Under the pieces are notes generated by a model. That model searched no databases and had not been told where the DNA came from. It was given only the letters and a program-made list of their open reading frames with translations. Below are positions 1 through 64,000 of a stretch of DNA of 64,000 nt, piece after piece (position 1 is the stretch's first letter; each line of letters begins with the position of its first letter). Origin of the DNA: Nitrosophilus labii (GTDB lineage Bacteria > Campylobacterota > Campylobacteria > Campylobacterales > Nitratiruptoraceae); the NCBI RefSeq assembly GCF_014466985.1, contig NZ_AP022826.1, positions 1,426,001 to 1,490,000 of the forward strand, read 5' to 3'. The position numbers and the translations under genes are program-made.

Positions 1-887
1 GGATCTATAACAACCATTTTAGCACCGCGTTTTCTTGCATCTGCTATCAAACCGGCACTCTGTTGAAAATAGTGACCAGCATCAGCAGCGTGACTAGATT
101 GCAAAAATATAAGCTTTGCATTAGCCCAATCAGGTGAGTTTCTGTCATCGTTTGCCCACTGAATTGAACCTTGTCTTGCACCAGCACTACAAATATTAGT
201 GTGAGAATCATATCCATCAACACCTAAAGTGTGAGGGATTCTGTTACCAAAACCGTTTTCGTTAGGTCTTCCAACATGGTAGATGAACATCTTTTTAGAT
301 ATCTCATCACCACGTCTTAGCATATCGGCAAGTTTTTTACCGATATCTTTCATTGCATCATCCCACGTCACTCTTACCCATTTACCTTCTCCTCTTTTAC
401 TTCCCGGTGCTCTTTTAAGAGGAAAAGGCACCCTGTCAGGATCATACATCTGTGACCATGTCCCGTAACCCTTCGCACAGTTTCTTCCTCTACTTGCGCT
501 ATGAAGAGGGTTACCCATATATTTTTTAACAACCAAACTCTTTTTATCTACCCAAGCTGTCAAACCACATCCAGCTTCACAGTTACTACAAACGGTAGGT
601 ACAATTATATAGTTGTTAACTTTAATTCCATCAGGATTATCTGCACTTTGAACACCTTTTCTGTTTATACCCCCTCTTTTCCAATCATCACCGTCAAGCT
701 CTTTAAAATCATCCCACTCTTCAAGTGGCGGATAAAACTGCAAAGTTTTTGGAGTATTTGTAAACGTCGTTCCATCTGCCATAGCCGGAACTTCGACTAT
801 AGTGCTAAACACACCTTTAGCAACAGCTGCTCCTGCTATCGTTGCAGCGGTTCCTTTTAAAAAATTTCTTCTACTTTCTATAAACAT
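1..887 (-). CDS. Molybdopterin oxidoreductase, catalytic subunit (Psr/Phs/Ttr/Arr-like), N-terminal part
   Basis: About 295 residues are visible and the C-terminus lies beyond position 1. The start ATG at 887 has an AAGGAG-type ribosome site. Residues 4-10 (ESRRNFL) form a twin-arginine signal, so the protein should be exported folded to the periplasm. C100, C103, C107 and C137 have the spacing of the proximal [4Fe-4S] cluster of the DMSO-reductase superfamily. C233 (context HTNICSAG) lies where the Mo-ligating residue is expected, so the ligand would be Cys rather than Ser or Sec. Its operon partners are the NrfD-like and four-cluster ferredoxin subunits just upstream. Family knowledge gives a quinol-linked reductase (polysulfide, thiosulfate, tetrathionate or arsenate) or a reverse-acting oxidase; the substrate cannot be told from this fragment. 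The order B-C-A recalls ttrBCA rather than psrABC. Confidence 0.85.
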   Translation of the reverse strand, partial: MFIESRRNFLKGTAATIAGAAVAKGVFSTIVEVPAMADGTTFTNTPKTLQFYPPLEEWDDFKELDGDDWKRGGINRKGVQSADNPDGIKVNNYIIVPTVCSNCEAGCGLTAWVDKKSLVVKKYMGNPLHSASRGRNCAKGYGTWSQMYDPDRVPFPLKRAPGSKRGEGKWVRVTWDDAMKDIGKKLADMLRRGDEISKKMFIYHVGRPNENGFGNRIPHTLGVDGYDSHTNICSAGARQGSIQWANDDRNSPDWANAKLIFLQSSHAADAGHYFQQSAGLIADARKRGAKMVVID

Positions 888-898
888 ATCTTTTCTCC

Positions 899-1822
899 TT
901 AACTAAGAGGTAGTAGTTGTGGGATTATAAGCCAAACATGTTTAGTTATATAAAGACCCACTATTGCTGAAAAACTTGCAAGATAAAGTAAAGAGCCGTT
1001 TCTGTTTTTCAAACTAAAATATACCAAAGCCATAGGAATGATGAAAGCTATCCACTGACCAGTCCAGAATAGAGAATGATATACTCCATTATCTTTTACG
1101 TAAGCGATAATAGCCGCAACTTCTTCTGCCTTCATATGACCAAAAAAGTATTCGCCCATATAGATTGTAAAACTCAAAAACGCACTTGAACCCAAAATGA
1201 TGGCTAAGTCTCTTTTGACTTCATAGCTCCATTTTCCACCAATAAGTAAAAATACGGCACTTCCACAAAGCAAGGCGGCAAGCAGCATCTGAATCAACTC
1301 GGCAGGTGTTTGCCAAAGTTCTCTTGCAGTTGATTCACCCATAATCGTTGCGGTATACATAGTCACCGGAATCGCTAAAACAACTGCAAATTTCAATAAT
1401 GGATCGTAAAGATTTTCAAGTTTACACTCTTTCTTTAAGATATATTTTTTAACAACAATAAGACTCATAACAAATATGATACCTGTAAACAGCGTTGCCA
1501 TCCAAGCACCAACGGTTATTGCACTAGTAAAGTGAGGATAGAAAAAGATATGCCACATTCTAAAAGGTTGATGCAAGTCTAAAAGAGTAAAAAGCAAAAA
1601 TATATTTAAAAATACAAATGAGACTATCGGCATCCAAATCTTTACTTTTTCACCTACGACGTTGCTATACCTAGCAAGAAGGTACGCACCGACAAATACG
1701 ACTCCCGTTCCTATACTTTTTGCCCACATATTTAAAGTAATCATCCACCCCCAAATAACTTGAGGAATAGGTACGTCCAAAGTTACTATCGCATTAGTAG
1801 CCGCTACTGTATGTTCAACCAT
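899..1822 (-). CDS. NrfD/PsrC-family membrane quinone-interacting subunit
   Basis: 307 residues with about eight to nine hydrophobic segments. This is the polytopic anchor that exchanges electrons with the menaquinone pool in molybdenum-enzyme complexes of the NrfD/PsrC type. The start codon overlaps the stop of the iron-sulfur subunit gene by one base (TAATG), so the two are translationally coupled. The catalytic subunit starts 11 bp downstream. The call rests on the hydrophobic pattern and on the operon: ferredoxin-like B, NrfD-like C, Mo subunit A. No heme-ligand arrangement of a cytochrome b anchor is apparent. Confidence 0.85.
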   Translation of the reverse strand: MVEHTVAATNAIVTLDVPIPQVIWGWMITLNMWAKSIGTGVVFVGAYLLARYSNVVGEKVKIWMPIVSFVFLNIFLLFTLLDLHQPFRMWHIFFYPHFTSAITVGAWMATLFTGIIFVMSLIVVKKYILKKECKLENLYDPLLKFAVVLAIPVTMYTATIMGESTARELWQTPAELIQMLLAALLCGSAVFLLIGGKWSYEVKRDLAIILGSSAFLSFTIYMGEYFFGHMKAEEVAAIIAYVKDNGVYHSLFWTGQWIAFIIPMALVYFSLKNRNGSLLYLASFSAIVGLYITKHVWLIIPQLLPLS

Positions 1823-2466
1823 TAGTGACCTCCTATATGGTCTAAATGAGTTATATTGTTAAAAAGATTGTATCCCTCTTCTCTTTTGCTAGCTAGTGGA
1901 TTAAGCTGAACTTCTCCACCTCCAACATAAAAATGTTTAGGATGAGTATTTTTCTCAGGTTTTCTAACTTTTACTCCACCATCTTTTTGATGAGCCATAA
2001 TATATCTACTAATATGGCTTGTAGGATCCTCTATATCCCCAAAAATATTTGCTTCTACAGGACACGCAACAACACAAGCCGGCATCATTTCACTTGCGAT
2101 TCTATGTGCACAATATGTACATTTGTCAGCCGTATTGGTTACTGGATCCATATAGATAGCTCCGTAAGGACAAGCCATCATACAACCGGCACATCCAATA
2201 CATCTCTCTTTGTCTATATTTACGATACCGTTTTCTAGATAATGTAAGGCGCTTACCGGACATATTCTCTCACAAGGTGCATCTTCACAGTGATTACATC
2301 TAAGAGGCGTATATGTTCTTTTCGTTTCAGGATATACACCTACATCGACATACTTGACTCTAAGTCTCCAACTATGAAGCGGTACCTGATTTTCCACTTT
2401 ACACGCAACCTCGCAACCTTTACAACCCATGCAAAGGTTTAGGTCAACCAAAAAGCCTAATTTCAT
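1822..2466 (-). CDS. Four-cluster [4Fe-4S] ferredoxin-like subunit of molybdenum oxidoreductase
   Basis: 214 residues from the ATG at 2466, which is preceded by AAGGAG. A start at 2490 would add eight residues with no ribosome site. Four cysteine groups are visible: CMGCKGCEVAC near the N-terminus, CNHCEDAPCERIC, CIGCAGCMMAC, and CTYC followed by CVVAC. This is the pattern of the PsrB/TtrB/DmsB electron-transfer subunit. The protein passes electrons between the NrfD-type membrane subunit and the Mo subunit. It has no signal peptide, consistent with export as a partner of the Tat-signalled catalytic subunit. It is the first gene of the three-gene operon. Confidence 0.9.
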   Translation of the reverse strand: MKLGFLVDLNLCMGCKGCEVACKVENQVPLHSWRLRVKYVDVGVYPETKRTYTPLRCNHCEDAPCERICPVSALHYLENGIVNIDKERCIGCAGCMMACPYGAIYMDPVTNTADKCTYCAHRIASEMMPACVVACPVEANIFGDIEDPTSHISRYIMAHQKDGGVKVRKPEKNTHPKHFYVGGGEVQLNPLASKREEGYNLFNNITHLDHIGGH

Positions 2467-2533
2467 ATGCACTCCTTTTAGTTTAGTCAAGCAGTTAAAA
2501 TAGTCAAAAATCTTAAGTAGCTAATAAATATCA

Positions 2534-2573
2534 TTCAACCCCTTAACTACTTCAACTATTTAACTACTCAACC
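2534..2573. repeat. Degenerate octamer repeat between mo-operon and phoR-like gene
   Basis: About five 8-bp units of the type NTTAACTA / CTTCAACT are read on plus; on minus they read GTTGAGTAG / AGTTAAAT. They lie in the 360-bp AT-rich gap 2467-2826, the likely promoter region of the molybdenum operon. The same octamer family recurs at 5724, 7083 and 33345. Apart from the repeat and A/T runs nothing else was recognised in this gap. Confidence 0.6.
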
Positions 2574-2826
2574 AAATATAAGTTTAACTTTTTAAAAGCA
2601 TAATCTACGATAAAATATCGAAATTACCGCTATTTTGTAGCTATATATAGCTTAACATCACAAACTTAATCATAAATAAAATTAATGTATTTTTGGTATA
2701 TAAAATGTAAAATTGAAAAAAAAAAGATGTATTTTTATTCTAAAAATAAAACATATTTAAATGTATGATAAAAAAAATTGAAGAAAAAAGTTTTGCGAGA
2801 ATTATTATAAAAATCTTAAATTCAGC

Positions 2827-4203
2827 TCAAAGTCTAAAAGAAAAAATTGAACCTTTTCCATATTCGGAATCGATTTTTAATTTTGAGCCATGAAGCTCAA
2901 GAATATACGACACTAGATATAGCCCAAGCCCCATAGAGTTATCCCAACTGTTCCTTCTTGCTCTATAAAATTTTCTAGTTATCTTTTCTATGTCCTCATT
3001 TTTTATCCCTATTCCTTTGTCAATAACTCTAATCTCACCCTCTTTTATCTCAACTTTTACATCCGTTTCAGAATATTTTAAAGCATTATCTATTAAGTTT
3101 ATTAAAACCATCTCGATCATTGTTTTATCGGCAATAACTTTATAAGGCTCACATTTTATAACGATTTCTCTATTTTTATATTTATCTTTCATAAGTTTTA
3201 CCGCATCTTTTACTACATAACATATATCAAATTCGCTTTTTTTAGGTTCTAAATCGTTATTTTCAAATTTTATAGCAATTGATAATCTATCTATCATATT
3301 GGATATTTTGTTACTTGCATTGTAAATTTTTTCTAAAAATTTTCGTCTGAGCTTCTCATCCATGCTATCATCTTCTAAAAGAGCTTGAGTATATCCGTTT
3401 ATAATTGCCACCGGATTTTTAAATTCATGACTTATAGCAGAAATCAACTCGCTTCTTTGTCTACTAATCTGCTTAAGTTTTTTTGTAAACTTCTCTTTTT
3501 TCTCTTCTCTTTTTTGAAGCTTCTTAGTTAGGTTGCGCAGATATTCTCCAATCTCTTCAAACTCTTTAGCAAAATTTACTTTCAAACTTTTTTTATACTC
3601 TTTTTTTGCAATTGAATCTAAGAAGTTTATAATCTTGTTTATCTCCATCTTTATTTTTTTACTCAAAAAGTATGAAACACCTAATGAAAAAAGTATGAAA
3701 AAACCAAAAACCGCTAGAAATTTTAACCAAAGAGCATAAAAGTTGTTTTGAATAGTTTTTAAAGTAATGGCAGCTCTAATATAAACAGGTTCACTATTTT
3801 TATAGCTTTTTTTCGCTACATACAAAAGATTTTCTTTAAGAGTCGAAGAGTACCTTATCGAACTACCCCAACCATTTTCTCTTGCTTCTTTAATTTCCGG
3901 GCGATTAGCATGATTTTCCATCTCATTTTTATCAAAATCGCTTTCTGCTATAACTTTTCCCCTACCGTCTATTACAGTTATTCTTTGATTTGTCAATGAT
4001 TTGATGTTTTTTACCAGTCCATCAAGATTGTTTGAACCAGTTATCTGAGATTCAATAAGTATAATACTGTTTTGTAATGTTTTTTGATAATGCTCTATCT
4101 CTATATTTTTAAGTGCAAAATAACTAATTGTAGATACAACAAAAAAAAGAATAGATAACAGTAAAGTTAAATGATAAAAAAATATTTGATTTAATCTAAG
4201 CAT
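2827..4203 (-). CDS. phoR: Sensor histidine kinase, PhoR-like, of the phosphate two-component system
   Basis: 458 residues. A membrane segment at about 8-30, an extracytoplasmic sensing region at 31-155, a second membrane segment at 156-181 and a coiled linker lead to a HisKA domain with phospho-accepting H259 (SAISHEFKNP). The C-terminal ATPase has an N box (LIDNALKYSE) and G boxes (DKGIGI, GLGLYLV). The gene starts 3 bp after the response regulator gene and is third in the phoU-phoB-phoR-like operon, divergent from pstS. That context suggests it senses phosphate limitation through Pst and PhoU. The large extracytoplasmic region differs from the short one of enteric PhoR and is closer in layout to the Campylobacter PhosS type, so the symbol is provisional. 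Confidence 0.8.
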   Translation of the reverse strand: MLRLNQIFFYHLTLLLSILFFVVSTISYFALKNIEIEHYQKTLQNSIILIESQITGSNNLDGLVKNIKSLTNQRITVIDGRGKVIAESDFDKNEMENHANRPEIKEARENGWGSSIRYSSTLKENLLYVAKKSYKNSEPVYIRAAITLKTIQNNFYALWLKFLAVFGFFILFSLGVSYFLSKKIKMEINKIINFLDSIAKKEYKKSLKVNFAKEFEEIGEYLRNLTKKLQKREEKKEKFTKKLKQISRQRSELISAISHEFKNPVAIINGYTQALLEDDSMDEKLRRKFLEKIYNASNKISNMIDRLSIAIKFENNDLEPKKSEFDICYVVKDAVKLMKDKYKNREIVIKCEPYKVIADKTMIEMVLINLIDNALKYSETDVKVEIKEGEIRVIDKGIGIKNEDIEKITRKFYRARRNSWDNSMGLGLYLVSYILELHGSKLKIDSEYGKGSIFSFRL

Positions 4204-4206
4204 AAT

Positions 4207-4884
4207 CTAACCTATCTTATACCCCACGCCTCTTATTGCTTCAATATAATTTTTCTTTTTTTTGGGATCAATCTTCTCTTTAAGTCTCTTTATTGCTACA
4301 TTTACAGTTTTGTCTTGATGAATCTCATCTTTGTTCCAAACATTTTCAAGTAAAAATTCTCTACTTAAAACAATATTTTTGTTTTTAATAAATGTATATA
4401 AAAGGTCAAACTCCAGCTTTGTCAAATCAATCTTTTCCTCTTCTATAAAAACCTCTCTTTTGTTGAGATCTAGTTTTATATCTCTAAAATAGAGAATATT
4501 TTCAAATGTTTCAGGTTTTACTCTTTTCAAAACCGCCTTAACTCTTAAAACAAGCTCGTTCATATTGAAAGGCTTTGTGATATAATCGTCGGCCCCTCTT
4601 AAAAAACCTGTCTCTATATCAATATCTGCATTTTTGGCAGTTAAAAGAATTATAGGAGTTTCGACACCTTTATTTCTTAAACTTTTAACAAATTCACTCC
4701 CCTCAAGCCCAGGAAGGTTTCTATCTACAATCATCAAATCTACGTCTTCTTCTTCTAAAAAACTTTCCACATTTTTTGTGGATAAAAAACCTTCTACTTC
4801 ATAACCCTCTTTTGAGAGTTTATACTCAAGTAGTTCTAAAAGGTCTTCTTCATCTTCGATAATAACTATTAAAGGTTTTTTCAT
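4207..4884 (-). CDS. phoB: OmpR/PhoB-family response regulator
   Basis: 225 residues from the ATG at 4884. A GTG at 4905 would add seven residues without a better ribosome site. The receiver domain has acidic pocket D11/E12, phospho-acceptor D54 (MIVDRNLPG) and switch lysine K104 (ITKPF). The C-terminal half is a winged-helix Trans_reg_C domain ending in VGYKIG. It lies between the phoU-like and phoR-like genes and opposite pst genes, so it is the likely phosphate-starvation activator. It probably binds the GTAAY direct repeats seen upstream of pstS and pstC. PhosR of Campylobacter would be the functional parallel. Confidence 0.85.
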   Translation of the reverse strand: MKKPLIVIIEDEEDLLELLEYKLSKEGYEVEGFLSTKNVESFLEEEDVDLMIVDRNLPGLEGSEFVKSLRNKGVETPIILLTAKNADIDIETGFLRGADDYITKPFNMNELVLRVKAVLKRVKPETFENILYFRDIKLDLNKREVFIEEEKIDLTKLEFDLLYTFIKNKNIVLSREFLLENVWNKDEIHQDKTVNVAIKRLKEKIDPKKKKNYIEAIRGVGYKIG

Positions 4885-4918
4885 ATTTCTCTCTATACTC
4901 CACACTCAGCATTAATTA

Positions 4919-5587
4919 TTAAAAAATCTCGAGTCTTCCGCCTTTTTTTGCAAAGATAAGAAGTTTCGCAACCTCAACCGCTCTATCTGCCGTTCTTTCA
5001 AGCTTTCTGCAAGTCGATAAAATATTTAGATAATCTATAAGTTTGTTTACATCTTCACACAGATTTGAAATTAGCTCTTTTTCAAAAAGTTTGAAAATCT
5101 CGTCTGTTTTACTCTCTTCTACTAATGTTTTTCTATACAAATCCTCTATCTCTTCGATATCACTCTCTTCAAGCATAGCCAAAGCAAATTCAAGAGCCTC
5201 TATAGCAGTCTCATGAAGCTGCAATATATAAGCGTCAACATCTTCAAATCGTATATCATTTTTTATATGGGTAGAGATATTTTTTGCATAAGTTTTTGCA
5301 TAATCTCCGATTCTGACTATCTCGTTGGTCAGTTTTATATATGCAATAAGCTCTCTTAAGTGAGTTGCTTCAGGTCCAAACAAAGCTATTGTTTTTACTA
5401 TCTCGTTATCTATCTCTCTTGCCTCTTCATCCAAGGTCTTAACAAGCTGCAAAACGGACTCAAACTCTTTGATATCTTTTCTCTCAAATGAATCTAAAGC
5501 AATTTTATGAGCATTTAAAACTTTACCGGCAACATCCGTAACTAAAGTGTTGATATGGTCTAGTTTTTCCTGGTAGTTTTTTAGCAT
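4919..5587 (-). CDS. phoU: PhoU-like phosphate signalling protein
   Basis: 222 residues, all-helical in composition, with the two tandem three-helix PhoU repeats. Acidic metal-binding stretches are visible, such as LKTLDEEAREIDNEI early and KLERTADRAVEVAKL near the C-terminus. The length matches PhoU (about 220-240). It starts at an ATG with AGGGG eight bases upstream. It is the first gene of the minus-strand phoU-phoB-phoR-like unit and shares the intergenic region 5588-5853 with pstS. In known systems PhoU links the Pst transporter to the kinase and keeps the regulon off when phosphate is plentiful. Confidence 0.88.
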   Translation of the reverse strand: MLKNYQEKLDHINTLVTDVAGKVLNAHKIALDSFERKDIKEFESVLQLVKTLDEEAREIDNEIVKTIALFGPEATHLRELIAYIKLTNEIVRIGDYAKTYAKNISTHIKNDIRFEDVDAYILQLHETAIEALEFALAMLEESDIEEIEDLYRKTLVEESKTDEIFKLFEKELISNLCEDVNKLIDYLNILSTCRKLERTADRAVEVAKLLIFAKKGGRLEIF

Positions 5588-5642
5588 TTTAACCCCTGAT
5601 TAATTAATCTTTTTAATGTTTGACGGATTATAAAAAAAAAGA

Positions 5643-5704
5643 GTTACTCTTTGGTAACAAAGATTTTTACAAAAGTAACCATTTTGTAATTTAATAATTA
5701 TACT
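5643..5704 (+). promoter_or_regulatory. Candidate Pho box and promoter of pstS (and phoU)
   Basis: GTAAC at 5675 and GTAAT at 5686 form a direct repeat with an 11-bp period. A further GTAAC lies at 5654, and GTTAC at 5643 is its inverted partner. A -10-like TATACT follows at 5699-5704, eight bases after the repeat. The same layout precedes pstC (8553-8584). PhoB-type activators bind 11-bp direct repeats that replace the -35 element, so this is a good candidate operator. The transcript would have a leader of about 140 nt that includes the octamer repeats. Confidence 0.6.
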
Positions 5705-5723
5705 ATTTCAATGTCAAGAAAGA

Positions 5724-5795
5724 GTTGAGTAGATGAGTGGTTGAGTAGTTGAGTGGTTAACCTACTTAACCATTTTAACCTTTTTAACCACTTAG
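5724..5795. repeat. Octamer repeat block in the pstS leader
   Basis: Units GTTGAGTA, GATGAGTG, GTTGAGTA and GTTGAGTG follow each other from 5724 to 5755. They pass into the complementary sense (GTTAACCT, ACTTAACC, ATTTTAAC and related words) to about 5795. The block can therefore fold back on itself in the pstS leader RNA. It belongs to the family also seen at 2534, 7083 and 33345. Confidence 0.7.
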
Positions 5796-5853
5796 CTAAA
5801 ATTTATTACTCAGCCTTTATTAACTATTTTAACTATATATTAAAGGAGTCTAA

Positions 5854-6870
5854 ATGCTAAAAAAAGCAGCATTTACTGCTATTGGCTTGGCTATAATATC
5901 TGGCAGTGTATATGCAGATAGAATCAGCGGTGCGGGTGCAAGTTTTCCAGCGCCTTTATATTACGACTGGGCTTATGATTATCATAAAGCTACAGGAAAT
6001 GAAATAAACTATCAGTCAATCGGCTCTGGCGGCGGTATCAAACAGATAAGCGCTAGAATAGTAGATTTTGGTGCAAGCGATAAACCGCTTAAACCAAAAA
6101 AACTTGATAAAAAAAGATTATACCAATTTCCGGCGGTAATCGGAAGTATCATTGTTGTTTACAATCTTCCTGAAGTTAAAGATATGGAGTTAAAACTTGA
6201 GAACAAAGATATAGCAGATATCTTCTTGGGTAAAATAAAATATTGGGATGATAAAGCTATAACTGAAGATAACCCTGGCATTAAACTTCCACATAAAAAA
6301 ATCACAGTTATACACAGAAGCGATGGTAGTGGAACAACATTCAACTTCTCTTACTTTTTAAGTCACGTAAGTCAAGACTGGGCAAACCAAGTAGGTGTAG
6401 GGAAAGCTCTCGATTGGCCTGTAGGCATTGGCGGAAAAGGAAATGAAGGCATATCAAATCTTTTAAAACAGACACCTTACAGTATAGGATATGTTGAGTA
6501 TGCATATAAAAGAAAAAACAACTTTAAAGCGGCAACTATACAGACAAAAAGCGGTAAATGGGTAAAGCCTGTAGAAGAGAATTTTAAAGCAGCCGCAAAA
6601 TACGCTTCTTGGAAACCCCAAAACCACTTTTATCAAATACTTGCACTGCAGCCTGGTGACAACAGCTACCCGATAGTTGCAGGAACATTTATCTTACTTC
6701 CTAGAGAAAAAACGGAAACTAATAAAAAAGTTGTCTCCTTTTTTGACTGGGCATTTAAAAATGGTGATGAATCGGCAAAAAGACTCGGATATATACCTCT
6801 TCCAAAAGAGACAAAAGATATGATCAGAAATTACTGGAAAGAGAATGGAATTGAACCAAAATCAAGATAA
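5854..6870 (+). CDS. pstS: Phosphate ABC transporter, periplasmic phosphate-binding protein
   Basis: 338 residues with an N-terminal signal peptide cut near residue 21 (SVYA|D). Typical PstS motifs are present: GAGASFPAPLY at the mature N-terminus, GSGGGIKQ, VDFGASD, and RSDGSGTTFNFSYFLS; these loops bind phosphate in the family. The start has a strong AAAGGAG ribosome site. It is the first plus-strand gene of the phosphate locus and is separated from pstCAB by a porin gene. A candidate Pho box lies at 5643-5704. Confidence 0.95.
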   Translation: MLKKAAFTAIGLAIISGSVYADRISGAGASFPAPLYYDWAYDYHKATGNEINYQSIGSGGGIKQISARIVDFGASDKPLKPKKLDKKRLYQFPAVIGSIIVVYNLPEVKDMELKLENKDIADIFLGKIKYWDDKAITEDNPGIKLPHKKITVIHRSDGSGTTFNFSYFLSHVSQDWANQVGVGKALDWPVGIGGKGNEGISNLLKQTPYSIGYVEYAYKRKNNFKAATIQTKSGKWVKPVEENFKAAAKYASWKPQNHFYQILALQPGDNSYPIVAGTFILLPREKTETNKKVVSFFDWAFKNGDESAKRLGYIPLPKETKDMIRNYWKENGIEPKSR

Positions 6871-6888
6871 TTTAAGTTATTAGAGACT

Positions 6889-7076
6889 TCTGAAAAATTA
6901 CAATTTGAACGAAGGCTTTGAAATTTTAGCTTGAAAATTTTATGTTCGCCCTTAGGCGAAAAAAGTGCACTCAACCCCGAAGGGGCGCTCGCGTTTGCAC
7001 TTTTTAATAAAATTTTCAAGCGTTAGTTTTACTAAAAATTTCAACTCGCCTGAGTGAAATTTGGTAATTTTTCAGA
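6889..7076. repeat. Nested palindromic element (about 190 bp, MITE-like or structured RNA)
   Basis: The outer arms CTGAAAAATTAC (from 6890) and GTAATTTTTCAG (to 7075) are inverted copies. Inside them GCTTGAAAATTTTAT (6929-6943) pairs perfectly with 7007-7021. Further in are the hairpins TTCGCC-CTTA-GGCGAA (6945-6960) and AAAAGTGCA/TGCACTTTT, enclosing CCCC-GAA-GGGG. The centre is GC-rich while the arms are AT-rich. It fills most of the gap between pstS and the porin gene. It could act as a terminator or processing site between them, or be a non-autonomous mobile element. No clear target duplication is seen. Confidence 0.7.
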
Positions 7077-7082
7077 GTATTC

Positions 7083-7108
7083 ACTAAGTAGTTGAATGGT
7101 TGAATTTT
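7083..7108. repeat. Octamer repeat upstream of the porin gene
   Basis: Three units ACTAAGTA, GTTGAATG and GTTGAATT lie just after the palindromic element and about 70 bp upstream of the porin start. It is a short member of the GTTGAGTR octamer family. Confidence 0.5.
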
Positions 7109-7176
7109 TACTTATTCAGGTATTTTAGCTATTATAGTATCTTAATAAATTTTACTAAATATAAAAGGAGAGCAAA

Positions 7177-8412
7177 ATGAAAAAAATTACACTTTCTTTT
7201 GTAGCAGCAGCATTAGCGGCATCCGTGGCAAGCGCATCAACAATAACACTTTATCAAGATAAAGATACGGGCGCAATATATACAAAACCTGGTCCAAACA
7301 GAGTAGAACTTGGTGATTTTGTAAGCGCAAAAGAGGTTTATGTTCAAAATGAAACGATAAAAAGTAAAATGAGCAAAGCTTTAAAAGGGACTAAAGTAAA
7401 GTCAAAAGTAAAAACTCTAAAATTTAGCGGAAAACATTACCTTGGTTATACGTTTACTAACGACAAAACATCCGCCAATAAAGACAACAGTGAATTTGAA
7501 ACTAGAAGAAACTATTTACAAGTTAAAGCATACTGGAATAAAAAAGATTATATGAGACTAACTTTAGATACATTTCAAAACGTGAATGAAACTGACGGTA
7601 AAGATAAAAACAGTTGGGAAGTTCGCGTAAAATATGCTTACATATATCTAGACAATATTTTGCCGTATACCGGTGTAGAATTTGGTCAAGTACATAGAAC
7701 ATGGATAGACTGGGAAGAGCACCATGGATGGCTCTATCGTTCTATATCTAAAACATTTATTGAAGATAGTACGGCTGCAGATTTAACTAATTCTGCTGAC
7801 CTTGGTATCAATTTCAAAACAAAAATGGACTATTTTAGCTCTGAAATAGGAGTTTTCAACGGTGAAGGATATCATGGTGACCACTCTGGAACTGAAATGT
7901 CTTATGAATGGCGTTTAACTGCCAATATTCTTGGAACAGGTAAAAAACATGTTCATCCAACAGAAAATGAATATTTTGATCTCTCTTTTACGGGTCAATA
8001 CAACAACGACAATAACTATAAACCTGCAGATTCAAAAGGTACTCCTTCTATAAAGAAATGGTGGGGTATTCATGCCGTATATAACCAGCCAATGTTTTTG
8101 ATTGCAGGTATGTATGTTGACTCTTCTTCTAGTACATACAATAAAGGAAAAGGTAGAGGTACCGGCTATACAATCAACGGTGAATTTCGTCCTGCTAAAA
8201 AGTGGTCTGTTCTTGGAAGATATGACTATTGGAAAATTGAAAATGACGCATATAGTCATGCAGGCGAAGACAAAAGCCAATATTTAGCGGGCCTAGCATA
8301 CAAGTACAATAAAAATGTAAAATTTATCGGAAACATAAAATCTTATGATGCAGAAGATATCGACGGGAAAAAAGCTACCCAATATATGTTTACGGCAGAA
8401 GTAAAGTGGTGA
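7177..8412 (+). CDS. Outer-membrane porin, possibly phosphate-induced
   Basis: 411 residues. The signal peptide is cut after ASAS near residue 20. The mature part is rich in alternating aromatic and polar strands (for example YLQVKAYWNKKDYMRLTLDTF) and ends in the aromatic residue W (FTAEVKW), as beta-barrel outer-membrane proteins do. AAAGGAG precedes the start. Its place between pstS and pstCAB suggests that it passes phosphate or phosphorylated compounds across the outer membrane, similar in role to OprP, but no specific porin family was recognised. A terminator-like hairpin follows. Confidence 0.75.
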   Translation: MKKITLSFVAAALAASVASASTITLYQDKDTGAIYTKPGPNRVELGDFVSAKEVYVQNETIKSKMSKALKGTKVKSKVKTLKFSGKHYLGYTFTNDKTSANKDNSEFETRRNYLQVKAYWNKKDYMRLTLDTFQNVNETDGKDKNSWEVRVKYAYIYLDNILPYTGVEFGQVHRTWIDWEEHHGWLYRSISKTFIEDSTAADLTNSADLGINFKTKMDYFSSEIGVFNGEGYHGDHSGTEMSYEWRLTANILGTGKKHVHPTENEYFDLSFTGQYNNDNNYKPADSKGTPSIKKWWGIHAVYNQPMFLIAGMYVDSSSSTYNKGKGRGTGYTINGEFRPAKKWSVLGRYDYWKIENDAYSHAGEDKSQYLAGLAYKYNKNVKFIGNIKSYDAEDIDGKKATQYMFTAEVKW

Positions 8413-8420
8413 TTTATTAC

Positions 8421-8471
8421 TTATCAGTCTAAAGTCTGTAGTCTTAAAAACTATAGGCTTGCGACTGATAA
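8421..8471 (+). terminator. Long hairpin downstream of the porin gene
   Basis: TTATCAGTC (8421-8429) pairs perfectly with GACTGATAA (8463-8471). The inner segments pair further with mismatches around a TTAAAAA loop. No long T tract follows, so termination strength is uncertain. The hairpin separates the porin from the pstC promoter. Confidence 0.6.
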
Positions 8472-8552
8472 TGAAAATTTCAAGCATTTACTGTAGGCAA
8501 TCTCTTTCTTACTCCTTTAACTTTGCCTGCACTAAGTGTTTTTACTGCTTAT

Positions 8553-8584
8553 GTAATCTTTTTGTAACCAAAAGAGAGTAAAAT
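8553..8584 (+). promoter_or_regulatory. Candidate Pho box and promoter of pstCAB
   Basis: GTAAT at 8553 and GTAAC at 8564 form a direct repeat with an 11-bp period. TAAAAT (8579-8584) lies ten bases after the second half-site. Order and spacing match the region upstream of pstS (5675-5704), supporting joint control by the PhoB-like regulator. Confidence 0.62.
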
Positions 8585-8608
8585 CCCCTAAAAAATTAAA
8601 GGGATGTC

Positions 8609-9469
8609 GTGCAAAAAATAGTAGACAAGAGTTTCGAATACTTATCCAAACTCTCTGCTCTATTAGTCTTAGTAGTTTTAGTCACAATTTTTTGGGTACT
8701 TTTTGAAGAGGCAAAACCCGCGATAGAAGCCTTTGGAGTTGAATTTTTAACAAACTCAAAATGGGCTCCGAACTTGGAAATATTTGGAGGAGCTCCCGCA
8801 ATTTTTGGCTCAGTAGTTTCTACATTTTTAGCAATGATTATAGCTACGCCTATAGCTATAGGAATCGCTATATTTTTAACCGAAATAGCTTTTGAAAAAC
8901 TTAAAACGCCTATTGGGACTGCTATAGAGATGTTAGCGGCAATCCCTTCTATAATCTACGGCATGTGGGGACTTTTTTATTTCGCACCGATTATTCGAGA
9001 CTGGTTTGGAGGAAATGGATTAGGGCTCTTAACTGCTGGGATTGTACTTTCTATTATGATTTTACCTTTTATGGCCGCTATCACAAGAGATAGTATGAAC
9101 ACCACGCCCGATATTCTAAAAGAGTCTGCTTATGCTCTTGGAGCTACCAAATGGGATGTTATAAAAGATGTTGTCATTCCTTATGCGAAAGCCGGAATCA
9201 TAGGTTCTATCATATTGGCTCTTGGTCGTGCAATCGGTGAGACTATGGCCGTTACATTTGTTATGGGCAATGTACACAAAATTCCGGACTCTATAGTCAA
9301 TGCCGCTACGAGTATTCCTGTAACACTAGCGAACGAGTTTACTGAAGCTGATGGAGATCTGTATTATGCAAGTCTATTTTATCTAGCACTAATTCTTTTT
9401 GTTATCAGTTTTGTAGTTATAGCCACCGCAAAATTTTACTTTTTAAGAAAAATTAGGAAAGAGAGATGA
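8609..9469 (+). CDS. pstC: Phosphate ABC transporter permease PstC
   Basis: 286 residues with about six membrane segments and the ABC permease EAA loop (ESAYALGATKWDVIKDVVIP) that contacts the ATPase. The start is taken as GTG at 8609, because the ATG five bases earlier is out of frame and soon meets a stop. It ends with an ATGA overlap into pstA. It forms the inner-membrane channel with PstA. Confidence 0.93.
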   Translation: MQKIVDKSFEYLSKLSALLVLVVLVTIFWVLFEEAKPAIEAFGVEFLTNSKWAPNLEIFGGAPAIFGSVVSTFLAMIIATPIAIGIAIFLTEIAFEKLKTPIGTAIEMLAAIPSIIYGMWGLFYFAPIIRDWFGGNGLGLLTAGIVLSIMILPFMAAITRDSMNTTPDILKESAYALGATKWDVIKDVVIPYAKAGIIGSIILALGRAIGETMAVTFVMGNVHKIPDSIVNAATSIPVTLANEFTEADGDLYYASLFYLALILFVISFVVIATAKFYFLRKIRKER

Positions 9470-10299
9470 TAAAAAGAAAGATAATTAATAACATAGTTTT
9501 AGTGCTATCAACGCTATCGGCTCTAATAGGCCTATTTTTTCTTTTTTGGATATTGTGGACATTGATTTCCAAAGGTCTGGATGCTATGAGTATGAAAATT
9601 TTCATATATGACACGGCACCTCCTGGACGTGAAGAGAGCGGTCTTAGAAACGCAATAGTGGGACAACTTATTTTAGTAGGAGTAGCTTCGGCTATAGGTA
9701 TTCCTCTAGGGATTTTAGCTGGAACCTATTTGAGTGAATATGGTAAAAACTCTAAATTTGCAAATTTTATAAGAGATATTAGCGATATTATGATGAGTGC
9801 ACCCTCTATAGTCATCGGCGCTTTTGTATATGCTATTTTAGTTGCTCCCGTGGGACACTTTAACGGATGGGCCGGAGCAGCAGCTTTGGCAATTATGATG
9901 GTTCCAATTGTTCTTAGAACTACGGACGATATGCTAAATCTTGTACCTCAGCAACTTAGAGAAGCTGCCTATGCTCTTGGAGCGCCTAAATATAAAGTTA
10001 TCATTCAAATTGTCTACAGAGGTGCTAAAGTAGGCGTCATCACAGGTGTTTTGCTCTCAATCGCAAGAATTGCAGGTGAAACGGCCCCTTTACTATTTAC
10101 CTCGTTTAACAACAACTTTTTTACTACAAACCTTAACGAGGCAATGCCGTCACTTACTGTAACTATGTTTAACTTTGCTACTAGTCCTTATGAAGATTGG
10201 ATAAATCTTGGCTGGGCAGCAGCATTTATCTTAGGTGTTTTTGTTTTATCTGTTAATATTTTGGGAAGATTAATTATCAAAAAAAGGAAGGTTAAATAA
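9466..10299 (+). CDS. pstA: Phosphate ABC transporter permease PstA
   Basis: 277 residues with six predicted membrane segments and the EAA loop [19 protein letters not shown]. The start overlaps the pstC stop (ATGA) and the stop overlaps the pstB start (TAATG), so the three genes are translationally coupled. It is the second half of the phosphate channel. Confidence 0.93.
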
Positions 10300-11084
10300 T
10301 GGCCACTATTTGCAAAATCAAAGATGAGTTAGAAATCGATATAAAAAACTTAAGTTTTTATTATGCTAAAAGTGATAAACCAAGTCTAAAAAACATATCT
10401 ATGCCTATTGCAAAAAACAGAGTTACCGCTCTTATAGGGCCTAGCGGTTGCGGTAAATCAACACTCTTGAGATCCCTAAATAGAATCCATGACTTATATC
10501 CCGGAAACAGATATGAAGGTGAAGTTATATTTGAAGGTAAAAACATACTAGATAAAAATATAGACCTAATTGATTTGAGAGTTAAAATAGGAATGATTTT
10601 TCAAAAACCAACACCTTTTCCTATGAGTATCTTTGATAATGTAGCCTACGGTCTTAGACTCCAAGGTATAAAAAACAAAAGTGAACTTGAGGGAAGAGTT
10701 GAAGAAGCTCTAAAGGGAGCGGCTCTTTGGAACGAGGTAAAAGATAGGTTAAAAGAGGACGGAAATGCTCTCTCAGGCGGACAGCAGCAGCGTCTATGTA
10801 TAGCAAGAGCAGTTGCGGTTAAACCTAAAGTTTTACTTTTTGATGAACCAACATCAGCATTAGACCCGATATCCACACAGGCAATAGAAGAGTTAGTAAT
10901 TGAGCTTAAAAAAGATATGACAATAGTTATTGTTACCCACAATATGCAGCAAGCGGCACGTATCAGCGATTATACAGCTTTTATGTATCTTGGAGAGCTT
11001 GTAGAACTAGGTGTTACCGAAGAGTTTTTCGTAAATCCAAAAGAACAACTCTCTGAAGAGTATATCACCGGCAAATTCGGTTGA
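10299..11084 (+). CDS. pstB: Phosphate ABC transporter ATP-binding protein PstB
   Basis: 261 residues. Walker [10 protein letters not shown] is at 47-55, the signature LSGGQQQRL near 160, and Walker [12 protein letters not shown] near 180, followed by a switch histidine ([12 protein letters not shown]). The text [19 protein letters not shown] is typical of PstB. It drives phosphate import and is the last gene of the pst unit. No phoU follows here because phoU is on the other side of pstS. Confidence 0.95.
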
Positions 11085-11089
11085 TAATA

Positions 11090-11107
11090 TAGAGCTATTT
11101 GGCTCTA
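11090..11107. terminator. Small hairpin between pstB and the convergent SNase gene
   Basis: TAGAGC (11090-11095) pairs with GCTCTA (11102-11107) around a six-base loop. It lies at the junction of two convergent genes and could serve both, but the stem is short and overlaps the stop of the minus-strand gene. Confidence 0.3.
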
Positions 11108-11670
11108 CTCTCCAAAAAACCTAATACTTCATATTTTGACACATTTTTATTTGTAGAGCCGTAATAATCTCTTTTTTCTATAAGCTGGCTCATAGTAGCA
11201 TAATTTTCTTTCCAAAGACCAAGCCTTTTTTGTTTAGCATACTTCATAGCTCTTTTTAGTCTCATCTCAAACATTGCCAATAAATAAGGATTAGTTGCAT
11301 CTAAAAGAGCGTAACCGTTTTTAACCATTAGATAATTTAACTCTTGATCGCCATTTACTACAGGCCAGATATATTCAGGCCCTTTTTGAGCATTATTTAT
11401 CTTTATATACTTTATCTTACTTCCAATCGGCATATGCTCCAAAAGATAGTCCATCGCTTCGGTATGAAGTTTTTCTCTCTCTTTATAGGAAACTTTTTTA
11501 TTTTTATAGTTTACATTGGCAAACAGAGCGATACCTGCAAGCTGAGCCCTTTTCGTAACACCGTTTTGCTCTATCAATATCATATTTTCACTAAGTATCT
11601 CTTTTATAACCGCTTCCCTTGCAAACAAAAAAAGATTTAATAAAACCAATAGTAAAAGAACTTTTTTCAT
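11095..11670 (-). CDS. Exported staphylococcal-nuclease-like (SNase/TNase) domain protein
   Basis: 191 residues. The signal peptide runs to about residue 18 (LLNLFLFA|REA). The following beta-barrel-like region has AQLAGI in place of the usual VRLLGI. Later helices LYLLEH..., ALLDATNP and KRLGLWKE match the C-terminal part of the thermonuclease fold, including the GLW motif. Several catalytic Arg/Glu positions of classic nucleases are not evident, so enzymatic activity is uncertain; it may bind nucleic acid or protein in the periplasm. Confidence 0.65.
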   Translation of the reverse strand: MKKVLLLLVLLNLFLFAREAVIKEILSENMILIEQNGVTKRAQLAGIALFANVNYKNKKVSYKEREKLHTEAMDYLLEHMPIGSKIKYIKINNAQKGPEYIWPVVNGDQELNYLMVKNGYALLDATNPYLLAMFEMRLKRAMKYAKQKRLGLWKENYATMSQLIEKRDYYGSTNKNVSKYEVLGFLESRAK

Positions 11671-11711
11671 ATCACTCTCCTTTTTTTTTTATTGTATCAA
11701 GAATGAGTTAA

Positions 11712-12512
11712 TTATATATTAATCTCTGTAACAAAACTATCTATAAGCTCCAAAGGAGTTATGTCAAAATAGAAATTTTTCACTTCAAAACACCCTTTTG
11801 CTAACTCATTTGGATCTTTTAACAAGGTTTTCGGCTCTTTAAAATCTTTTGGCCAAAACTTGAAAGTAGGAGCTAAAGAAACTACTTTTACTTTACTTTT
11901 TTTTGCCGCTAAAGCTATAGCATAAGAGCCTACCTTATGAACCAAGCCAAAATCCCCTACCCCATCTGCTCCAAAAAGTACAATATCAACATTCTTTACA
12001 AAAAATGGGGCTGCCGCATCAGTAACAAGCGTAGTTTTAATCCCCTCTTTGCAAAGTTTTTCAGCCAGTTCTACTCCCTCATTTTTTGGTCTTGACTCGC
12101 TGCAGATTACCTCAAACTCAAAACCGGCTTTTTTCGCTTCTAAAAATGAGTTATAAACTAAAGAACTAAAAGAGTGTGTTAAAATGGTTCTATTGTCTTC
12201 AAAACATTTCAGAGAATTTTTAGCAACTTTTTCATTCGCCTTTTTAAACTCTTTTTCAAATTCTTTACAATATTTGATTATCTCTTCATAATCTAGCTCT
12301 ACAAACTTACTAAATATATTAGCAAAATTGTAAATAGAAGCCATCATAGGCTGAACACTCATTAAAAATTTCAAAGCATTTTTAATATCCTCTTTTTTGC
12401 ATCTTTTTATAGACATCTCCTTTATTATTTTAATAGCCATTAAGGTTAAAAAAGTAGCACCGTTTTTATTGTCATTCTTTATATTTTCAATCTCTTTTTT
12501 CCACCACTCCAT
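11712..12512 (-). CDS. eIF2B-alpha/MtnA-like (ribose-1,5-bisphosphate isomerase-like) protein
   Basis: 266 residues. The C-terminal half carries features of the IF-2B family: EVICSESRPKNEG, a TTLVTDAAAPFFV segment, and FGADGVGDFGLVHKVGSYAIALAAK, in which the aspartate and the K/G positions form the sugar-phosphate site of MtnA-like isomerases. The N-terminal half is helical. The substrate cannot be assigned. The family includes methylthioribose-1-phosphate isomerase and ribose-1,5-bisphosphate isomerase, and no methionine-salvage or AMP-pathway partner gene is adjacent. Confidence 0.7.
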   Translation of the reverse strand: MEWWKKEIENIKNDNKNGATFLTLMAIKIIKEMSIKRCKKEDIKNALKFLMSVQPMMASIYNFANIFSKFVELDYEEIIKYCKEFEKEFKKANEKVAKNSLKCFEDNRTILTHSFSSLVYNSFLEAKKAGFEFEVICSESRPKNEGVELAEKLCKEGIKTTLVTDAAAPFFVKNVDIVLFGADGVGDFGLVHKVGSYAIALAAKKSKVKVVSLAPTFKFWPKDFKEPKTLLKDPNELAKGCFEVKNFYFDITPLELIDSFVTEINI

Positions 12513-12601
12513 TTTTTTTCCTAAAAAAGATAATCTAGTTGTAACTATTATATCTATTTTATATCTATTAAGCTAAACTACGCAAAAAACTAGGAGTAAA
12601 C

Positions 12602-12922
12602 ATGTCTGAATTGAAAAAGTTTAGATTTATAAACAAAATAGAGGGTTATTCATATATCGTTTTACTTTTTATTGCTATGCCGTTAAAATATATTTTGGGC
12701 TATGGGATAGCTACTAAAATTATCGGCGGACTTCACGGAGTCCTTTTTATAGCTTTTATTTATCAGCTTATAGTTGCCGCTAGGAGTGTCCCTTTTAGTA
12801 AAAAAGAGGCTACTAAGTTTTTTATACTCTCATTGGTTCCTTTTGGAAGTTTCTATACAGATAAATTGCTCTTTGAAAAAGAGCTCAAAAAGATAGAGCC
12901 TCTAACTATCAAAGATTTTTAA
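12602..12922 (+). CDS. DUF3817-type small integral membrane protein
   Basis: 106 residues with about three hydrophobic segments. The pattern FRFINKIEGYSYIVLLFIAMPLKY followed by a GGLHGVLF segment is typical of the DUF3817 family, whose function is unknown. AGGAG lies upstream of the ATG. The gene is divergent from the eIF2B-like gene and its 3' end overlaps the convergent radical SAM gene by 14 bp. Confidence 0.7.
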   Translation: MSELKKFRFINKIEGYSYIVLLFIAMPLKYILGYGIATKIIGGLHGVLFIAFIYQLIVAARSVPFSKKEATKFFILSLVPFGSFYTDKLLFEKELKKIEPLTIKDF

Positions 12923-14138
12923 TTTTAGATAGATAGCTATATTTCATATCCAGTTCAAAACTTTCGTTGGTAGGGTACTCCCTACCAAAAACCTCTTTCC
13001 ATAAAGAGTGATCCTCCATACACAGATAAAAATATACTCTACCGTGCCACTCTTTTAAACTCTTGTATGCAAACCTAAACATATCTTTTTTTATATCTAT
13101 AGGATACGAGAGTTTTCCGGCCGCATCTACCAAAGGCATTTGAAGTATTTTTGATTTAAATGAACGCTCTCTTAACTTTTTAATAACCGGTTTTATGAAA
13201 GTAAGAGTTCCTAAAGAGACCAGAGCAACTCTTTTTGGATCGAAATTTTGCACTAGATATTTAAAAATATCTCCATAATCTTTTTGCCAATCTTTATAAT
13301 AAATCATAGGATGAAAATGAAAACCTACAAGACGACCTTTGTCGTGAATCTTTTTAGCAGCTTTTAATCTATTTTCCAAAGAGGCTGTCAGTCTCTCCTC
13401 CTTTTCTATGATAGTTTGGGGATTTAAGCTCCAAGTGGCAATGATATTTTTCGGATAGTCGTTTTCAAGTAAATATTTGATATTATCACTTTTTGTTTTT
13501 AGCTCAAGTATCACATTTGGATATTTTTTAGCAAACTCAAAAAGAGCATCTAAAACACCACCTCTGTTTCCCCACATCAAAGAATCACTCGATTGGCCTG
13601 TACCTATATGGTATATTTCGTTTAGATCAAGATTTAAAGATAGTAGTTTCTCTTTTAGATTCGTATTGAAAGTTATGGTATCTTCGTTGTAAAAAGATTG
13701 AATAGAACAGTAACTACAATCAAACCCGCAAGACTCAACCATATCAAGGGTCCAAAGATTGCAGCAGCGAGTCTTAGGACTTGCAACCGGACACATTCCA
13801 AAACCAAGTTTTTTATCAATACGAGTAAATCTGATTTTATGAGTTTTTTCCTTATCTATTTCAAAATCTTTGTAAGTTTTGGGCCTGTTTTTTATCTCTT
13901 CATATCTTTTTATCAACTCTTTTGCTACTCTTTTTTTATCTTCAAAATCGACCCATAATTTTTCCACTGGCTCTTCTTGCCACATATTAAGATCGATCGC
14001 TATATCCACAATACGCTTTAGTTCTTGAGAAGAAAAACGGTACTTAAAAGTTTTTGCTTTTATAAAATCTTTCTGACTTTTAGGAAGATTCTCAAAAAGA
14101 GTATTTTTTATCTTTTTTTCAAAATCATAAACTTTCAT
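12909..14138 (-). CDS. SPL-family radical SAM protein (spore photoproduct lyase-like)
   Basis: 409 residues. C137, C141 and C144 form the radical SAM cluster motif CGFDCSYC, preceded by the CCNLW segment typical of SPL-family proteins. Later motifs such as GTGQSSDSLMW, LELKTKSDN, WSLNPQTII and GFHFHPMIYY match the SPL TIM-barrel. In Bacillus this enzyme repairs spore photoproduct, but Campylobacterota do not sporulate, so a role in other DNA repair or an unrelated radical reaction is possible. Its start overlaps the end of the antiporter gene by 4 bp (ATGA), indicating one transcript. Confidence 0.75.
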   Translation of the reverse strand: MKVYDFEKKIKNTLFENLPKSQKDFIKAKTFKYRFSSQELKRIVDIAIDLNMWQEEPVEKLWVDFEDKKRVAKELIKRYEEIKNRPKTYKDFEIDKEKTHKIRFTRIDKKLGFGMCPVASPKTRCCNLWTLDMVESCGFDCSYCSIQSFYNEDTITFNTNLKEKLLSLNLDLNEIYHIGTGQSSDSLMWGNRGGVLDALFEFAKKYPNVILELKTKSDNIKYLLENDYPKNIIATWSLNPQTIIEKEERLTASLENRLKAAKKIHDKGRLVGFHFHPMIYYKDWQKDYGDIFKYLVQNFDPKRVALVSLGTLTFIKPVIKKLRERSFKSKILQMPLVDAAGKLSYPIDIKKDMFRFAYKSLKEWHGRVYFYLCMEDHSLWKEVFGREYPTNESFELDMKYSYLSKIKNL

Positions 14139-15739
14139 ATCTCACACCTAAGAGCCCTATTTACCACGATCTTTGATATCTCTTCACTATCTACAATGAT
14201 ATTTTCGATATCTAGTTCATGTTCAAGTATCTCCTTTTCCTTTTCGTCACTAACAACTACTACAATATTTACATGAAAATCAAATCTGTTAATGATATCG
14301 CAAATAAGTCTTTTTTTCTTAAAATTTTTTATCGCAACTACAACACTGCATGCCCTTTCAATACCTACTTTTTCTAAAATCTCCTTTTTAGCGGCATTTG
14401 CCAATACTATCGGCTCCTTATTTTTAAGTCCTTCTTGTACCAGATGATAATCATGCTCTAAAACGATGTACTCTACCTCCTCTCTTTTAAGCTTTTTAAT
14501 AACACTTTTCCCAAGAGGACCATAACCTACAATTACTATATGGTTTTGGAGTTTTTCAGCCTCAATATTTACTATCTCTTCAGGCTCTTTTGAAAAAAAG
14601 TCTGCTATATTTTTTAGATTTTGCAATATAAAAGGAGTTATTATCATAGAGAGTATGACTGTTGCAGTAAGTATCTGAGCAACTTCATTCTCTAAAAGTC
14701 CCTTACTTTTTGAGATCTCAAAAACAGCCAAAGCAAACTCACCAACCTGCATAAGCGCCAATGCTACTTTCAAAGCAGTCCTGCTTTGACTTTTGACTCT
14801 GATGATAACATATATAAAAAAGATCTTGATAGCCAAAATAGCCGCTAATAGTAGTAAAATCTTATACAAATTTTTAAATACAAAAAGAGGATCTATATGC
14901 ATTCCCACCGTTATAAAAAAGAGCCCAAGCAACAGATCTCTAAATGGAGCAATATCCGCCTCCATCTGATATTTAAAATGGGTCTCAGCGATCAAAACTC
15001 CGGCTATAAAAGCTCCCAAAGAGTAAGAAAATCCAAGCAGATGGGCGAACAAAGAACTAAACAAAACTATAAAAAGTATAGAGCTTATAAAAAGCTCTTC
15101 ACTCTCAATTTTACTTACCCAAGTTAAAATCCTTTCAAATAAAATACGTCCAAAAAAATACATTGCTATCAAAAGAATAGTTGCGCTTATGCCGATCTTA
15201 AAAAGCTGTGAAATTATGTGTCCGCTATTTCTAGAAAAGACCTCTATCATCAGCATTATAGGAATTACCGCAATATCTTGAAAGATCAAAATCCCAAGAG
15301 CTTTCCTTCCATACTGCTTGTTTATATCACCTGTGGTATTTAACATCTTAACTACAATTGCAGTTGAGGATAAAGAGAGGGTATATCCTACAATCATAGC
15401 GGTTTGTAAAGAAAAACCCAACAAGTATGCCAATAGACTAAAAATGGTTCCTACAATAAATACTTCGGCAAATCCGAAACCAAAAACATACGACTTCATC
15501 TTTAAAAGATATCTAAAAGAAAACTCCAAACCTATCATAAACATCATAAAAACTATACCGAGCTCTGAGATATGGGAAAGAAGCGAAATATGCTCAGTTT
15601 GTAAGGAGAAAATTTTAGAGATTATAATCCCGGTTAATATATAGCCTATAATCGTAGGTATATTGAATTTGGCCAATACTATATTTAAAACAAGAGCTAT
15701 AAATATGGTTAAAATAAAACCCTCTAATATCAAATCCAT
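14135..15739 (-). CDS. CPA2/Kef-type monovalent cation:proton antiporter with TrkA-N domain
   Basis: 534 residues. About a dozen membrane segments span residues 1-375, with the CPA2 signature around GFSYSLGAFIAGVLIAET. A cytosolic Rossmann TrkA-N domain (GYGPLGKS near 405) extends to about 520 and would bind NAD(H) or another nucleotide. This fits potassium efflux or pH/stress response by Kef-like proteins. The absence of a second RCK C-terminal subdomain and of a KefF/KefG gene nearby leaves the gating ligand unknown. Confidence 0.85.
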   Translation of the reverse strand: MDLILEGFILTIFIALVLNIVLAKFNIPTIIGYILTGIIISKIFSLQTEHISLLSHISELGIVFMMFMIGLEFSFRYLLKMKSYVFGFGFAEVFIVGTIFSLLAYLLGFSLQTAMIVGYTLSLSSTAIVVKMLNTTGDINKQYGRKALGILIFQDIAVIPIMLMIEVFSRNSGHIISQLFKIGISATILLIAMYFFGRILFERILTWVSKIESEELFISSILFIVLFSSLFAHLLGFSYSLGAFIAGVLIAETHFKYQMEADIAPFRDLLLGLFFITVGMHIDPLFVFKNLYKILLLLAAILAIKIFFIYVIIRVKSQSRTALKVALALMQVGEFALAVFEISKSKGLLENEVAQILTATVILSMIITPFILQNLKNIADFFSKEPEEIVNIEAEKLQNHIVIVGYGPLGKSVIKKLKREEVEYIVLEHDYHLVQEGLKNKEPIVLANAAKKEILEKVGIERACSVVVAIKNFKKKRLICDIINRFDFHVNIVVVVSDEKEKEILEHELDIENIIVDSEEISKIVVNRALRCEI

Positions 15740-16189
15740 AAAATTCCTTAAGTTATTATAAAATTTTCTTCAAATTATACTTCAAAAAGGCTTTAAAGTA
15801 AGTAACTCTACTCTCTCTTTTTTTACCTTTATAAACTTAACTTAAAATTTTACAGAATTCATCAAATAAAGATAGATTAGTATTTCTTTGTTATTAAAGA
15901 TCAAACTTTTAGCAGATTTTAGCAATTTTGCAAATATAATAACATTTACTATATTAAAATTTTAAACTTTCTTTCAAGTCTAATTACAATTTTTTCTAAA
16001 GTTTTCTCATTTTCTTTAATATTTGCCAAACAGCATAATATATAGTAGATAAATTAAATCAAACTATTGCTTTTACTTGTTTTGCTCAAAATTTAAATCA
16101 AACTAAAATTTTTATTTATTTTTAATTTAGATTTTATTTATATTAATATATAATTATAAAAGAATAATATTTTTTAAGAAAGGATTGTT
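15740..16189. other. AT-rich intergenic region upstream of the large lipoprotein gene
   Basis: This 450-bp stretch has no credible gene. It is strongly AT-rich with many A and T tracts. The 13-bp word TTAAATCAAACTA occurs twice in direct orientation, at 16054-16066 and 16093-16105, about 39 bp apart. Such a pair upstream of a promoter can be a regulator site. AAGGA precedes the ATG at 16190. Confidence 0.5.
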
Positions 16190-19100
16190 ATGAAAATATT
16201 TAATCTTATAGTAACAATAGCTCTTTCGTTTCTTCTGTTAGGATGTGGAGGAAGTTCTGAACAAACTTCGGATACTACTTCTACTACAATTTCTGGAAGT
16301 ACTTACAAGGGAATTGTTCAGAATGCAGTTGTAAACGTTTATGATTTTTCCAATAATAGTAAGGGAAAATTAATCTCAACGAGTGTTGTAGAAGATAGTA
16401 AGTTTACCGTCAGTAATATCAATGGTTCAACTCCAATATTAATAGAAATAACTAAGAATACCGATAATACGACCTATTATATTGATGAAACTAACGGCAA
16501 AAAAGTGGGTTTTAACGATCTTGTTTTAAAAACGATTATTAATAATCCTACTGAAAAATATGAGTATTTTATTACTCCGCTTACTACTTTAGCTACAGAA
16601 ATGTTGATAAACGGAAAATTTTCCGATTTTGACACTGCACAGAGTACAATTTCTAAACTTTTTGGGTTATCTTTTGATAGTTTAAGCTTAACAAAGCCAA
16701 ATATTGAAGGAATCGAAACTGATTCTGAAAAAACCAAAGAAAACGAATATGCTATATCCATACTATCAATGGTGGCTTATCAAAACGAAATAAATAAAAT
16801 AGTAGGCACTCAATTTACATTTAAAGATTTGCTAGAACTTATTGTTAAAGATTTGTCTGACGGAATTTTTGATGGTAAAGACGGTAATGAAAGTCTAATC
16901 ATTAGTGATGGAAATTTGACGTTTGCCGTCGGTGATTTACCGAAAAAACTTTCTCAAGCAGGACAAGATAGTTTGAGCATTAAAAATCCTTTATTGTTTG
17001 AAAATATGAAGGACTACTTTTTAAGAGCAGCAACTGCGGCTAGAGTTATAGAGCCACCTATAATAGATATAAAATATAGTGAAAATATTAGATTAAACGA
17101 AAAATCTCTATTGTCCGCGGATGGAAGTTATTCATATTTTGGTTATCCTTTAACGTATGCGTGGAGTATAAAATCTTCTCCTACCAACTCTAACGCTGTT
17201 TTAAGCAACAAAAACGACGCAAATACTTTTATAACTGTTGATACTGAAGGTAACTACGTCATTTCGCTTGAAATATCTGACGGACACAATAAAGTCTCTA
17301 AAGATATAAATATTACTGCCGATTTAGATGGTGACGGACTGCTATCTTATGAAGATCTCGATGTTGACGGTGACGGGATTTTAAACGAAAACGATCTTTT
17401 TCCTAACAATCCGGCGGAATTTTTGGATGATGACGGCAACGGGATAGGAAACTTTGCTCAAGAAGACGAAGATGGAGATGGTGTAGTCGATACAGAAGAT
17501 GATTATCCTTTTGATGAAAATCGTTCTATAATTACAACAATTAATGAAACAGAATTTAACGGCAACCTAAACGATGCAAACGTTTTATCCGGCTCCTTGC
17601 CGTTAAAAGTATCTGGAACAGTTTATTTTGATAGCGGTACCGACGATGATTACTTTAAGTTTGACTCCGTTGCAGGTACGATTGTATCTATGGTATTAAA
17701 AAAATCAAACACAGATTTTGAGCCTATAGTTTCAATTGTAGATAGTAGTGGTAATTCTTTAGTAGCTATAAACAATATTAATTATGCCAATAATACAGTT
17801 GTTACATTTAGAATACCTACTGATGGAACTTATGCATTTATAATAACAGATAAAAACAATTATTCTGACACAAACAATACTTATGAAGCAAAAATATTTG
17901 TAGATAGTGATATGGATGGAGTAGCTGACGATTTTGAAAGAGCTATAGGGTGTAATGAAAAATCCTCAGATAGTGATGGAGATGGAATCAAAGATTTTTA
18001 TGAAATATACACAAGTTCATTTGATATAGACGGTGACGGCATTCCTAACTGGTTAGATATTGACTCTGACGGTGATACGATTTTAGATGCTAATGAAGCG
18101 TTGGTAGATTACGATAACGACGGTTTACTTAATCCTTACGATACAGATAGTGACGGTAACGGCATATCTGATGATTCAGAAATTGGGACAAATCATATCA
18201 ATCCTTTAGATACAGACGGCGACGGATATGCCGATTATATGGATGTGGATGATGATAACGACGGCATCCTTGATATTAATGACAATAATAGATTAACTTC
18301 GGAAGATATAAATAGTTCAGCAACTATTTATATCGAAGGAAATATTAATTCTGTAAAAATACCAAACTTTGCTCAGACTGGTGGGGTATTAAATATAACG
18401 GGCGAAAATTTTGATCAAAACGCGATTGTACTATTGATAGAACAAAACGGAGTGCATAATCTGGTTCCAACAGAAATAAATAGTACAAATATAACGGTAA
18501 CATTACCGAAAATTATAGGTCAAGCTATTGTTAGAGTTTACAATAACGACTATTTGACCGCAAGCGATAATTTAAATATAGTCGAGGCTACTAGTCCGGT
18601 ACTTTATGAAGTAGTTTATCCAAATACACAGCAGTATGCACTAGATGGAGATACAGTAACTTTAAATGGCGTAAATCTATCCAATATTGCTTCTGTAAAA
18701 GTAAACGACATCGAGATTAAAACCTTTTACGCAACCAATACGAGCGTATCTTTTGACGTAAATAGTTCTATTAGTTCTGGTACGGTAAAAGTAACAACTT
18801 TAAACGGTGAAAGTAATGAATTGCCAATCTTTATAGGAAAAACAATTAACGGTAAAGTCGTACTACCTCAAGGTTCCTCTTATAACTATTCGGATTTAAA
18901 AGTAGATTTTGCCGGTATCGAATATAATATAAACGACGATGGTAATTTTACTATGGTTATTAGAAACAGAGGCTCTTCGTCGATAACTGTATTTACGCCT
19001 GAAGACGCGAGTGGAACTAGTGCTTATTATTTATCGGCTCTTGTATTTAGCGATGACAATGCTAGTATAATAGTGGATACTAACTCTACGGCTATTGATA

Positions 19101-21100
19101 TAATGTTCTCAGCTTTTAATGCCGGTGTGGCAGATATAGATACACAGAAAAAAATTTACGATATTATTAAAAACAACATTGATGCATTTGCAAAAAATCT
19201 AGCCGAAAATTTAGGTAACAACCCTTATTATATCATGGAAGCTTCACAGGAATATATTGACGCTTTGGCAACATCTAAAAGCCTTATACAAGAGCAGTTG
19301 GAAAAAGAGTCTATTTTTACGACAATTTCTATTCAAAGCATAAAAGTTAATGAAATAGACGGTTTTAGTGTATATAAAACTGGAGATCCAATCGATGGAA
19401 AAATTCTTATAGAAAACGATACAATGGTTTTTGCCGATTTTATGATTACAGATAGTGCTACCGGTAAGATTATTAGAGATTATGTTAACGAGTTTTATAA
19501 TGATGGGTTATTATCGCCTCAAGATTCAACTTTCTTTTTATATAGAGCCTATAAGGCTACTTACGATGTAAAATATAGGAGTTGTAAAGTAAATATAAAA
19601 ACTCCAAAATTTGAAGGCATGACTCTATCAAATTTCAACAAATTACCTGAATATAAACTTGCTATTAGAACTTTGATAAGTCAAGGTATATTTCCAATTA
19701 TTAGTACAGCTATTGGTATAAATATAGATAATAAAGCTCAATCTGTATTATTAGATTATGTAATTATTCCGGCCTTAAACGGAAACGCTATTGATTATTG
19801 GCAAGAAGGAAAGGTTGGGGATGGTTTTAGTAAATTTGTTGAAGATATTATAAAAATTATTGCTAAAGATGACGACGTACAAAAAGCTTTAATAAAAGTT
19901 TTAGGTTGGGATAAAAAGTTTTTCGGAAAAATAGCTACAAAACTTATTGCTAAAACTGCTACAAAAGGATTTCAAGTTGCAGCTACTGCAGTCGATTTGG
20001 GATTAACCGTTTTAGATTTTGCCACTATAAAAGACGAGATAGAGTTTATAGTAAACTTTCCTATAGAAATAACTGATATTTATCCTACTTCAGTTAAAAA
20101 AGACGGTTTTTCTAAAACTATATATCTGGAAGGAAGAGGGCTGGATAACTACTGCTCCGAATATGAAAAAGAGTGGATATCTTATCTTCCTCCTAGATAC
20201 ATTAATGTTTGTAAAACATGGCATTATCCTACTGTTACTATCAAATCTGGTAACGATATAATAGATTTGGATCTACATAAAGAGGATGAAAGCTTATACT
20301 ATTTTGAAATACCTAGTGACTTTTTAGAAAATGCAACAGAAGATATAAATGTTACAGTTACGCATGTTCACAATGATGAGCAATGGATAGATGAACTTAT
20401 AAATATTACTGTTGCGGCACCTAAAACAATCTCTATAGTTGATAAACTTTCTATAAGCAAGATTACACCAGATAGTGGAGGTTCTGGAACTATAGTAGTT
20501 ATAAGTGGCGCTGGATTTTCTACAAATCTGTTAGATAATAAGGTCTATTTTACTACTAACGATGGAACAACTCTTGCAACAGTTATAGATGCGACTGAGT
20601 CTGAACTAACTGTTCAGGTACCAAAAGGAGTTGTAACAGGAGACGTTTGGGTAAGTGTGGATAATGAAGAGAGTAACAGACTAACTTTTACGGTATCAAC
20701 TACTAAAGTAACTATAGAGTTTGGCGATAACGGTAGCTTAACTGATGATACTTTTTCTTTAGATTTCGATAATGGAAAAGTTATAAAAACAATGCCTTAT
20801 CCTATGGTTACTGACAGCGTAACGGTAGAAATGGAACCCGATGTCATATATACTGTTAAGCTTATTGGTATTACTGCACCGGATGCTATAGGGACTTATT
20901 ATATAAGTTTTCCGTCCGAAGTTGAAGTTCTGCCAAATAGTGATGAGTTAAGTGGATATGACCTGACTGCTGGCGTCGTTAAAACCTTTTATATAAGATT
21001 AAACTCTGCTACAAGTACCGTAAATATAGTCAATACGTTTAACCAAAGCATTAATTACGTTCCACTAAAACAAATAATAATTCAGCCAGAAACTAGATAA
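16190..21100 (+). CDS. Giant surface lipoprotein with calcium-binding (TSP3-like) repeats and IPT/TIG domains
   Basis: 1636 residues. The lipobox LLLG|C puts the lipidated cysteine at residue 19, followed by GGSS. Visible order: a carboxypeptidase-regulatory-like segment near 30-110; a PKD/Ig-like domain about 285-380; acidic DxDxDG calcium-binding repeats about 378-440; a pre-peptidase C-terminal-like beta domain about 447-570; a second run of DxDxDG repeats about 572-700; two IPT/TIG-like domains about 720-880; a helical middle part about 960-1330; and another TIG domain about 1417-1502 (SGGSGTIVVISGAGFS). No catalytic motif was found, so adhesion, surface display or biofilm structure is the likeliest role. 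The protein is acidic and would need calcium to fold. It stands alone between AT-rich DNA and a perfect terminator-like hairpin, suggesting acquisition or fast evolution. Confidence 0.8.
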   Translation: MKIFNLIVTIALSFLLLGCGGSSEQTSDTTSTTISGSTYKGIVQNAVVNVYDFSNNSKGKLISTSVVEDSKFTVSNINGSTPILIEITKNTDNTTYYIDETNGKKVGFNDLVLKTIINNPTEKYEYFITPLTTLATEMLINGKFSDFDTAQSTISKLFGLSFDSLSLTKPNIEGIETDSEKTKENEYAISILSMVAYQNEINKIVGTQFTFKDLLELIVKDLSDGIFDGKDGNESLIISDGNLTFAVGDLPKKLSQAGQDSLSIKNPLLFENMKDYFLRAATAARVIEPPIIDIKYSENIRLNEKSLLSADGSYSYFGYPLTYAWSIKSSPTNSNAVLSNKNDANTFITVDTEGNYVISLEISDGHNKVSKDINITADLDGDGLLSYEDLDVDGDGILNENDLFPNNPAEFLDDDGNGIGNFAQEDEDGDGVVDTEDDYPFDENRSIITTINETEFNGNLNDANVLSGSLPLKVSGTVYFDSGTDDDYFKFDSVAGTIVSMVLKKSNTDFEPIVSIVDSSGNSLVAINNINYANNTVVTFRIPTDGTYAFIITDKNNYSDTNNTYEAKIFVDSDMDGVADDFERAIGCNEKSSDSDGDGIKDFYEIYTSSFDIDGDGIPNWLDIDSDGDTILDANEALVDYDNDGLLNPYDTDSDGNGISDDSEIGTNHINPLDTDGDGYADYMDVDDDNDGILDINDNNRLTSEDINSSATIYIEGNINSVKIPNFAQTGGVLNITGENFDQNAIVLLIEQNGVHNLVPTEINSTNITVTLPKIIGQAIVRVYNNDYLTASDNLNIVEATSPVLYEVVYPNTQQYALDGDTVTLNGVNLSNIASVKVNDIEIKTFYATNTSVSFDVNSSISSGTVKVTTLNGESNELPIFIGKTINGKVVLPQGSSYNYSDLKVDFAGIEYNINDDGNFTMVIRNRGSSSITVFTPEDASGTSAYYLSALVFSDDNASIIVDTNSTAIDIMFSAFNAGVADIDTQKKIYDIIKNNIDAFAKNLAENLGNNPYYIMEASQEYIDALATSKSLIQEQLEKESIFTTISIQSIKVNEIDGFSVYKTGDPIDGKILIENDTMVFADFMITDSATGKIIRDYVNEFYNDGLLSPQDSTFFLYRAYKATYDVKYRSCKVNIKTPKFEGMTLSNFNKLPEYKLAIRTLISQGIFPIISTAIGINIDNKAQSVLLDYVIIPALNGNAIDYWQEGKVGDGFSKFVEDIIKIIAKDDDVQKALIKVLGWDKKFFGKIATKLIAKTATKGFQVAATAVDLGLTVLDFATIKDEIEFIVNFPIEITDIYPTSVKKDGFSKTIYLEGRGLDNYCSEYEKEWISYLPPRYINVCKTWHYPTVTIKSGNDIIDLDLHKEDESLYYFEIPSDFLENATEDINVTVTHVHNDEQWIDELINITVAAPKTISIVDKLSISKITPDSGGSGTIVVISGAGFSTNLLDNKVYFTTNDGTTLATVIDATESELTVQVPKGVVTGDVWVSVDNEESNRLTFTVSTTKVTIEFGDNGSLTDDTFSLDFDNGKVIKTMPYPMVTDSVTVEMEPDVIYTVKLIGITAPDAIGTYYISFPSEVEVLPNSDELSGYDLTAGVVKTFYIRLNSATSTVNIVNTFNQSINYVPLKQIIIQPETR

Positions 21101-21102
21101 GC

Positions 21103-21137
21103 AATTTCTAGAGTAAGGTTTTCTTACTCTAGAAATT
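21103..21137 (+). terminator. Perfect 15-bp hairpin after the large lipoprotein gene
   Basis: AATTTCTAGAGTAAG (21103-21117) pairs perfectly with 21123-21137 around the loop GTTTT. It lies three bases after the TAA of the lipoprotein gene. There is no strong T tract, so it may stabilise the 3' end rather than act as a classical terminator. Confidence 0.65.
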
Positions 21138-21168
21138 TAGTAACAATGTAAGTTAATAAAGAATATAA

Positions 21169-21441
21169 ATGAAAAAAATAAACTGGATTGCTTTAATCGT
21201 TGGTGTTATAATATGTATGACATCATTAAATTCATTTATCGGCAAACTTAATGACAATACCGTTGGATTTAGAGGTTTTTTCTCCATAGGAGAATGGGGT
21301 TATATTTTATTGCCTATTTTATTTATTATTGGAATATCCATTGTAAGCTATGCTTTAAATCTACCTTTCAAAATATCCAAAATAGGTAATATACTTTATA
21401 ATGCTGTAGTTGATGCTTTTAAAAGTAAATTAAAAAAATAA
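21169..21441 (+). CDS. Small two-helix membrane protein of unknown function
   Basis: 90 residues with hydrophobic segments at about 7-25 and 43-62 and a lysine-rich C-terminus (FKSKLKK). It starts 31 bp after the hairpin that follows the large lipoprotein gene. No family was recognised and no strong ribosome site is evident. It may be a genuine small gene tied to the neighbouring lipoprotein, or an AT-rich chance frame; the membrane pattern and length favour a gene. Confidence 0.5.
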   Translation: MKKINWIALIVGVIICMTSLNSFIGKLNDNTVGFRGFFSIGEWGYILLPILFIIGISIVSYALNLPFKISKIGNILYNAVVDAFKSKLKK

Positions 21442-21748
21442 TTCTTAATAATTCTCAAATGATAATATTCAGTTAACCCTTTTTAGGACAAAAATGATTA
21501 TCTAATATTTTATGATGAAAAATATCTCTTTTTTTTATAAATAGGATTGTGTCCACTATTTTTAATATCTGGAAAAATTTTAGAAATCGTGTCCCATTTC
21601 AAAATAGTTAATTATCGTGACATTTTTTTTCGGTATATGAAAAACATTTCTTAAAATCAAATATATTTAATATATTTTGCTAAAATTTTAAAGAAAAAAT
21701 TAAAATAGATTAGTTCCAAATTTAATGCTAAATAAAGTTAACCACGAT

Positions 21749-22417
21749 ATGAAAAAAATCAAAATCTTAATAGTTGAAGATGAAAGTTTGGTGGCTCTAG
21801 ACATCGCTGAGATTGTGAAAACGGGACTTAGTGCCGAAGTAAAGATTGCAAACTCTTTTAAAAGTGCATTAGATATTTTTGAAAAGTTTGATCCAGATAT
21901 TTTATTTTTAGACATAAAAATAGAAGGAGAACTAGACGGTATCGATATAGCTAAGGAAATAAAACGCAAAAAAGAGCTTCCGGTGATTTTTATAACCGCT
22001 TACAATGATGATAAAACCTTGCAAAGAGCTTTTGAAACCTTCCCGAAAAACTTCATAGTCAAACCTTTCAAAGAAGAGGATATTCTAACGTCTGCAAAAC
22101 TTGCCCTAAACTCTATCGAAAAAGAGCAGATCATAGCTTTTGACGAAATATTTTCTTTCAATCTAAAAACAAAAGAACTCTATAAAAAAGGCAAAACTAT
22201 TAAACTTACAAAAAAAGAGAGTCAGCTTCTGTATCTTCTAGTAAAGAGTAAAAACTCTATAGTTACATTTGATACGATAGATTATGAAATCTGGCCCGAA
22301 GATCTCGTTAACAATAATACAAGAAGAACTCTTATCTATAGGCTTAGAAAAAAACTCGACAACTGTTTTTTGGAAACAGTTTTCGGTATAGGATGCAAGT
22401 TAAATATAAAAGAATAG
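21749..22417 (+). CDS. Response regulator with receiver and winged-helix output domains
   Basis: 222 residues from ATG 21749; an upstream ATG at 21725 would add eight residues. The receiver has acidic residues D11/E12 in VEDESLV, phospho-acceptor D55 (ILFLDIKIEGE) and lysine K105 (FIVKPF). The C-terminal part (about 140-222) resembles a Trans_reg_C winged helix with KLTKKESQLLYLLV and RRTLIYRLRKKL. It probably pairs with the orphan histidine kinase at 24813-26606, which lies in convergent orientation beyond two decayed genes. The separation suggests that the intervening DNA was inserted or that the pair was split. Confidence 0.8.
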   Translation: MKKIKILIVEDESLVALDIAEIVKTGLSAEVKIANSFKSALDIFEKFDPDILFLDIKIEGELDGIDIAKEIKRKKELPVIFITAYNDDKTLQRAFETFPKNFIVKPFKEEDILTSAKLALNSIEKEQIIAFDEIFSFNLKTKELYKKGKTIKLTKKESQLLYLLVKSKNSIVTFDTIDYEIWPEDLVNNNTRRTLIYRLRKKLDNCFLETVFGIGCKLNIKE

Positions 22418-22530
22418 TTTTTATATTTTTATCTAGTGCGTTAAAGTTTGACCCCTGTATCGTTTGGCAGAGTGAAACGAACTTCACTCCGCGCTAAAAT
22501 TTACCCTCTAACACAGGCATTCAAATAGCA

Positions 22531-22731
22531 TCACTCAAAAAGAGATAGATCTATAACTACCAAACCGCTACCACCATCCGCCACATAGGCTTTTGTGCCG
22601 TCACTTGAGAGGGTAACGCCATAAGCCCAACCTGCCGTATCGTAGGAGCCAAGCAGGATTGGATTAGCTGAATCAGAGATATCTATAATAGCCAAACCGT
22701 TACTATAATCTGTTGCATGTACTTTTGAACT
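22531..22731 (-). pseudogene. Remnant of an LVIVD-repeat beta-propeller protein
   Basis: Reading minus from 22731 to the stop at 22531 gives about 65 open codons with two propeller-like blades (GLAIIDISDSANPILLGS; GVTLSSDGTKAYVADGGSG; LVVIDLS). These match LVIVD repeats. A TAG at 22732-22734 interrupts the frame upstream and no start or ribosome site is present, so only the C-terminal end of a gene survives. The GC content is higher than in the flanking pseudogene. The rest of 22418-22905 holds no intact gene. Confidence 0.7.
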
Positions 22732-22905
22732 CTACTAGAAAAGACACTATAAATTGTGATACTTTTTCTCATCTTTTGAAATTTTCTTTTTTTCTCTTAT
22801 CATTTTAGCATATTTATAAATCCTCCTATGCTCTGGCTGTATAAATTTTTGGATCACTATACTTCAATAGCATAGCATCGGCTAATTCTGGAATTTTCAT
22901 AGTTC

Positions 22906-24737
22906 TTAGTTCTTATAACCTTTATACGTTCCATAGTATCCTTCCGTATTACTCCAAGTGCCACTAACTTCACCTGTAATAGTATTTATATTTCCGCTAA
23001 AAGTTACACCATATGAGGCATCTCCCATAACCATTGTTCCATTAGTTCCATCTGTAATATTTCCTGATAAAGAAATATTTCCATATAAATCAGAATATGC
23101 TACTCCTTGAATATTTCCATTTGAATCAATACTAAATTCCCATATACCACTATCGTCTCCAGAATATGTACCACTATAATTTCCAATATATGAAGTTATT
23201 TGACTATTTGACGAGTCTTCAGAAATTAATTCCATAGTAATAATTTCTATGCTTCCATCACTATTATCATAAACATTAATTTCATAACTTGTTGCTGTTT
23301 TTTCTATAACACTAATTTCCCATTTTCCGTATCCGAAATTAATTTCATATAAATACTTAAATAAAAGTGTAAAATCCTCTTTTGATAATGGTTCTGATAT
23401 GTTAAGGTTAGATATGTCATAAGATATATTTCCTATATATGTTGTACTACAATCATAATGCCAATCTTCACCAATATATGTGAGAGTTTTTATAATTCCA
23501 TTTTCACTTGTAAAATTATAAGTTCCAGTAGCATAATTTGAACAATAATCATATTTTCCAGTAGAGGACCAAGTACTGGAAAGTATGGAAGTATTATCTG
23601 ATGGAATATTAGGATCTTGTTAAAAATAATAACGATATAATACACCATTACTAAGATCATTTATTATAATAGTATGTAATCCATCAAAATAAACAGTTAA
23701 TTCTCCATCTATACCATCATTTGATAGATTTTTGATAGAATCAATGTATTTAATATCGTAAGGATTTTTTACATCTAAAATAATTTTCTTGATTTATACT
23801 GTGATTTACTGCTATTACCAATACTCCATTTTTTAAGTCCATATCAAAAATATTTAAACTACCTGTTCCATACCATGTAAAGCCAAATTTAGAAGGAATA
23901 TCAATATCTTCAACTTTCCTAGGAATACCATTACTATCTATTGTATAAATGTTAAGAGATGTTTCTCTTAGAATATAAAGATAATCATTATATATACCGA
24001 TTAGTCCTGCTTGCAAAGTATATGTTACTTCAAAACTTGAACTATTTATAATATATATATCCTCTAAAGCTCCATTTTGGGCAATAATAAAATCTTTTAT
24101 TTTTCCACCTCTTGAACCATGATAATATTGTGTATATCTACTTCTTATACCTTCAATTTGGCTTATTTTTTTTTAAAACTGGTGAAGTAGGAAAAGATAC
24201 GTCTATAACTGCAGCAAAATCATTTGAAATAAAATATAGGTCGTTGTTTTCTTTATATATATAAATAGACTTATGTATCCCATTATATTCATAAGGTAGA
24301 CATCCATCTATTGGGAAATTAGTAATATTTTCGTAACTTGTTCCCGACTATTTTGATATCAATAAGTTACAGCCTGTATTAGTATCATTTTCATATTTAT
24401 ATAAACCGTCAAATAAGGTGTAAGATACAGGATTGAAAGCAATAGTAGAGATAATATCAAATGTATTTTGATCTATAATTTTAGTTTCCCTATTCAAAGT
24501 ATTATAATCCAAAATTGCTATATAATTTCCTGCTTGAACGATACCTCTAGAATAAAGTTTAGGATAATTGACAATAAATGAATCAGTTGTATCTTTTAAA
24601 AAAGTTACAAAACCATTTCTGCTTGCAAGAAGTGAAGTGTTGCTGTTTATACTATCACTATCGCCACTACTACTACCAGCACCACAACCGACTAATGTTA
24701 AAATCAGGGATAAAAAGAACACTAATCTTAAATACAT
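22906..24737 (-). pseudogene. Decayed ~600-codon lipoprotein gene with four lesions
   Basis: The start is well formed: AGGAGGAGATAAA before the ATG at 24737, then a signal peptide with lipobox LVG|CGAGSSS. The coding sense continues across four breaks: TAG at 24348-24350, a +1 shift in a run of nine T (24166-24174, plus sense), a -1 shift at 23784-23787, and TAA at 23620-23622. Between the breaks the frames stay open and similar in composition, down to a stop at 22906. The C-terminal 100 residues are repetitive (GNYSGTYSGDDSG, GNISLSGNITDGTNG), as in beta-helical or beta-sandwich surface proteins. Four independent lesions argue for true decay, although two lie in homopolymers where sequencing error is possible. 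Function unknown. Confidence 0.8.
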
Positions 24738-24812
24738 TTTATCTCCTCCTTTACATAAAACTTAAAAAATATTAACAAACAAACATCACAAATTTGTTTC
24801 AATTTTTTGAAT

Positions 24813-26606
24813 TTAAAAAATTATTTTAAAAAGGCTTTTTCCGTTTTTAGAGTCGATAAAAAAATCGCCTTTTAGCTGCATTGAAGAGAGAGTTTTTACA
24901 AGAAGAAGCCCTATGGAGTCACTTTTTTTGGAAGGATCAAAACCTTTTCCGTTATCTTCTACTAAAAGTATATATTTTTCATTCTCTTTATATAAAGATA
25001 TTTCTATTTTTCCGCCGTTTTTGCCAAAAGCGTGTTTTATAGAATTTGTTACAAGTTCGTTTACTATAAGCCCGCAGTAAATGGCTTTTGCCATATTAAG
25101 ATCTGCATTTATATCAAAAACTATTTCGATATTTTTACTGTTTGTAGTACTTTTTAATATTTCGTTTACAATACTGACAAAGTAGTTTTTGGTATCAATT
25201 TTGCTAACTTCGTTTTTCTTATATAGAAGTTCATGAAGTTTGCTGATGGAGCTTATTCTATTTTGAGCCGTTTTTAAAATATCTTTAGCGTTTTCGTCAA
25301 CAATTTTGTTACTTTGTAATCTTAAAAGAGATATTATCATCTGCATATTATTTTTGACTCTATGGTTGAGCTCCTTAAATAAAACGTCTTTTTCATCCAA
25401 AGCTTTCAACAGCTGCTGCGTCCTTTCTTTTACCATCTTTTCTAGTCTGTTTTTCTCCTCTTTTTGCAGTTTTATCAAAAGTGCATCAGCTGCAGCTTTT
25501 TCCGCCTTGAGCCTGTTGATACGATCTGCCAAACCGATGGAAAATATTAAAGCTTCAGCGGCGATTCCCGCTTGAACAAGATATGGAAAGTTAGACAAAA
25601 ATTCCAAATGCCCAAGATTGTATAGCCCCATCAAAGCCATAGAAGTTACTACACAAAGCCATCCAAAAGCAAAATACCTAGCCTGTGTGACGTTTTTTTT
25701 AAGCGCTAAAAAGATAATAGCCATAAATACAAAAGAAAGAGGTATCAAAAGAGCAATCATTATATTTGCATCCGGAACAAATGATGAAAAAGCTATATAA
25801 AAAGGCATGATTTTTAGTATTTTATCCGCCTTAGGCATATACTTTTTGGTCTCCAAAAAAGTTCTAGTAAAGGGAGGGATAAAGATCAAAGTAGCAGCTA
25901 TTATAAAATGTATATAAATTCTATGTTCTATAGGTTTTTGCAATATAAAAAATTCCAAAAACCCAGTGTAGTAAGCTTGATGGAGCAATACGCCCAAAAG
26001 ATAGGCACAATACCACAAATAAGTTTTGTCTTTCGTAAAGAAATATATAAAAAAGTTATAAATCAAAAGTGCAAGTAGAGCCCCAAAAAATAAAGCGTAT
26101 ACAGTAAATCTTACTATTTCATACCTATCAAAAGCACCATATTCCCAAAGAATGGGCTTAATAATTAGTGAAGACACGGGTGAGCTTGTATAGATATAAA
26201 ACTCTTTCTCTTCTTTTGGAGCAAAATGTAACTCAAACCTTGGAGTAAAGTTAAAGTGATTTTTACCTAGCAGTAAAGTGCCTTGCTTTGAGATATAATC
26301 TCCAAATAAAGTCGCATATCCAATATGCGGCCAATCAAGCTCCAAAATCTTTTTTTGATACAATTGAGAATCGTTTTTATAGATGCATTTTAGCCATACT
26401 TCAAGTTCCGGTCGAAAACTAAAATTAATAAAAGATTTTGAAGTAGTTTTCCAGTTATCGTCTGACAACTTTTTAATTTCTTCTATAGATAAATTTTTAT
26501 CGTAGTTTTCTAGATACCGACATAGAGAAAATATCTCGATTCTCTCAGCAGCCAATAAATGAATATTTAATAAAAATAAAAGAAAATAAAAAATTGACTT
26601 TTTCAT
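24813..26606 (-). CDS. 7TMR-DISM histidine kinase with HisKA_2-type dimerisation domain
   Basis: 597 residues. A signal peptide (1-20) is followed by an extracytoplasmic carbohydrate-binding-like 7TMR-DISMED2 region about 25-150, then seven membrane segments about 165-365 (7TMR-DISM_7TM). A coiled coil about 365-405 and a DHp domain with H415 (FKELNHRVKNNMQMIISLL) follow; the HRVKNN text is typical of HisKA_2/HWE kinases. The HATPase domain is at about 500-597 (ELVTNSIKHAF, VEDNGKGFDP). Its partner is probably the response regulator at 21749-22417. Ligands of this receptor class are mostly unknown and may be extracellular sugars or lipids. Confidence 0.85.
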   Translation of the reverse strand: MKKSIFYFLLFLLNIHLLAAERIEIFSLCRYLENYDKNLSIEEIKKLSDDNWKTTSKSFINFSFRPELEVWLKCIYKNDSQLYQKKILELDWPHIGYATLFGDYISKQGTLLLGKNHFNFTPRFELHFAPKEEKEFYIYTSSPVSSLIIKPILWEYGAFDRYEIVRFTVYALFFGALLALLIYNFFIYFFTKDKTYLWYCAYLLGVLLHQAYYTGFLEFFILQKPIEHRIYIHFIIAATLIFIPPFTRTFLETKKYMPKADKILKIMPFYIAFSSFVPDANIMIALLIPLSFVFMAIIFLALKKNVTQARYFAFGWLCVVTSMALMGLYNLGHLEFLSNFPYLVQAGIAAEALIFSIGLADRINRLKAEKAAADALLIKLQKEEKNRLEKMVKERTQQLLKALDEKDVLFKELNHRVKNNMQMIISLLRLQSNKIVDENAKDILKTAQNRISSISKLHELLYKKNEVSKIDTKNYFVSIVNEILKSTTNSKNIEIVFDINADLNMAKAIYCGLIVNELVTNSIKHAFGKNGGKIEISLYKENEKYILLVEDNGKGFDPSKKSDSIGLLLVKTLSSMQLKGDFFIDSKNGKSLFKIIF

Positions 26607-26640
26607 TTTTCACTCATTTTTGGCGCAAAAAGCGCCAAGT

Positions 26641-28272
26641 TTAAGGTAGCAGTATACCCCTTATCATAAAGTAGATCATAGCTGCCAAAACAGCTGCTGC
26701 GGGAACGGTAATAAGCCAAGCTGCTACTATCATTTTAAGAGCGCTTCTTTGAACTAGTTCATATTTTTTAACGGCTTTTAAAGCCTTTTTCTCAATTTTG
26801 GTAAGTTTTATCTCACCGTCTACTAGTTTTGCGATAACCGCTTTTTCACGGTTTATCTTTTCTATCAAAGCTTTTACTACAAAAGGATCGGCTTTTTTAG
26901 GATCTCCTAAAGATTCAAGAGCTCTTTCATACTCTCGTAACTTTTCCATCTCTTTTTCTAAATGAGCCTCTTTAAACTCTTCCATCAACTCCTCTTCGCT
27001 CTTTTTCTCCCTCTCTTCTAGTTTCATCAAATATTCTCTTAAAAATCCAACCCCAAAAACCCCACCAACGGCTATATGGGTAGAGCTTACCGGAAGTCCA
27101 AGAGCAGAAGCAACTATAACTGTAATCGCGGCCGCTAAAGCTATACAAAAAGCTCTTATTTGATCAAGTTCGGTTATCTCGCTTCCAACCTTTTTTATAA
27201 GCTTAGGACCATAAAGGGCTAGTCCTATAGAGATACCAAGAGCTCCCACAAGCATAACCCAAAGTGGAATTGGTGCTTTTTTACCGAACTCTCCACTCAT
27301 TATGGCATCATTTATCCCAGCAAGCGGCCCCACCGCATTTGCTACGTCGTTAGCTCCGTGAGCGAAACTAAGCAGTGCGGCGCTAAATATCAAAGGTATG
27401 GTAAATAGAGTATTTATCGATTCTCTATCGTTTGCAAGTTCGTTTGCTTTTTTGGCTATTAGAGGTTTTACGAAAAGATATATTATAGCGGCTATGATAA
27501 AACCGATTGATATTGCAAGAGGTAGAGGCACCTTTATGATATGTTTTATCCCTTTTACTATCAAATAGCTAGAAAACGCCCAGCTCATAATAGCTATATA
27601 GATAGGAACCCACTTTTTTGCCGCTTCGATTTTATTCTCTTTAAAAATCACGTTTCTCTTTATCAGATACAAAAATCCTGCGGCTATCATACCTCCAAGA
27701 ACTGGAGATATTATCCAAGAAGCGGCTATTTTTCCCATTGTCCCCCAGGAGACTATGCTAAATCCCGCCGCTGCAATCCCAGCGCCCATCACTCCTCCAA
27801 CTATAGAGTGAGTAGTAGAGACGGGAGCGCCGATTGCCGTAGCTAGATTTAGCCAGATAGCTGCCGCTAAAAGAGCTGCAAGCATCAACCAGATAAAGGT
27901 TTGAGTATTTGCTATCAAGTTTGGATCTATTATACCTTTTTTAATAGTTCCAACAACATCGCCACCGGCTATTAACGCCCCTGCAGCCTCAAAAATCGCG
28001 GCTATTATAATGGCTCCCATCAAACTTATAGCACCGCTACCAACCGCAGGTCCTACATTGTTGGCCACATCATTAGCACCTATATTCATAGCCATATATC
28101 CGCCGAAAATTGCCGCGATAATAAGCAGAGTTCTATTTTCTATACCAGAAGAGTAGATAGATACATATATCATAACACCTAAGATAAAAAGTAAAGCGAT
28201 AAAAATCCTTCCCGCATCTTTAATATCAAATTTTCTAGCTCTTTTAACATCCGGATAATGCTTCAGCTCCAA
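26641..28272 (-). CDS. pit: PiT-family inorganic phosphate transporter
   Basis: 543 residues. Two inverted PiT repeats carry the signature GANDVANNVGPAVGSGAI near the N-terminus and FAHGANDVANAVGPLAG in the second half, with conserved APVSTTHSIVGG and LPVSSTHIAVGG segments. A charged cytosolic insert of about 95 residues (about 415-510), rich in Glu and Lys, lies before the last membrane helix; it is longer than in basic PiT proteins and may be regulatory. PiT is a low-affinity, proton- or sodium-driven phosphate importer, complementary to the high-affinity Pst system at 5854-11084. No Pho box was seen upstream. Confidence 0.88.
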   Translation of the reverse strand: MELKHYPDVKRARKFDIKDAGRIFIALLFILGVMIYVSIYSSGIENRTLLIIAAIFGGYMAMNIGANDVANNVGPAVGSGAISLMGAIIIAAIFEAAGALIAGGDVVGTIKKGIIDPNLIANTQTFIWLMLAALLAAAIWLNLATAIGAPVSTTHSIVGGVMGAGIAAAGFSIVSWGTMGKIAASWIISPVLGGMIAAGFLYLIKRNVIFKENKIEAAKKWVPIYIAIMSWAFSSYLIVKGIKHIIKVPLPLAISIGFIIAAIIYLFVKPLIAKKANELANDRESINTLFTIPLIFSAALLSFAHGANDVANAVGPLAGINDAIMSGEFGKKAPIPLWVMLVGALGISIGLALYGPKLIKKVGSEITELDQIRAFCIALAAAITVIVASALGLPVSSTHIAVGGVFGVGFLREYLMKLEEREKKSEEELMEEFKEAHLEKEMEKLREYERALESLGDPKKADPFVVKALIEKINREKAVIAKLVDGEIKLTKIEKKALKAVKKYELVQRSALKMIVAAWLITVPAAAVLAAMIYFMIRGILLP

Positions 28273-28307
28273 CTTTACTCCTTTTGATTGATAAACTTTA
28301 TTTAAAA

Positions 28308-29618
28308 CTAAAAACTGTTTTTACCTTTAGACTCTAGCCTAATTTCTACTGATTTTGCATGGGCTTCCAAGCCCTCAACATGCGCTAAAATTGCCGCTGC
28401 TTCGCCGATATCATGCATAGCTTGGCAACTAAAAGAGATGATTGAACTTTTTTTCATAAAATGTTCCACATTTAAAGGAGAATAGAACTTAGCAGTACTT
28501 CCGGTAGGAAGAGTGTGGTTTGGGCCTGCTATATAGTCTCCAATTGGTTCAGGAGTATTTTCTCCTAGAAAAATAGCTCCTGCATGTTTTATTTTAGGTA
28601 AAAGTTCAAAAGGGTTTTTGGTAATAACTTCTAAATGTTCCGGTGCAATTTGATTCATAAGAACAATAGCCTCTTTCATACAACTAGTAACTATAATAGC
28701 TCCTCTTTCATCTATAGACTTTTGTGCTATCTCTCTTCTTTTTAAAATTTTAAGAAACTCATTTATCTCAAAGTCCACACTTTTTGCCAAATCTTCGGAA
28801 GTGGTTATCAAGATGGAACTTGCCATCTCATCATGTTCGGCCTGACTTAAAAGATCAATAGCAACATATTTCGCATTTGCACTTTCATCAGCAAGTATTC
28901 CTATCTCGCTAGGACCCGCTATCATATCGATATTTACTTCTCCAAAAACAAGTTTTTTAGCTGTTGCGACAAAGATATTTCCCGGTCCCGTTATAACATC
29001 TACTTTAGGTATGCTCTGGGTCCCATAAGCCATAGCGGCTATAGCGCTGGCTCCACCAACTTTATAAACTTTTTCTATACCGCACAAATGGCAAGCGGCT
29101 AACAATAAAAAGTTTGGCTCGTTGTTAGGAGTCGGAGTCGTTACTACAATCTCTTTTACTCCGGCAACTATAGCTGGAATAGCGTTCATCAAAAGAGAGC
29201 TTGGATACGCCGCTTTTCCTCCGGGGATGTAGAGTCCGGCACTATCTACAGGAGTAACTTTTTGACCCAAAATAGTTCCGTTATTTTCAAAGTCAATCCA
29301 GCTTTTTGGAAGCTGCTTTTCGTGATAAGTTTTGATTCTCTCATACGCTAGATGTAAAGCGGCTTTTAATTTTTCGTCTAGTTCATCATAAGCCTTTTTC
29401 ATCAAAGCCGGATCTATCATAAGTTCATTACCGTTTTTAGGTTCCCATCCGTCAAATTTTGCGATATGTCTAAAAAGCGCTTTGTCCCCTTCGCTCTTTA
29501 TCTCAGCTATTATATTTTGTACGAGGGGAGTAACACTCTCTATATCCATATCAGATCTGTTTAAGATCTTCTCAAACTCTTTTTTAAAATTTTGACTCTT
29601 TGTATATAGTATCTTCAT
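28308..29618 (-). CDS. hisD: Histidinol dehydrogenase
   Basis: 436 residues, the usual length. Motifs typical of HisD include VDSAGLYIPGGKAAYPSSLLM, GVKEIVVTTPTP, DVITGPGNIFVATAKK, and the zinc/active-site region SQAEHDE with LEVITKNP and AGPNHTLPT. It catalyses the last two steps of histidine synthesis from L-histidinol to L-histidine with NAD. No other his genes are adjacent, as is common in this phylum. Confidence 0.95.
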   Translation of the reverse strand: MKILYTKSQNFKKEFEKILNRSDMDIESVTPLVQNIIAEIKSEGDKALFRHIAKFDGWEPKNGNELMIDPALMKKAYDELDEKLKAALHLAYERIKTYHEKQLPKSWIDFENNGTILGQKVTPVDSAGLYIPGGKAAYPSSLLMNAIPAIVAGVKEIVVTTPTPNNEPNFLLLAACHLCGIEKVYKVGGASAIAAMAYGTQSIPKVDVITGPGNIFVATAKKLVFGEVNIDMIAGPSEIGILADESANAKYVAIDLLSQAEHDEMASSILITTSEDLAKSVDFEINEFLKILKRREIAQKSIDERGAIIVTSCMKEAIVLMNQIAPEHLEVITKNPFELLPKIKHAGAIFLGENTPEPIGDYIAGPNHTLPTGSTAKFYSPLNVEHFMKKSSIISFSCQAMHDIGEAAAILAHVEGLEAHAKSVEIRLESKGKNSF

Positions 29619-29641
29619 CTACTATCCTTGATATGTTATTA

Positions 29642-30559
29642 TCAGATTTTACCAAACTTTGTTTTATATCTAGCTATCATGCTCTCATTTCCTTTTAGAC
29701 CACCTTGGTGGATGTATAAAAGGGGATTTGGAATTAGGAATTGGGAATTGGTTAAAATAGTTTTAAAGGCTATAGGATCATATAACAGATCAAATTCTAT
29801 ACCTGTTTCTTTTTTTAAATCTAACCAGATCTCGTACAGTTCTTTGTAAAGTTTTCCAAATCTGTACTTTTTTGGAGGATTTAAAATAGTAGGATGAAAT
29901 TTTTCATTTGGTTCAAGAGAAAAAAACTGTTTTTTAAGATAGGTACCCTCAGCAACGCAAGGAACAGTATAAACTTGTAAGTGGGAATTAGGAATTGGGA
30001 ATTGGGACAAATTTTTTTGTAAAAATAGAGCAGTTGTGCCTGTTCCTGAAGGCAAAAAGAGATTTAATTTTTTAAAATTTTTCTCTTTTGCCCACTCAAT
30101 AATCTCAGTGGCCAATATTTTTATACCTTCTTCGGCCTCTTTACACCTTCCCCCTTCTGGAATGATTAAAGTATCTCCAACTATTTTTATTTCACTCAAT
30201 AGATTTAAATCACCAATGTCCAATGTCCAATGTCCAATATCCATTAACTTCATTCCATTTTCAAGTGCCGCTTTTAAATTGCCGTTAGGATTTTTCAAAA
30301 CCTTTTCATTGATTCTTGAAAAATATTCAAACTCCCAGCCTTTTAATTTTGCTAAAACTGATAGTGAATACATTGCATTTGACTGCATTGATCCAAATAA
30401 AACTACCCTCTTTATATCTGGAAATTCATTAATCAAAAAGTAGTAAAATTTTCTAGCTTTGTTACCGCTAAAATCTAAATGCAGTAGATCATCGCGTTTT
30501 ATGTAGAAGCTTTTGTTTTTGAAGGTTATCTTTTGGACAGGTGAGTTTTTTAAAATCAA
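29642..30559 (-). CDS. PLP-dependent ACC deaminase / D-cysteine desulfhydrase family protein with repeat insertions
   Basis: 305 residues. The N-terminal text IKRDDLLHLDFSGNKARKF carries the PLP lysine K34 in the GNKxRK motif of the ACC deaminase/D-cysteine desulfhydrase family. Other family elements are a GGRCKEAEEG segment and SGTGTTALFL, the phosphate-binding glycine turn. Three stretches encoded by heptamer repeats interrupt the family sequence: MDIGHWTLDIG, SQFPIPNSHLQ and NSQFLIPNPLL (DNA at 30213-30240, 29984-30004 and 29724-29751). They keep the frame open. Whether the enzyme remains active is not known; the core motifs are intact. It lies in a run of minus-strand metabolic genes between fba and hisD. 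Confidence 0.75.
   Translation of the reverse strand: MILKNSPVQKITFKNKSFYIKRDDLLHLDFSGNKARKFYYFLINEFPDIKRVVLFGSMQSNAMYSLSVLAKLKGWEFEYFSRINEKVLKNPNGNLKAALENGMKLMDIGHWTLDIGDLNLLSEIKIVGDTLIIPEGGRCKEAEEGIKILATEIIEWAKEKNFKKLNLFLPSGTGTTALFLQKNLSQFPIPNSHLQVYTVPCVAEGTYLKKQFFSLEPNEKFHPTILNPPKKYRFGKLYKELYEIWLDLKKETGIEFDLLYDPIAFKTILTNSQFLIPNPLLYIHQGGLKGNESMIARYKTKFGKI
29724..29751. repeat. Heptamer repeat inside the PLP-enzyme gene, site 1
   Basis: Four 7-bp units, GGATTTG, GAATTAG, GAATTGG and GAATTGG, lie near the 3' end of the coding region and are translated as NSQFLIPNPL. The same unit occurs at 29984 and at 33309-33343. Confidence 0.85.
29984..30004. repeat. Heptamer repeat inside the PLP-enzyme gene, site 2
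   Basis: Three 7-bp units, GGAATTA, GGAATTG and GGAATTG (21 bp = exactly seven codons), translate as part of SQFPIPNSHL. They are identical in unit to site 1. Confidence 0.85.
30213..30240. repeat. Heptamer repeat inside the PLP-enzyme gene, site 3
   Basis: Units CCAATGT x3 and CCAATAT read on minus as ACATTGG repeats and translate as DIGHWTLDIG. The unit differs from sites 1 and 2 but is related to the GGATATT units at 33288. Confidence 0.85.
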
Positions 30560-30577
30560 AAGGCAACAGCCTTTTGA

Positions 30578-31654
30578 TTAGTTAACATTAAGGCTTCTAA
30601 GATCTTCATAAGCCTTAATGACTCTTTGTTTCATAGATTTTTCACCCTCTCTGAGCCACTTTCTAGGATCATAATACTTCTTGTTTGGTTTGTCTTCCCC
30701 TTCAGGATTTCCTATTTGTCCCTGTAAATAGTCATGATATTTTTCAACATAGTTTTTTACGCCTTCCCAAAAAGCCCACTGCGTGTCTGTATCGATATTC
30801 ATCTTAACAACACCGTAATCTATAGCTTCGTGAATTTTTTCAAGTTCGCTTCCGCTTCCCCCGTGGAAAACAAAACTTACGGGTTTATTTTTATCTACTC
30901 CAAGTTTTTCTTTTATATACTCTTGAGAGTTTTTCAAAATAACAGGCTCTAATTTTACATGTCCGGGTTTATAAACTCCGTGAACGTTTCCAAAAGATGC
31001 GGCAATTGTAAAGAAAGGACTTATTTTAGAAAGTCTCTCATACGCTTCGGCTACCTCTTCTGGCTGAGTATAGAGTTTTGAGTTTTCAATACCTGTATTA
31101 TCAACGCCATCCTCTTCGCCTCCGGTAACGCCAAGCTCTATCTCAAGACTCATCCCAAGCGAAGCCATCTTTTTTAGATACTCTTCGCAAGTTGATAGGT
31201 TTTCTTCCAAAGGTTCTTCGGAGAGATCAAGCATATGTGAACTAAATAGAGGCTTTCCATGAGTTTTGAAATACTCCTCGCCGGCGGCCAAAAGTCCATC
31301 TATCCAAGGTAGAAGTTTTCTTGCTGCATGGTCTGTGTGCAAAACGACGGCAACTCCGTAATGCTCAGCCAAGATATGTACATGTTTCGCAGCCGATATT
31401 GCACCTAAAACGGCCGCTTTTTCTCCTTCATTATCAAGCCCTTTTCCAGCCCAAAAATGCGCACCTCCATTGCTTAACTGAATAATAATAGGGGAATTGG
31501 CTTCGCGTGCAGCCTCCATAACGGCATTAATAGAGTTCGTACCTACAACGTTTATAGCCGGAAGTGCAAAACTATGCTCTTTTGCATATTCATATAGCTT
31601 TAAAAGATCTTCACCCCAAACTACTCCAGGTTTTAGAAAGCTCATCACTCCCAT
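30578..31654 (-). CDS. fbaA: Class II fructose-bisphosphate aldolase
   Basis: 358 residues, the length of class IIA enzymes such as E. coli FbaA. Zinc-ligand motifs HTDHAARK and HGGSGSELEKI are present, with KMNIDTDTQWAFWEG near the C-terminus. AGGAG lies at good spacing before the first ATG. It cleaves or forms fructose-1,6-bisphosphate in glycolysis/gluconeogenesis; in an autotroph it would act mainly in gluconeogenesis. It is followed, in transcription order, by the PLP-enzyme gene. Confidence 0.95.
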   Translation of the reverse strand: MGVMSFLKPGVVWGEDLLKLYEYAKEHSFALPAINVVGTNSINAVMEAAREANSPIIIQLSNGGAHFWAGKGLDNEGEKAAVLGAISAAKHVHILAEHYGVAVVLHTDHAARKLLPWIDGLLAAGEEYFKTHGKPLFSSHMLDLSEEPLEENLSTCEEYLKKMASLGMSLEIELGVTGGEEDGVDNTGIENSKLYTQPEEVAEAYERLSKISPFFTIAASFGNVHGVYKPGHVKLEPVILKNSQEYIKEKLGVDKNKPVSFVFHGGSGSELEKIHEAIDYGVVKMNIDTDTQWAFWEGVKNYVEKYHDYLQGQIGNPEGEDKPNKKYYDPRKWLREGEKSMKQRVIKAYEDLRSLNVN

Positions 31655-31666
31655 TTCTTCTCCTGA

Positions 31667-32485
31667 TTATATTTTCTTCTCTATTTTAGCGCCTTTTTTG
31701 AGCTCTGCGGCTTTTTTAGAGACAACTTCTTGAAATTTATCCATTTTAAGCTGCTGTTTTATTTTATCTTTTACCTCTTCGAAAGTTACAGTTTTGGCGG
31801 GTTTTTTATCTTCTACATATATCACGTGATATCCAAACTGAGTTCTGACAGGAGTTTTAGTAAACTCCCCCACATCTAATTTAAATGCAGCGTCACTGAA
31901 AGGTTTTACCATCTGTTTAGGCCCAAAATATCCCAAATCTCCGCCGTTAGCTCCGCTAGGTCCAACGGATTTACTTTTTGCAAGTTCTATAAACTTATCT
32001 TTTAGTTTATCTTTTGAAGTATTTTTAAGCTCTTCAATAATCTTTTTGGCTTCCTCTTCGCTTTTTACTAAAATATGTCTAGCATGAACTGTTTGGGGTC
32101 TTTTAAATTTATCTATATTTTTGTTATAAAACTCTTTCGCCTCTTTATCGCTAACTTTAATAGAATCAAACTGTTTTTTCATCCATACTTCTAAAGCTAA
32201 ATCTTGCTTGATCTTTTCAAGAGTCTCTTTAAACTCCTTAGACTTATCAATCCCGGATTTTGCCGCATACTCTTTTAAAAGCTGTCTCTCAATAGCTTGA
32301 TCAACTACTTTCTGTTTTAATTCAGGATTTAACTGATCATACATAACTCCGGCCGCTTTTAAAATGGTATTTACCTCCTGCTTTGTTATAGGTTTGCCAT
32401 TTACAGTAGCTAAAACTTCTGAAGCCATCATAGCTGTTGCAGCTAAAGAGATAGCAACTACTCCACTTACCAATACTTTCTTCAT
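31667..32485 (-). CDS. Periplasmic parvulin-type peptidyl-prolyl isomerase, PEB4-like
   Basis: 272 residues. A signal peptide (1-22) is followed by an N-terminal SurA-like chaperone region and a parvulin domain about 130-230 ([56 protein letters not shown]), which are classical PpiC motifs. Overall it matches the PEB4/Cj0596 type of Campylobacter, a chaperone for outer-membrane proteins. The stop lies 12 bp before the aldolase start, a tandem also seen in Campylobacter as I recall. Confidence 0.88.
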
Positions 32486-32529
32486 TAATTTTCCTTTAAA
32501 GTGATTTTAATACCTCATTATATCTAAAA

Positions 32530-33243
32530 TTATTTCATATTGTAATAAACATTTTGAACATCATCGTTCTCTTCGAGTATCTCTATAAGTTTTTCCACCT
32601 TTTCGGCTGTTGCATCATCTACTTCTATCTCATTATTTGCAACAAGTCCAACGTTGCTTTCCAATATATTAGTTCCGGTTGATTCTACGGCTTGCAAAAG
32701 AGTATTAAAATCAGCTGGATCGCTCTCTATCACCAAAACCTCTTCAAATTCTAAAATATCATTTGCTCCGTTTTCGAGTGCCGCTTCCATAACCTCATCA
32801 TCTTTATCACTTCTTTCAACTGTTATCACACCCTTCTTATCAAACATCCACGAAACACTTCCACTTGTTCCCAAACTACCGCCCATCTTATTAAAAGCGT
32901 GTCTAACTGCAGCTACAGTTCTGTTTTTATTGTCAGTTAGAGTCTCTACAATCAAAGCAACACCGCCTGGACCATAGCCTTCATAAGTTATCTCTTCATA
33001 TTTTACTCCAGGAAGATTACCGCTAGCTTTATCTATAGCCCTTTTTATATTATCGCTAGGCATCGAAACTGCTTTTGCTCTCTCAATAGCCAACCTCAAA
33101 GCCGCATTCGTATCCGGATTTGGACCTCCGTCCCTAACGGCTGTCATGATGTCTCTTACGGCTTTTGTAAAGAGTTTTCCTTTTTTAGCATCCTCTTTGG
33201 CCTTGATATGTTTAACTTTAGACCATTTATTGTGTCCCGCCAT
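32530..33243 (-). CDS. YebC/PmpR-family protein
   Basis: 237 residues from the ATG at 33243, which has AGGAG upstream; a TTG one codon earlier is less likely. It opens with [24 protein letters not shown] and contains [11 protein letters not shown] and [19 protein letters not shown], all hallmarks of YebC. Family members act as transcription regulators, and some bind the ribosome to relieve stalling on proline-rich sequences. It precedes the parvulin gene by 44 bp, probably in one transcript. Confidence 0.93.
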
Positions 33244-33287
33244 CAAATCTCCTAATTTTTTTTTGATAGAATTATATCAAATATAAT

Positions 33288-33362
33288 GGATATTGGATAT
33301 TGGTAATTAGGAATTGGGAATTTGGAATTGGGGATTTGGAATTTAGTTGAGTAGTTGAGTGA
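33288..33362. repeat. Mixed heptamer and octamer repeat block between yebC and nth
   Basis: GGATATT x2, a GGTAATTA unit, GGAATTG, GGAATTT, GGAATTG, GGGATTT and GGAATTT follow each other, then GTTGAGTA and GTTGAGTG. This one block joins the GGAATTG heptamers found inside the PLP-enzyme gene and the GTTGAGTR octamers found in the pst region. Confidence 0.8.
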
Positions 33363-33663
33363 GCGAGAGTAAAGCAAAGCTTTAGGACAATTGCTTGTTG
33401 TCCGTGCCTGAAGCGAAAGCAACGAACATATGAGTTGCTGGTGTACCGAAAAGCAAATCAAGTGAGTAAAGCGAGCGAAGATTTGTGGTTAATGTTAGTT
33501 GAATAGTTGGGTGAAAAGTGAAGAGTGATGAGTAATCAGTAATCGGGGAAAAGTGGTAAGGGATAACTTAATACTTATTTCTTATCACTTCACTCTTAGC
33601 ACTAAAAACTCACACCCACACCCACACTCACACTCACTAACACTAAAACTTAAGGACTTTATT
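33363..33663. other. Non-coding repeat-rich stretch before nth
   Basis: A GC-richer segment (33363-33480) carries the hairpin GGACAA-TTGCTTG-TTGTCC (33385-33403) and words such as AAGCGAAAGCAACGAAC and GAGCGAAG. It is followed by low-complexity AGTGAAGAGTGATGAG and CACACCCACACCCAC-type runs up to the ribosome site AAGGAC of nth. A long open frame crosses this stretch but encodes only low-complexity text, so it is not taken as coding. Confidence 0.55.
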
Positions 33664-34326
33664 ATGGTTTTGAGAAAAAAAGAGGAAATAGCAGAAATTA
33701 AAAAAAGATTATTAGCTCATTACCCATCGGCTAAAACCGAACTAATATATAATAATCTTTACGAACTAGTAGTAGATGTAATCCTTTCGGCTCAATGCAC
33801 GGATAAAAGAGTAAACATAATAACTCCCGCTCTATTTAAAAAGTATCCAAATATCGAAGCTTTAGCAAAAGCGAACGTAGAAGATGTAAAAGAGCTTATA
33901 AAAACCTGCTCTTTTTTTAATAACAAAGCAAAAAATTTAGTAGCGATGGCTAAAACCGTAGTAGAAAAATATGACGGAAAGATACCGGAAGACGAAAAAG
34001 AGCTTATAAAACTCCCTGGAATAGGTAGAAAAACGGCAAACGTAATAATGATAGAGTATTTCAAAAAAAATCTAATGGCCGTTGATACTCATGTTTTTAG
34101 AGTAGCGCATAGACTAGGTTTAAGTGACGCAAAAACAAGAGATGCAACGGAAAAAGATCTTGTAGAAGCTTTTAAAACAGACTTACACAGCATCCATCAA
34201 GCAATGGTTTTATTTGGACGATATATATGTAAAGCTAAAAATCCAAAATGTGAAGAGTGTTTTTTATATGAACTATGCAATAGTGAAGATAAAAAGATTT
34301 TAAATAGAGATAACCCTGTATCCTAA
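33664..34326 (+). CDS. nth: Endonuclease III (DNA glycosylase/AP lyase)
   Basis: 220 residues from the ATG at 33664 with AAGGAC upstream. An in-frame ATG at 33553 would add 37 residues of repeat-derived sequence (His/Ser/Pro-rich) and is rejected. The helix-hairpin-helix LPGIGRKTANVI contains catalytic K123, and D141 (VDTHVFRVAHR) is the second catalytic residue; both match E. coli K120/D138 with an offset of three. The C-terminal C-x6-C-x2-C-x5-C motif binds a [4Fe-4S] cluster. It removes oxidised pyrimidines. The 3' end overlaps the convergent lipoprotein gene by 27 bp. Confidence 0.95.
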   Translation: MVLRKKEEIAEIKKRLLAHYPSAKTELIYNNLYELVVDVILSAQCTDKRVNIITPALFKKYPNIEALAKANVEDVKELIKTCSFFNNKAKNLVAMAKTVVEKYDGKIPEDEKELIKLPGIGRKTANVIMIEYFKKNLMAVDTHVFRVAHRLGLSDAKTRDATEKDLVEAFKTDLHSIHQAMVLFGRYICKAKNPKCEECFLYELCNSEDKKILNRDNPVS

Positions 34327-34716
34327 ATTTGTCTTTTTAATCTTTACGATATCTATTCTAGTTTTGATATCTCCTTTTTTGAAACCCGGGAACTTTCTTC
34401 CTAAAAGTAATATACTCCCAATATCATAAATAGCTAAAGATGATTTTGGATGCTTTTTTATATAATCGGCAAGTTCTTTGTAATCCTCTTTAAAATAGAG
34501 CGTATATCTAACCTTAACCAAAAACTCATTTTTTGATACTCTCTTCTTACTTAAAATCTCTATAGAGCGTACTTTAAAAATCTCTATATTCGTATATGGG
34601 GTCAAATAGTTAATTATAGCTTTTTTTATTTTGTTATCTTCATACTCTTTTTTTGAGCACGAAGTAAAAGAAAATACGATAAAAAATGAAAGAATAAAAG
34701 TTTTAAGAAATCTCAT
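34300..34716 (-). CDS. Small lipoprotein of unknown function
   Basis: 138 residues with signal peptide and lipobox FTS|CSKKEYED, giving a lipidated cysteine at about residue 20. The rest is a lysine-rich alpha/beta domain (LVKVRYTLYFKEDYKELADYI) without a recognised family. Its start overlaps the pepD stop by 14 bp on the same strand, so it is co-transcribed with pepD. Confidence 0.65.
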   Translation of the reverse strand: MRFLKTFILSFFIVFSFTSCSKKEYEDNKIKKAIINYLTPYTNIEIFKVRSIEILSKKRVSKNEFLVKVRYTLYFKEDYKELADYIKKHPKSSLAIYDIGSILLLGRKFPGFKKGDIKTRIDIVKIKKTNLGYRVISI

Positions 34717-35977
34717 CTAATATCTCTTCTACAATTTTTACAAAAACCTCTATAGAATTTATCTCAACTCTTTCATGTATAGAATGAGGATTTTGGATAT
34801 TTGGACCAATAGATACAATCTCTAAATGTGGAAACTTTTTAGATAAAATAGCGCTCTCTAAACCTGCATGGATGGCTTTAAATATAACATTTTTAAAATG
34901 TTTTTTGTATATATCAAAAACTTTTTTCGAAAAACCGCCAATTTTAGGCTTCCAAGCAGGATATTTTCCTTTGCTTTCTACAATGAAATCTAGTGATTCT
35001 AACAGATCTTTTGTCTCCTTTTCAATCTTTGTTAGTTTTTCGTTATCCATACTCCTTGCCGATAATGATATATCTATCTCTTTAATGTTTAATTTCACAA
35101 TTGCAAGGTTTATGCTGGTTTTTGGAATTTTAAGATCAAAATCGCACTCTCTAACACCATGCGCAAAACCGGATAAAAATTTTACAACTTTTTCTCCATC
35201 TTTTATTGCAAATTGTTGTTTTGAATCTTTACTCTTTATTGTTATAAAATCATTTTTAGGAGGATATTTGTCTAAAGCTATCAATGCAGTTGCAAATGAT
35301 GAAATTGAGTTTATCCTCTCTCCTCCTTCAAATAGTATCAATTGATAATCATCAATATCTGATAAATAACTTGCTAGAACTTTTATAGCATTGGGTATAT
35401 CTTTATCTATATCTACTCCGGAGTGTCCTCCTGGAAAAGGGATAGTTTTTATCTCATAAACTCCTTTTTTACTTATCTTTTCGTTTTCACTTCTCTTTGA
35501 AGCAAATATATCTACTCCGCCAGCACAGCCTATAAATATTGAGCCTATCTCTTCACTATCTAGATTTAACATATATTTTGCTTTTAACTCTAACTCTAGT
35601 TCGTTTGCGCCAATGAGTCCAATCTCCTCATCATTTGTAAAAAGATACTCGGCTTCTATATCCTTACTTATAAAATAGAGCATTAAAGCTACACCTATAC
35701 CGTTATCTGCACCAAGCGAAGAGTCCTTTGCCCTCAAATAGCCATCTTTTTCAAAAACTTCTATATCTGGTGCTTTTCCAACACACACCATATCATAGTG
35801 CGATTGCAGGCAAACTTTTCTTCTGTTTTTGTAACAGAGAATATTCCCGGCACTATCGATTTCAACTACAAAATCGTAATTTTTTGCAAAATTAACTATA
35901 AATTCTTGTAGTTTTTTTGTATCTTTTGAGCAGTGAGGAATCGAAGTAATCTTTTTAAATATATCCAAAATTTGCAT
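34703..35977 (-). CDS. pepD: Aminoacyl-histidine dipeptidase (peptidase M20C)
   Basis: 424 residues, somewhat shorter than the 480-residue enteric enzyme. Metal-site motifs follow the M20C pattern: QSHYDMVCVG (His, Asp), DSSLGADNGIGVAL (bridging Asp), FTNDEEIGLIGA (catalytic and metal Glu), LNLDSEE, and IHAGLES near the C-terminus (His). It hydrolyses Xaa-His dipeptides, carnosine-type substrates and related peptides in the cytoplasm. The start is ATG at 35977. Confidence 0.85.
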   Translation of the reverse strand: MQILDIFKKITSIPHCSKDTKKLQEFIVNFAKNYDFVVEIDSAGNILCYKNRRKVCLQSHYDMVCVGKAPDIEVFEKDGYLRAKDSSLGADNGIGVALMLYFISKDIEAEYLFTNDEEIGLIGANELELELKAKYMLNLDSEEIGSIFIGCAGGVDIFASKRSENEKISKKGVYEIKTIPFPGGHSGVDIDKDIPNAIKVLASYLSDIDDYQLILFEGGERINSISSFATALIALDKYPPKNDFITIKSKDSKQQFAIKDGEKVVKFLSGFAHGVRECDFDLKIPKTSINLAIVKLNIKEIDISLSARSMDNEKLTKIEKETKDLLESLDFIVESKGKYPAWKPKIGGFSKKVFDIYKKHFKNVIFKAIHAGLESAILSKKFPHLEIVSIGPNIQNPHSIHERVEINSIEVFVKIVEEILDEIS

Positions 35978-36023
35978 ATAAATCCTTGTTATTGGCCTAT
36001 TGGTATATTAGTTAAATTTTAAT

Positions 36024-36068
36024 CAATAGCTAATATACCAATAGCTAATATACCAATAGCTAATATAC
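36024..36068. repeat. Three perfect 15-bp tandem repeats
   Basis: CAATAGCTAATATAC occurs three times without interruption, with partial copies on both sides (36002-36023 in inverted sense; CAATAACTACTAAC after). It lies in the 104-bp gap between pepD and the host-attachment-like gene. A related word pair (ATTAGTTATTGG / CACCAATA) occurs upstream of clpX at 55146-55235. Confidence 0.85.
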
Positions 36069-36081
36069 CAATAACTACTAA

Positions 36082-36582
36082 CTAAAAATGTTTCCCTTTT
36101 TCTTTAAAAATATCAGGAAGTCTATTTTTATCCGTTTTTGTCAAATCTTCTTCTATATATCTAAAAAGTTTTTGGGTTGCTTCAGGGTATTTGGAACTTA
36201 AAGATTGTATATAACTCCATACCCTTTTAAAAATACTCTGAGGTAGTGCTAAAAAATATTTAGGAGGATTGTTCTCTTCAACTATTTTTACGATATCTTC
36301 AGCAATAGCTTTGATTACATCCTCTTCCATCTTCTTTTCAAGCTCATGTTTTTCTCCTGTGTCTGCTCCCATTCTACCAGAATCAGCTTTAAATCTCCCT
36401 GCATTATCTGTTACAATATCTTGAATCCTCCAGTGAGACTCCACATAATCGATAGAGTTGATAAGATCTAGTTTTATATTTTGTGGTTTTAAACCAGCTT
36501 CTGCCTCTAAATCTCTCGGATTTGCTTTGTAAACTTTCATTTCTCCTAAATTAGATACTATTACGATATCTCCTACTTTCAT
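36082..36582 (-). CDS. Host-attachment-protein family (baeRF-like) protein
   Basis: 166 residues. The text GDIVIVSNLGEMKVYKA, RMGADTGEKHELEKKMEEDVIKAIAEDIV and YFLALPQSIFKRVW matches the family annotated as protein required for attachment to host cells, related to bacterial release-factor eRF1-like domains. The historical name comes from Agrobacterium; the real biochemical role is unknown. AAGGAAA lies upstream of the ATG. It is a stand-alone gene between two intergenic gaps. Confidence 0.7.
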   Translation of the reverse strand: MKVGDIVIVSNLGEMKVYKANPRDLEAEAGLKPQNIKLDLINSIDYVESHWRIQDIVTDNAGRFKADSGRMGADTGEKHELEKKMEEDVIKAIAEDIVKIVEENNPPKYFLALPQSIFKRVWSYIQSLSSKYPEATQKLFRYIEEDLTKTDKNRLPDIFKEKGKHF

Positions 36583-36667
36583 TTTATTTCCTTTTAATAT
36601 AAGTGTTAGTGTTAGATTGGTATTTAAATTTTTAGATTATTTCCTTCTAACATTAATTATTATTTTA

Positions 36668-37495
36668 TCAGTTATTTCCTAAAAATTTGTTGTAAAAATA
36701 GTTTGTTGCTTCAACAAAACCTTCCACACTTCCACAATCAAACCTTTTTCCTTTAAACTTATAAGCCAAAACCATTGAGTTTTGAGCCTGAGTTTTTAAA
36801 GCGTCCGTTAACTGAATCTCTCCTCCAGCTCCAGGTTTTGTCTCTTTTAAAATCTCAAATATATCAGGAGTTAATATATATCTACCGATAACTGCTAAAT
36901 TACTTGGGGCTTCTTCAGATTTAGGTTTTTCTATCATGTTTGATACTATATACACATCATCTTCTAAGTTTTTTGTTTCAACGACTCCATATTTGTGTAT
37001 ATGCTCTTTTTCCACTTCCATAACCGCAACTATAGAACATCTATATTTTTTATAAAGCTCTATCATCTGTTTTAACACACCTTCATTTTCCCCTTCGCAA
37101 AGATCATCTGCCAAAATAACGGCAAAAGGCTCATTTCCTATAAGAACTTCCCCCGTTAGCACCGCATGCCCTAAACCTTTCATCTCTTTTTGTCTGGTAT
37201 AGGTAAAAGTACAACTGTTTATAAGAGAGCGTATCTCCTCTAAAAGATACTCTTTTGATGTACCTTTTATCTGGTGTTCAAGCTCATAGCTTATATCGAA
37301 ATGATCTTCTATAGCCCTTTTGCCTCTTCCGGTTATGATAGCCATAGTGTCAATTCCTGCTTCTATAGCTTCTTCTACTCCATATTGGATAAGAGGCTTA
37401 TTGACTATAGGCAACATCTCTTTAGGTATCGCTTTGGTTGCCGGTAAAAACCTGGTACCGTATCCGGCTGCTGGGAAAAGACACTTTTTAATCAT
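36668..37495 (-). CDS. galU: UTP--glucose-1-phosphate uridylyltransferase
   Basis: 275 residues. The nucleotidyltransferase signature AAGYGTRFLPATKAIPKEM is at the N-terminus; VILADDLCEGE carries the metal-binding Asp; EKPKSEEAPSNLAVIGRYIL and PGAGGEIQLTDAL are typical of GalU. It makes UDP-glucose for envelope polysaccharides. The start overlaps the stop of the upstream membrane-protein gene (ATGA), so both are in the btuB transcript. Confidence 0.95.
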   Translation of the reverse strand: MIKKCLFPAAGYGTRFLPATKAIPKEMLPIVNKPLIQYGVEEAIEAGIDTMAIITGRGKRAIEDHFDISYELEHQIKGTSKEYLLEEIRSLINSCTFTYTRQKEMKGLGHAVLTGEVLIGNEPFAVILADDLCEGENEGVLKQMIELYKKYRCSIVAVMEVEKEHIHKYGVVETKNLEDDVYIVSNMIEKPKSEEAPSNLAVIGRYILTPDIFEILKETKPGAGGEIQLTDALKTQAQNSMVLAYKFKGKRFDCGSVEGFVEATNYFYNKFLGNN

Positions 37496-38055
37496 TTTTC
37501 ACCTTTAAACGATTTTATAAAAAGAAATATTATGATAATTTCTATTATAAAAAGCAAAAAGTGAAGATAATAGACTTGCTCTTTTTTATCTGTAATAGTT
37601 AAATACTCTAAAAATTTATAAAAGATATACGATATTCCCATCCCAGCTAAGTATCCATACTGTTTACTAACATCTACTAATGTTAGAAGAGTTTTTTTAC
37701 GAACTATCAACGTCTCAGCCCTAACAAGATAGGCTCCAAACATAAAAGTTAACTGATACCCCGCATAAACTATTAGGGCTGTCATATAGTCATAAGGTTC
37801 TATTAAAAAAACAGTAACAAGACTCAGCATTATAATCTCGACAAAAAGAGCGATTAAATAATACTTTTTTATATTTAAAAGAACTTCGTAAAACTTAGCG
37901 ATTATAAGCATACCTACGGCCAACAAAATACCCCCTAAAGAAAACAAAGAGGGCTCAAGCGGCTCGTATATTACAAATATTGAGCCGACCGAAAGCCCCG
38001 TAAATAAAGAGTTAAAAAGTTTATATCTAACATAAATTTTTGGAATAAGTCTCAA
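37492..38055 (-). CDS. Six-helix membrane protein of unknown function
   Basis: 187 residues with about six hydrophobic segments. The start is probably TTG at 38055, directly after the btuB-like stop, with GAGGGAAG upstream. The size and charge pattern resemble half of an MFS-type transporter, but no MFS signature motif is visible. Its place between a TonB-dependent receptor gene and galU, with overlaps on both sides, suggests co-expression with cobalamin uptake. No function is assigned. Confidence 0.55.
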   Translation of the reverse strand: MRLIPKIYVRYKLFNSLFTGLSVGSIFVIYEPLEPSLFSLGGILLAVGMLIIAKFYEVLLNIKKYYLIALFVEIIMLSLVTVFLIEPYDYMTALIVYAGYQLTFMFGAYLVRAETLIVRKKTLLTLVDVSKQYGYLAGMGISYIFYKFLEYLTITDKKEQVYYLHFLLFIIEIIIIFLFIKSFKGEK

Positions 38056-39954
38056 TTAAAAACTTCCCTCTATTCCTACATAAAAGCTTCTACCAGGCGT
38101 GCCGTAACCATTAATCTCTTGATAAAATCTATCAAAAATATTCACAATCTTTACTACACCTGTAAAATGCGGCGCGAAATTGTGTCTAAGAGTTATATTT
38201 GTTACGTTATATTTTCCGGTTTGATACCCGTTAAAATCATATCTTTCACCAACGTAATAACCATCTAAGCTAACACTATGTTTATCAGTTGGATACCACA
38301 AAACTTCATAGCCGAGTTTCCAGTTTGGCCTGTTAGCTAAAGATTGACCCTCTGAATCTTTTGTTATAAATCTCGTATAACTTATGTTAGAAAAAAGATT
38401 TTCTAACATATCTTTAGAAATTTTAGCTTCCACACCTTTAAAAATCGTCTCTCCTATCATATTGTAATAGTAATCGTTTGGAGTTAGCCAATTGTTATCT
38501 GGGTCAATCCACTGTATAAGATCTTTTACTTTTGTTTTAAAATATGTAATTTTCAAAATATCGTTTCCCAAAGATATATCGTATCCTACAGATTTCTCCG
38601 GATTTAGATTTTGCGTTGCATTATAATTTAGTTGAAAGATTAATGGAACCTGATATCCACTTCCGTAATTAGCACTTAAATAATAATCCTTAAAAATATA
38701 CTGTTTAACTCCAAGTTTGTAAGTGATTTTATCATCAAAACTGTCATAATTGTCGCTTCTTAAAGTTTGCGAAAATATCGTTTTTCCACCTAAAAACTTA
38801 TTGTAGTTCGTCACATAGAAGTATCTATTGTGATAATCCTCGTTTAAATCTGTTCCTGCGGAAAGCCCCTGATAAAATCTCTGATATCCTACTCCAGCTT
38901 GCAAAAACGAGTTTTTATTGTAATCAAATCTATCTTTTATCTCATACTCTTTTACACTGCCGCTATATCCTCCATACTGACTTCTTTTAAATTTTGAATA
39001 TTTGAAATTTGCCTCTATTTGGTGTTTTTGAAGATTTTTTAAATATTTGATATTGTAAAGTTTATCTCTTATATCATTATAGTTATATGCAGTAGTTCCC
39101 CATAGTGTTGTTTCTATATCATTACCGTCAATCCCGGCACCTGTATCATAATGAACATTTGCTTCTATGGAAGTAAAAGAGGCTTCTAGGCGATCATTTT
39201 GAGTGATATCATAGCCTAGTTTAATGTTTAACGTACTATTTTGATACCCATCATCTTCCCAATCAAGTTCGTCTCCTCTTTGACCATATAAAGTCGAGTC
39301 CTGTCCTGGCTCAGCAACAGAAAAACCTTTGGTATCAAATCTGTCAAATCCCAAAGAGATATCAAAGTTTTCGCTTTTTTTTGCAAAGAATATTGAAAAA
39401 ATCTTAGTATCAAAACTTCCGCCTTCTACTTTCATATTAAAGACGGCTTTTTGCTCTTTTGTAGCTTTTTTTGTTACGATATTTATAACGCCAGCTATAG
39501 CGTCGGCTCCCCATATCCCGCTTTGAGGCCCTTTTATGATCTCAATTCTCTCTACATTGTTAAGATTAATAAGTTCAAAAGCAGCACCGTTAAGATTTGA
39601 AGGATCGTTAAATCTCACTCCATCAATCAAGACTACCGTTCTTTTAGGATCAAGTCCTCTTAGATAAACCCCCGTCGTCTGGCCAAAACCGCCGTTTGAA
39701 GTAAAAGCTACACCGCTTACTTCGCCAAGTGCTTCCTTTAGCGTTCTATAACCTTTCTCTTCAATCTCTTCTGAAGTAATTACCGTAACATCGTCACTAA
39801 CATCGCTCTCTTCTTGCAAAGTTTTACTAGCGCTTACCACAACCTTTTCAATAGTAGCGACTGTAGCAGCTTTAGCATTTAAAGATACCATTGAAACAGT
39901 TGCAGCAATAGCCGCTAAAGAGAAGTATCTTTTTTTAAACCCTTTTGCTATCAC
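38056..39954 (-). CDS. TonB-dependent outer-membrane receptor, BtuB-like
   Basis: 632 residues. The signal peptide ends near residue 29, a TonB-box-like segment IEKVVVSASK follows, then the plug domain about 45-165 (VYLRGLDPKRTVVLIDGVRFND; GPQSGIWGADAIAGVINIVTK). The barrel ends in aromatic YVGIEGSF. Length and text match the BtuB/colicin-receptor group. The cobalamin adenosyltransferase gene directly upstream supports vitamin B12 or another corrinoid as ligand, although other ligands remain possible. No cobalamin riboswitch was recognised in the 50-bp gap upstream. Confidence 0.8.
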   Translation of the reverse strand: MIAKGFKKRYFSLAAIAATVSMVSLNAKAATVATIEKVVVSASKTLQEESDVSDDVTVITSEEIEEKGYRTLKEALGEVSGVAFTSNGGFGQTTGVYLRGLDPKRTVVLIDGVRFNDPSNLNGAAFELINLNNVERIEIIKGPQSGIWGADAIAGVINIVTKKATKEQKAVFNMKVEGGSFDTKIFSIFFAKKSENFDISLGFDRFDTKGFSVAEPGQDSTLYGQRGDELDWEDDGYQNSTLNIKLGYDITQNDRLEASFTSIEANVHYDTGAGIDGNDIETTLWGTTAYNYNDIRDKLYNIKYLKNLQKHQIEANFKYSKFKRSQYGGYSGSVKEYEIKDRFDYNKNSFLQAGVGYQRFYQGLSAGTDLNEDYHNRYFYVTNYNKFLGGKTIFSQTLRSDNYDSFDDKITYKLGVKQYIFKDYYLSANYGSGYQVPLIFQLNYNATQNLNPEKSVGYDISLGNDILKITYFKTKVKDLIQWIDPDNNWLTPNDYYYNMIGETIFKGVEAKISKDMLENLFSNISYTRFITKDSEGQSLANRPNWKLGYEVLWYPTDKHSVSLDGYYVGERYDFNGYQTGKYNVTNITLRHNFAPHFTGVVKIVNIFDRFYQEINGYGTPGRSFYVGIEGSF

Positions 39955-40004
39955 CTTTTCTCCTTTTAAAGATTTTAAAAACCAAATTCTATCACAACTA
40001 TCCC

Positions 40005-40502
40005 CTAAAACTCTATCCCTTCTCTTGCTTTAATTCCCCTGTCAAAATAGTGTTTAATCTTTTTCATTTCAGTTACTAAGTCGGCCTTTTGTATCATCTT
40101 TTGAGTAGCCCCTCTTCCCGTTAAAACAAGTTCAAACTCTTTCGGTTTTTTACTCATAAGTTTTAATATATCATCCTCTTTTAAAAGTCCAAAATGTAAA
40201 GTTACAACTATCTCATCGAGTATCAAAAGATCAAAATTTCTTTTATAAACTTCAAAAACCTTTTTATACTGATCTCTTACCATAAATATCTGCTCTTTTG
40301 ATGGTTCTTTTATTATAAACTCTCCGTTCCACTCTCTATCAACATTAACACCGAGATTTTTTAGTATTTCAATTTCATATGATTTCCAAGACTTCATAAA
40401 CTCAAATATAAAAACCTTTTTACCTGCCCCTATGGCCCTTAGCGCTAGACCCATAGCCGCCGTTGTTTTACCTTTACTATCTCCCGTGTAGATTTGGATC
40501 AT
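40005..40502 (-). CDS. btuR: Cob(I)alamin adenosyltransferase, CobA/BtuR type
   Basis: 165 residues from the ATG at 40502, which has GGAG at ideal spacing. A start at 40568 would add 22 residues overlapping the ATPase gene and is rejected. The P-loop GDSKGKTTAA is at 7-16, followed by IFEFMKSWKSYE, DLLILDEIVVTL and LVLTGRGA, all typical of the family. It adenosylates corrinoids for salvage and activation. The neighbouring btuB-like gene 3' and metH about 2 kb upstream give a B12 theme. Confidence 0.9.
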   Translation of the reverse strand: MIQIYTGDSKGKTTAAMGLALRAIGAGKKVFIFEFMKSWKSYEIEILKNLGVNVDREWNGEFIIKEPSKEQIFMVRDQYKKVFEVYKRNFDLLILDEIVVTLHFGLLKEDDILKLMSKKPKEFELVLTGRGATQKMIQKADLVTEMKKIKHYFDRGIKAREGIEF

Positions 40503-40543
40503 TACTATCTCCAAAATCTTTATGATGATTTCATCTCCATGCT

Positions 40544-41752
40544 TTAATACAAAAACCCAAACAACCATAAAGGAATAACATTTTTACTTCCAATTTCAAT
40601 ATCGTCTTTTACGATAAAAGCGTTTTCAATATTTTTAATCTGTTTTTTTGTTTTATTTTTACCGCCAATTTCAAAAGTATATCCATTTACTGTAAAATCA
40701 CCTTTTTTAGCAACCTGAAGTTTATAATTTTCAAGCATTGATGCAAAGAAAACTTCTCTAACAGTTCCTATTTCTCGTGTAGAACAATAAGCATAATGTA
40801 GATTAGTATTATTTAAGTATATTTTTTCTGGTTTAGTTAAAATATCATTTCCTCTATACTTGCTCCAAAGAAGTCTTAAAATTTTAGATTTTTGCAAATA
40901 ATAAAAATAGTTATACAATCTTTTGTAATCATTTTTGCTCATTTGCATTTTAGCCAAAAACTCTTGCATATTGAGGGTAAAAGGATAGCTCTCGCATATT
41001 AATCTGACAATCTTTTTTAATTTGGTAACTGTTTCATACTCAATGGGAAAAACAGACGGGATATCCACTTCAATAGAGGTATTTACAACTTCATTTAGTT
41101 TTTTAAGATAATTTTCCTTGTCATCAAAATAAAAAGGATAATACCCTTTTTGAATATACTCTTTAAACTTCGGTTTTAATAAAAATTTATCCAATAGTTC
41201 ATAAGCAATATCAGTATGATTTTTTAAAATATCTTCAAGTGAAAAAGTAGGCAGAGTTTTTTTCAAATCCATCTCTAAAAACTCTCTAAAAGAAAGTCCC
41301 CTAACCTCAAATATAACGGCCCTTCTACTTAAGTCTGCTTTTGCATTATCAAGCTTTATTGCACTACTTCCGCTAAAAAAAACTTTTATATTTAAAATAT
41401 CATAAATTTTTTTTAGTTCTATCTCAAAATTAGAATATTTGTGAATCTCATCTATTACAACAACCTCACCCCCCTCTTTTACAAAAGCTTTCACAATTTC
41501 AAACAATGAATCTATCATAATAAAATCAGCACTAATATAAAGTTTCTTACTAAAAGAGGCGGGATACTCATTCAAATACTGTATTAAAGCAGTTGTTTTT
41601 CCAACACCTCGTGCCCCGATAATTCCTGTCAGTTTAGAAGAAGTATTGAAAACTTGATTAAAAAAATATCTTTTATAATTTTTATTTTTATAAGAAGAAA
41701 ATATCTCTTTTTGGTAATCAAAGATTTCATTTAATATTTCATTTTCAAACAT
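40544..41752 (-). CDS. AAA_14/DUF4143-family ATPase
   Basis: 402 residues. Walker A GARGVGKTT is at 46-54 and Walker B VVVIDEIHKY near 100, followed by arginine-rich SRRAVIFEVRGLSFREFLEMDL. The C-terminal DUF4143-like region has SYPFTLNMQEFLAKMQMSKNDYKRLYNYF and a nuclease-like fold with FEIGGKNKTKKQI. Such proteins are widespread, variable accessory ATPases of unknown role, often strain-specific. A perfect palindrome just upstream (41761-41782) may be its operator. It lies directly before btuR but with no clear functional link. Confidence 0.75.
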   Translation of the reverse strand: MFENEILNEIFDYQKEIFSSYKNKNYKRYFFNQVFNTSSKLTGIIGARGVGKTTALIQYLNEYPASFSKKLYISADFIMIDSLFEIVKAFVKEGGEVVVIDEIHKYSNFEIELKKIYDILNIKVFFSGSSAIKLDNAKADLSRRAVIFEVRGLSFREFLEMDLKKTLPTFSLEDILKNHTDIAYELLDKFLLKPKFKEYIQKGYYPFYFDDKENYLKKLNEVVNTSIEVDIPSVFPIEYETVTKLKKIVRLICESYPFTLNMQEFLAKMQMSKNDYKRLYNYFYYLQKSKILRLLWSKYRGNDILTKPEKIYLNNTNLHYAYCSTREIGTVREVFFASMLENYKLQVAKKGDFTVNGYTFEIGGKNKTKKQIKNIENAFIVKDDIEIGSKNVIPLWLFGFLY

Positions 41753-41760
41753 ATAAAGCC

Positions 41761-41811
41761 TTTTATGTTTATAAACATAAAAATTATATCATGTTTTAGG
41801 TTTAAAAACAT
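41761..41811. promoter_or_regulatory. Operator-like palindromes upstream of the AAA ATPase gene
   Basis: 41761-41782 is a perfect 22-bp palindrome built on the half-site TTTTATGTTTA. A second imperfect one, ATGTTTT-N7-AAAACAT type, lies at 41791-41811. Both sit within 60 bp of the ATPase start, so a dimeric regulator could bind there. Confidence 0.5.
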
Positions 41812-41905
41812 AATTTATACAATTTTTTTCTTTCTTTTTTTATCTTATGGAGTAGCATGTGGTATAACTTGTGAGACCTTTTTTCTTGAATGATATTTAA
41901 ACCAT

Positions 41906-42060
41906 GATTTTGCAATAGACTTTATCACATTACCACTTAACACCAGGTTTTTGGCAATTAAAAATTTTTTGACTTATCACTTGTAGAAAAAGCTCAAAAT
42001 TTTTAAAAAGCCTTTAAATCTCAAGCAAAAGCGCAGTGCAACAGATTCTATTGCAAAATC
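41906..42060. repeat. Inverted repeat pair in a gene-free stretch (41753-42159)
   Basis: GATTTTGCAATAGA (41906-41919) is repeated in perfect inverse at 42047-42060. Between and beside them are further small hairpins (CTTGC-TTC-GCAAG at 42071-42083) and AT-rich DNA. No open frame of note exists here. It may be a deleted insertion sequence, a MITE, or a structured RNA. It lies directly downstream of the RHH gene, where a toxin partner would be expected. Confidence 0.45.
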
Positions 42061-42159
42061 CTGGATAATACTTGCTTCGCAAGGCATATTGCTTCCCTCT
42101 ATCCAACTATTGCGCTAATGAAGAAGAAAAATATGTAGCTTTTTCAATCAATAGTCGGG

Positions 42160-42390
42160 TTAGAGGGAAAATTTTTTTTGGATAGTGTTAAATTCTCTTT
42201 TTAACTCATCCAAAGTTATAAGCTCTCTTTGCGGCTCATTAACTCTTTTTTTCGCTTCCAAAACATCTTTTATATCTTGCAAATACTCTTTTAAAGCCTC
42301 TTTTATAAAAAAGCTTTTTGGCCTTTTAGTAAGCTTTGCTATCTCTTCTAACTCTTTTTCTAGCTCTTTATCAAGTCTAACGCTTATCAT
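42160..42390 (-). CDS. Ribbon-helix-helix (CopG/RelB-like) protein, orphan antitoxin-type
   Basis: 76 residues. MISVRLDKELEKELEEIAKLTKRPKSFFIKEALKEYLQ is a ribbon-helix-helix DNA-binding domain as in CopG/ParD/RelB antitoxins, and the C-terminal tail would bind a toxin. GGAGAA precedes the ATG. It directly follows metH (8 bp gap). No toxin gene follows within 400 bp, so it is either a solitary regulator or the survivor of a toxin-antitoxin pair. Confidence 0.75.
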   Translation of the reverse strand: MISVRLDKELEKELEEIAKLTKRPKSFFIKEALKEYLQDIKDVLEAKKRVNEPQRELITLDELKREFNTIQKKFSL

Positions 42391-42398
42391 AACTTCTC

Positions 42399-45300
42399 CT
42401 ACACATTAAAATACTTCGCCTCTGGATGATGCACCACTATTGCACATGTGGATTGTTCAGGATAGATTTGGAAAGTCTCACTAAGTGTTATGCCAAACTC
42501 CTCTGGTTTTAAGAGGTTAAAAATATGCCTATTTAGCTCCAAGTCTGGACAAGCAGGATAACCCGGAGAATATCTTGCTCCCTGATAACCCACCATCTTA
42601 ACATCTCTTAAATCCGGTTTTTCAACTCTTAATATTCCAAGTTCTATTCTAATCTGTTTATGAACAATTTCCGCTAAAGCTTCGGCAAGCTCAACACTAA
42701 GACCGTGAACCAAATGATATTCGTGATATTTTCCAGCTTTAAAAAGTTCGCTTTCATATTCACTAAAAGAACTTCCCGCACTCACACATGTAAAAGCACA
42801 TACATCCATTCTTTCTGAATGAAAATAATCGGCTAAAGAGCGGTGAGGTTTTTTTCTCTGCCTTGGAAAAGTAAAAACTTCGATAGCATCGCCTATTATA
42901 TTTTCCAAAGGCTCTTTATTTATATTATTTTCATCAATCCATCCAAAACATTCTGGAAATACAAAAAGCTTGTTATCCTCTCTTCTAACAGGCCAATATC
43001 CATAGAGAATGGTGGGTTTAAAAATATCTTTTAGTTCGCTTTTGAGTCTCTCAAAAGCTGGTATTACCTTTTCGTTAAGTTGTTTTTCGTACTCCTCTTT
43101 AGTGAGTCCTTTTGATTTATAACCCCATCTCTGTTTAAAAAGTAGTCTCTTATTTATCCATTCATATGCAAGTTCTGGCTCAATTTCTAGTGTTTTTCTT
43201 CCCCAAAAGGGTGGAATGGGAACTAGTGCCAAAGCAGGCAAAACAACATCTTTGGGATCTATTTTAATCTCAACTTTTTCTTTAACTTCAACTATCACCT
43301 CATCATCACCGTCACTTCCAAGCCGCGTATCAAGGTTGCCCTCCTCTATACGGCTCATAGCTACTATCCCGTCAAATGCATCACGGCAGTAAAATATAGC
43401 TCCATCGTATGCGGGCCTGCAAAACTCGTCCACAAACTTTTTAGTCAAAGCCGCGCCTCCGAGCAAAACGGGCACGTTGATTTTTCTTTTTTTCATCTCT
43501 TTTAAATTTTCAAGCATAACCTGAGTTGATTTGACTAAGAGTCCGCTCATTCCTATAGCATTGGCGTTATGTTCTTCATAGGCTTTTATAAAATCTTCCA
43601 ATTCAACTTTTATTCCTATATTGACAACGTTAAACCCGTTGTTTGTTAGTAAAATATCTACCAAGTTTTTTCCCACGTCGTGAACGTCGCCTTTTACGGT
43701 TCCTAAAATAAGTGTAGTCTGCGAAGACTTCTCCTTTTTGGGTAAAAACTGGTTTAGATAATCCACAGCGGCTTTCATAACTTCGGCGCTTTGCAACACA
43801 AAAGGAAGCTGCATCTTTCCGCTTCCAAAAAGCTCGCCCACCTCTTTCATTGCCTCTATCAATATTTCGTTAATAATCTTTTCTGGATCGATTTTATCTT
43901 TTGCTCTTTCTAAAAGAGGCATCATCCTCTCTTTATCACCATCTATTAATAGCCTCTTTATCTGCTCTTCTAAAGGAAGTTTACTAAGTTCGTCATCGCT
44001 TTGCTGCTCTTTTTTCTCGGCTTTGCTAAAATGCTCTATAAACTTAAAAAGCGGATCTCCTTTTTCTCGTCGATTAAAGAGTAGATCTTCACAAACTTTT
44101 CTATCCTCTTTGCTTATCTTATGATAAGGTATAAGATTTTTAACATTTACTATAGCCATAGTAAGACCCGCTTCTACGCAGTGGTGCAAAAATACGCTGT
44201 TTAGATACTCCCTTGCATGTTTATCAAGACCGAATGAGATATTTGAAACACCTAATACAGCTCCTACTTCTGGATGTCTGCGTTTAAGTTCCTTTATGGC
44301 CTCAATAGTTTCTATAGCGGCCGTATGATACTCTTCATCACCGCTTCCAACTGTAAAGGTTAGAAGATCAAAGACAAGATCTTCTGGATTAAGGCCGTGT
44401 AGATTTACAGCTCTATCATACATTCTCTCGGCAACTTCCACCTTTTTCTCTTTAGTTTTTGCCATCCCCTCTTCATCTATAGCCAACAATACAAGAGCCG
44501 CTCCATATCTTTTTGCCAATTTACATATAGCGTCAAACTTCTCTATCCCATCTTCTAAGTTAGCTGAGTTTATAATAGGGCGTCCACCTATATGTTTTAA
44601 AGCAGCTTCAAGAGCTGGAACCTGTGTAGAATCCGGCATCAAAGGTAGAGGTATCTTTTCGTTGTAAAGTTTTATCACTTCTTTCATATCTTTTGTTTCA
44701 TCACGACCCGCAAAACCTACTGAAACATCAAGTCCATGCGCTCCGCTTCTTACTTGCTGCTGAGCCACACTCAAAGTTCCCTCATAATCGCTATTTAAAA
44801 GAAGTTCTCTAAAAGCTTTGCTTCCAGTAGCATTACTCCTTTCGCCTATCAAAAACGGAGGTGGATTCTGTTTTAAAGCTCTTCTTTCAAAAAGACTTGA
44901 CAAACTTCTCTCTATCTGTCCTGAAGGAGGAATAGGTCTTTTACCTTTTACCGCATCAGCAAGAGCCTTTATATGCTGAGGGGTAGTCCCGCAGCATCCA
45001 CCCAAAAAAGTAACACCCGGATATTTTGTAAATCTTGCTTCAAGTTCTGTAAACTCTTTAGGCCCCATAGGGTAGTATGTATATCCTCCTCTGTTTTGTG
45101 GAAGGCCCGCATTGGCGTGAACGCTTATAGGTTTATCCCAAACCTCGCTTAAAATCTTTAGATGTTTTTCCACCTCATCAGGACCTGTTCCGCAGTTAAA
45201 ACCCAAAGAGAGAATATCAAAAGGCTCTAAAATCACCGCTAGCGTCTCGGCATCCGTTCCTATGAGCATAGTTCCGTTCAACTCTATAGTAGCACTAACC

Positions 45301-45857
45301 ATTATAGGGATTTCGCTAGCCACATCTTCACATGCATGGATTGCCGCTTTTATCTGAAGAGGGTCCTGACAAGTCTCAAGCAAAAAGATATCGGCGCCTC
45401 CATCTTTTGCTCCCTTAAGAGTCTCTACATATCCGTTATACATCTCATCATAATCGATATGATTAAGACTAGGCAGTTTCGTTCCGGGACCTATAGAAGC
45501 CGCACAAAATCTTGGTTTTTCAGGAGTACTAAACTCTTCGCAGGCCTCTTTTACTATTTTACATCCAAGATAGCTAAGTTCATAGGCCATATTTCCTATG
45601 CCATACTCGTCTAAAACCCATGGCATAGCACCGAAAGTGTTGGTTTTTATGATATCCGCATCGGCTTTTAAATATGCTTTGTGAATGGAGCGTATCACAT
45701 CTGGAGCAGTTTTATTTAGAAGCTCGTTACAACCCTCTTTCCCCTCCCAAGCACTAGGCGGAATCTCTTTAGATTTTGCTTGGAGCTGCGTTCCCATCGC
45801 TCCATCGATGACTAAAATTTTTTCTTTAATAAGCTTTTTAATATAACTTTTTTTCAT
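42399..45857 (-). CDS. metH: Cobalamin-dependent methionine synthase
   Basis: 1152 residues, typical length. The homocysteine domain (1-310) starts with LVIDGAMGTQLQ and has the zinc cysteines in FNCGTG near 219 and GGCCGTTP near 287. The pterin-binding domain follows (about 325-590; IGERSNATGSKAF). The B12-binding domain has DVHDVGKN near 725 with the cobalt-ligand histidine and MSGLLVKSTQ. The C-terminal activation domain about 890-1150 (CVSAGSSFSEYE, PGYPACPDL) binds S-adenosylmethionine. It makes methionine from homocysteine and methyltetrahydrofolate and needs corrinoid, fitting the btuB/btuR genes nearby. A divergent PAS gene lies upstream. Confidence 0.97.
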   Translation of the reverse strand: MKKSYIKKLIKEKILVIDGAMGTQLQAKSKEIPPSAWEGKEGCNELLNKTAPDVIRSIHKAYLKADADIIKTNTFGAMPWVLDEYGIGNMAYELSYLGCKIVKEACEEFSTPEKPRFCAASIGPGTKLPSLNHIDYDEMYNGYVETLKGAKDGGADIFLLETCQDPLQIKAAIHACEDVASEIPIMVSATIELNGTMLIGTDAETLAVILEPFDILSLGFNCGTGPDEVEKHLKILSEVWDKPISVHANAGLPQNRGGYTYYPMGPKEFTELEARFTKYPGVTFLGGCCGTTPQHIKALADAVKGKRPIPPSGQIERSLSSLFERRALKQNPPPFLIGERSNATGSKAFRELLLNSDYEGTLSVAQQQVRSGAHGLDVSVGFAGRDETKDMKEVIKLYNEKIPLPLMPDSTQVPALEAALKHIGGRPIINSANLEDGIEKFDAICKLAKRYGAALVLLAIDEEGMAKTKEKKVEVAERMYDRAVNLHGLNPEDLVFDLLTFTVGSGDEEYHTAAIETIEAIKELKRRHPEVGAVLGVSNISFGLDKHAREYLNSVFLHHCVEAGLTMAIVNVKNLIPYHKISKEDRKVCEDLLFNRREKGDPLFKFIEHFSKAEKKEQQSDDELSKLPLEEQIKRLLIDGDKERMMPLLERAKDKIDPEKIINEILIEAMKEVGELFGSGKMQLPFVLQSAEVMKAAVDYLNQFLPKKEKSSQTTLILGTVKGDVHDVGKNLVDILLTNNGFNVVNIGIKVELEDFIKAYEEHNANAIGMSGLLVKSTQVMLENLKEMKKRKINVPVLLGGAALTKKFVDEFCRPAYDGAIFYCRDAFDGIVAMSRIEEGNLDTRLGSDGDDEVIVEVKEKVEIKIDPKDVVLPALALVPIPPFWGRKTLEIEPELAYEWINKRLLFKQRWGYKSKGLTKEEYEKQLNEKVIPAFERLKSELKDIFKPTILYGYWPVRREDNKLFVFPECFGWIDENNINKEPLENIIGDAIEVFTFPRQRKKPHRSLADYFHSERMDVCAFTCVSAGSSFSEYESELFKAGKYHEYHLVHGLSVELAEALAEIVHKQIRIELGILRVEKPDLRDVKMVGYQGARYSPGYPACPDLELNRHIFNLLKPEEFGITLSETFQIYPEQSTCAIVVHHPEAKYFNV

Positions 45858-45924
45858 ATATCCTCTTAAATTTAAGAAAATTTATTTATAATTATACATT
45901 AAAAAATATCATAAAAGGGTAAAT

Positions 45925-46383
45925 ATGGGATATAAGAAAAAAATTAAAAACTTACTTACAGGCCAAATTATAGAAAAACCAGAACCAGTCGATGAAGAGG
46001 TTCTATTTGACGGTGGCGTAATGATAACCGAAACTGATACAGCCGGTATCATTACTTACGCCAATAGAAAATTTAGAGAGATGACAGGATATACTAAAGA
46101 GGAACTTATAGGCTCGCCCCACAATATCAACCGTCATCCCGATATGCCAAGTGCCGCGTTTGAAACTATGTGGGAAACAATAAAAAGTGGCGAATATTGG
46201 GAAGGATATGTAAAAAATATGCGAAAAGACGGTCGATATTATTGGGTTATTGTTTGGATAAAACCTAAATTTGACGATAAGGGCAATATTGTAGGTTATA
46301 TAGCCGGAAGAAAAGTTCCCGATCGAAATATGATAAAAAGAGTAGAAGAGAAATATAAAAAGATGAAAGAGCAAGAGAGTTAA
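45925..46383 (+). CDS. Stand-alone PAS domain protein, Aer-like
   Basis: 152 residues. The PAS domain about 20-125 has GIITYANRKFREMTGYTKEEL, NINRHPDMPSAAFETMW, and DGRYYWVIVWIKP, a pattern of FAD-binding aerotaxis receptor (Aer) and CetB-type PAS domains. No transmitter, membrane or methyl-accepting region follows, so it probably signals by binding a partner, as CetA/CetB do for energy taxis in Campylobacter. AAGGGTAA precedes the ATG. The gene ends six bases before the IS256 left end, so its original downstream partner may have been displaced. Confidence 0.8.
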   Translation: MGYKKKIKNLLTGQIIEKPEPVDEEVLFDGGVMITETDTAGIITYANRKFREMTGYTKEELIGSPHNINRHPDMPSAAFETMWETIKSGEYWEGYVKNMRKDGRYYWVIVWIKPKFDDKGNIVGYIAGRKVPDRNMIKRVEEKYKKMKEQES

Positions 46384-46389
46384 GTTTGA

Positions 46390-47726
46390 GACCGTTCATA
46401 ATTTTGTGTCACCGATAGTTCATAGGATTATATCATAGCTCGAGAGCTTTCTCGAGTCTTCCTTCAAAAAATATAGCCAATTGGGAGAGAGTAAGACTCC
46501 AGTTTCTAATTGGCATTGTCCACTTTTTTTGAGCATTCTGAATACCAAGATAGAGCAGCTTTAAAAGGCTGTTTTCATTGGGAAACGCTCCTTTTGTTTT
46601 AGTAAGTTTTCGAAACTGTCGATGGACAGATTCTATGATATTTGTAGTATAGACGATACGACGGATATCTTCAGGGTATTTGAAATAATAAGAGAGATTT
46701 TCCCATTTATTCCTCCACGAGTTGATAACAATGGGGTATTTTTTGCCCCATTTCTCTTCAAGCCGATCCAATTCCGTTTCGGCAGCCTCTTTGGATATTG
46801 CCTGATACACTTTTTTAAGGTCTTTCATGAACTCTTTGGAGTCTTTAGAAGCTACATATTTAAGGGAATTTCTTATTGTCCTCGGCTTCGCCTGCGGGGT
46901 TGTCGCTTCGCTCGGACGATGAATAATGCAAAGTTGCACTTCGGTCTTAGGAAATATTGCATTGATAGCCTCTGAAAACCCTTTGAGTCCATCCACTGAT
47001 AATAAGTATATCTTCGACTCCTCTATTGTTTAAATCTGTTAAAATAGATAGCCAGAAATTGGCACCTTCAGACTCTGATAGATAAAGTCCCAATATCTCT
47101 TTTTTGCCTTCCAAATTTACTCCAAGGATAGTATAAACAGCTTTATTAACATATTTACCATTATCTTTGATTTTATAGTGTATTGCATCAAGCCAAATGA
47201 AAGGATATACTGCCTCTAATGGTCTTTGCTGCCACTCTTTTAACATTGGAATAATCTTATCTGTAACAGCACTAATAGTGGCTTTGGAAAATTCAATACC
47301 ATAAAGTTCTTCAATATGCTGGGCTATCTGGCTATAGGAGTTTCCAAGAGCATAGAGTAATAGTATTTTCTGCTCTATTTGATCGCTCATATGAGTTTGA
47401 TACTTTTTAACGATTTGAGGTTCGAATGTCCCTTTTCTATCTCTTGGAACCACTAGTTCAAACTCGCCAACTGAACTCTTCATTGTTTTTGAAGATTTGC
47501 CATTTTTGCGGTTTTTTATCTCTTTAGCTAGATGTGATTCAAGTTCTGCTTCTAAAGCAGCCTCTGTGAGTTGTTTAATAAGTGGTGCAAGTACTCCATC
47601 TTTGCCATCTATTTTTGCTCCAGCCTTGATAGCCTCAAGAGCTTCATTCAAATCGAAGTTTTCCATATTGTGTCTCTCCTTTAGATTATTTTATTCTATC
47701 GGATTGACACAAAATTTCTAACGCTC
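46390..47726 (-). mobile_element. IS256-family insertion sequence, degenerate
   Basis: 1337 bp, the normal size of IS256-family elements. Left end 46390-46418 (GACCGTTCATAATTTTGTG followed by TCACCGATAG) and right end (inverse of 47696-47726: GAGCGTTAGAAATTTTGTG followed by TCAATCCGATAG) are imperfect inverted repeats. It contains one transposase gene broken by a frameshift and a small insert. No target duplication is recognisable at the flanks, which suggests deletion or rearrangement after insertion. Confidence 0.85.
46433..47666 (-). pseudogene. IS256-family transposase, frameshifted and carrying a 39-nt in-frame insert
   Basis: The N-terminal 239 codons (47666-46947) and the C-terminal 187 codons (46996-46433) together make one IS256 transposase. 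The DDE residues are D in FIWLDAIHYK, D in VDGLKGF and E in IIESVHRQF. The frame breaks near 46990-46998, just before VDGLKGF, consistent with loss of two bases. A second oddity is CIIH-RPSEATTPQAKPRT-IRNSLKYV, where IS256 proteins have CIIHQIRNSLKYV: about 13 extra residues coded by GC-rich DNA (46874-46915). The enzyme cannot be made in one piece unless ribosomes shift frame. Confidence 0.85.
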
Positions 47727-47728
47727 CC

Positions 47729-47821
47729 CCCGGAAACGTAACATGGAGTATAACTTTTATAATAATAGGTCTTTCAATAGGTCTATATACTGTATGGAGA
47801 TTCTATTTTTATAAAAAATGA
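47729..47821 (+). pseudogene. C-terminal remnant of an AtpI/AtpQ-like membrane protein
   Basis: From the right end of the IS an open frame reads VTWSITFIIIGLSIGLY, then TVWRFYFYKK and TGA at 47819-47821. The small-residue helix followed by a YxxxR-type end is like the C-terminus of AtpI/AtpQ proteins of ATP synthase operons. Its stop overlaps the next ATG (ATGA). The N-terminal part is missing, apparently removed with the IS insertion. Confidence 0.4.
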
Positions 47822-48084
47822 TCTATTTGTTACTTTTTATCTACGGAATTTTAATATCTTTTATATACTTTTTTCATTTAAAAAAAGAGATAGAGTCTGT
47901 ATCTTTAAAAAAAAGAAAAATTATTTACACACTTTTTTTCAGACTAGCGATTTTAGCCATCCTTTTTGGAATACTATTTGTTATATACAAAGATAAAGCT
48001 ATTATCTCATTGATAAGTTTTTTAATCTCAAGATGGCTATATCTAAAATATAAACTATCAAAACAACCAAAACAGCTATCTTAA
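47818..48084 (+). CDS. Small three-helix membrane protein, probably AtpR-like (N-ATPase)
   Basis: 88 residues. Three hydrophobic segments carry arginines at membrane positions (LFFRLAILAILFG and SFLISRWLYLK), as in AtpR, the N-ATPase accessory subunit thought to contact the c-ring carboxylate. The upstream remnant ends like AtpQ and overlaps the start, which is the atpQ-atpR order of N-ATPase operons. The usual following genes (a, c, b, alpha, gamma subunits) are absent, as the next gene is convergent. The weak point is a missing FGGLW-type motif: here it is YFFHL. The alternative is an unrelated small membrane protein. Confidence 0.45.
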   Translation: MIYLLLFIYGILISFIYFFHLKKEIESVSLKKRKIIYTLFFRLAILAILFGILFVIYKDKAIISLISFLISRWLYLKYKLSKQPKQLS

Positions 48085-48600
48085 TTTTTTTACTCTATTT
48101 TTACCTAGCTTTATCAACTTTGAAGGTTTTCCTTCAAAAAACTCTCTATTATCTTCTACGATAACTTCAGCGTTTTTGTATGCAAATAGATAATCAAATC
48201 TTTTCCCCGACTCATTTGCGCTAGTAGAAAACATCCAGCCAAATTTTTTTAAAAATCTAAGATGATTTTCATCTTTTATAACTCTGAGGGCTTTTCTATT
48301 TGGATAGACAAAAGTGGTCTTTTGGGCTCTTCTAACCATCTTTTTATACTTTTTTGGAACTCTTGCAAAACGTTTTAACGTTTTAAAACTATCAACTGAA
48401 ATTAAAAAAGGTTTGTTTGGATCTCTTTTTTTAACTTTTGCCAACTTTTTAGCGTTTTGAGACAAAAAACCTACGGTAGTTTCAGTTTGAACAAGATATA
48501 TTTTGTCAGGTTGAAGGTTGAAGGTTGAAGGTTGAAGGACTCTTTTTTCTCTCTTCTTATTTCTTACTTCTTCATTCCTACTTCTCCCTTCTCCCTTCAA
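48076..48600 (-). CDS. Short Sua5/YciO/YrdC-like protein with repeat-coded N-terminal extension
   Basis: 174 residues if started at TTG 48600, which sits seven bases after an AAGGAG in the end of carB (translational coupling). Conserved text begins only at IYLVQTETTVGFLSQNAKKL, near residue 33, and goes on through RDPNKPFLISV and MFSTSANESGKRFD (the STSANxSG motif of YrdC domains). At about 140 conserved residues it is shorter than TsaC/Sua5. The first 32 residues come from low-complexity DNA, including four GGTTGAA heptamers (48509-48536). Related proteins act in threonylcarbamoyl-adenosine tRNA modification; the short version may instead be a binding protein. The 3' end overlaps the convergent AtpR-like gene. 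Confidence 0.7.
   Translation of the reverse strand: MKGEGRSRNEEVRNKKREKRVLQPSTFNLQPDKIYLVQTETTVGFLSQNAKKLAKVKKRDPNKPFLISVDSFKTLKRFARVPKKYKKMVRRAQKTTFVYPNRKALRVIKDENHLRFLKKFGWMFSTSANESGKRFDYLFAYKNAEVIVEDNREFFEGKPSKLIKLGKNRVKKLR
48509..48536. repeat. Four GGTTGAA heptamers at the 5' end of the YrdC-like gene
   Basis: Perfect 7-bp units at 48509, 48516, 48523 and 48530 encode LQPSTFNLQP on minus. The upstream coding DNA (48537-48600) is purine-rich low-complexity sequence (GGGAGAAGG, AAGAAGTAAG) of the same style. Confidence 0.9.
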
Positions 48601-48603
48601 CCT

Positions 48604-51600
48604 CTACTCCTTAAGATAATCCTGAAGTGCCTTTGGCTCTAACTTTGCCTCTTTAAGCTTTTTGATAGCATCTGCAGCCACTCTCGCTGCTGCAAGAGTC
48701 GTAAAGTAAGGTATATCAAACCTCAAAACCGCTTCTCTAATCTTTTTTGCATCATCTTTGCTTGACTTGTTGTCACTTGTATTTATAGCCATCGCTATCT
48801 CGCCGTTTTTTATCATATCTTCGATATTTGGGCGACCTTCACTGATTTTTAAAACTCTCTGAGACTCAACTCCGGCCTCTTTTAAAACTTTGTGGGTTCC
48901 GCTTGTAGCTACTATTTTAAAACCTAAATCTTGATAGAGTCTAGCAATTTCCGCTGCATACGGTTTATCATAATCTGTCAAAGACAAAAAGAGATTACCT
49001 TCTAGCGTAAGTCTATTGCCGGCGGCTATTTGAGATTTTGCGAAACTTATACCAAAACTATCGCTTATACCCATAACTTCACCGGTAGACTTCATCTCAG
49101 GACCTAGTATAAGATCAGCACCTATAAGTTTATTGAAAGGAAAAACGGCCTCTTTTACGGATATATGAGATTTTAGTCTAGGTTTTAATATACCATCTTC
49201 TTCGTAAACTATGCCGTATTTGTCGTAATAACTTAAAGCCTCTTTAAGATCTCCTTTAAGCATAACTCTTGTCGCCACTTTTGCCAACGGCAATCCGGTA
49301 GCTTTAGAAACAAAAGGAACTGTTCTGGAAGCTCTAGGATTGACTTCTATCAGATAGACTCTATCTTTGTAGATTGCATACTGGATATTTAAAAGCCCTT
49401 TTACCCCTAGTCCCAATGCTATAGTTTTAGTCTGCTCTTGAATCGTTTTTAAAATCTCCTCTTTTATGGATACGGCCGGTAAAGAACAGGCACTATCTCC
49501 CGAGTGAATCCCGGCTTCTTCTATATGCTGCATTATACCGCCTATATATACATCTTTTCCGTCACTTATAGCGTCTACATCAACTTCTACGGCATGATCT
49601 AAAAATTTATCTATAAGAACCGGAGACTCGTGACTTACGCTCACAGCCTCATCCATATACTCTTTTAGTTCCTTTTCGTTATAGACTATCCTCATGGCTC
49701 TACCGCCAAGAACGTAGCTAGGTCGAACTAAAACGGGATAACCAATGTTTTCCGCTATCTTTAAAGCTTCCTCTTTTGTGGTAGCAGTACCGTTTTGGGG
49801 TTGCAAAAGTCCGTTTTTGGAAACAAATTCACTAAACTTTTCCCTATCTTCGGCTAGATCGATAACTTTCGCGCTAGTTCCTATTATTTTCGCCCCTATA
49901 GTAGTTAACGGTTTTGCTAGTTTAAGAGGTGTTTGTCCTCCAAAATGAACGATTACGCCGTCTGGTTTTTCTACCTCTATAACGTTTCTTACTCTTTCAA
50001 AATCTATCGGCTCAAAATAGAGTATATCACTGGTATCATAATCTGTAGAAACAGTTTCTGGGTTGCAGTTATACATTATCGTTTCACAACCCATGTCTTC
50101 TAAAGCAAAAGCTGCGTGGACACAACAGTAATCAAACTCTATCCCTTGCCCTATTCTATTTGGACCGCCGCCTATTATCAAAACTTTTTGTTTACCACTT
50201 CTTTTTTCTTGAGCCTCAATTTTTGGAAGTTTTGTTATATTTGTAGTTGAGTAAAGATAAGGCGTCAAAGCTCTAAATTCTGCAGCACAAGTATCTACCT
50301 CGTTATACTCTAACTCTATTTGAAGATTTTTCCTTGCATTGTAGATATCATTTTCACTAAATTCGGTATTTTCTTTCTCGTTTATTATCTTGGCTATCAT
50401 TTTATCGCTAAAGCCGATAGTTTTAGCTTCTCTTAAAAGCTCTTCGTTTTGTAAAATATCAAGGTCTATCTTCTCCTCAAACTTCACAATTTCCTCTATT
50501 TGATACAAAAACCATCTATCTATCTTACACAACTCGTAAATATCTTCAACGCTTAGCCCTTCTCTAAAGCCTTGGGCTATATACAAAAGTCTTTTTTCAT
50601 TCGGTCTTCTAATCTCTCTTTTTATAGTTTCGATATCCGCATCTATCTTATCAAAACCGCTAAGACCAGTTTCGAGTGAGCAAAGCCCTTTTTGAACCGA
50701 CTCTTTGAAAGTTCTGCCTATCGCCATAACTTCACCCACACTCTTCATAGATGTTGTCAGTGTGGAGTCTGCATGAGGAAACTTTTCGAAAGTAAATCTC
50801 GGTATTTTTGTAACAATATAGTCTATTACAGGCTCAAAACTTGCGGGAGTCCCGGTTATATCGTTTTTAATCTCATCAAGTGTATATCCTACGGCTAAAA
50901 GAGTGGCGACTTTGGCTATAGGGTAACCGGTAGCTTTACTAGCAAGAGCGGAGCTTCTACTAACTCTTGGATTCATCTCTATAACTGTCATTCTACCGGT
51001 CTGGGGATGTACAGCAAACTGAACGTTACTGCCACCGGTATCAACACCAATCTCTCTTAAAATCGCAAAAGAGGCGTCTCTCATCCTTTGATACTCTTTA
51101 TCCGTCAGCGTTAAAGCCGGAGCTACGGTTATGGAATCTCCAGTATGAACGCCCATTGGATCTAAATTTTCGATAGAACAGACAATTATACAGTTATCCT
51201 CTTTATCTCTGATAACCTCCATCTCATACTCTTTCCAGCCAAGTAAACTCTCTTCTATCAGTATCTCATTTATTGGGCTAGCTTCTAAACCTTTAGCGGC
51301 CAATGTTTTAAACTCGTCTATATTGTATGCAACCCCACTTCCACCACCGGCTAATGTGTAGCTAGCTCTAATGATAAGAGGAAAACCTATCTCCTTTGCA
51401 GCATCAACAGCCTCATCCAAAGAGTAGGCATAGCGGCTTTTTGGAAGATCCATACCGATTTTTAGCATTGCTTCTTTAAAGGCTTGTCTATCTTCACCTT
51501 TTTTAATAGCTCCCGGGTTAGCGCCTAAAAATTTAACACCTTCTAACATGCCTTTTTCATACATACTCATAGCTACATTTAAAGCCGTCTGTCCGCCCAT

Positions 51601-51867
51601 TGTAGGTAAAATTGCATCTACTTTTTCTTTTTCGATGATTTGAGCCACTATATCTTCAGTTATCGGTTCAATATAGGTTCTATCGGCAAATTCTGGATCG
51701 GTCATAATGGTAGCTGGATTTGAGTTTATAAGTACTACTCTATATCCGAGCTCTTTTAGAGTTTTGGTGGCTTGAGTTCCGGAGTAGTCAAATTCGCAGG
51801 CTTGCCCTATAACAATAGGACCTGAACCTATAAGTAGTATAGTTTTTATATCTTCTCTTTTTGGCAT
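48604..51867 (-). CDS. carB: Carbamoyl-phosphate synthase large subunit
   Basis: 1087 residues. Two homologous ATP-grasp halves ([21 protein letters not shown] at the N-terminus; [19 protein letters not shown] near 560) and a C-terminal MGS-like domain ([19 protein letters not shown]) are present. It makes carbamoyl phosphate for arginine and pyrimidines with CarA, which is not in the window. It follows mreBC in transcription direction after a 233-bp gap (51868-52100) in which only AT-rich DNA with ATTGG / CCATTA words was seen. Confidence 0.97.
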
Positions 51868-52100
51868 AGTTTTTTACCCTTTTGTGGTTGTATCTATATA
51901 AAAATTTACTAATTTTACAAAAATGTTAATAAAAACGATATTAGAATAAAACTTTGGTCCTTAGTCATTGGCAACAATAAATATTGATAAACGATGTATT
52001 GGTTATTTGAATCTCAAAATATATGTTTTTTTAATTTTTCATCAACTATCTTAATCTACACATCAATACAAACAATCAACCATTAACAAATAACTTATAA

Positions 52101-52859
52101 CTAATGGCTATTTAAAACAACCCAAAAATACCTCGAATTTGCCAAATCGGCGTACGGTTTAACGAGAGCAACTTTATAACTCCCCATTGACTCCACTTTG
52201 ATAACCTTTCCTACTTTTATCCCGTAAAAAAAGATATTGTCCATCCCGCTTGTAACTACTTCATCTCCAATTTTTATATTTTTATACATAGGAATAAATT
52301 TTACTACCATAGTTCCGTTTCTTTTTCCCATAGCTATCCCGGGAGCTTTTGAACGACCTATCTCAACCGCATAAGCACACTTTTCGTTGCTGTTTAATAA
52401 AGCAATAGGTTTGCCATTTTTGTTTGCTACTATCCCGGCGGCAAAATCATCTTTTATAAGACCGTAAATCTTTGTTTGGTTAAAATCCTCCATCTCAACC
52501 CACATAGAGGAAAAATCACCAAGTTTGGTATATGATATAGCTCTTGTTAGTTTTACGTCTAGATAAAATTTCGTATTTAAGTTGCACTCTTTTTTTAGAC
52601 TCTCTAACTCTTTTTTAATAGCGTTTAGCTCAAGATAATACTTTTTTAATTTTTTATTTTCCAATAAAAGTGAAGATATAGTCTCCTCTTGTTTCAAATA
52701 TTTTATGATAATATTTTGTAAATAGGAACTAAAATCATGATAGGTGATTTTAATAGACTCAGTTAAAAAAAGAAACCCTTTTTGGTAGGCATCAGAAAAT
52801 TTCAATCCTCCCAAAAAGAGCAGAAGTAGTAAAAAAAAAGAGATATATTTTTTACTCAT
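52101..52859 (-). CDS. mreC: Rod-shape-determining protein MreC
   Basis: 252 residues. A membrane anchor is at about 5-24, a coiled coil at about 60-95, then the beta-rich MreC core (FAAGIVANKNGKPIALLNSNEKCAYAVEI; IKIGDEVVTSGMDNIFFYGIKVGKV). It links MreB filaments to the cell-wall machinery from the periplasmic side. Its start overlaps the mreB stop by 8 bp. Confidence 0.92.
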   Translation of the reverse strand: MSKKYISFFLLLLLFLGGLKFSDAYQKGFLFLTESIKITYHDFSSYLQNIIIKYLKQEETISSLLLENKKLKKYYLELNAIKKELESLKKECNLNTKFYLDVKLTRAISYTKLGDFSSMWVEMEDFNQTKIYGLIKDDFAAGIVANKNGKPIALLNSNEKCAYAVEIGRSKAPGIAMGKRNGTMVVKFIPMYKNIKIGDEVVTSGMDNIFFYGIKVGKVIKVESMGSYKVALVKPYADLANSRYFWVVLNSH

Positions 52860-53886
52860 TTGATAACTGTTGCAATATCTCTATCTCTTCTAGTGCTCTG
52901 CCCGTCCCTTTAGCGACGGCTAAAAGAGGTTCATCGCTCACATATACAGGGAGTTTTACAAGTTCCGAAAAGTATCTATCTATATTTCGTATCAGTGCAC
53001 CGCCTCCTGTCATTACTATTCCATTTTCAACTATATCACCCGCTAGTTCCGGCGGCATTTTTTCCAAAACCTCTTTTAAAGCATCTGCAATCTCTTTTAA
53101 AGGTACTCTCATCGCTTCATGAACATCATCACTTGTAACTTCTATGGAAGATAGCATTCCAGAGAGTTGATCTCGACCGTTAACTATCATCTTTAAAGGC
53201 TCTTTCAAAGGTAAGGCAGTTCCTATATTGATCTTAACCTCTTCGGCTACTCTATCGCCTATCAAAAGATTATACTTTTTCTTGATATAATCAGCTATAG
53301 CTTTATCTATCTTATCTCCAGCCGTTCTAACAGATTTGCAAATAACTAGACCACCAAGACTAATAACGCCTATCTCAGTCGTACCGCCTCCGATATCTAC
53401 AACTAAATTTCCTTGAGGCTCTTTAACGGGCAATCCCGCACCAATAGCCGCCGCCATAGGTTCTTCTATCAAAAATACCTCTCTTGCCCCTGCACTAAGG
53501 GCCGACTCTCTGACCGCCTTTCTCTCAACCTGAGTTAAACCGTATGGAACACAAATAATAACTCTTGGTCTTAAAAAAGCCTTTCTACTATGAGCCTTCT
53601 CTATAAAATATCTAATCATCTTCTCAGTCATATCAAAATCGGCAATAACCCCGTCTTTCATTGGCCTTACGGCTTTTATATCTCCCGGAGTTTTACCAAC
53701 CATCTCTTTGGCTTCCCTGCCTACGGCTAAAATCTTTTCTCTACCGTATTTATCCTTTTGTACGGCAACAACTGATGGCTCATTTATAATGACCCCTTGT
53801 CCTTTTACTAATACCAAAGTATTCGCTGTTCCAAGGTCAATCCCCATATCGTTAGAGAAAAAACCCACGATTTTGTCAAATATCAT
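52852..53886 (-). CDS. mreB: Rod-shape-determining protein MreB
   Basis: 344 residues, actin-like. GIDLGTANTLVLVKGQGVI is the phosphate-1 loop, VDIGGGTTEIGVISLGG the phosphate-2 loop, and GIVMTGGGALI the adenosine loop. MreB polymerises under the membrane and guides lateral wall growth, which fits a rod or curved cell. The gene lies 9 bp after clpX in the conserved clpX-mreB-mreC cluster. Confidence 0.97.
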   Translation of the reverse strand: MIFDKIVGFFSNDMGIDLGTANTLVLVKGQGVIINEPSVVAVQKDKYGREKILAVGREAKEMVGKTPGDIKAVRPMKDGVIADFDMTEKMIRYFIEKAHSRKAFLRPRVIICVPYGLTQVERKAVRESALSAGAREVFLIEEPMAAAIGAGLPVKEPQGNLVVDIGGGTTEIGVISLGGLVICKSVRTAGDKIDKAIADYIKKKYNLLIGDRVAEEVKINIGTALPLKEPLKMIVNGRDQLSGMLSSIEVTSDDVHEAMRVPLKEIADALKEVLEKMPPELAGDIVENGIVMTGGGALIRNIDRYFSELVKLPVYVSDEPLLAVAKGTGRALEEIEILQQLSNE

Positions 53887-53895
53887 CTTTTTCCC

Positions 53896-55125
53896 TTATG
53901 CACTCTTTTTTCCGCTCTTTTTAATAAATATAGGCTTCTCTCTTTTCACTATAACATCTTTTGTTATTATAATCTCATATCCCCTATATTCAGGTAAATC
54001 AAACATTATATCTACCATTATCTCTTCCATGATAGCTCTAAGTCCCCTAGCTCCCGTTTTTCTCTTAATGGCAAGTTCGGCTATACCCTCTAGCGCCTCT
54101 TTTTCAAAAATAAGCTCTACATCGTCTATGGCAAAAAGTTTTTTATACTGTTTAACAAGGGCATTTTTGGGCTCTGTTAATATTCTTACAAAATCCTCTT
54201 TTGTAAGCTGATTAAGCGTTGCAATCATATGCAAACGTCCTATAAGCTCTGGAATTAACCCATAATGTACTAGATCGTCTGGTTCTACATAATTTAGGAG
54301 TTCCTCATCTTCCATTTTGCCTCTTTTTTCTTGTCCAAATCCTAAAACGTTTCCACCAATCCTTCTTTTAATGATTTCTGTTAATCCGTCAAACGCACCG
54401 CCACAAATAAAAAGAATATTTGAAGTATCTATCTGAACAAATTCTTGATTTGGATGTTTTCTTCCCCCTTTTGGAGGAATATTAACTAAGCTACCTTCGA
54501 TGATTTTTAAAAGTGCTTGCTGAACACCTTCTCCCGAAACATCTCTAGTAATGGATCTATTTTCGCTAAGCCTTGAGATTTTGTCGATTTCGTCTATAAA
54601 AACAATCCCTCTCTCGGCCTTTTTAACGTCTCCGTCTGCGGCTTGCAAAAGTCTTGTAAGGATATTTTCAACATCTTCACCCACATATCCGGCCTCAGTC
54701 AAACTAGTAGCATCGGCGATAGCTAAAGGAACATCCAAAAATCTTGCCATTGTCTGAGCCATTAACGTCTTTCCACTACCGGTAGGACCTATGAGTAAAA
54801 TATTGGATTTTGCGATTTCCGTGTCATCATCATCGATTTTATGCTGCTTAAAAATTCTTTTATAGTGATTATATACAGCTACCGCAAAAATCTTTTTAGC
54901 TCTATCTTGTCCTATAACATACTCATCCAATACCGCTTTTAACTCTTTGGGAGTCAAAAGTTCTTTATCAAAACTCTCTTCATTTCTCTCTTCATCATCT
55001 TCTTCGCCAAAGAGTATATTATAAGCTGATATGACGCAATTTTTACAGATATATACACCGCTTCCGGCTATCAAAGGGTTGTCGTCGCTCTCATAAGCTC
55101 CACAAAAACTACATTTTCTAAGCAT
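53896..55125 (-). CDS. clpX: ATP-dependent Clp protease ATP-binding subunit ClpX
   Basis: 409 residues. The N-terminal zinc domain has [19 protein letters not shown] then CKNC; Walker A is [13 protein letters not shown], Walker B VFIDEIDK, and the pore loop GYVGEDVE. Sensor and C-terminal elements follow ([16 protein letters not shown]). It unfolds substrates for ClpP. The gap to lpxA (55126-55534) holds a perfect 108-bp duplication, which interrupts an otherwise compact operon. Confidence 0.97.
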
Positions 55126-55251
55126 TAATTATATTCCTTTCTTTTTTGTATATTAGTTATTGGTTTATTGGTATAATTTAATATTTATCCAACTATAATT
55201 TACTAATACACCAATATACAAATACACCAATAACAATATTATAGCCACTCC

Positions 55252-55528
55252 TATGCTCGCTCACGAAACTCCTTGAGTTTCGGACTCGCATATACTACAA
55301 GCTTTCGCAAAGGCACGCAAGCAAAGCAGTTTGCTTGCTAAAACCCTTACGGTTTTTGCAAACCTAAAATCTAACTCGCTGCGCTCCTTACGATTTTATC
55401 TAAAGTAACCCAGCTTGTAGTATGCTCGCTCACGAAACTCCTTGAGTTTCGGACTCGCATATACTACAAGCTTTCGCAAAGGCACGCAAGCAAAGCAGTT
55501 TGCTTGCTAAAACCCTTACGGTTTTTGC
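55252..55528. repeat. Perfect 108-bp direct repeat rich in palindromes between lpxA and clpX
   Basis: Copy 1 is 55252-55359 and copy 2 is 55421-55528, identical by eye and separated by 61 bp. Each copy contains GAAACTC-CTT-GAGTTTC, GCAAGCAAA-GCAG-TTTGCTTGC and AAAACC-CTTAC-GGTTTT hairpins. The spacer end AGCTTGTAGTAT is the inverse of ATACTACAAGCT inside the copies. The block is more GC-rich than its surroundings and ends six bases before the lpxA stop. Upstream (55140-55240) lies AT-rich repeat DNA with CACCAATA words. It should fold into several stable stem-loops in RNA. Confidence 0.9.
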
Positions 55529-55534
55529 CTTTGC

Positions 55535-56302
55535 TCATCTAAAAGGGATTCCTCTTTTGGTATCTAAAACAAATTTTGCTAGATTCTTTACGTACTCATT
55601 ATCGCTTTCTTCATACAGCCTCAAAGCGGTTTCTTGTAAAGGCTTACCACTTAAAAAAAGCTCTTTATACGCCTTTTTTAAAACATCTACCGCTTCACGT
55701 CCTAGCTTTCTTCTAAGTCCAACTAGATTTAAACCCTTTAAAACCGCTCTATTTCCCTCTGCAAGGCAATAAGGAGGTATATCTTGAGACACGGCGCTAG
55801 CTCCAGCAATCATAGCATAATCACCGATTTTTACAAACTGATGTATAGGAGTCATTCCGCCTATCACTACGTTATCGCCTAGTTCAACGTGACCGGCAAG
55901 AGTTGCCGCGTTGGCTAAGATGCAGTTATTACCTATCTTGCAATCGTGAGCTATATGAACATATCCCATAAAAAAGTTATTATCACCTATAACAGTTTTT
56001 CCACCTCCCCCCTTGGTTCCAGGATTAAATAAACAAAACTCTCTTATAACGTTTCCATCGCCTATAATTAACTCTACACCTTCGCCGGCATATTTTAGAT
56101 CTTGAGGTTGAGAACCTACAACTGCATAGGAAAAAATTTTGCAATTTTTCCCCAGTTTTATTTTTCCGTATACACAAGCGCCTTGCAAAATCTCGCAGTT
56201 ATCACCTATTTCGGCATCTTTTGATATAAAAACATTCGCTTCTATCTTCACATTTCGACCGATTTTAGCTCCATCTTCTATTATCGCTCTATCAGAAATC
56301 AT
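55535..56302 (-). CDS. lpxA: UDP-N-acetylglucosamine acyltransferase
   Basis: 255 residues. Left-handed beta-helix hexapeptide repeats run through the first 190 residues (GDNCEILQGACVYGKIKLG), with the catalytic-His region YVHIAHDCKIGNNCILAN and the HQFVKIGDYAMIAGASA turn. A helical C-terminus ends GIPFR. It performs the first step of lipid A synthesis. It follows fabZ by 10 bp and uses 3-hydroxyacyl-ACP, the same intermediate as FabZ. Confidence 0.96.
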   Translation of the reverse strand: MISDRAIIEDGAKIGRNVKIEANVFISKDAEIGDNCEILQGACVYGKIKLGKNCKIFSYAVVGSQPQDLKYAGEGVELIIGDGNVIREFCLFNPGTKGGGGKTVIGDNNFFMGYVHIAHDCKIGNNCILANAATLAGHVELGDNVVIGGMTPIHQFVKIGDYAMIAGASAVSQDIPPYCLAEGNRAVLKGLNLVGLRRKLGREAVDVLKKAYKELFLSGKPLQETALRLYEESDNEYVKNLAKFVLDTKRGIPFR

Positions 56303-56312
56303 TTAATATTCC

Positions 56313-56762
56313 TCATTTATCTACTACCATAGCTTTAAGTTCGGCTTCCGCAACCAACTTATCATCAACGTAAGCTTTTCCTTCTAATACCCAGATAGCC
56401 CCTTTATGTTTTATAACGTTTATCTTATAAACGAGCCTGTCTCCAGGTCTTACCGGATTTCTGAATTTGGCTTTATCTATACTCATAAAGTATACAACTT
56501 TATCTTGGGCGCTCTCTTGTTCCTCTTTACTCATACTCTTAAAAGCCAAAACGCCGCCTGCCTGCGCTATTCCTTCGATAATCATTACACCTGGATATAT
56601 TGGGTGATCCGGAAAATGACCTTGGAAAACTTGTTCGGCAATAGTTACGTTTTTATATCCTTCTATATACTGATTTACTTTTATATCAGTAACTCTATCT
56701 ATAAGTAAAAAGGGGAATCTATGAGGGAGTATATTTTGAATCTCTACAACGTCCAACATCAT
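56313..56762 (-). CDS. fabZ: 3-hydroxyacyl-ACP dehydratase FabZ
   Basis: 149 residues. The N-terminal [14 protein letters not shown] and hotdog motif [21 protein letters not shown] contain the catalytic His and Glu. AAGGAAT precedes the start. It works in unsaturated and saturated fatty acid elongation, and it is in an operon with lpxA, as in most Gram-negative bacteria. Confidence 0.96.
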
Positions 56763-56806
56763 ATTCCTTTATATAAAGTTTTGGCCAATTTAAATTTGGA
56801 ATAATT

Positions 56807-57889
56807 TTATCTTAAAGTTACTAAATTTTCTCTAACGTCATTATATAGTTCGCTTTTTAAATATACTTCCACTCTTTTTTGAGGTATTTGTTCTACTACT
56901 ATGATAGGAGAGGTATCACAGTCCCCTAAAGAGAGCAATTTTCTAACATCTATCTCTTTTTGTATCTCAATAGGAGAAAAAATCATCTCTTTTAAACTTT
57001 TAAGACTATAACCACTTAGTTTATTAAAAAGTTCAAGCTCTATAAATCTTACCTCTTCCCTGTTTAAATAGTAAACATCCTTTAATGAAAACTCTATTTT
57101 ACCTTTTGTATACTCTCTTTTCAAAGTAGAATAAAAAAGAAAATATGATGGAATAACTCTTTTATCCACTTTGACAAAAGCCCTTAAAATCCTATAATTT
57201 AAAAATTTCTGCCTAATTATTCTATATTTTTTACCCTCATTTTCAAGTTCTATCCTCTCACTGTATAATTTTAGCCTCTCTTCGATAGAAGCGGGTAAAA
57301 TCTGATTGTTTATAGGAGACAATAGCTCATCTAAAAATATGTTTTGCTCCTCCCTTTGCTTTTTAAGCCCAAACATACATCCACAATAATCTTGTCTGTA
57401 AAGTTGTTCCTCTTTCGTGACTCTTGCTTGATCTTGAGTTCCACCCTTTGCTCTATAATCTACAAAAACAAACTCTAATCCCAACTCTTTATCAACTCTT
57501 CTAGCAGATTCTTTTAACTGCTCTTGAGACTTTTTAGGGCTTACCAATAAAGTTGTAGTATATCTTTTTTCACCAAGTTCTTTTGCCTTTTTTGCAGCCA
57601 CTTCCAAACGTCTATCAAAGCAGACCATACATCTAGCACCCTTTTCGGGCTCATTCTCTAATCCTCTAACCGCTGCAAGCCAATTTTCAAAATCGTACTC
57701 GCCCTCTATAAGCTCTACTCCCAATCTTTTACAACTTCTTTTTACGTCTAAAAATCTTAGTTTATATTCACTGTATGGATGAATATTTGGATCATAAAAA
57801 AAGGCTATCAGCTTTTCGTTCGGAAAATCTTTTTTAAGTTTTTCTATAAAAAAGTGGCTATCTACGCTACAACAAATATGAACTAACAT
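56807..57889 (-). CDS. queH: Epoxyqueuosine reductase QueH with C-terminal extension
   Basis: 360 residues. The N-terminal part (1-180) has the QueH cysteine pairs: HICCSVDS near the start, then ARCMVCFDRR, and DYCGCMFGL, plus FFYDPNIHPYSEY. It reduces epoxyqueuosine to queuosine in tRNA. The remaining 180 residues have no motif I recognise; they are longer than in minimal QueH proteins and appear alpha/beta. The gene lies between nadE and fabZ on the same strand. Confidence 0.85.
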   Translation of the reverse strand: MLVHICCSVDSHFFIEKLKKDFPNEKLIAFFYDPNIHPYSEYKLRFLDVKRSCKRLGVELIEGEYDFENWLAAVRGLENEPEKGARCMVCFDRRLEVAAKKAKELGEKRYTTTLLVSPKKSQEQLKESARRVDKELGLEFVFVDYRAKGGTQDQARVTKEEQLYRQDYCGCMFGLKKQREEQNIFLDELLSPINNQILPASIEERLKLYSERIELENEGKKYRIIRQKFLNYRILRAFVKVDKRVIPSYFLFYSTLKREYTKGKIEFSLKDVYYLNREEVRFIELELFNKLSGYSLKSLKEMIFSPIEIQKEIDVRKLLSLGDCDTSPIIVVEQIPQKRVEVYLKSELYNDVRENLVTLR

Positions 57890-57913
57890 TTTCCTCCATT
57901 AACTATGCTTTAA

Positions 57914-59812
57914 CTAATCAAGCTCTTTGATCCAATCTTCAGCAACGGCGTCACTAGGCATTCTCCAATCACCTCTGGGACTTAAAGATATGGTACCTAC
58001 TTTCGGTCCATCCGGCATACAACTTCTTTTAAACTGATTTGCAAAAAATCTTTTAATAAAGACTTTTAGCCATCTTTTAATAGTCTCTTCTTCATACTTT
58101 TGTCCAAACGCGATCTTTGCTAGATATCCTATCTTTTTAGGTTCAGCTCCATACTTAAAAAAATGGTAAAGAAAAAAATCGTGAAGCTCATAAGGACCTA
58201 TAATCTCTTCCGTTTTTTGCTCAATCTTTTCGTTTTTGCTAGGAAGTAGTTCAGGTGATACTGGAGTGGAGCTTATATCTTTTAAAATATTTGCCACCTT
58301 ATCATCCATCTTTGAAGCCACCCACTCTATCACATATCTAACCAAAGTTTTAGGAACAGAAGCATTAACGTTATACATAGAGATATGATCCGCGTTATAT
58401 GTAGAAAAGCCTAGCGCTATCTCGCTTAAATCTCCAGTTCCAACAACTATACCGCCCTCTTTATTGGCTATATCCATAAGGATCTGAGTTCTCTCTCTTG
58501 CTTGAGCATTTTCGTAAGTTACGTCGTGTAACTTAGGATCGTGCCCAATCTCTTTAAAGTGCTCTAAAACAGCATCTTTTATATCAATCTCTCTAAAATC
58601 GACTCCCAAATATCTACATAAAGCTTTCGCATTTTTATAAGTTCTACTAGTTGTTCCAAATCCTGGCATAGTAATGGCTATGACATTTTTGGTATCCATT
58701 TCCAATAGTTCCATTGTCTTTACGCAGACTAAAAGCGCCAAAGTAGAATCAAGACCTCCAGAAATTCCTATGATGAGTTTTGGGTTTCCTATATGCTCTA
58801 CCCTCTTTGCCAAACCGGCCGTTTGTATATTAAAAATCTCTTCACATCTACTGTCTCTCAAAGCCGGATTTGACGGAACGAAAGGGTGTGGGTCGATAAA
58901 TCTTTTTATATCCGTTAGCTTGTTAGTATCGTAAGTTTTAACAAATCTAAACTCTTCTATATCTTCATCTTTAAAAGATGTTTCGCTAACTCTAGTATAT
59001 TTTAACTTTTCTACGTCTATATCGGCGTAAACTATCTGGTTCTCTCTTTGAAACCTTTCATTTTCGCTCAATACAGTACCGTTTTCGGCTATTATAAGAT
59101 GCCCCCCATAAACAAGATCTGTTGTTGACTCATACACCCCGCTAGAAGCGTAAACATAAGCGGCTATACATCTTGCACTCTGAGTCTTTACTAATTCTCG
59201 TCTATACTCGTATTTGCCTACATACTCGTTACTTGCGGATAGATTAAAGATTATCTGCGCTCCGGCAATAGATTGATATAAAGATGGAGGAGTCACCGCC
59301 CATAGATCTTCGCATATCTCAACACCAAAAATTGTCTCTTCTGTCTCAAACAAAATATCTAAACCAAAAGGTACAACTTTATCTAAGACTTTTAAAGACT
59401 CATTTTTTATATCTTTTCCGCTAACAAACCACCTCCTTTCATAAAACTCTCTATATGTGGGAAGATACTTTTTGGGTACCACTCCCAAAACTTCGCCTTT
59501 TTGACATACAAAAGCGCTGTTGTACATCCTACTTTTAAATAATACCGGCGCTCCGATTATAAAGATGATATTTAACTCTTTGGTTTTTTCTAATATATAT
59601 CTTAGTCCCTTTTGAACCTCGCTATTTATTACCTTTTGAAAAAAAAGATCGCTAGCACTATAGCTTGTTAGAGAAAGCTCTGGAAAAACTAAAATTGATA
59701 TACTCTTTTTTTCCGCTTCAAAAACCAACCGTACAATCTCTTTAACGTTTTTCTCTACGCTGCCTACCCAAACTTTCGGTGAAGCAGCGGCAACTCTTAA
59801 AAATCCGTACAT
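57914..59812 (-). CDS. nadE: Glutamine-dependent NAD+ synthetase
   Basis: 632 residues. The N-terminal nitrilase-type glutaminase domain (1-275) has the triad region: Glu in VFPELSLTSYS, Lys in PKKYLPTYREFYE and Cys in FGVEICEDLWAV. The C-terminal synthetase has SGGLDSTLALLV (ATP pyrophosphatase loop) and GTGDLSEIALGFST. It makes NAD+ from nicotinate adenine dinucleotide with glutamine as nitrogen donor. It starts two bases after the cyclophilin gene ends. Confidence 0.95.
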   Translation of the reverse strand: MYGFLRVAAASPKVWVGSVEKNVKEIVRLVFEAEKKSISILVFPELSLTSYSASDLFFQKVINSEVQKGLRYILEKTKELNIIFIIGAPVLFKSRMYNSAFVCQKGEVLGVVPKKYLPTYREFYERRWFVSGKDIKNESLKVLDKVVPFGLDILFETEETIFGVEICEDLWAVTPPSLYQSIAGAQIIFNLSASNEYVGKYEYRRELVKTQSARCIAAYVYASSGVYESTTDLVYGGHLIIAENGTVLSENERFQRENQIVYADIDVEKLKYTRVSETSFKDEDIEEFRFVKTYDTNKLTDIKRFIDPHPFVPSNPALRDSRCEEIFNIQTAGLAKRVEHIGNPKLIIGISGGLDSTLALLVCVKTMELLEMDTKNVIAITMPGFGTTSRTYKNAKALCRYLGVDFREIDIKDAVLEHFKEIGHDPKLHDVTYENAQARERTQILMDIANKEGGIVVGTGDLSEIALGFSTYNADHISMYNVNASVPKTLVRYVIEWVASKMDDKVANILKDISSTPVSPELLPSKNEKIEQKTEEIIGPYELHDFFLYHFFKYGAEPKKIGYLAKIAFGQKYEEETIKRWLKVFIKRFFANQFKRSCMPDGPKVGTISLSPRGDWRMPSDAVAEDWIKELD

Positions 59813-59814
59813 CT

Positions 59815-60330
59815 TTACTCTCTGTTTTCAAAAATCTCAATTTTCTCTATGATATCTCCTTGATCTATCATATCGAGCGTCATAAAAGAAGTTGCATCAT
59901 TCTCCTCTATCTGCCCAAAAACAGTATGTACCCCGTCAAGATGAGGACAATCTACAAAACAGATAAAAAATTGACTTCCACCGGTATCTCTTCCGGCGTG
60001 AGCCATAGAGATAGCTCCTCTTTTATGTTTATGTATATTTTTATCACATTCGCAAGGAATCGCCCAGCCAGGACCCCCCGTACCTGTTCCGCTAGGACAT
60101 CCTCCTTGTGCCATAAAACCTTTTATGACTCTATGAAAGTTTAATCCCTCATAAAAACCCTCTTTTGCTAAATGAGCAAAATTGGCTACCGTGTTTGGAA
60201 CCTCTTTGGGAAATAGTTTTATCCAAATATCCCCTTTATTTTTTATCACAATTTTAGCCCACTGAAGTTTTTGTAACTCATCTTTAGAAAGATTGTAAGT
60301 TTTAAGTTTTTTACCAAATCTTGAAAACAT
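59815..60330 (-). CDS. Cyclophilin-type peptidyl-prolyl cis-trans isomerase
   Basis: 171 residues without a signal peptide, so it is cytosolic. Active-site motifs include LNFHRVIKGFMAQGGCPSGT, AMAHAGRDTGGSQFFI and LDGVHTVFGQI; His, Arg, Phe and Gln of the cyclophilin site are present. AAGGA precedes the ATG. It shares the upstream region with the divergent FadL-type gene and is transcribed with nadE. Confidence 0.93.
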   Translation of the reverse strand: MFSRFGKKLKTYNLSKDELQKLQWAKIVIKNKGDIWIKLFPKEVPNTVANFAHLAKEGFYEGLNFHRVIKGFMAQGGCPSGTGTGGPGWAIPCECDKNIHKHKRGAISMAHAGRDTGGSQFFICFVDCPHLDGVHTVFGQIEENDATSFMTLDMIDQGDIIEKIEIFENRE

Positions 60331-60446
60331 CCTTTTCCTTTTTATACAAATTTAAACTATTTTTAATTATACCAAATAATTTCACCTAATTTTTCGTTTC
60401 ATTTTGATAAAATATCCGAAATAATTCCAAATCAAAAGGACTAAAT

Positions 60447-61700
60447 ATGAAAAAAATTACTTCCATCTTGCTATCAACAGCAGCGGCATCAACACTCTTT
60501 GCAGCAGCATACAAAATCCCGGAGCAATCAGTCAAATCGGTGGCCCTAGGAGCTGCTTACGTTGCAGGAGCGGACGAAGCGGACGCGAGTTACTTTAACC
60601 CAGCGAATATGAGTTTTATGGATGATGGACAAAAGTTTGAACTATCTCTAACTGCAATCTATCTTCCAAAAGTAAAATATGAAGGAGAGCAGATAGTTTC
60701 AATTTCTCCTCTTACGACAATTGGTGCCGATAATAAAACTAAGTCAGAGTCTTTTCTTATACCTCATTTACATTTTGTTTCAAAACCTTACGGAAAGTTT
60801 AGATACGGTTTCTCGCTTACAACTCCAGCTGGACTTTCAAAAAGATGGGAAAACACGCCCCAAACTTGGTTTGCTAAAGAATTTACACTAAGAGTGGCCG
60901 AGTTTAACCCAACCTTTTCTTATTTGGTAAATGAAAACTTCTCTATTGGTGGGGGATTAAGAGCAATATTTACGGACGGAAAGATAAAGTTCACGCCGCC
61001 AGTTAATTCGACTACATCACTAGATTACGATCTTGATGGAGATATAAGAACCTCTTACGGTTATAACCTTGCTTTAAGTTATAGATTTGATGACAGTTTG
61101 ATAGTTTCTGCAACATATAGATCAAAAGTTAATCTCAAAGAAAAAGGAGACGCCACAATTACAACTTTAGTAAACGGTGCCGTTGCCGGAAGCGTAACTA
61201 CAATAGGAAGAGTCACGGTCCCTCTTCCGGCAACATATACTTTGGCAACTGCATTAAAAATTAACGAAAAAGCCAAATTTGAATTAGTTTACGAAAGAAC
61301 TTTATGGAGCAGTTACGAAAGTTTGGATATAACTTTCGATAACGCTTCAGTATACGATGTCCATAAAGAAAAGAGCTGGGAAGACACAAACACTTTTAGA
61401 ATGGGACTTACCTACAAGAATAGCGACAAACTCACGACAATGTACGGCTTTGCCTACGATCAAACACCGATTCCTAGTAGAACTTTAGGTTACGAACTAC
61501 CAGACAGTGACGCTTTGATCTTTTCGCTAGGCGCTCTTTACAAAGCAACCGAAGATATCAAAATCGGCATAGCATATCTGTATGATTATAAACTAGAAAG
61601 AACTATTGAACTTTCAGACCAAAATATCAACGGTATTGTTGGAACTTTTTCCGACGGCGGTGCCCATCTATTAAATCTATCTTTAAACTATAGGTTCTAA
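60447..61700 (+). CDS. OmpP1/FadL/TodX-family outer-membrane transport protein
   Basis: 417 residues. The signal peptide ends at about residue 20 (STLFAAA). The mature N-terminus AYKIPEQSVKSVALGAAYVAGADEADASYFNPANMSF has the NPA motif typical of FadL-family plugs, and the protein ends in aromatic YRF. FadL-type channels move long-chain fatty acids or other hydrophobic compounds. It sits one base upstream of an acyl-CoA ligase gene, an arrangement that fits uptake and activation of exogenous fatty acids. AAAGGAC precedes the start. Confidence 0.88.
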   Translation: MKKITSILLSTAAASTLFAAAYKIPEQSVKSVALGAAYVAGADEADASYFNPANMSFMDDGQKFELSLTAIYLPKVKYEGEQIVSISPLTTIGADNKTKSESFLIPHLHFVSKPYGKFRYGFSLTTPAGLSKRWENTPQTWFAKEFTLRVAEFNPTFSYLVNENFSIGGGLRAIFTDGKIKFTPPVNSTTSLDYDLDGDIRTSYGYNLALSYRFDDSLIVSATYRSKVNLKEKGDATITTLVNGAVAGSVTTIGRVTVPLPATYTLATALKINEKAKFELVYERTLWSSYESLDITFDNASVYDVHKEKSWEDTNTFRMGLTYKNSDKLTTMYGFAYDQTPIPSRTLGYELPDSDALIFSLGALYKATEDIKIGIAYLYDYKLERTIELSDQNINGIVGTFSDGGAHLLNLSLNYRF

Positions 61701-61701
61701 A

Positions 61702-63258
61702 ATGCTCGAATACAGATTCAACAGCTTTTATGAAATTCTCTCGCTTCACGCTCAAAAAAGGCCAAAACATACGGCCCTTTTTGACGGAGATAGAAAGATC
61801 TCATATAAAAGATTGAAACTTAAAGTAGATACTTTTGCTAGGTTTTTAGAATTTATCGGGATAAAAGAGAACGACAAAATAGGCATATTAGTAGTAAATT
61901 CGCCAGAATTCATAGTTTCATTTCTAGCTGCCGGCAAATTAGGGGCAATCCCAGTACCCATAAATACCTTTTTAAAAGAGGAAGAGATAGCCTATATCCT
62001 AAACGACTCTAACGCAAAGATTCTAATCTCATCGGCAAAGTTCTCAAAAGAGACCAAAAATCTTTTCGATAAAACCTCTATCCAAAAGATTATATGGGAG
62101 GGCGATTTTGAGGAGCTTGACGAGAGAAATATAAGCTTTAAAGAGATTTTGTCAAATCTAGAATCCCACGAAAAAATACTCTTCAATGCCGATATAGATC
62201 ATATTGCTACTATCATATATACTTCAGGTACTACCGGTAAACCAAAAGGCGCTATACTTACTTATAGAAACATATTTTCAAACATATTGGGAGTGGAAAA
62301 ACTCTTAACTATCACGCCCAAAGATAGATTTATAGTCTATTTGCCTATGTTTCACTCATTTACTCTAACGGTAACTGTACTTCTTCCGCTATATTTTGCA
62401 AGTCCCATCGTTATAGTTAGATCCATAATGCCTTTTTCAAATATAATCAAACAGGTTCTTTTAAAAAGAGTTACTATTTTTACCGGAGTTCCCGATGTTT
62501 ACAAAGCTTTGTCAAAAGCAAAACTTCCTTGGTATTTTCACTGGTTTAACAAAGTTAAATTTTACATTAGTGGAGCTGCGGCACTTCCTGAAGATACTTT
62601 AAAAAGATTTAGCCAAAAATTTAAAAAAGGAAAGCTCCTAGAGGGCTACGGACTTAGCGAATGCTCTCCGGTGGTTGCGGTAAATCTTCCCAAAAAACAA
62701 AAACCAAAATCGGTGGGTCCGGCAATCCCAGGAGTTGAAGTCAAAATAGTAGATGAAGATATGGTAGAACTTCCATTAGGAGAGATAGGAGAGATTATAG
62801 TAAAAGGCGACAATGTAATGCAAGGCTACCTAAATCGCCCTGAAGCCACGTCGGAAACTATAGTAAACGGATGGCTAAGAACCGGAGATTTGGGATATAT
62901 AGACGAAGATGGTTTTATTTATATAGTAGATAGAAAAAAAGATCTTATTATCTCAAAAGGTATCAACATCTACCCAAGAGAGATAGAAGAGATATTGATG
63001 AACAATCCTTACATCAAAGCCGCAGCCGTAATAGGCCAAAAGGATGAAAAAAGTGGAGAAGTACCTATAGCTTACGTTGAAATTGAGGAGGATGCTAAAA
63101 TCAGCGAAAATGAGATAAAAAAATACCTAAAAGAGCACTTAGCCAATTTTAAAATACCAAAGTCAGTATTTATAGTGGATGAACTTCCAAAAAACGCCAC
63201 CGGAAAAGTTTTAAAAAGAGTTCTGAAAGAGAAGCTTGGCAAAGCCGATAGGTCTTAA
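61702..63258 (+). CDS. Long-chain acyl-CoA ligase (AMP-forming), FadD-like
   Basis: 518 residues. ANL-superfamily motifs: the P-loop YTSGTTGKPKGA near 175, GYGLSECSPVVAVN near 320, GWLRTGDLGYIDEDGF near 395, and RKKDLIISKGINIYPREIEE with the C-terminal catalytic lysine in NATGKVLKR. It activates fatty or other carboxylic acids with ATP and CoA. It starts one base after the FadL-type gene (TAAAATG), so it is translationally coupled. The chain-length specificity cannot be told from sequence. No beta-oxidation genes are seen here. Confidence 0.88.
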   Translation: MLEYRFNSFYEILSLHAQKRPKHTALFDGDRKISYKRLKLKVDTFARFLEFIGIKENDKIGILVVNSPEFIVSFLAAGKLGAIPVPINTFLKEEEIAYILNDSNAKILISSAKFSKETKNLFDKTSIQKIIWEGDFEELDERNISFKEILSNLESHEKILFNADIDHIATIIYTSGTTGKPKGAILTYRNIFSNILGVEKLLTITPKDRFIVYLPMFHSFTLTVTVLLPLYFASPIVIVRSIMPFSNIIKQVLLKRVTIFTGVPDVYKALSKAKLPWYFHWFNKVKFYISGAAALPEDTLKRFSQKFKKGKLLEGYGLSECSPVVAVNLPKKQKPKSVGPAIPGVEVKIVDEDMVELPLGEIGEIIVKGDNVMQGYLNRPEATSETIVNGWLRTGDLGYIDEDGFIYIVDRKKDLIISKGINIYPREIEEILMNNPYIKAAAVIGQKDEKSGEVPIAYVEIEEDAKISENEIKKYLKEHLANFKIPKSVFIVDELPKNATGKVLKRVLKEKLGKADRS

Positions 63259-63271
63259 AAACAAGGAAAAA

Positions 63272-64000
63272 ATGAAAATAGCAATAGTTGGCGTCGGAGG
63301 AGTAGGAGGATATATAGGTGCAAAATTGTCCAAAGTGACTAAAGTAGATCTTATTACGCAAAATCCTCAAAATCTTAAAGATGGTATCGTGTTGATAGAA
63401 GATGGCAAAAAGAGTTTTTATAAAAACTTTAGCACCTATCAAACTCCTCCAAAAGATATAGTTTACGACTGCGTTATTTTTGCCGTCAAAAGTTATGTTT
63501 TAAAAGAAGCCGTAAAAAATATAGAAAATAACGTATCAAAACATACTATCATCTTGCCTCTTTTAAACGGTATAGAACCTTATGAGATCTTAAAAAATAG
63601 TTTTAAAGACTCAAACGTAGCTAAAGGGGCTATATATATTATCTCAAACAAAACAGGTAAAAACGAGATAACCTTAAAAGGAAAAGGTGCATATATAGTT
63701 TTTGGAAAAGATTATGAAGTTAATTCTCTTTTATGGTTAAAAGATCTTTTTGAAAAATCTGACATAAAAACCAAACTTACAAAACAGATAGATAAAGAGA
63801 TCTGGAAAAAGTATCTATTCATCGCGGCAACCTCGGCACTGACAAGCTACTATAAAGCCACATTCGGCGAGATAGGGAAAAATCATTTAAAAGAGTATGA
63901 GACTCTGCTTGATGAGATTATCCAGATAGCAAACGAAAAAGGCGTCTCCTTAGAACAAGATGACAAAAAAAGAGCAATAGAGCTTCTTTTAAAATCTCCC
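63272..64000 (+). CDS. panE: 2-dehydropantoate 2-reductase (ketopantoate reductase), partial at window end
   Basis: 243 residues to the edge, with no stop in the window. The N-terminal Rossmann motif GVGGVGGYIGAKL binds NADPH; PLLNGIEPYEIL, with the Asn of the PanE active site, and KEIWKKYLFIAATSALTSYYKATFGEI, with the catalytic Lys in the PanE C-terminal domain, are visible. AAGGAAAAA precedes the ATG. It acts in pantothenate (hence CoA) synthesis, which would supply CoA to the ligase upstream, although that may be coincidence. The closely related ApbA name is also used for this family. Confidence 0.85.
   Translation, partial: MKIAIVGVGGVGGYIGAKLSKVTKVDLITQNPQNLKDGIVLIEDGKKSFYKNFSTYQTPPKDIVYDCVIFAVKSYVLKEAVKNIENNVSKHTIILPLLNGIEPYEILKNSFKDSNVAKGAIYIISNKTGKNEITLKGKGAYIVFGKDYEVNSLLWLKDLFEKSDIKTKLTKQIDKEIWKKYLFIAATSALTSYYKATFGEIGKNHLKEYETLLDEIIQIANEKGVSLEQDDKKRAIELLLKSP

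Follow-up and report, generated by a model that had tools for sequence, protein, structure and literature searches.

The gene for a PLP-dependent enzyme of the ACC deaminase/D-cysteine desulfhydrase type in Nitrosophilus labii carries three in-frame runs of heptanucleotide repeats, and these runs are real and beyond chance. The gene lies in the window, by which we mean the whole 64,000-nucleotide stretch of DNA that was analysed. The preliminary description of this DNA was correct in placing three heptamer runs within the gene, in an ORF open without a stop, and in reading residues of repeat origin in the protein; the arrays read SQFLIPN, SQFPIPNSH and IGHWTLDIG (Table 1). We favor the explanation, to which we assign a probability of about 0.75, that the arrays are heptamer simple-sequence repeats resembling the STRR repeats, the heptamers of heterocystous cyanobacteria, and that they have been changed by slippage, homogenised, and tolerated in loops of the enzyme at a net length that is a multiple of three.

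Table 1. The enzyme gene, its neighbor and arrays, and other arrays of the window (positions are those of the window).
Feature	Position	Strand	Description	Sequence
PLP-dependent enzyme gene, ACC deaminase/D-cysteine desulfhydrase type	29642..30559	-	ORF, 305 aa, no stop; hosts three arrays	
hisD	28308-29618		adjoins PLP-enzyme gene	
Site 3 array	29724-29751	+	GGAATTR x4, 28 nt, C-rich on coding strand, encodes TNSQFLIPN	+ strand ...GGATTTGGAATTAGGAATTGGGAATTGG
Site 2 array	29983-30007	+	GGAATTR x3.5, 25 nt, C-rich on coding strand, encodes SQFPIPNSH	GGGAATTAGGAATTGGGAATTGGGA
Site 1 array	30213-30243	-	GGACATT x4.4 on coding strand (CCAATGT on +), 31 nt, encodes IGHWTLDIG	CCAATGTCCAATGTCCAATGTCCAATATCCA
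Intergenic cluster between divergent genes	33283..33652		left side G-rich, right side C-rich	left: ATATTGG, GGAATTR, GTTGAGTA, GTGAAGA/GTGATGA; right: ACTCACACCC, CACTAACACTAAA
Array pair	48508..48598		G-rich (+) then C-rich; within 5' end of an ORF whose called start is probably too early	AGGTTGA x4.4, then TTCTTAC/CTTCTCC
Intergenic pair	5723..5794		G-rich (+) then C-rich	AGTTGAGT-type, then TTAACC-type run

The host protein is matched over residues 16–94 by TIGR01275 (D-cysteine desulfhydrase/ACC deaminase; E 4e-10), a distant match that falls well under the curated cut-off, and a search with a profile built from its close orthologues gave an E value of 4e-74 for the solved chain 9jqf_A (1-aminocyclopropane-1-carboxylate deaminase/D-cysteine desulfhydrase); a Pfam search of the protein at the default cut-off returned no family. 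A homologue of the enzyme was found in 49 of 60 relatives, and comparison of coordinates placed hisD beside it in G000–G003, G005–G009 and G012–G014, where G000 is the 2.09-Mb genome containing the window and the other handles denote related genomes.

The preliminary description likened the runs to cyanobacterial STRR heptamers and proposed a genome-wide search for tandem runs, and both suggestions were borne out. GGRATTRGGRATTR matches the 2.09-Mb genome 74 times and its reversed control not once, and 464 kb sampled from this genome contained 31 period-7 runs against 3 in Markov simulation. Among periods 4–13 the excess is clearest at 7, being absent at periods 4–6 and small at 8–13; periods 14 and 21 are also in excess, largely because of the period-7 arrays themselves. 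GGACATTGGACATT is less frequent, with four matches in the genome, two of which fall within the enzyme gene. In 628 kb of G000 we counted 86 arrays, 80 intergenic and 6 in ORFs, and since most arrays are intergenic, the presence of three in a single gene is unusual. Across 249 genomes of the order, GGAATTR reaches high counts in just three, all of the same genus (74, 43 and 37 matches); a smaller group elsewhere has up to 16 matches, and most of the remaining genomes are near background; G003 makes heavy use of other heptamer words as well. An excess of period 7, words dispersed mostly between genes, and changes of copy number by whole units, all features of an STRR-like class, are found for these arrays.

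Other repeats were seen in the sampled DNA. A 15-bp tandem repeat (CAATAGCTAATATAC x3.6, 97% matches) occupies 36024–36077 of the window. In addition, three places in the G000 sample (window 46443–47390, L156 12962–13909 and L076 14299–15246) carry a stretch of ~950 bp that is ~70% identical to one G002 contig, perhaps as a paralogous gene family.

Alignment revealed heptamers, in part degraded, at one or more of these sites in seven genomes, G000 and six relatives of the same family (G002, G003, G005, G006, G007 and G009), the arrays of G005 being the most degraded and assigned by resemblance only. The words on the coding strand vary, with GGACATT or GGAATT at site 1 and CCAATTC, CCAATGT or TCACTAA at sites 2 and 3. 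Site 1 is nevertheless G-rich on the coding strand, and sites 2 and 3 C-rich, in every array-bearing genome. For example, G006 has TGTCCAA/CCAATGT in place of TTCCCAA/CCAATTC at sites 2 and 3, and G003 has TCACTAATTACTA at site 3, in both cases with unchanged strand polarity. Because relatives possess arrays at matching sites, with the word changed and the polarity fixed, the in-gene arrays probably date back to an ancestor of this species group, with rewriting in place since then. The expectation that the three segments would be insertions absent elsewhere is only partly correct, given the six relatives, and the finding that the preliminary description held would count against it, namely the same residues at these sites in homologues from unrelated strains, is thereby present in part. 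Since the stretches sampled from G005, G006, G007 and G009 contain few intergenic heptamers, the enzyme gene retains arrays in genomes whose gaps have hardly any. Horizontal transfer of the array-bearing gene is not required: the gene tree groups the array-bearing genes, the array-free, long-branched G008 falling in their midst, and the hisD neighbor is kept; the resolution of both trees is weak. Adjoining the site 1 heptamers of the G009 enzyme gene is a GC-rich, in-frame insertion of 45 nt (L037 1843–1887; GTCCTCGCTTCGCTG...), 25 nt of which match G003 (L104 18905–18929) at 92%.

The segments had been thought to look foreign to the protein family, an impression that does not fit their age, their presence in relatives or the lengths of the loops in which they lie. 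Between conserved anchors, the site 1 loop comprises 20–22 residues in heptamer-bearing genes and 10–22 in heptamer-free genes, and the site 3 loop 16–18 and 14–21 residues, respectively, apart from one bearer outlier of 34 at sites 1/3; only the site 2 loop is usually longer in heptamer-bearing genes (11–13 residues versus mostly 5–10). The segments correspond to residues 108–117, 185–194 and 270–277 of the protein, and in the profile alignment gaps in 9jqf_A fall at or close to each of the three sites. These alignments, on which the placement in loops rests (the single-sequence fold model was poor, with a mean pLDDT of 40), indicate that the three sites are places of variable length across the protein family.

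How the gene stays open can be explained in simpler terms than the selection or copy-number preference originally invoked. Both GGAATTG and GGACATT are free of stop codons in all six frames, unlike GGAATTA, AAGGTTG and AGTTGAG, and this property accounts for which words occur in the enzyme gene without a preference for copy number. Unit by unit it is correct, as had been argued, that three copies are needed before the frame is restored. This is not the reason for openness, which requires that the total length of the loop be a multiple of three, as none of the array lengths (Table 1) is. The same data bear on phase variation, in which a copy-number frameshift at one array would switch the enzyme on and off. 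Seven-base units would indeed shift the frame, and neighboring intergenic arrays do change by single units; nonetheless, all 28 of the 28 translated homologues, including the seven that bear arrays, are intact over the matched stretch, and the in-gene arrays are short, with 3–4 imperfect units. Moreover, at site 2 exactly 21 nt (three units) are absent in G007 and present in G009, an in-frame difference that is the one change in array length seen within the gene among the species-level relatives compared. We therefore regard phase variation as very improbable.

The rates of change at the sites argue for a process other than steady divergence. Between G000 and G002, 4-fold sites differ by 11%, while site 1 differs by 37% and site 2 by 28% (binomial p 2e-9 and 0.004). 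Conversely, site 2 differs by 13% between G000 and G003 and by 10% between G000 and G009, where 4-fold sites differ by 50% and 71%. The rates at sites 1 and 2 fit episodic rewriting and homogenisation rather than steady drift. Because the divergent patch at site 1 runs ~40 nt past the array in the G000/G002 comparison, ordinary recombination that brought in a divergent allele could account for part of it. The near constancy of site 2 among G000, G003 and G009 might also suggest that selection favored the peptides as functional loops, e.g. for stability, with the repeats as a by-product. However, G002, G005 and G006 have different residues there, and the residues are partly deleted in G007 and replaced in G008, which makes such selection a highly doubtful explanation. 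Most likely, the arrays have no specific role in the enzyme.

Between genes, array positions are conserved between G000 and G002, with clear indels of 7, 14, 14, 35, 14, 7 and 7 nt and substitutions that are not obviously raised; in the large intergenic cluster of the window (Table 1), indels of 14 and 7 nt separate G000 from G002, its sister genome. We propose that the arrays entered or arose in the enzyme gene in an ancestor of the species group, that the observed changes of copy number by whole units were most likely made by replication slippage or unequal recombination, and that the observed similarity of words between arrays, together with their replacement at fixed places, was most likely caused by conversion or recombination between arrays. 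Persistence within the gene would then reflect the variable length of the loops, the lack of stop codons in GGAATTG and GGACATT, and the survival only of net changes that are multiples of three. Several observations fit this explanation less well. Slippage alone leaves the recurrence of a few words at dozens of unlinked sites unaccounted for, and the homogenising step has been deduced with no donor tract identified.

A further property for which slippage does not account is the strand polarity of the arrays. We scored adjacent pairs of arrays with '+' for an array that is G-rich on the + strand. In the 628 kb of G000, which were partly picked around the matches of one word, there were 28 '+-' pairs and one '-+' pair (tandem gaps 20:0, divergent 5:0 and convergent 3:1). 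For the exact word over the whole G000 genome the ratio was 12:0, and for arrays of any word at 80 loci picked by the GGAATTR word (cyanobacteria, Bacteroidota, Chloroflexi, Clostridia, Xanthomonas and others) it was 48:4. With respect to the nearest gene edge, the G-rich strand pointed away from the ORF in 52:14 cases in G000, the 80 loci giving 118:33, and at stops in convergent gaps it pointed outward 27 times and inward 3 times in the pooled count; all of these counts employ a simple ORF caller and include orthologous arrays, which are non-independent. Array-free gaps exhibited little skew, or the opposite skew at starts. The words contain GG or GGG at most, many having no G run beyond GG or a single G (for example AGTTGAG, AGTGATG and GGACATT), and most are C-poor on one strand. 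Here the polarity holds whatever the word, including words without a G-tract, and so extends the placement described by Rehm et al. 2015. Avoidance of Shine-Dalgarno-like sequences before starts is excluded as its sole cause, since stops in convergent gaps display it too. The order of G-rich then C-rich on the + strand was also noted in G000 stretches L061–L079 and L141–L160, with any word or gene orientation. In L009, L017 and L026, some arrays start at, or extend over, the stop codon of the gene before them, and the repeat may itself supply the stop.

One mechanism that would produce such polarity is the extension of the 3' ends of breaks with G-rich heptamers, in the manner of telomeres, followed by rejoining of the ends, such that two outward arms meet in the gap. 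It is consistent with the outward direction of the G-rich strand whatever the word, with the polarity beside convergent stops, with the lack of a corresponding skew in array-free gaps and with the C-poor strand of most words. It is quite unlikely all the same: searches found no Ku in G000 and its relatives and detected no reverse transcriptase (RVT_1) in the array-rich G002 and G003, the in-gene arrays are not the paired arms of a filled gap, and a de novo event was not seen. The broader idea that the strand rule is general over phyla and arises from an undescribed polar process, for example G-rich 3'-end addition or strand-biased repair in gene gaps, with the in-gene arrays as its fossils, is an unlikely proposal.

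The paired arms also recall mobile hairpin elements of the MITE or REP type, with the arrays as arms moved by a transposase, and long hairpins are indeed predicted for the pairs (z -5.8 to -7.9). Two loci in G000 (C1 1064014–1064186 and 1094233–1094393; L159 and L026) share an AT-rich core of 13-base units (TATTCAATTAGTA) in inverted orientation, and one array pair is present twice with an identical core (1253774–1253865 and 1935671–1935762; L143 and L153), possibly as part of a longer duplication. Apart from this exact duplicate, the former is the only core common to different pairs; the cores between arms are nearly all unique, where a MITE should have a conserved core in many copies. In addition, the Y1 (RAYT) transposase (PF01797) that accompanies REP/RAYT palindromes had no match in G000, G002 or G003, single arrays and mixed-word pairs are common, and the three in-gene arrays are separate. 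We accordingly give very little credence to mobile hairpins as the source of the arrays. As drivers, transposase, reverse transcriptase and Ku were all rejected, their presence not tracking the array-rich genomes. Word families agree within pairs (p 0.008), and the exact order of variants in GGAATT pairs does not, the similarity of GGAATT arms being no higher within pairs than between them (p 0.31). The arms of a pair are therefore not simple copies of each other, an arm-templated (quasi-palindrome) origin is not supported, and the same result weighs against our preferred explanation of slippage and homogenisation.

The arrays belong to the bacterial heptanucleotide repeats, as kin of the STRR, GGGAATC and TAACTGA repeats. 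Like STRR, they consist of degenerate seven-base units that are dispersed in the genome and mostly intergenic, and GGAATTR x3 is itself found in Nostocaceae, Symploca, Oscillatoriales and others. They differ in their mixture of words and in the internal, in-frame arrays of an enzyme of a catalytic family; in the strict sense, the host of STRR is a heterocystous cyanobacterium. The GGGAATC and GGGGA(C/T)T repeats described in Xanthomonas and Nostoc are intergenic, and their G-rich strand is the non-coding one upstream of an ORF and the coding one downstream, a placement tied to possible G-quadruplex regulation (Rehm et al. 2015, PMC4692102). Our arrays resemble these in intergenic location, strand placement and variation of length between relatives. 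In many of our words, by contrast, G stands alone or as GG at most, such that the polarity is independent of G-quadruplex-type words. The TAACTGA repeats of Beggiatoaceae lie mostly upstream of genes, and a few are read through ORFs as peptides (LSVISYQ) (MacGregor 2015, PMC4679880). Translation of heptamer arrays into repeat peptides has thus already been reported, but those in ORFs are mostly near protein ends or in hypothetical proteins, whereas the three arrays here are inside an enzyme and common to related species. The preliminary description knew of no such heptamers in coding genes of Campylobacterota; heptamers as such are not new to the group, judging from GTGATTA, which PMC4692102 cites as reported earlier from Helicobacter pylori. 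PMC4692102 and PMC4679880 both quote the earlier hypothesis of Mrazek et al. 2007 that ascribes heptamers to slippage.

In many bacterial genomes, heptamers reportedly outnumber all other long simple repeats. The enzyme gene offers orthologous arrays in which word, length and strand can be traced across species. The word-independent strand rule, which we consider the part most worth pursuing, serves as a constraint on any model for the origin of these repeats, and it is one that plain slippage fails.
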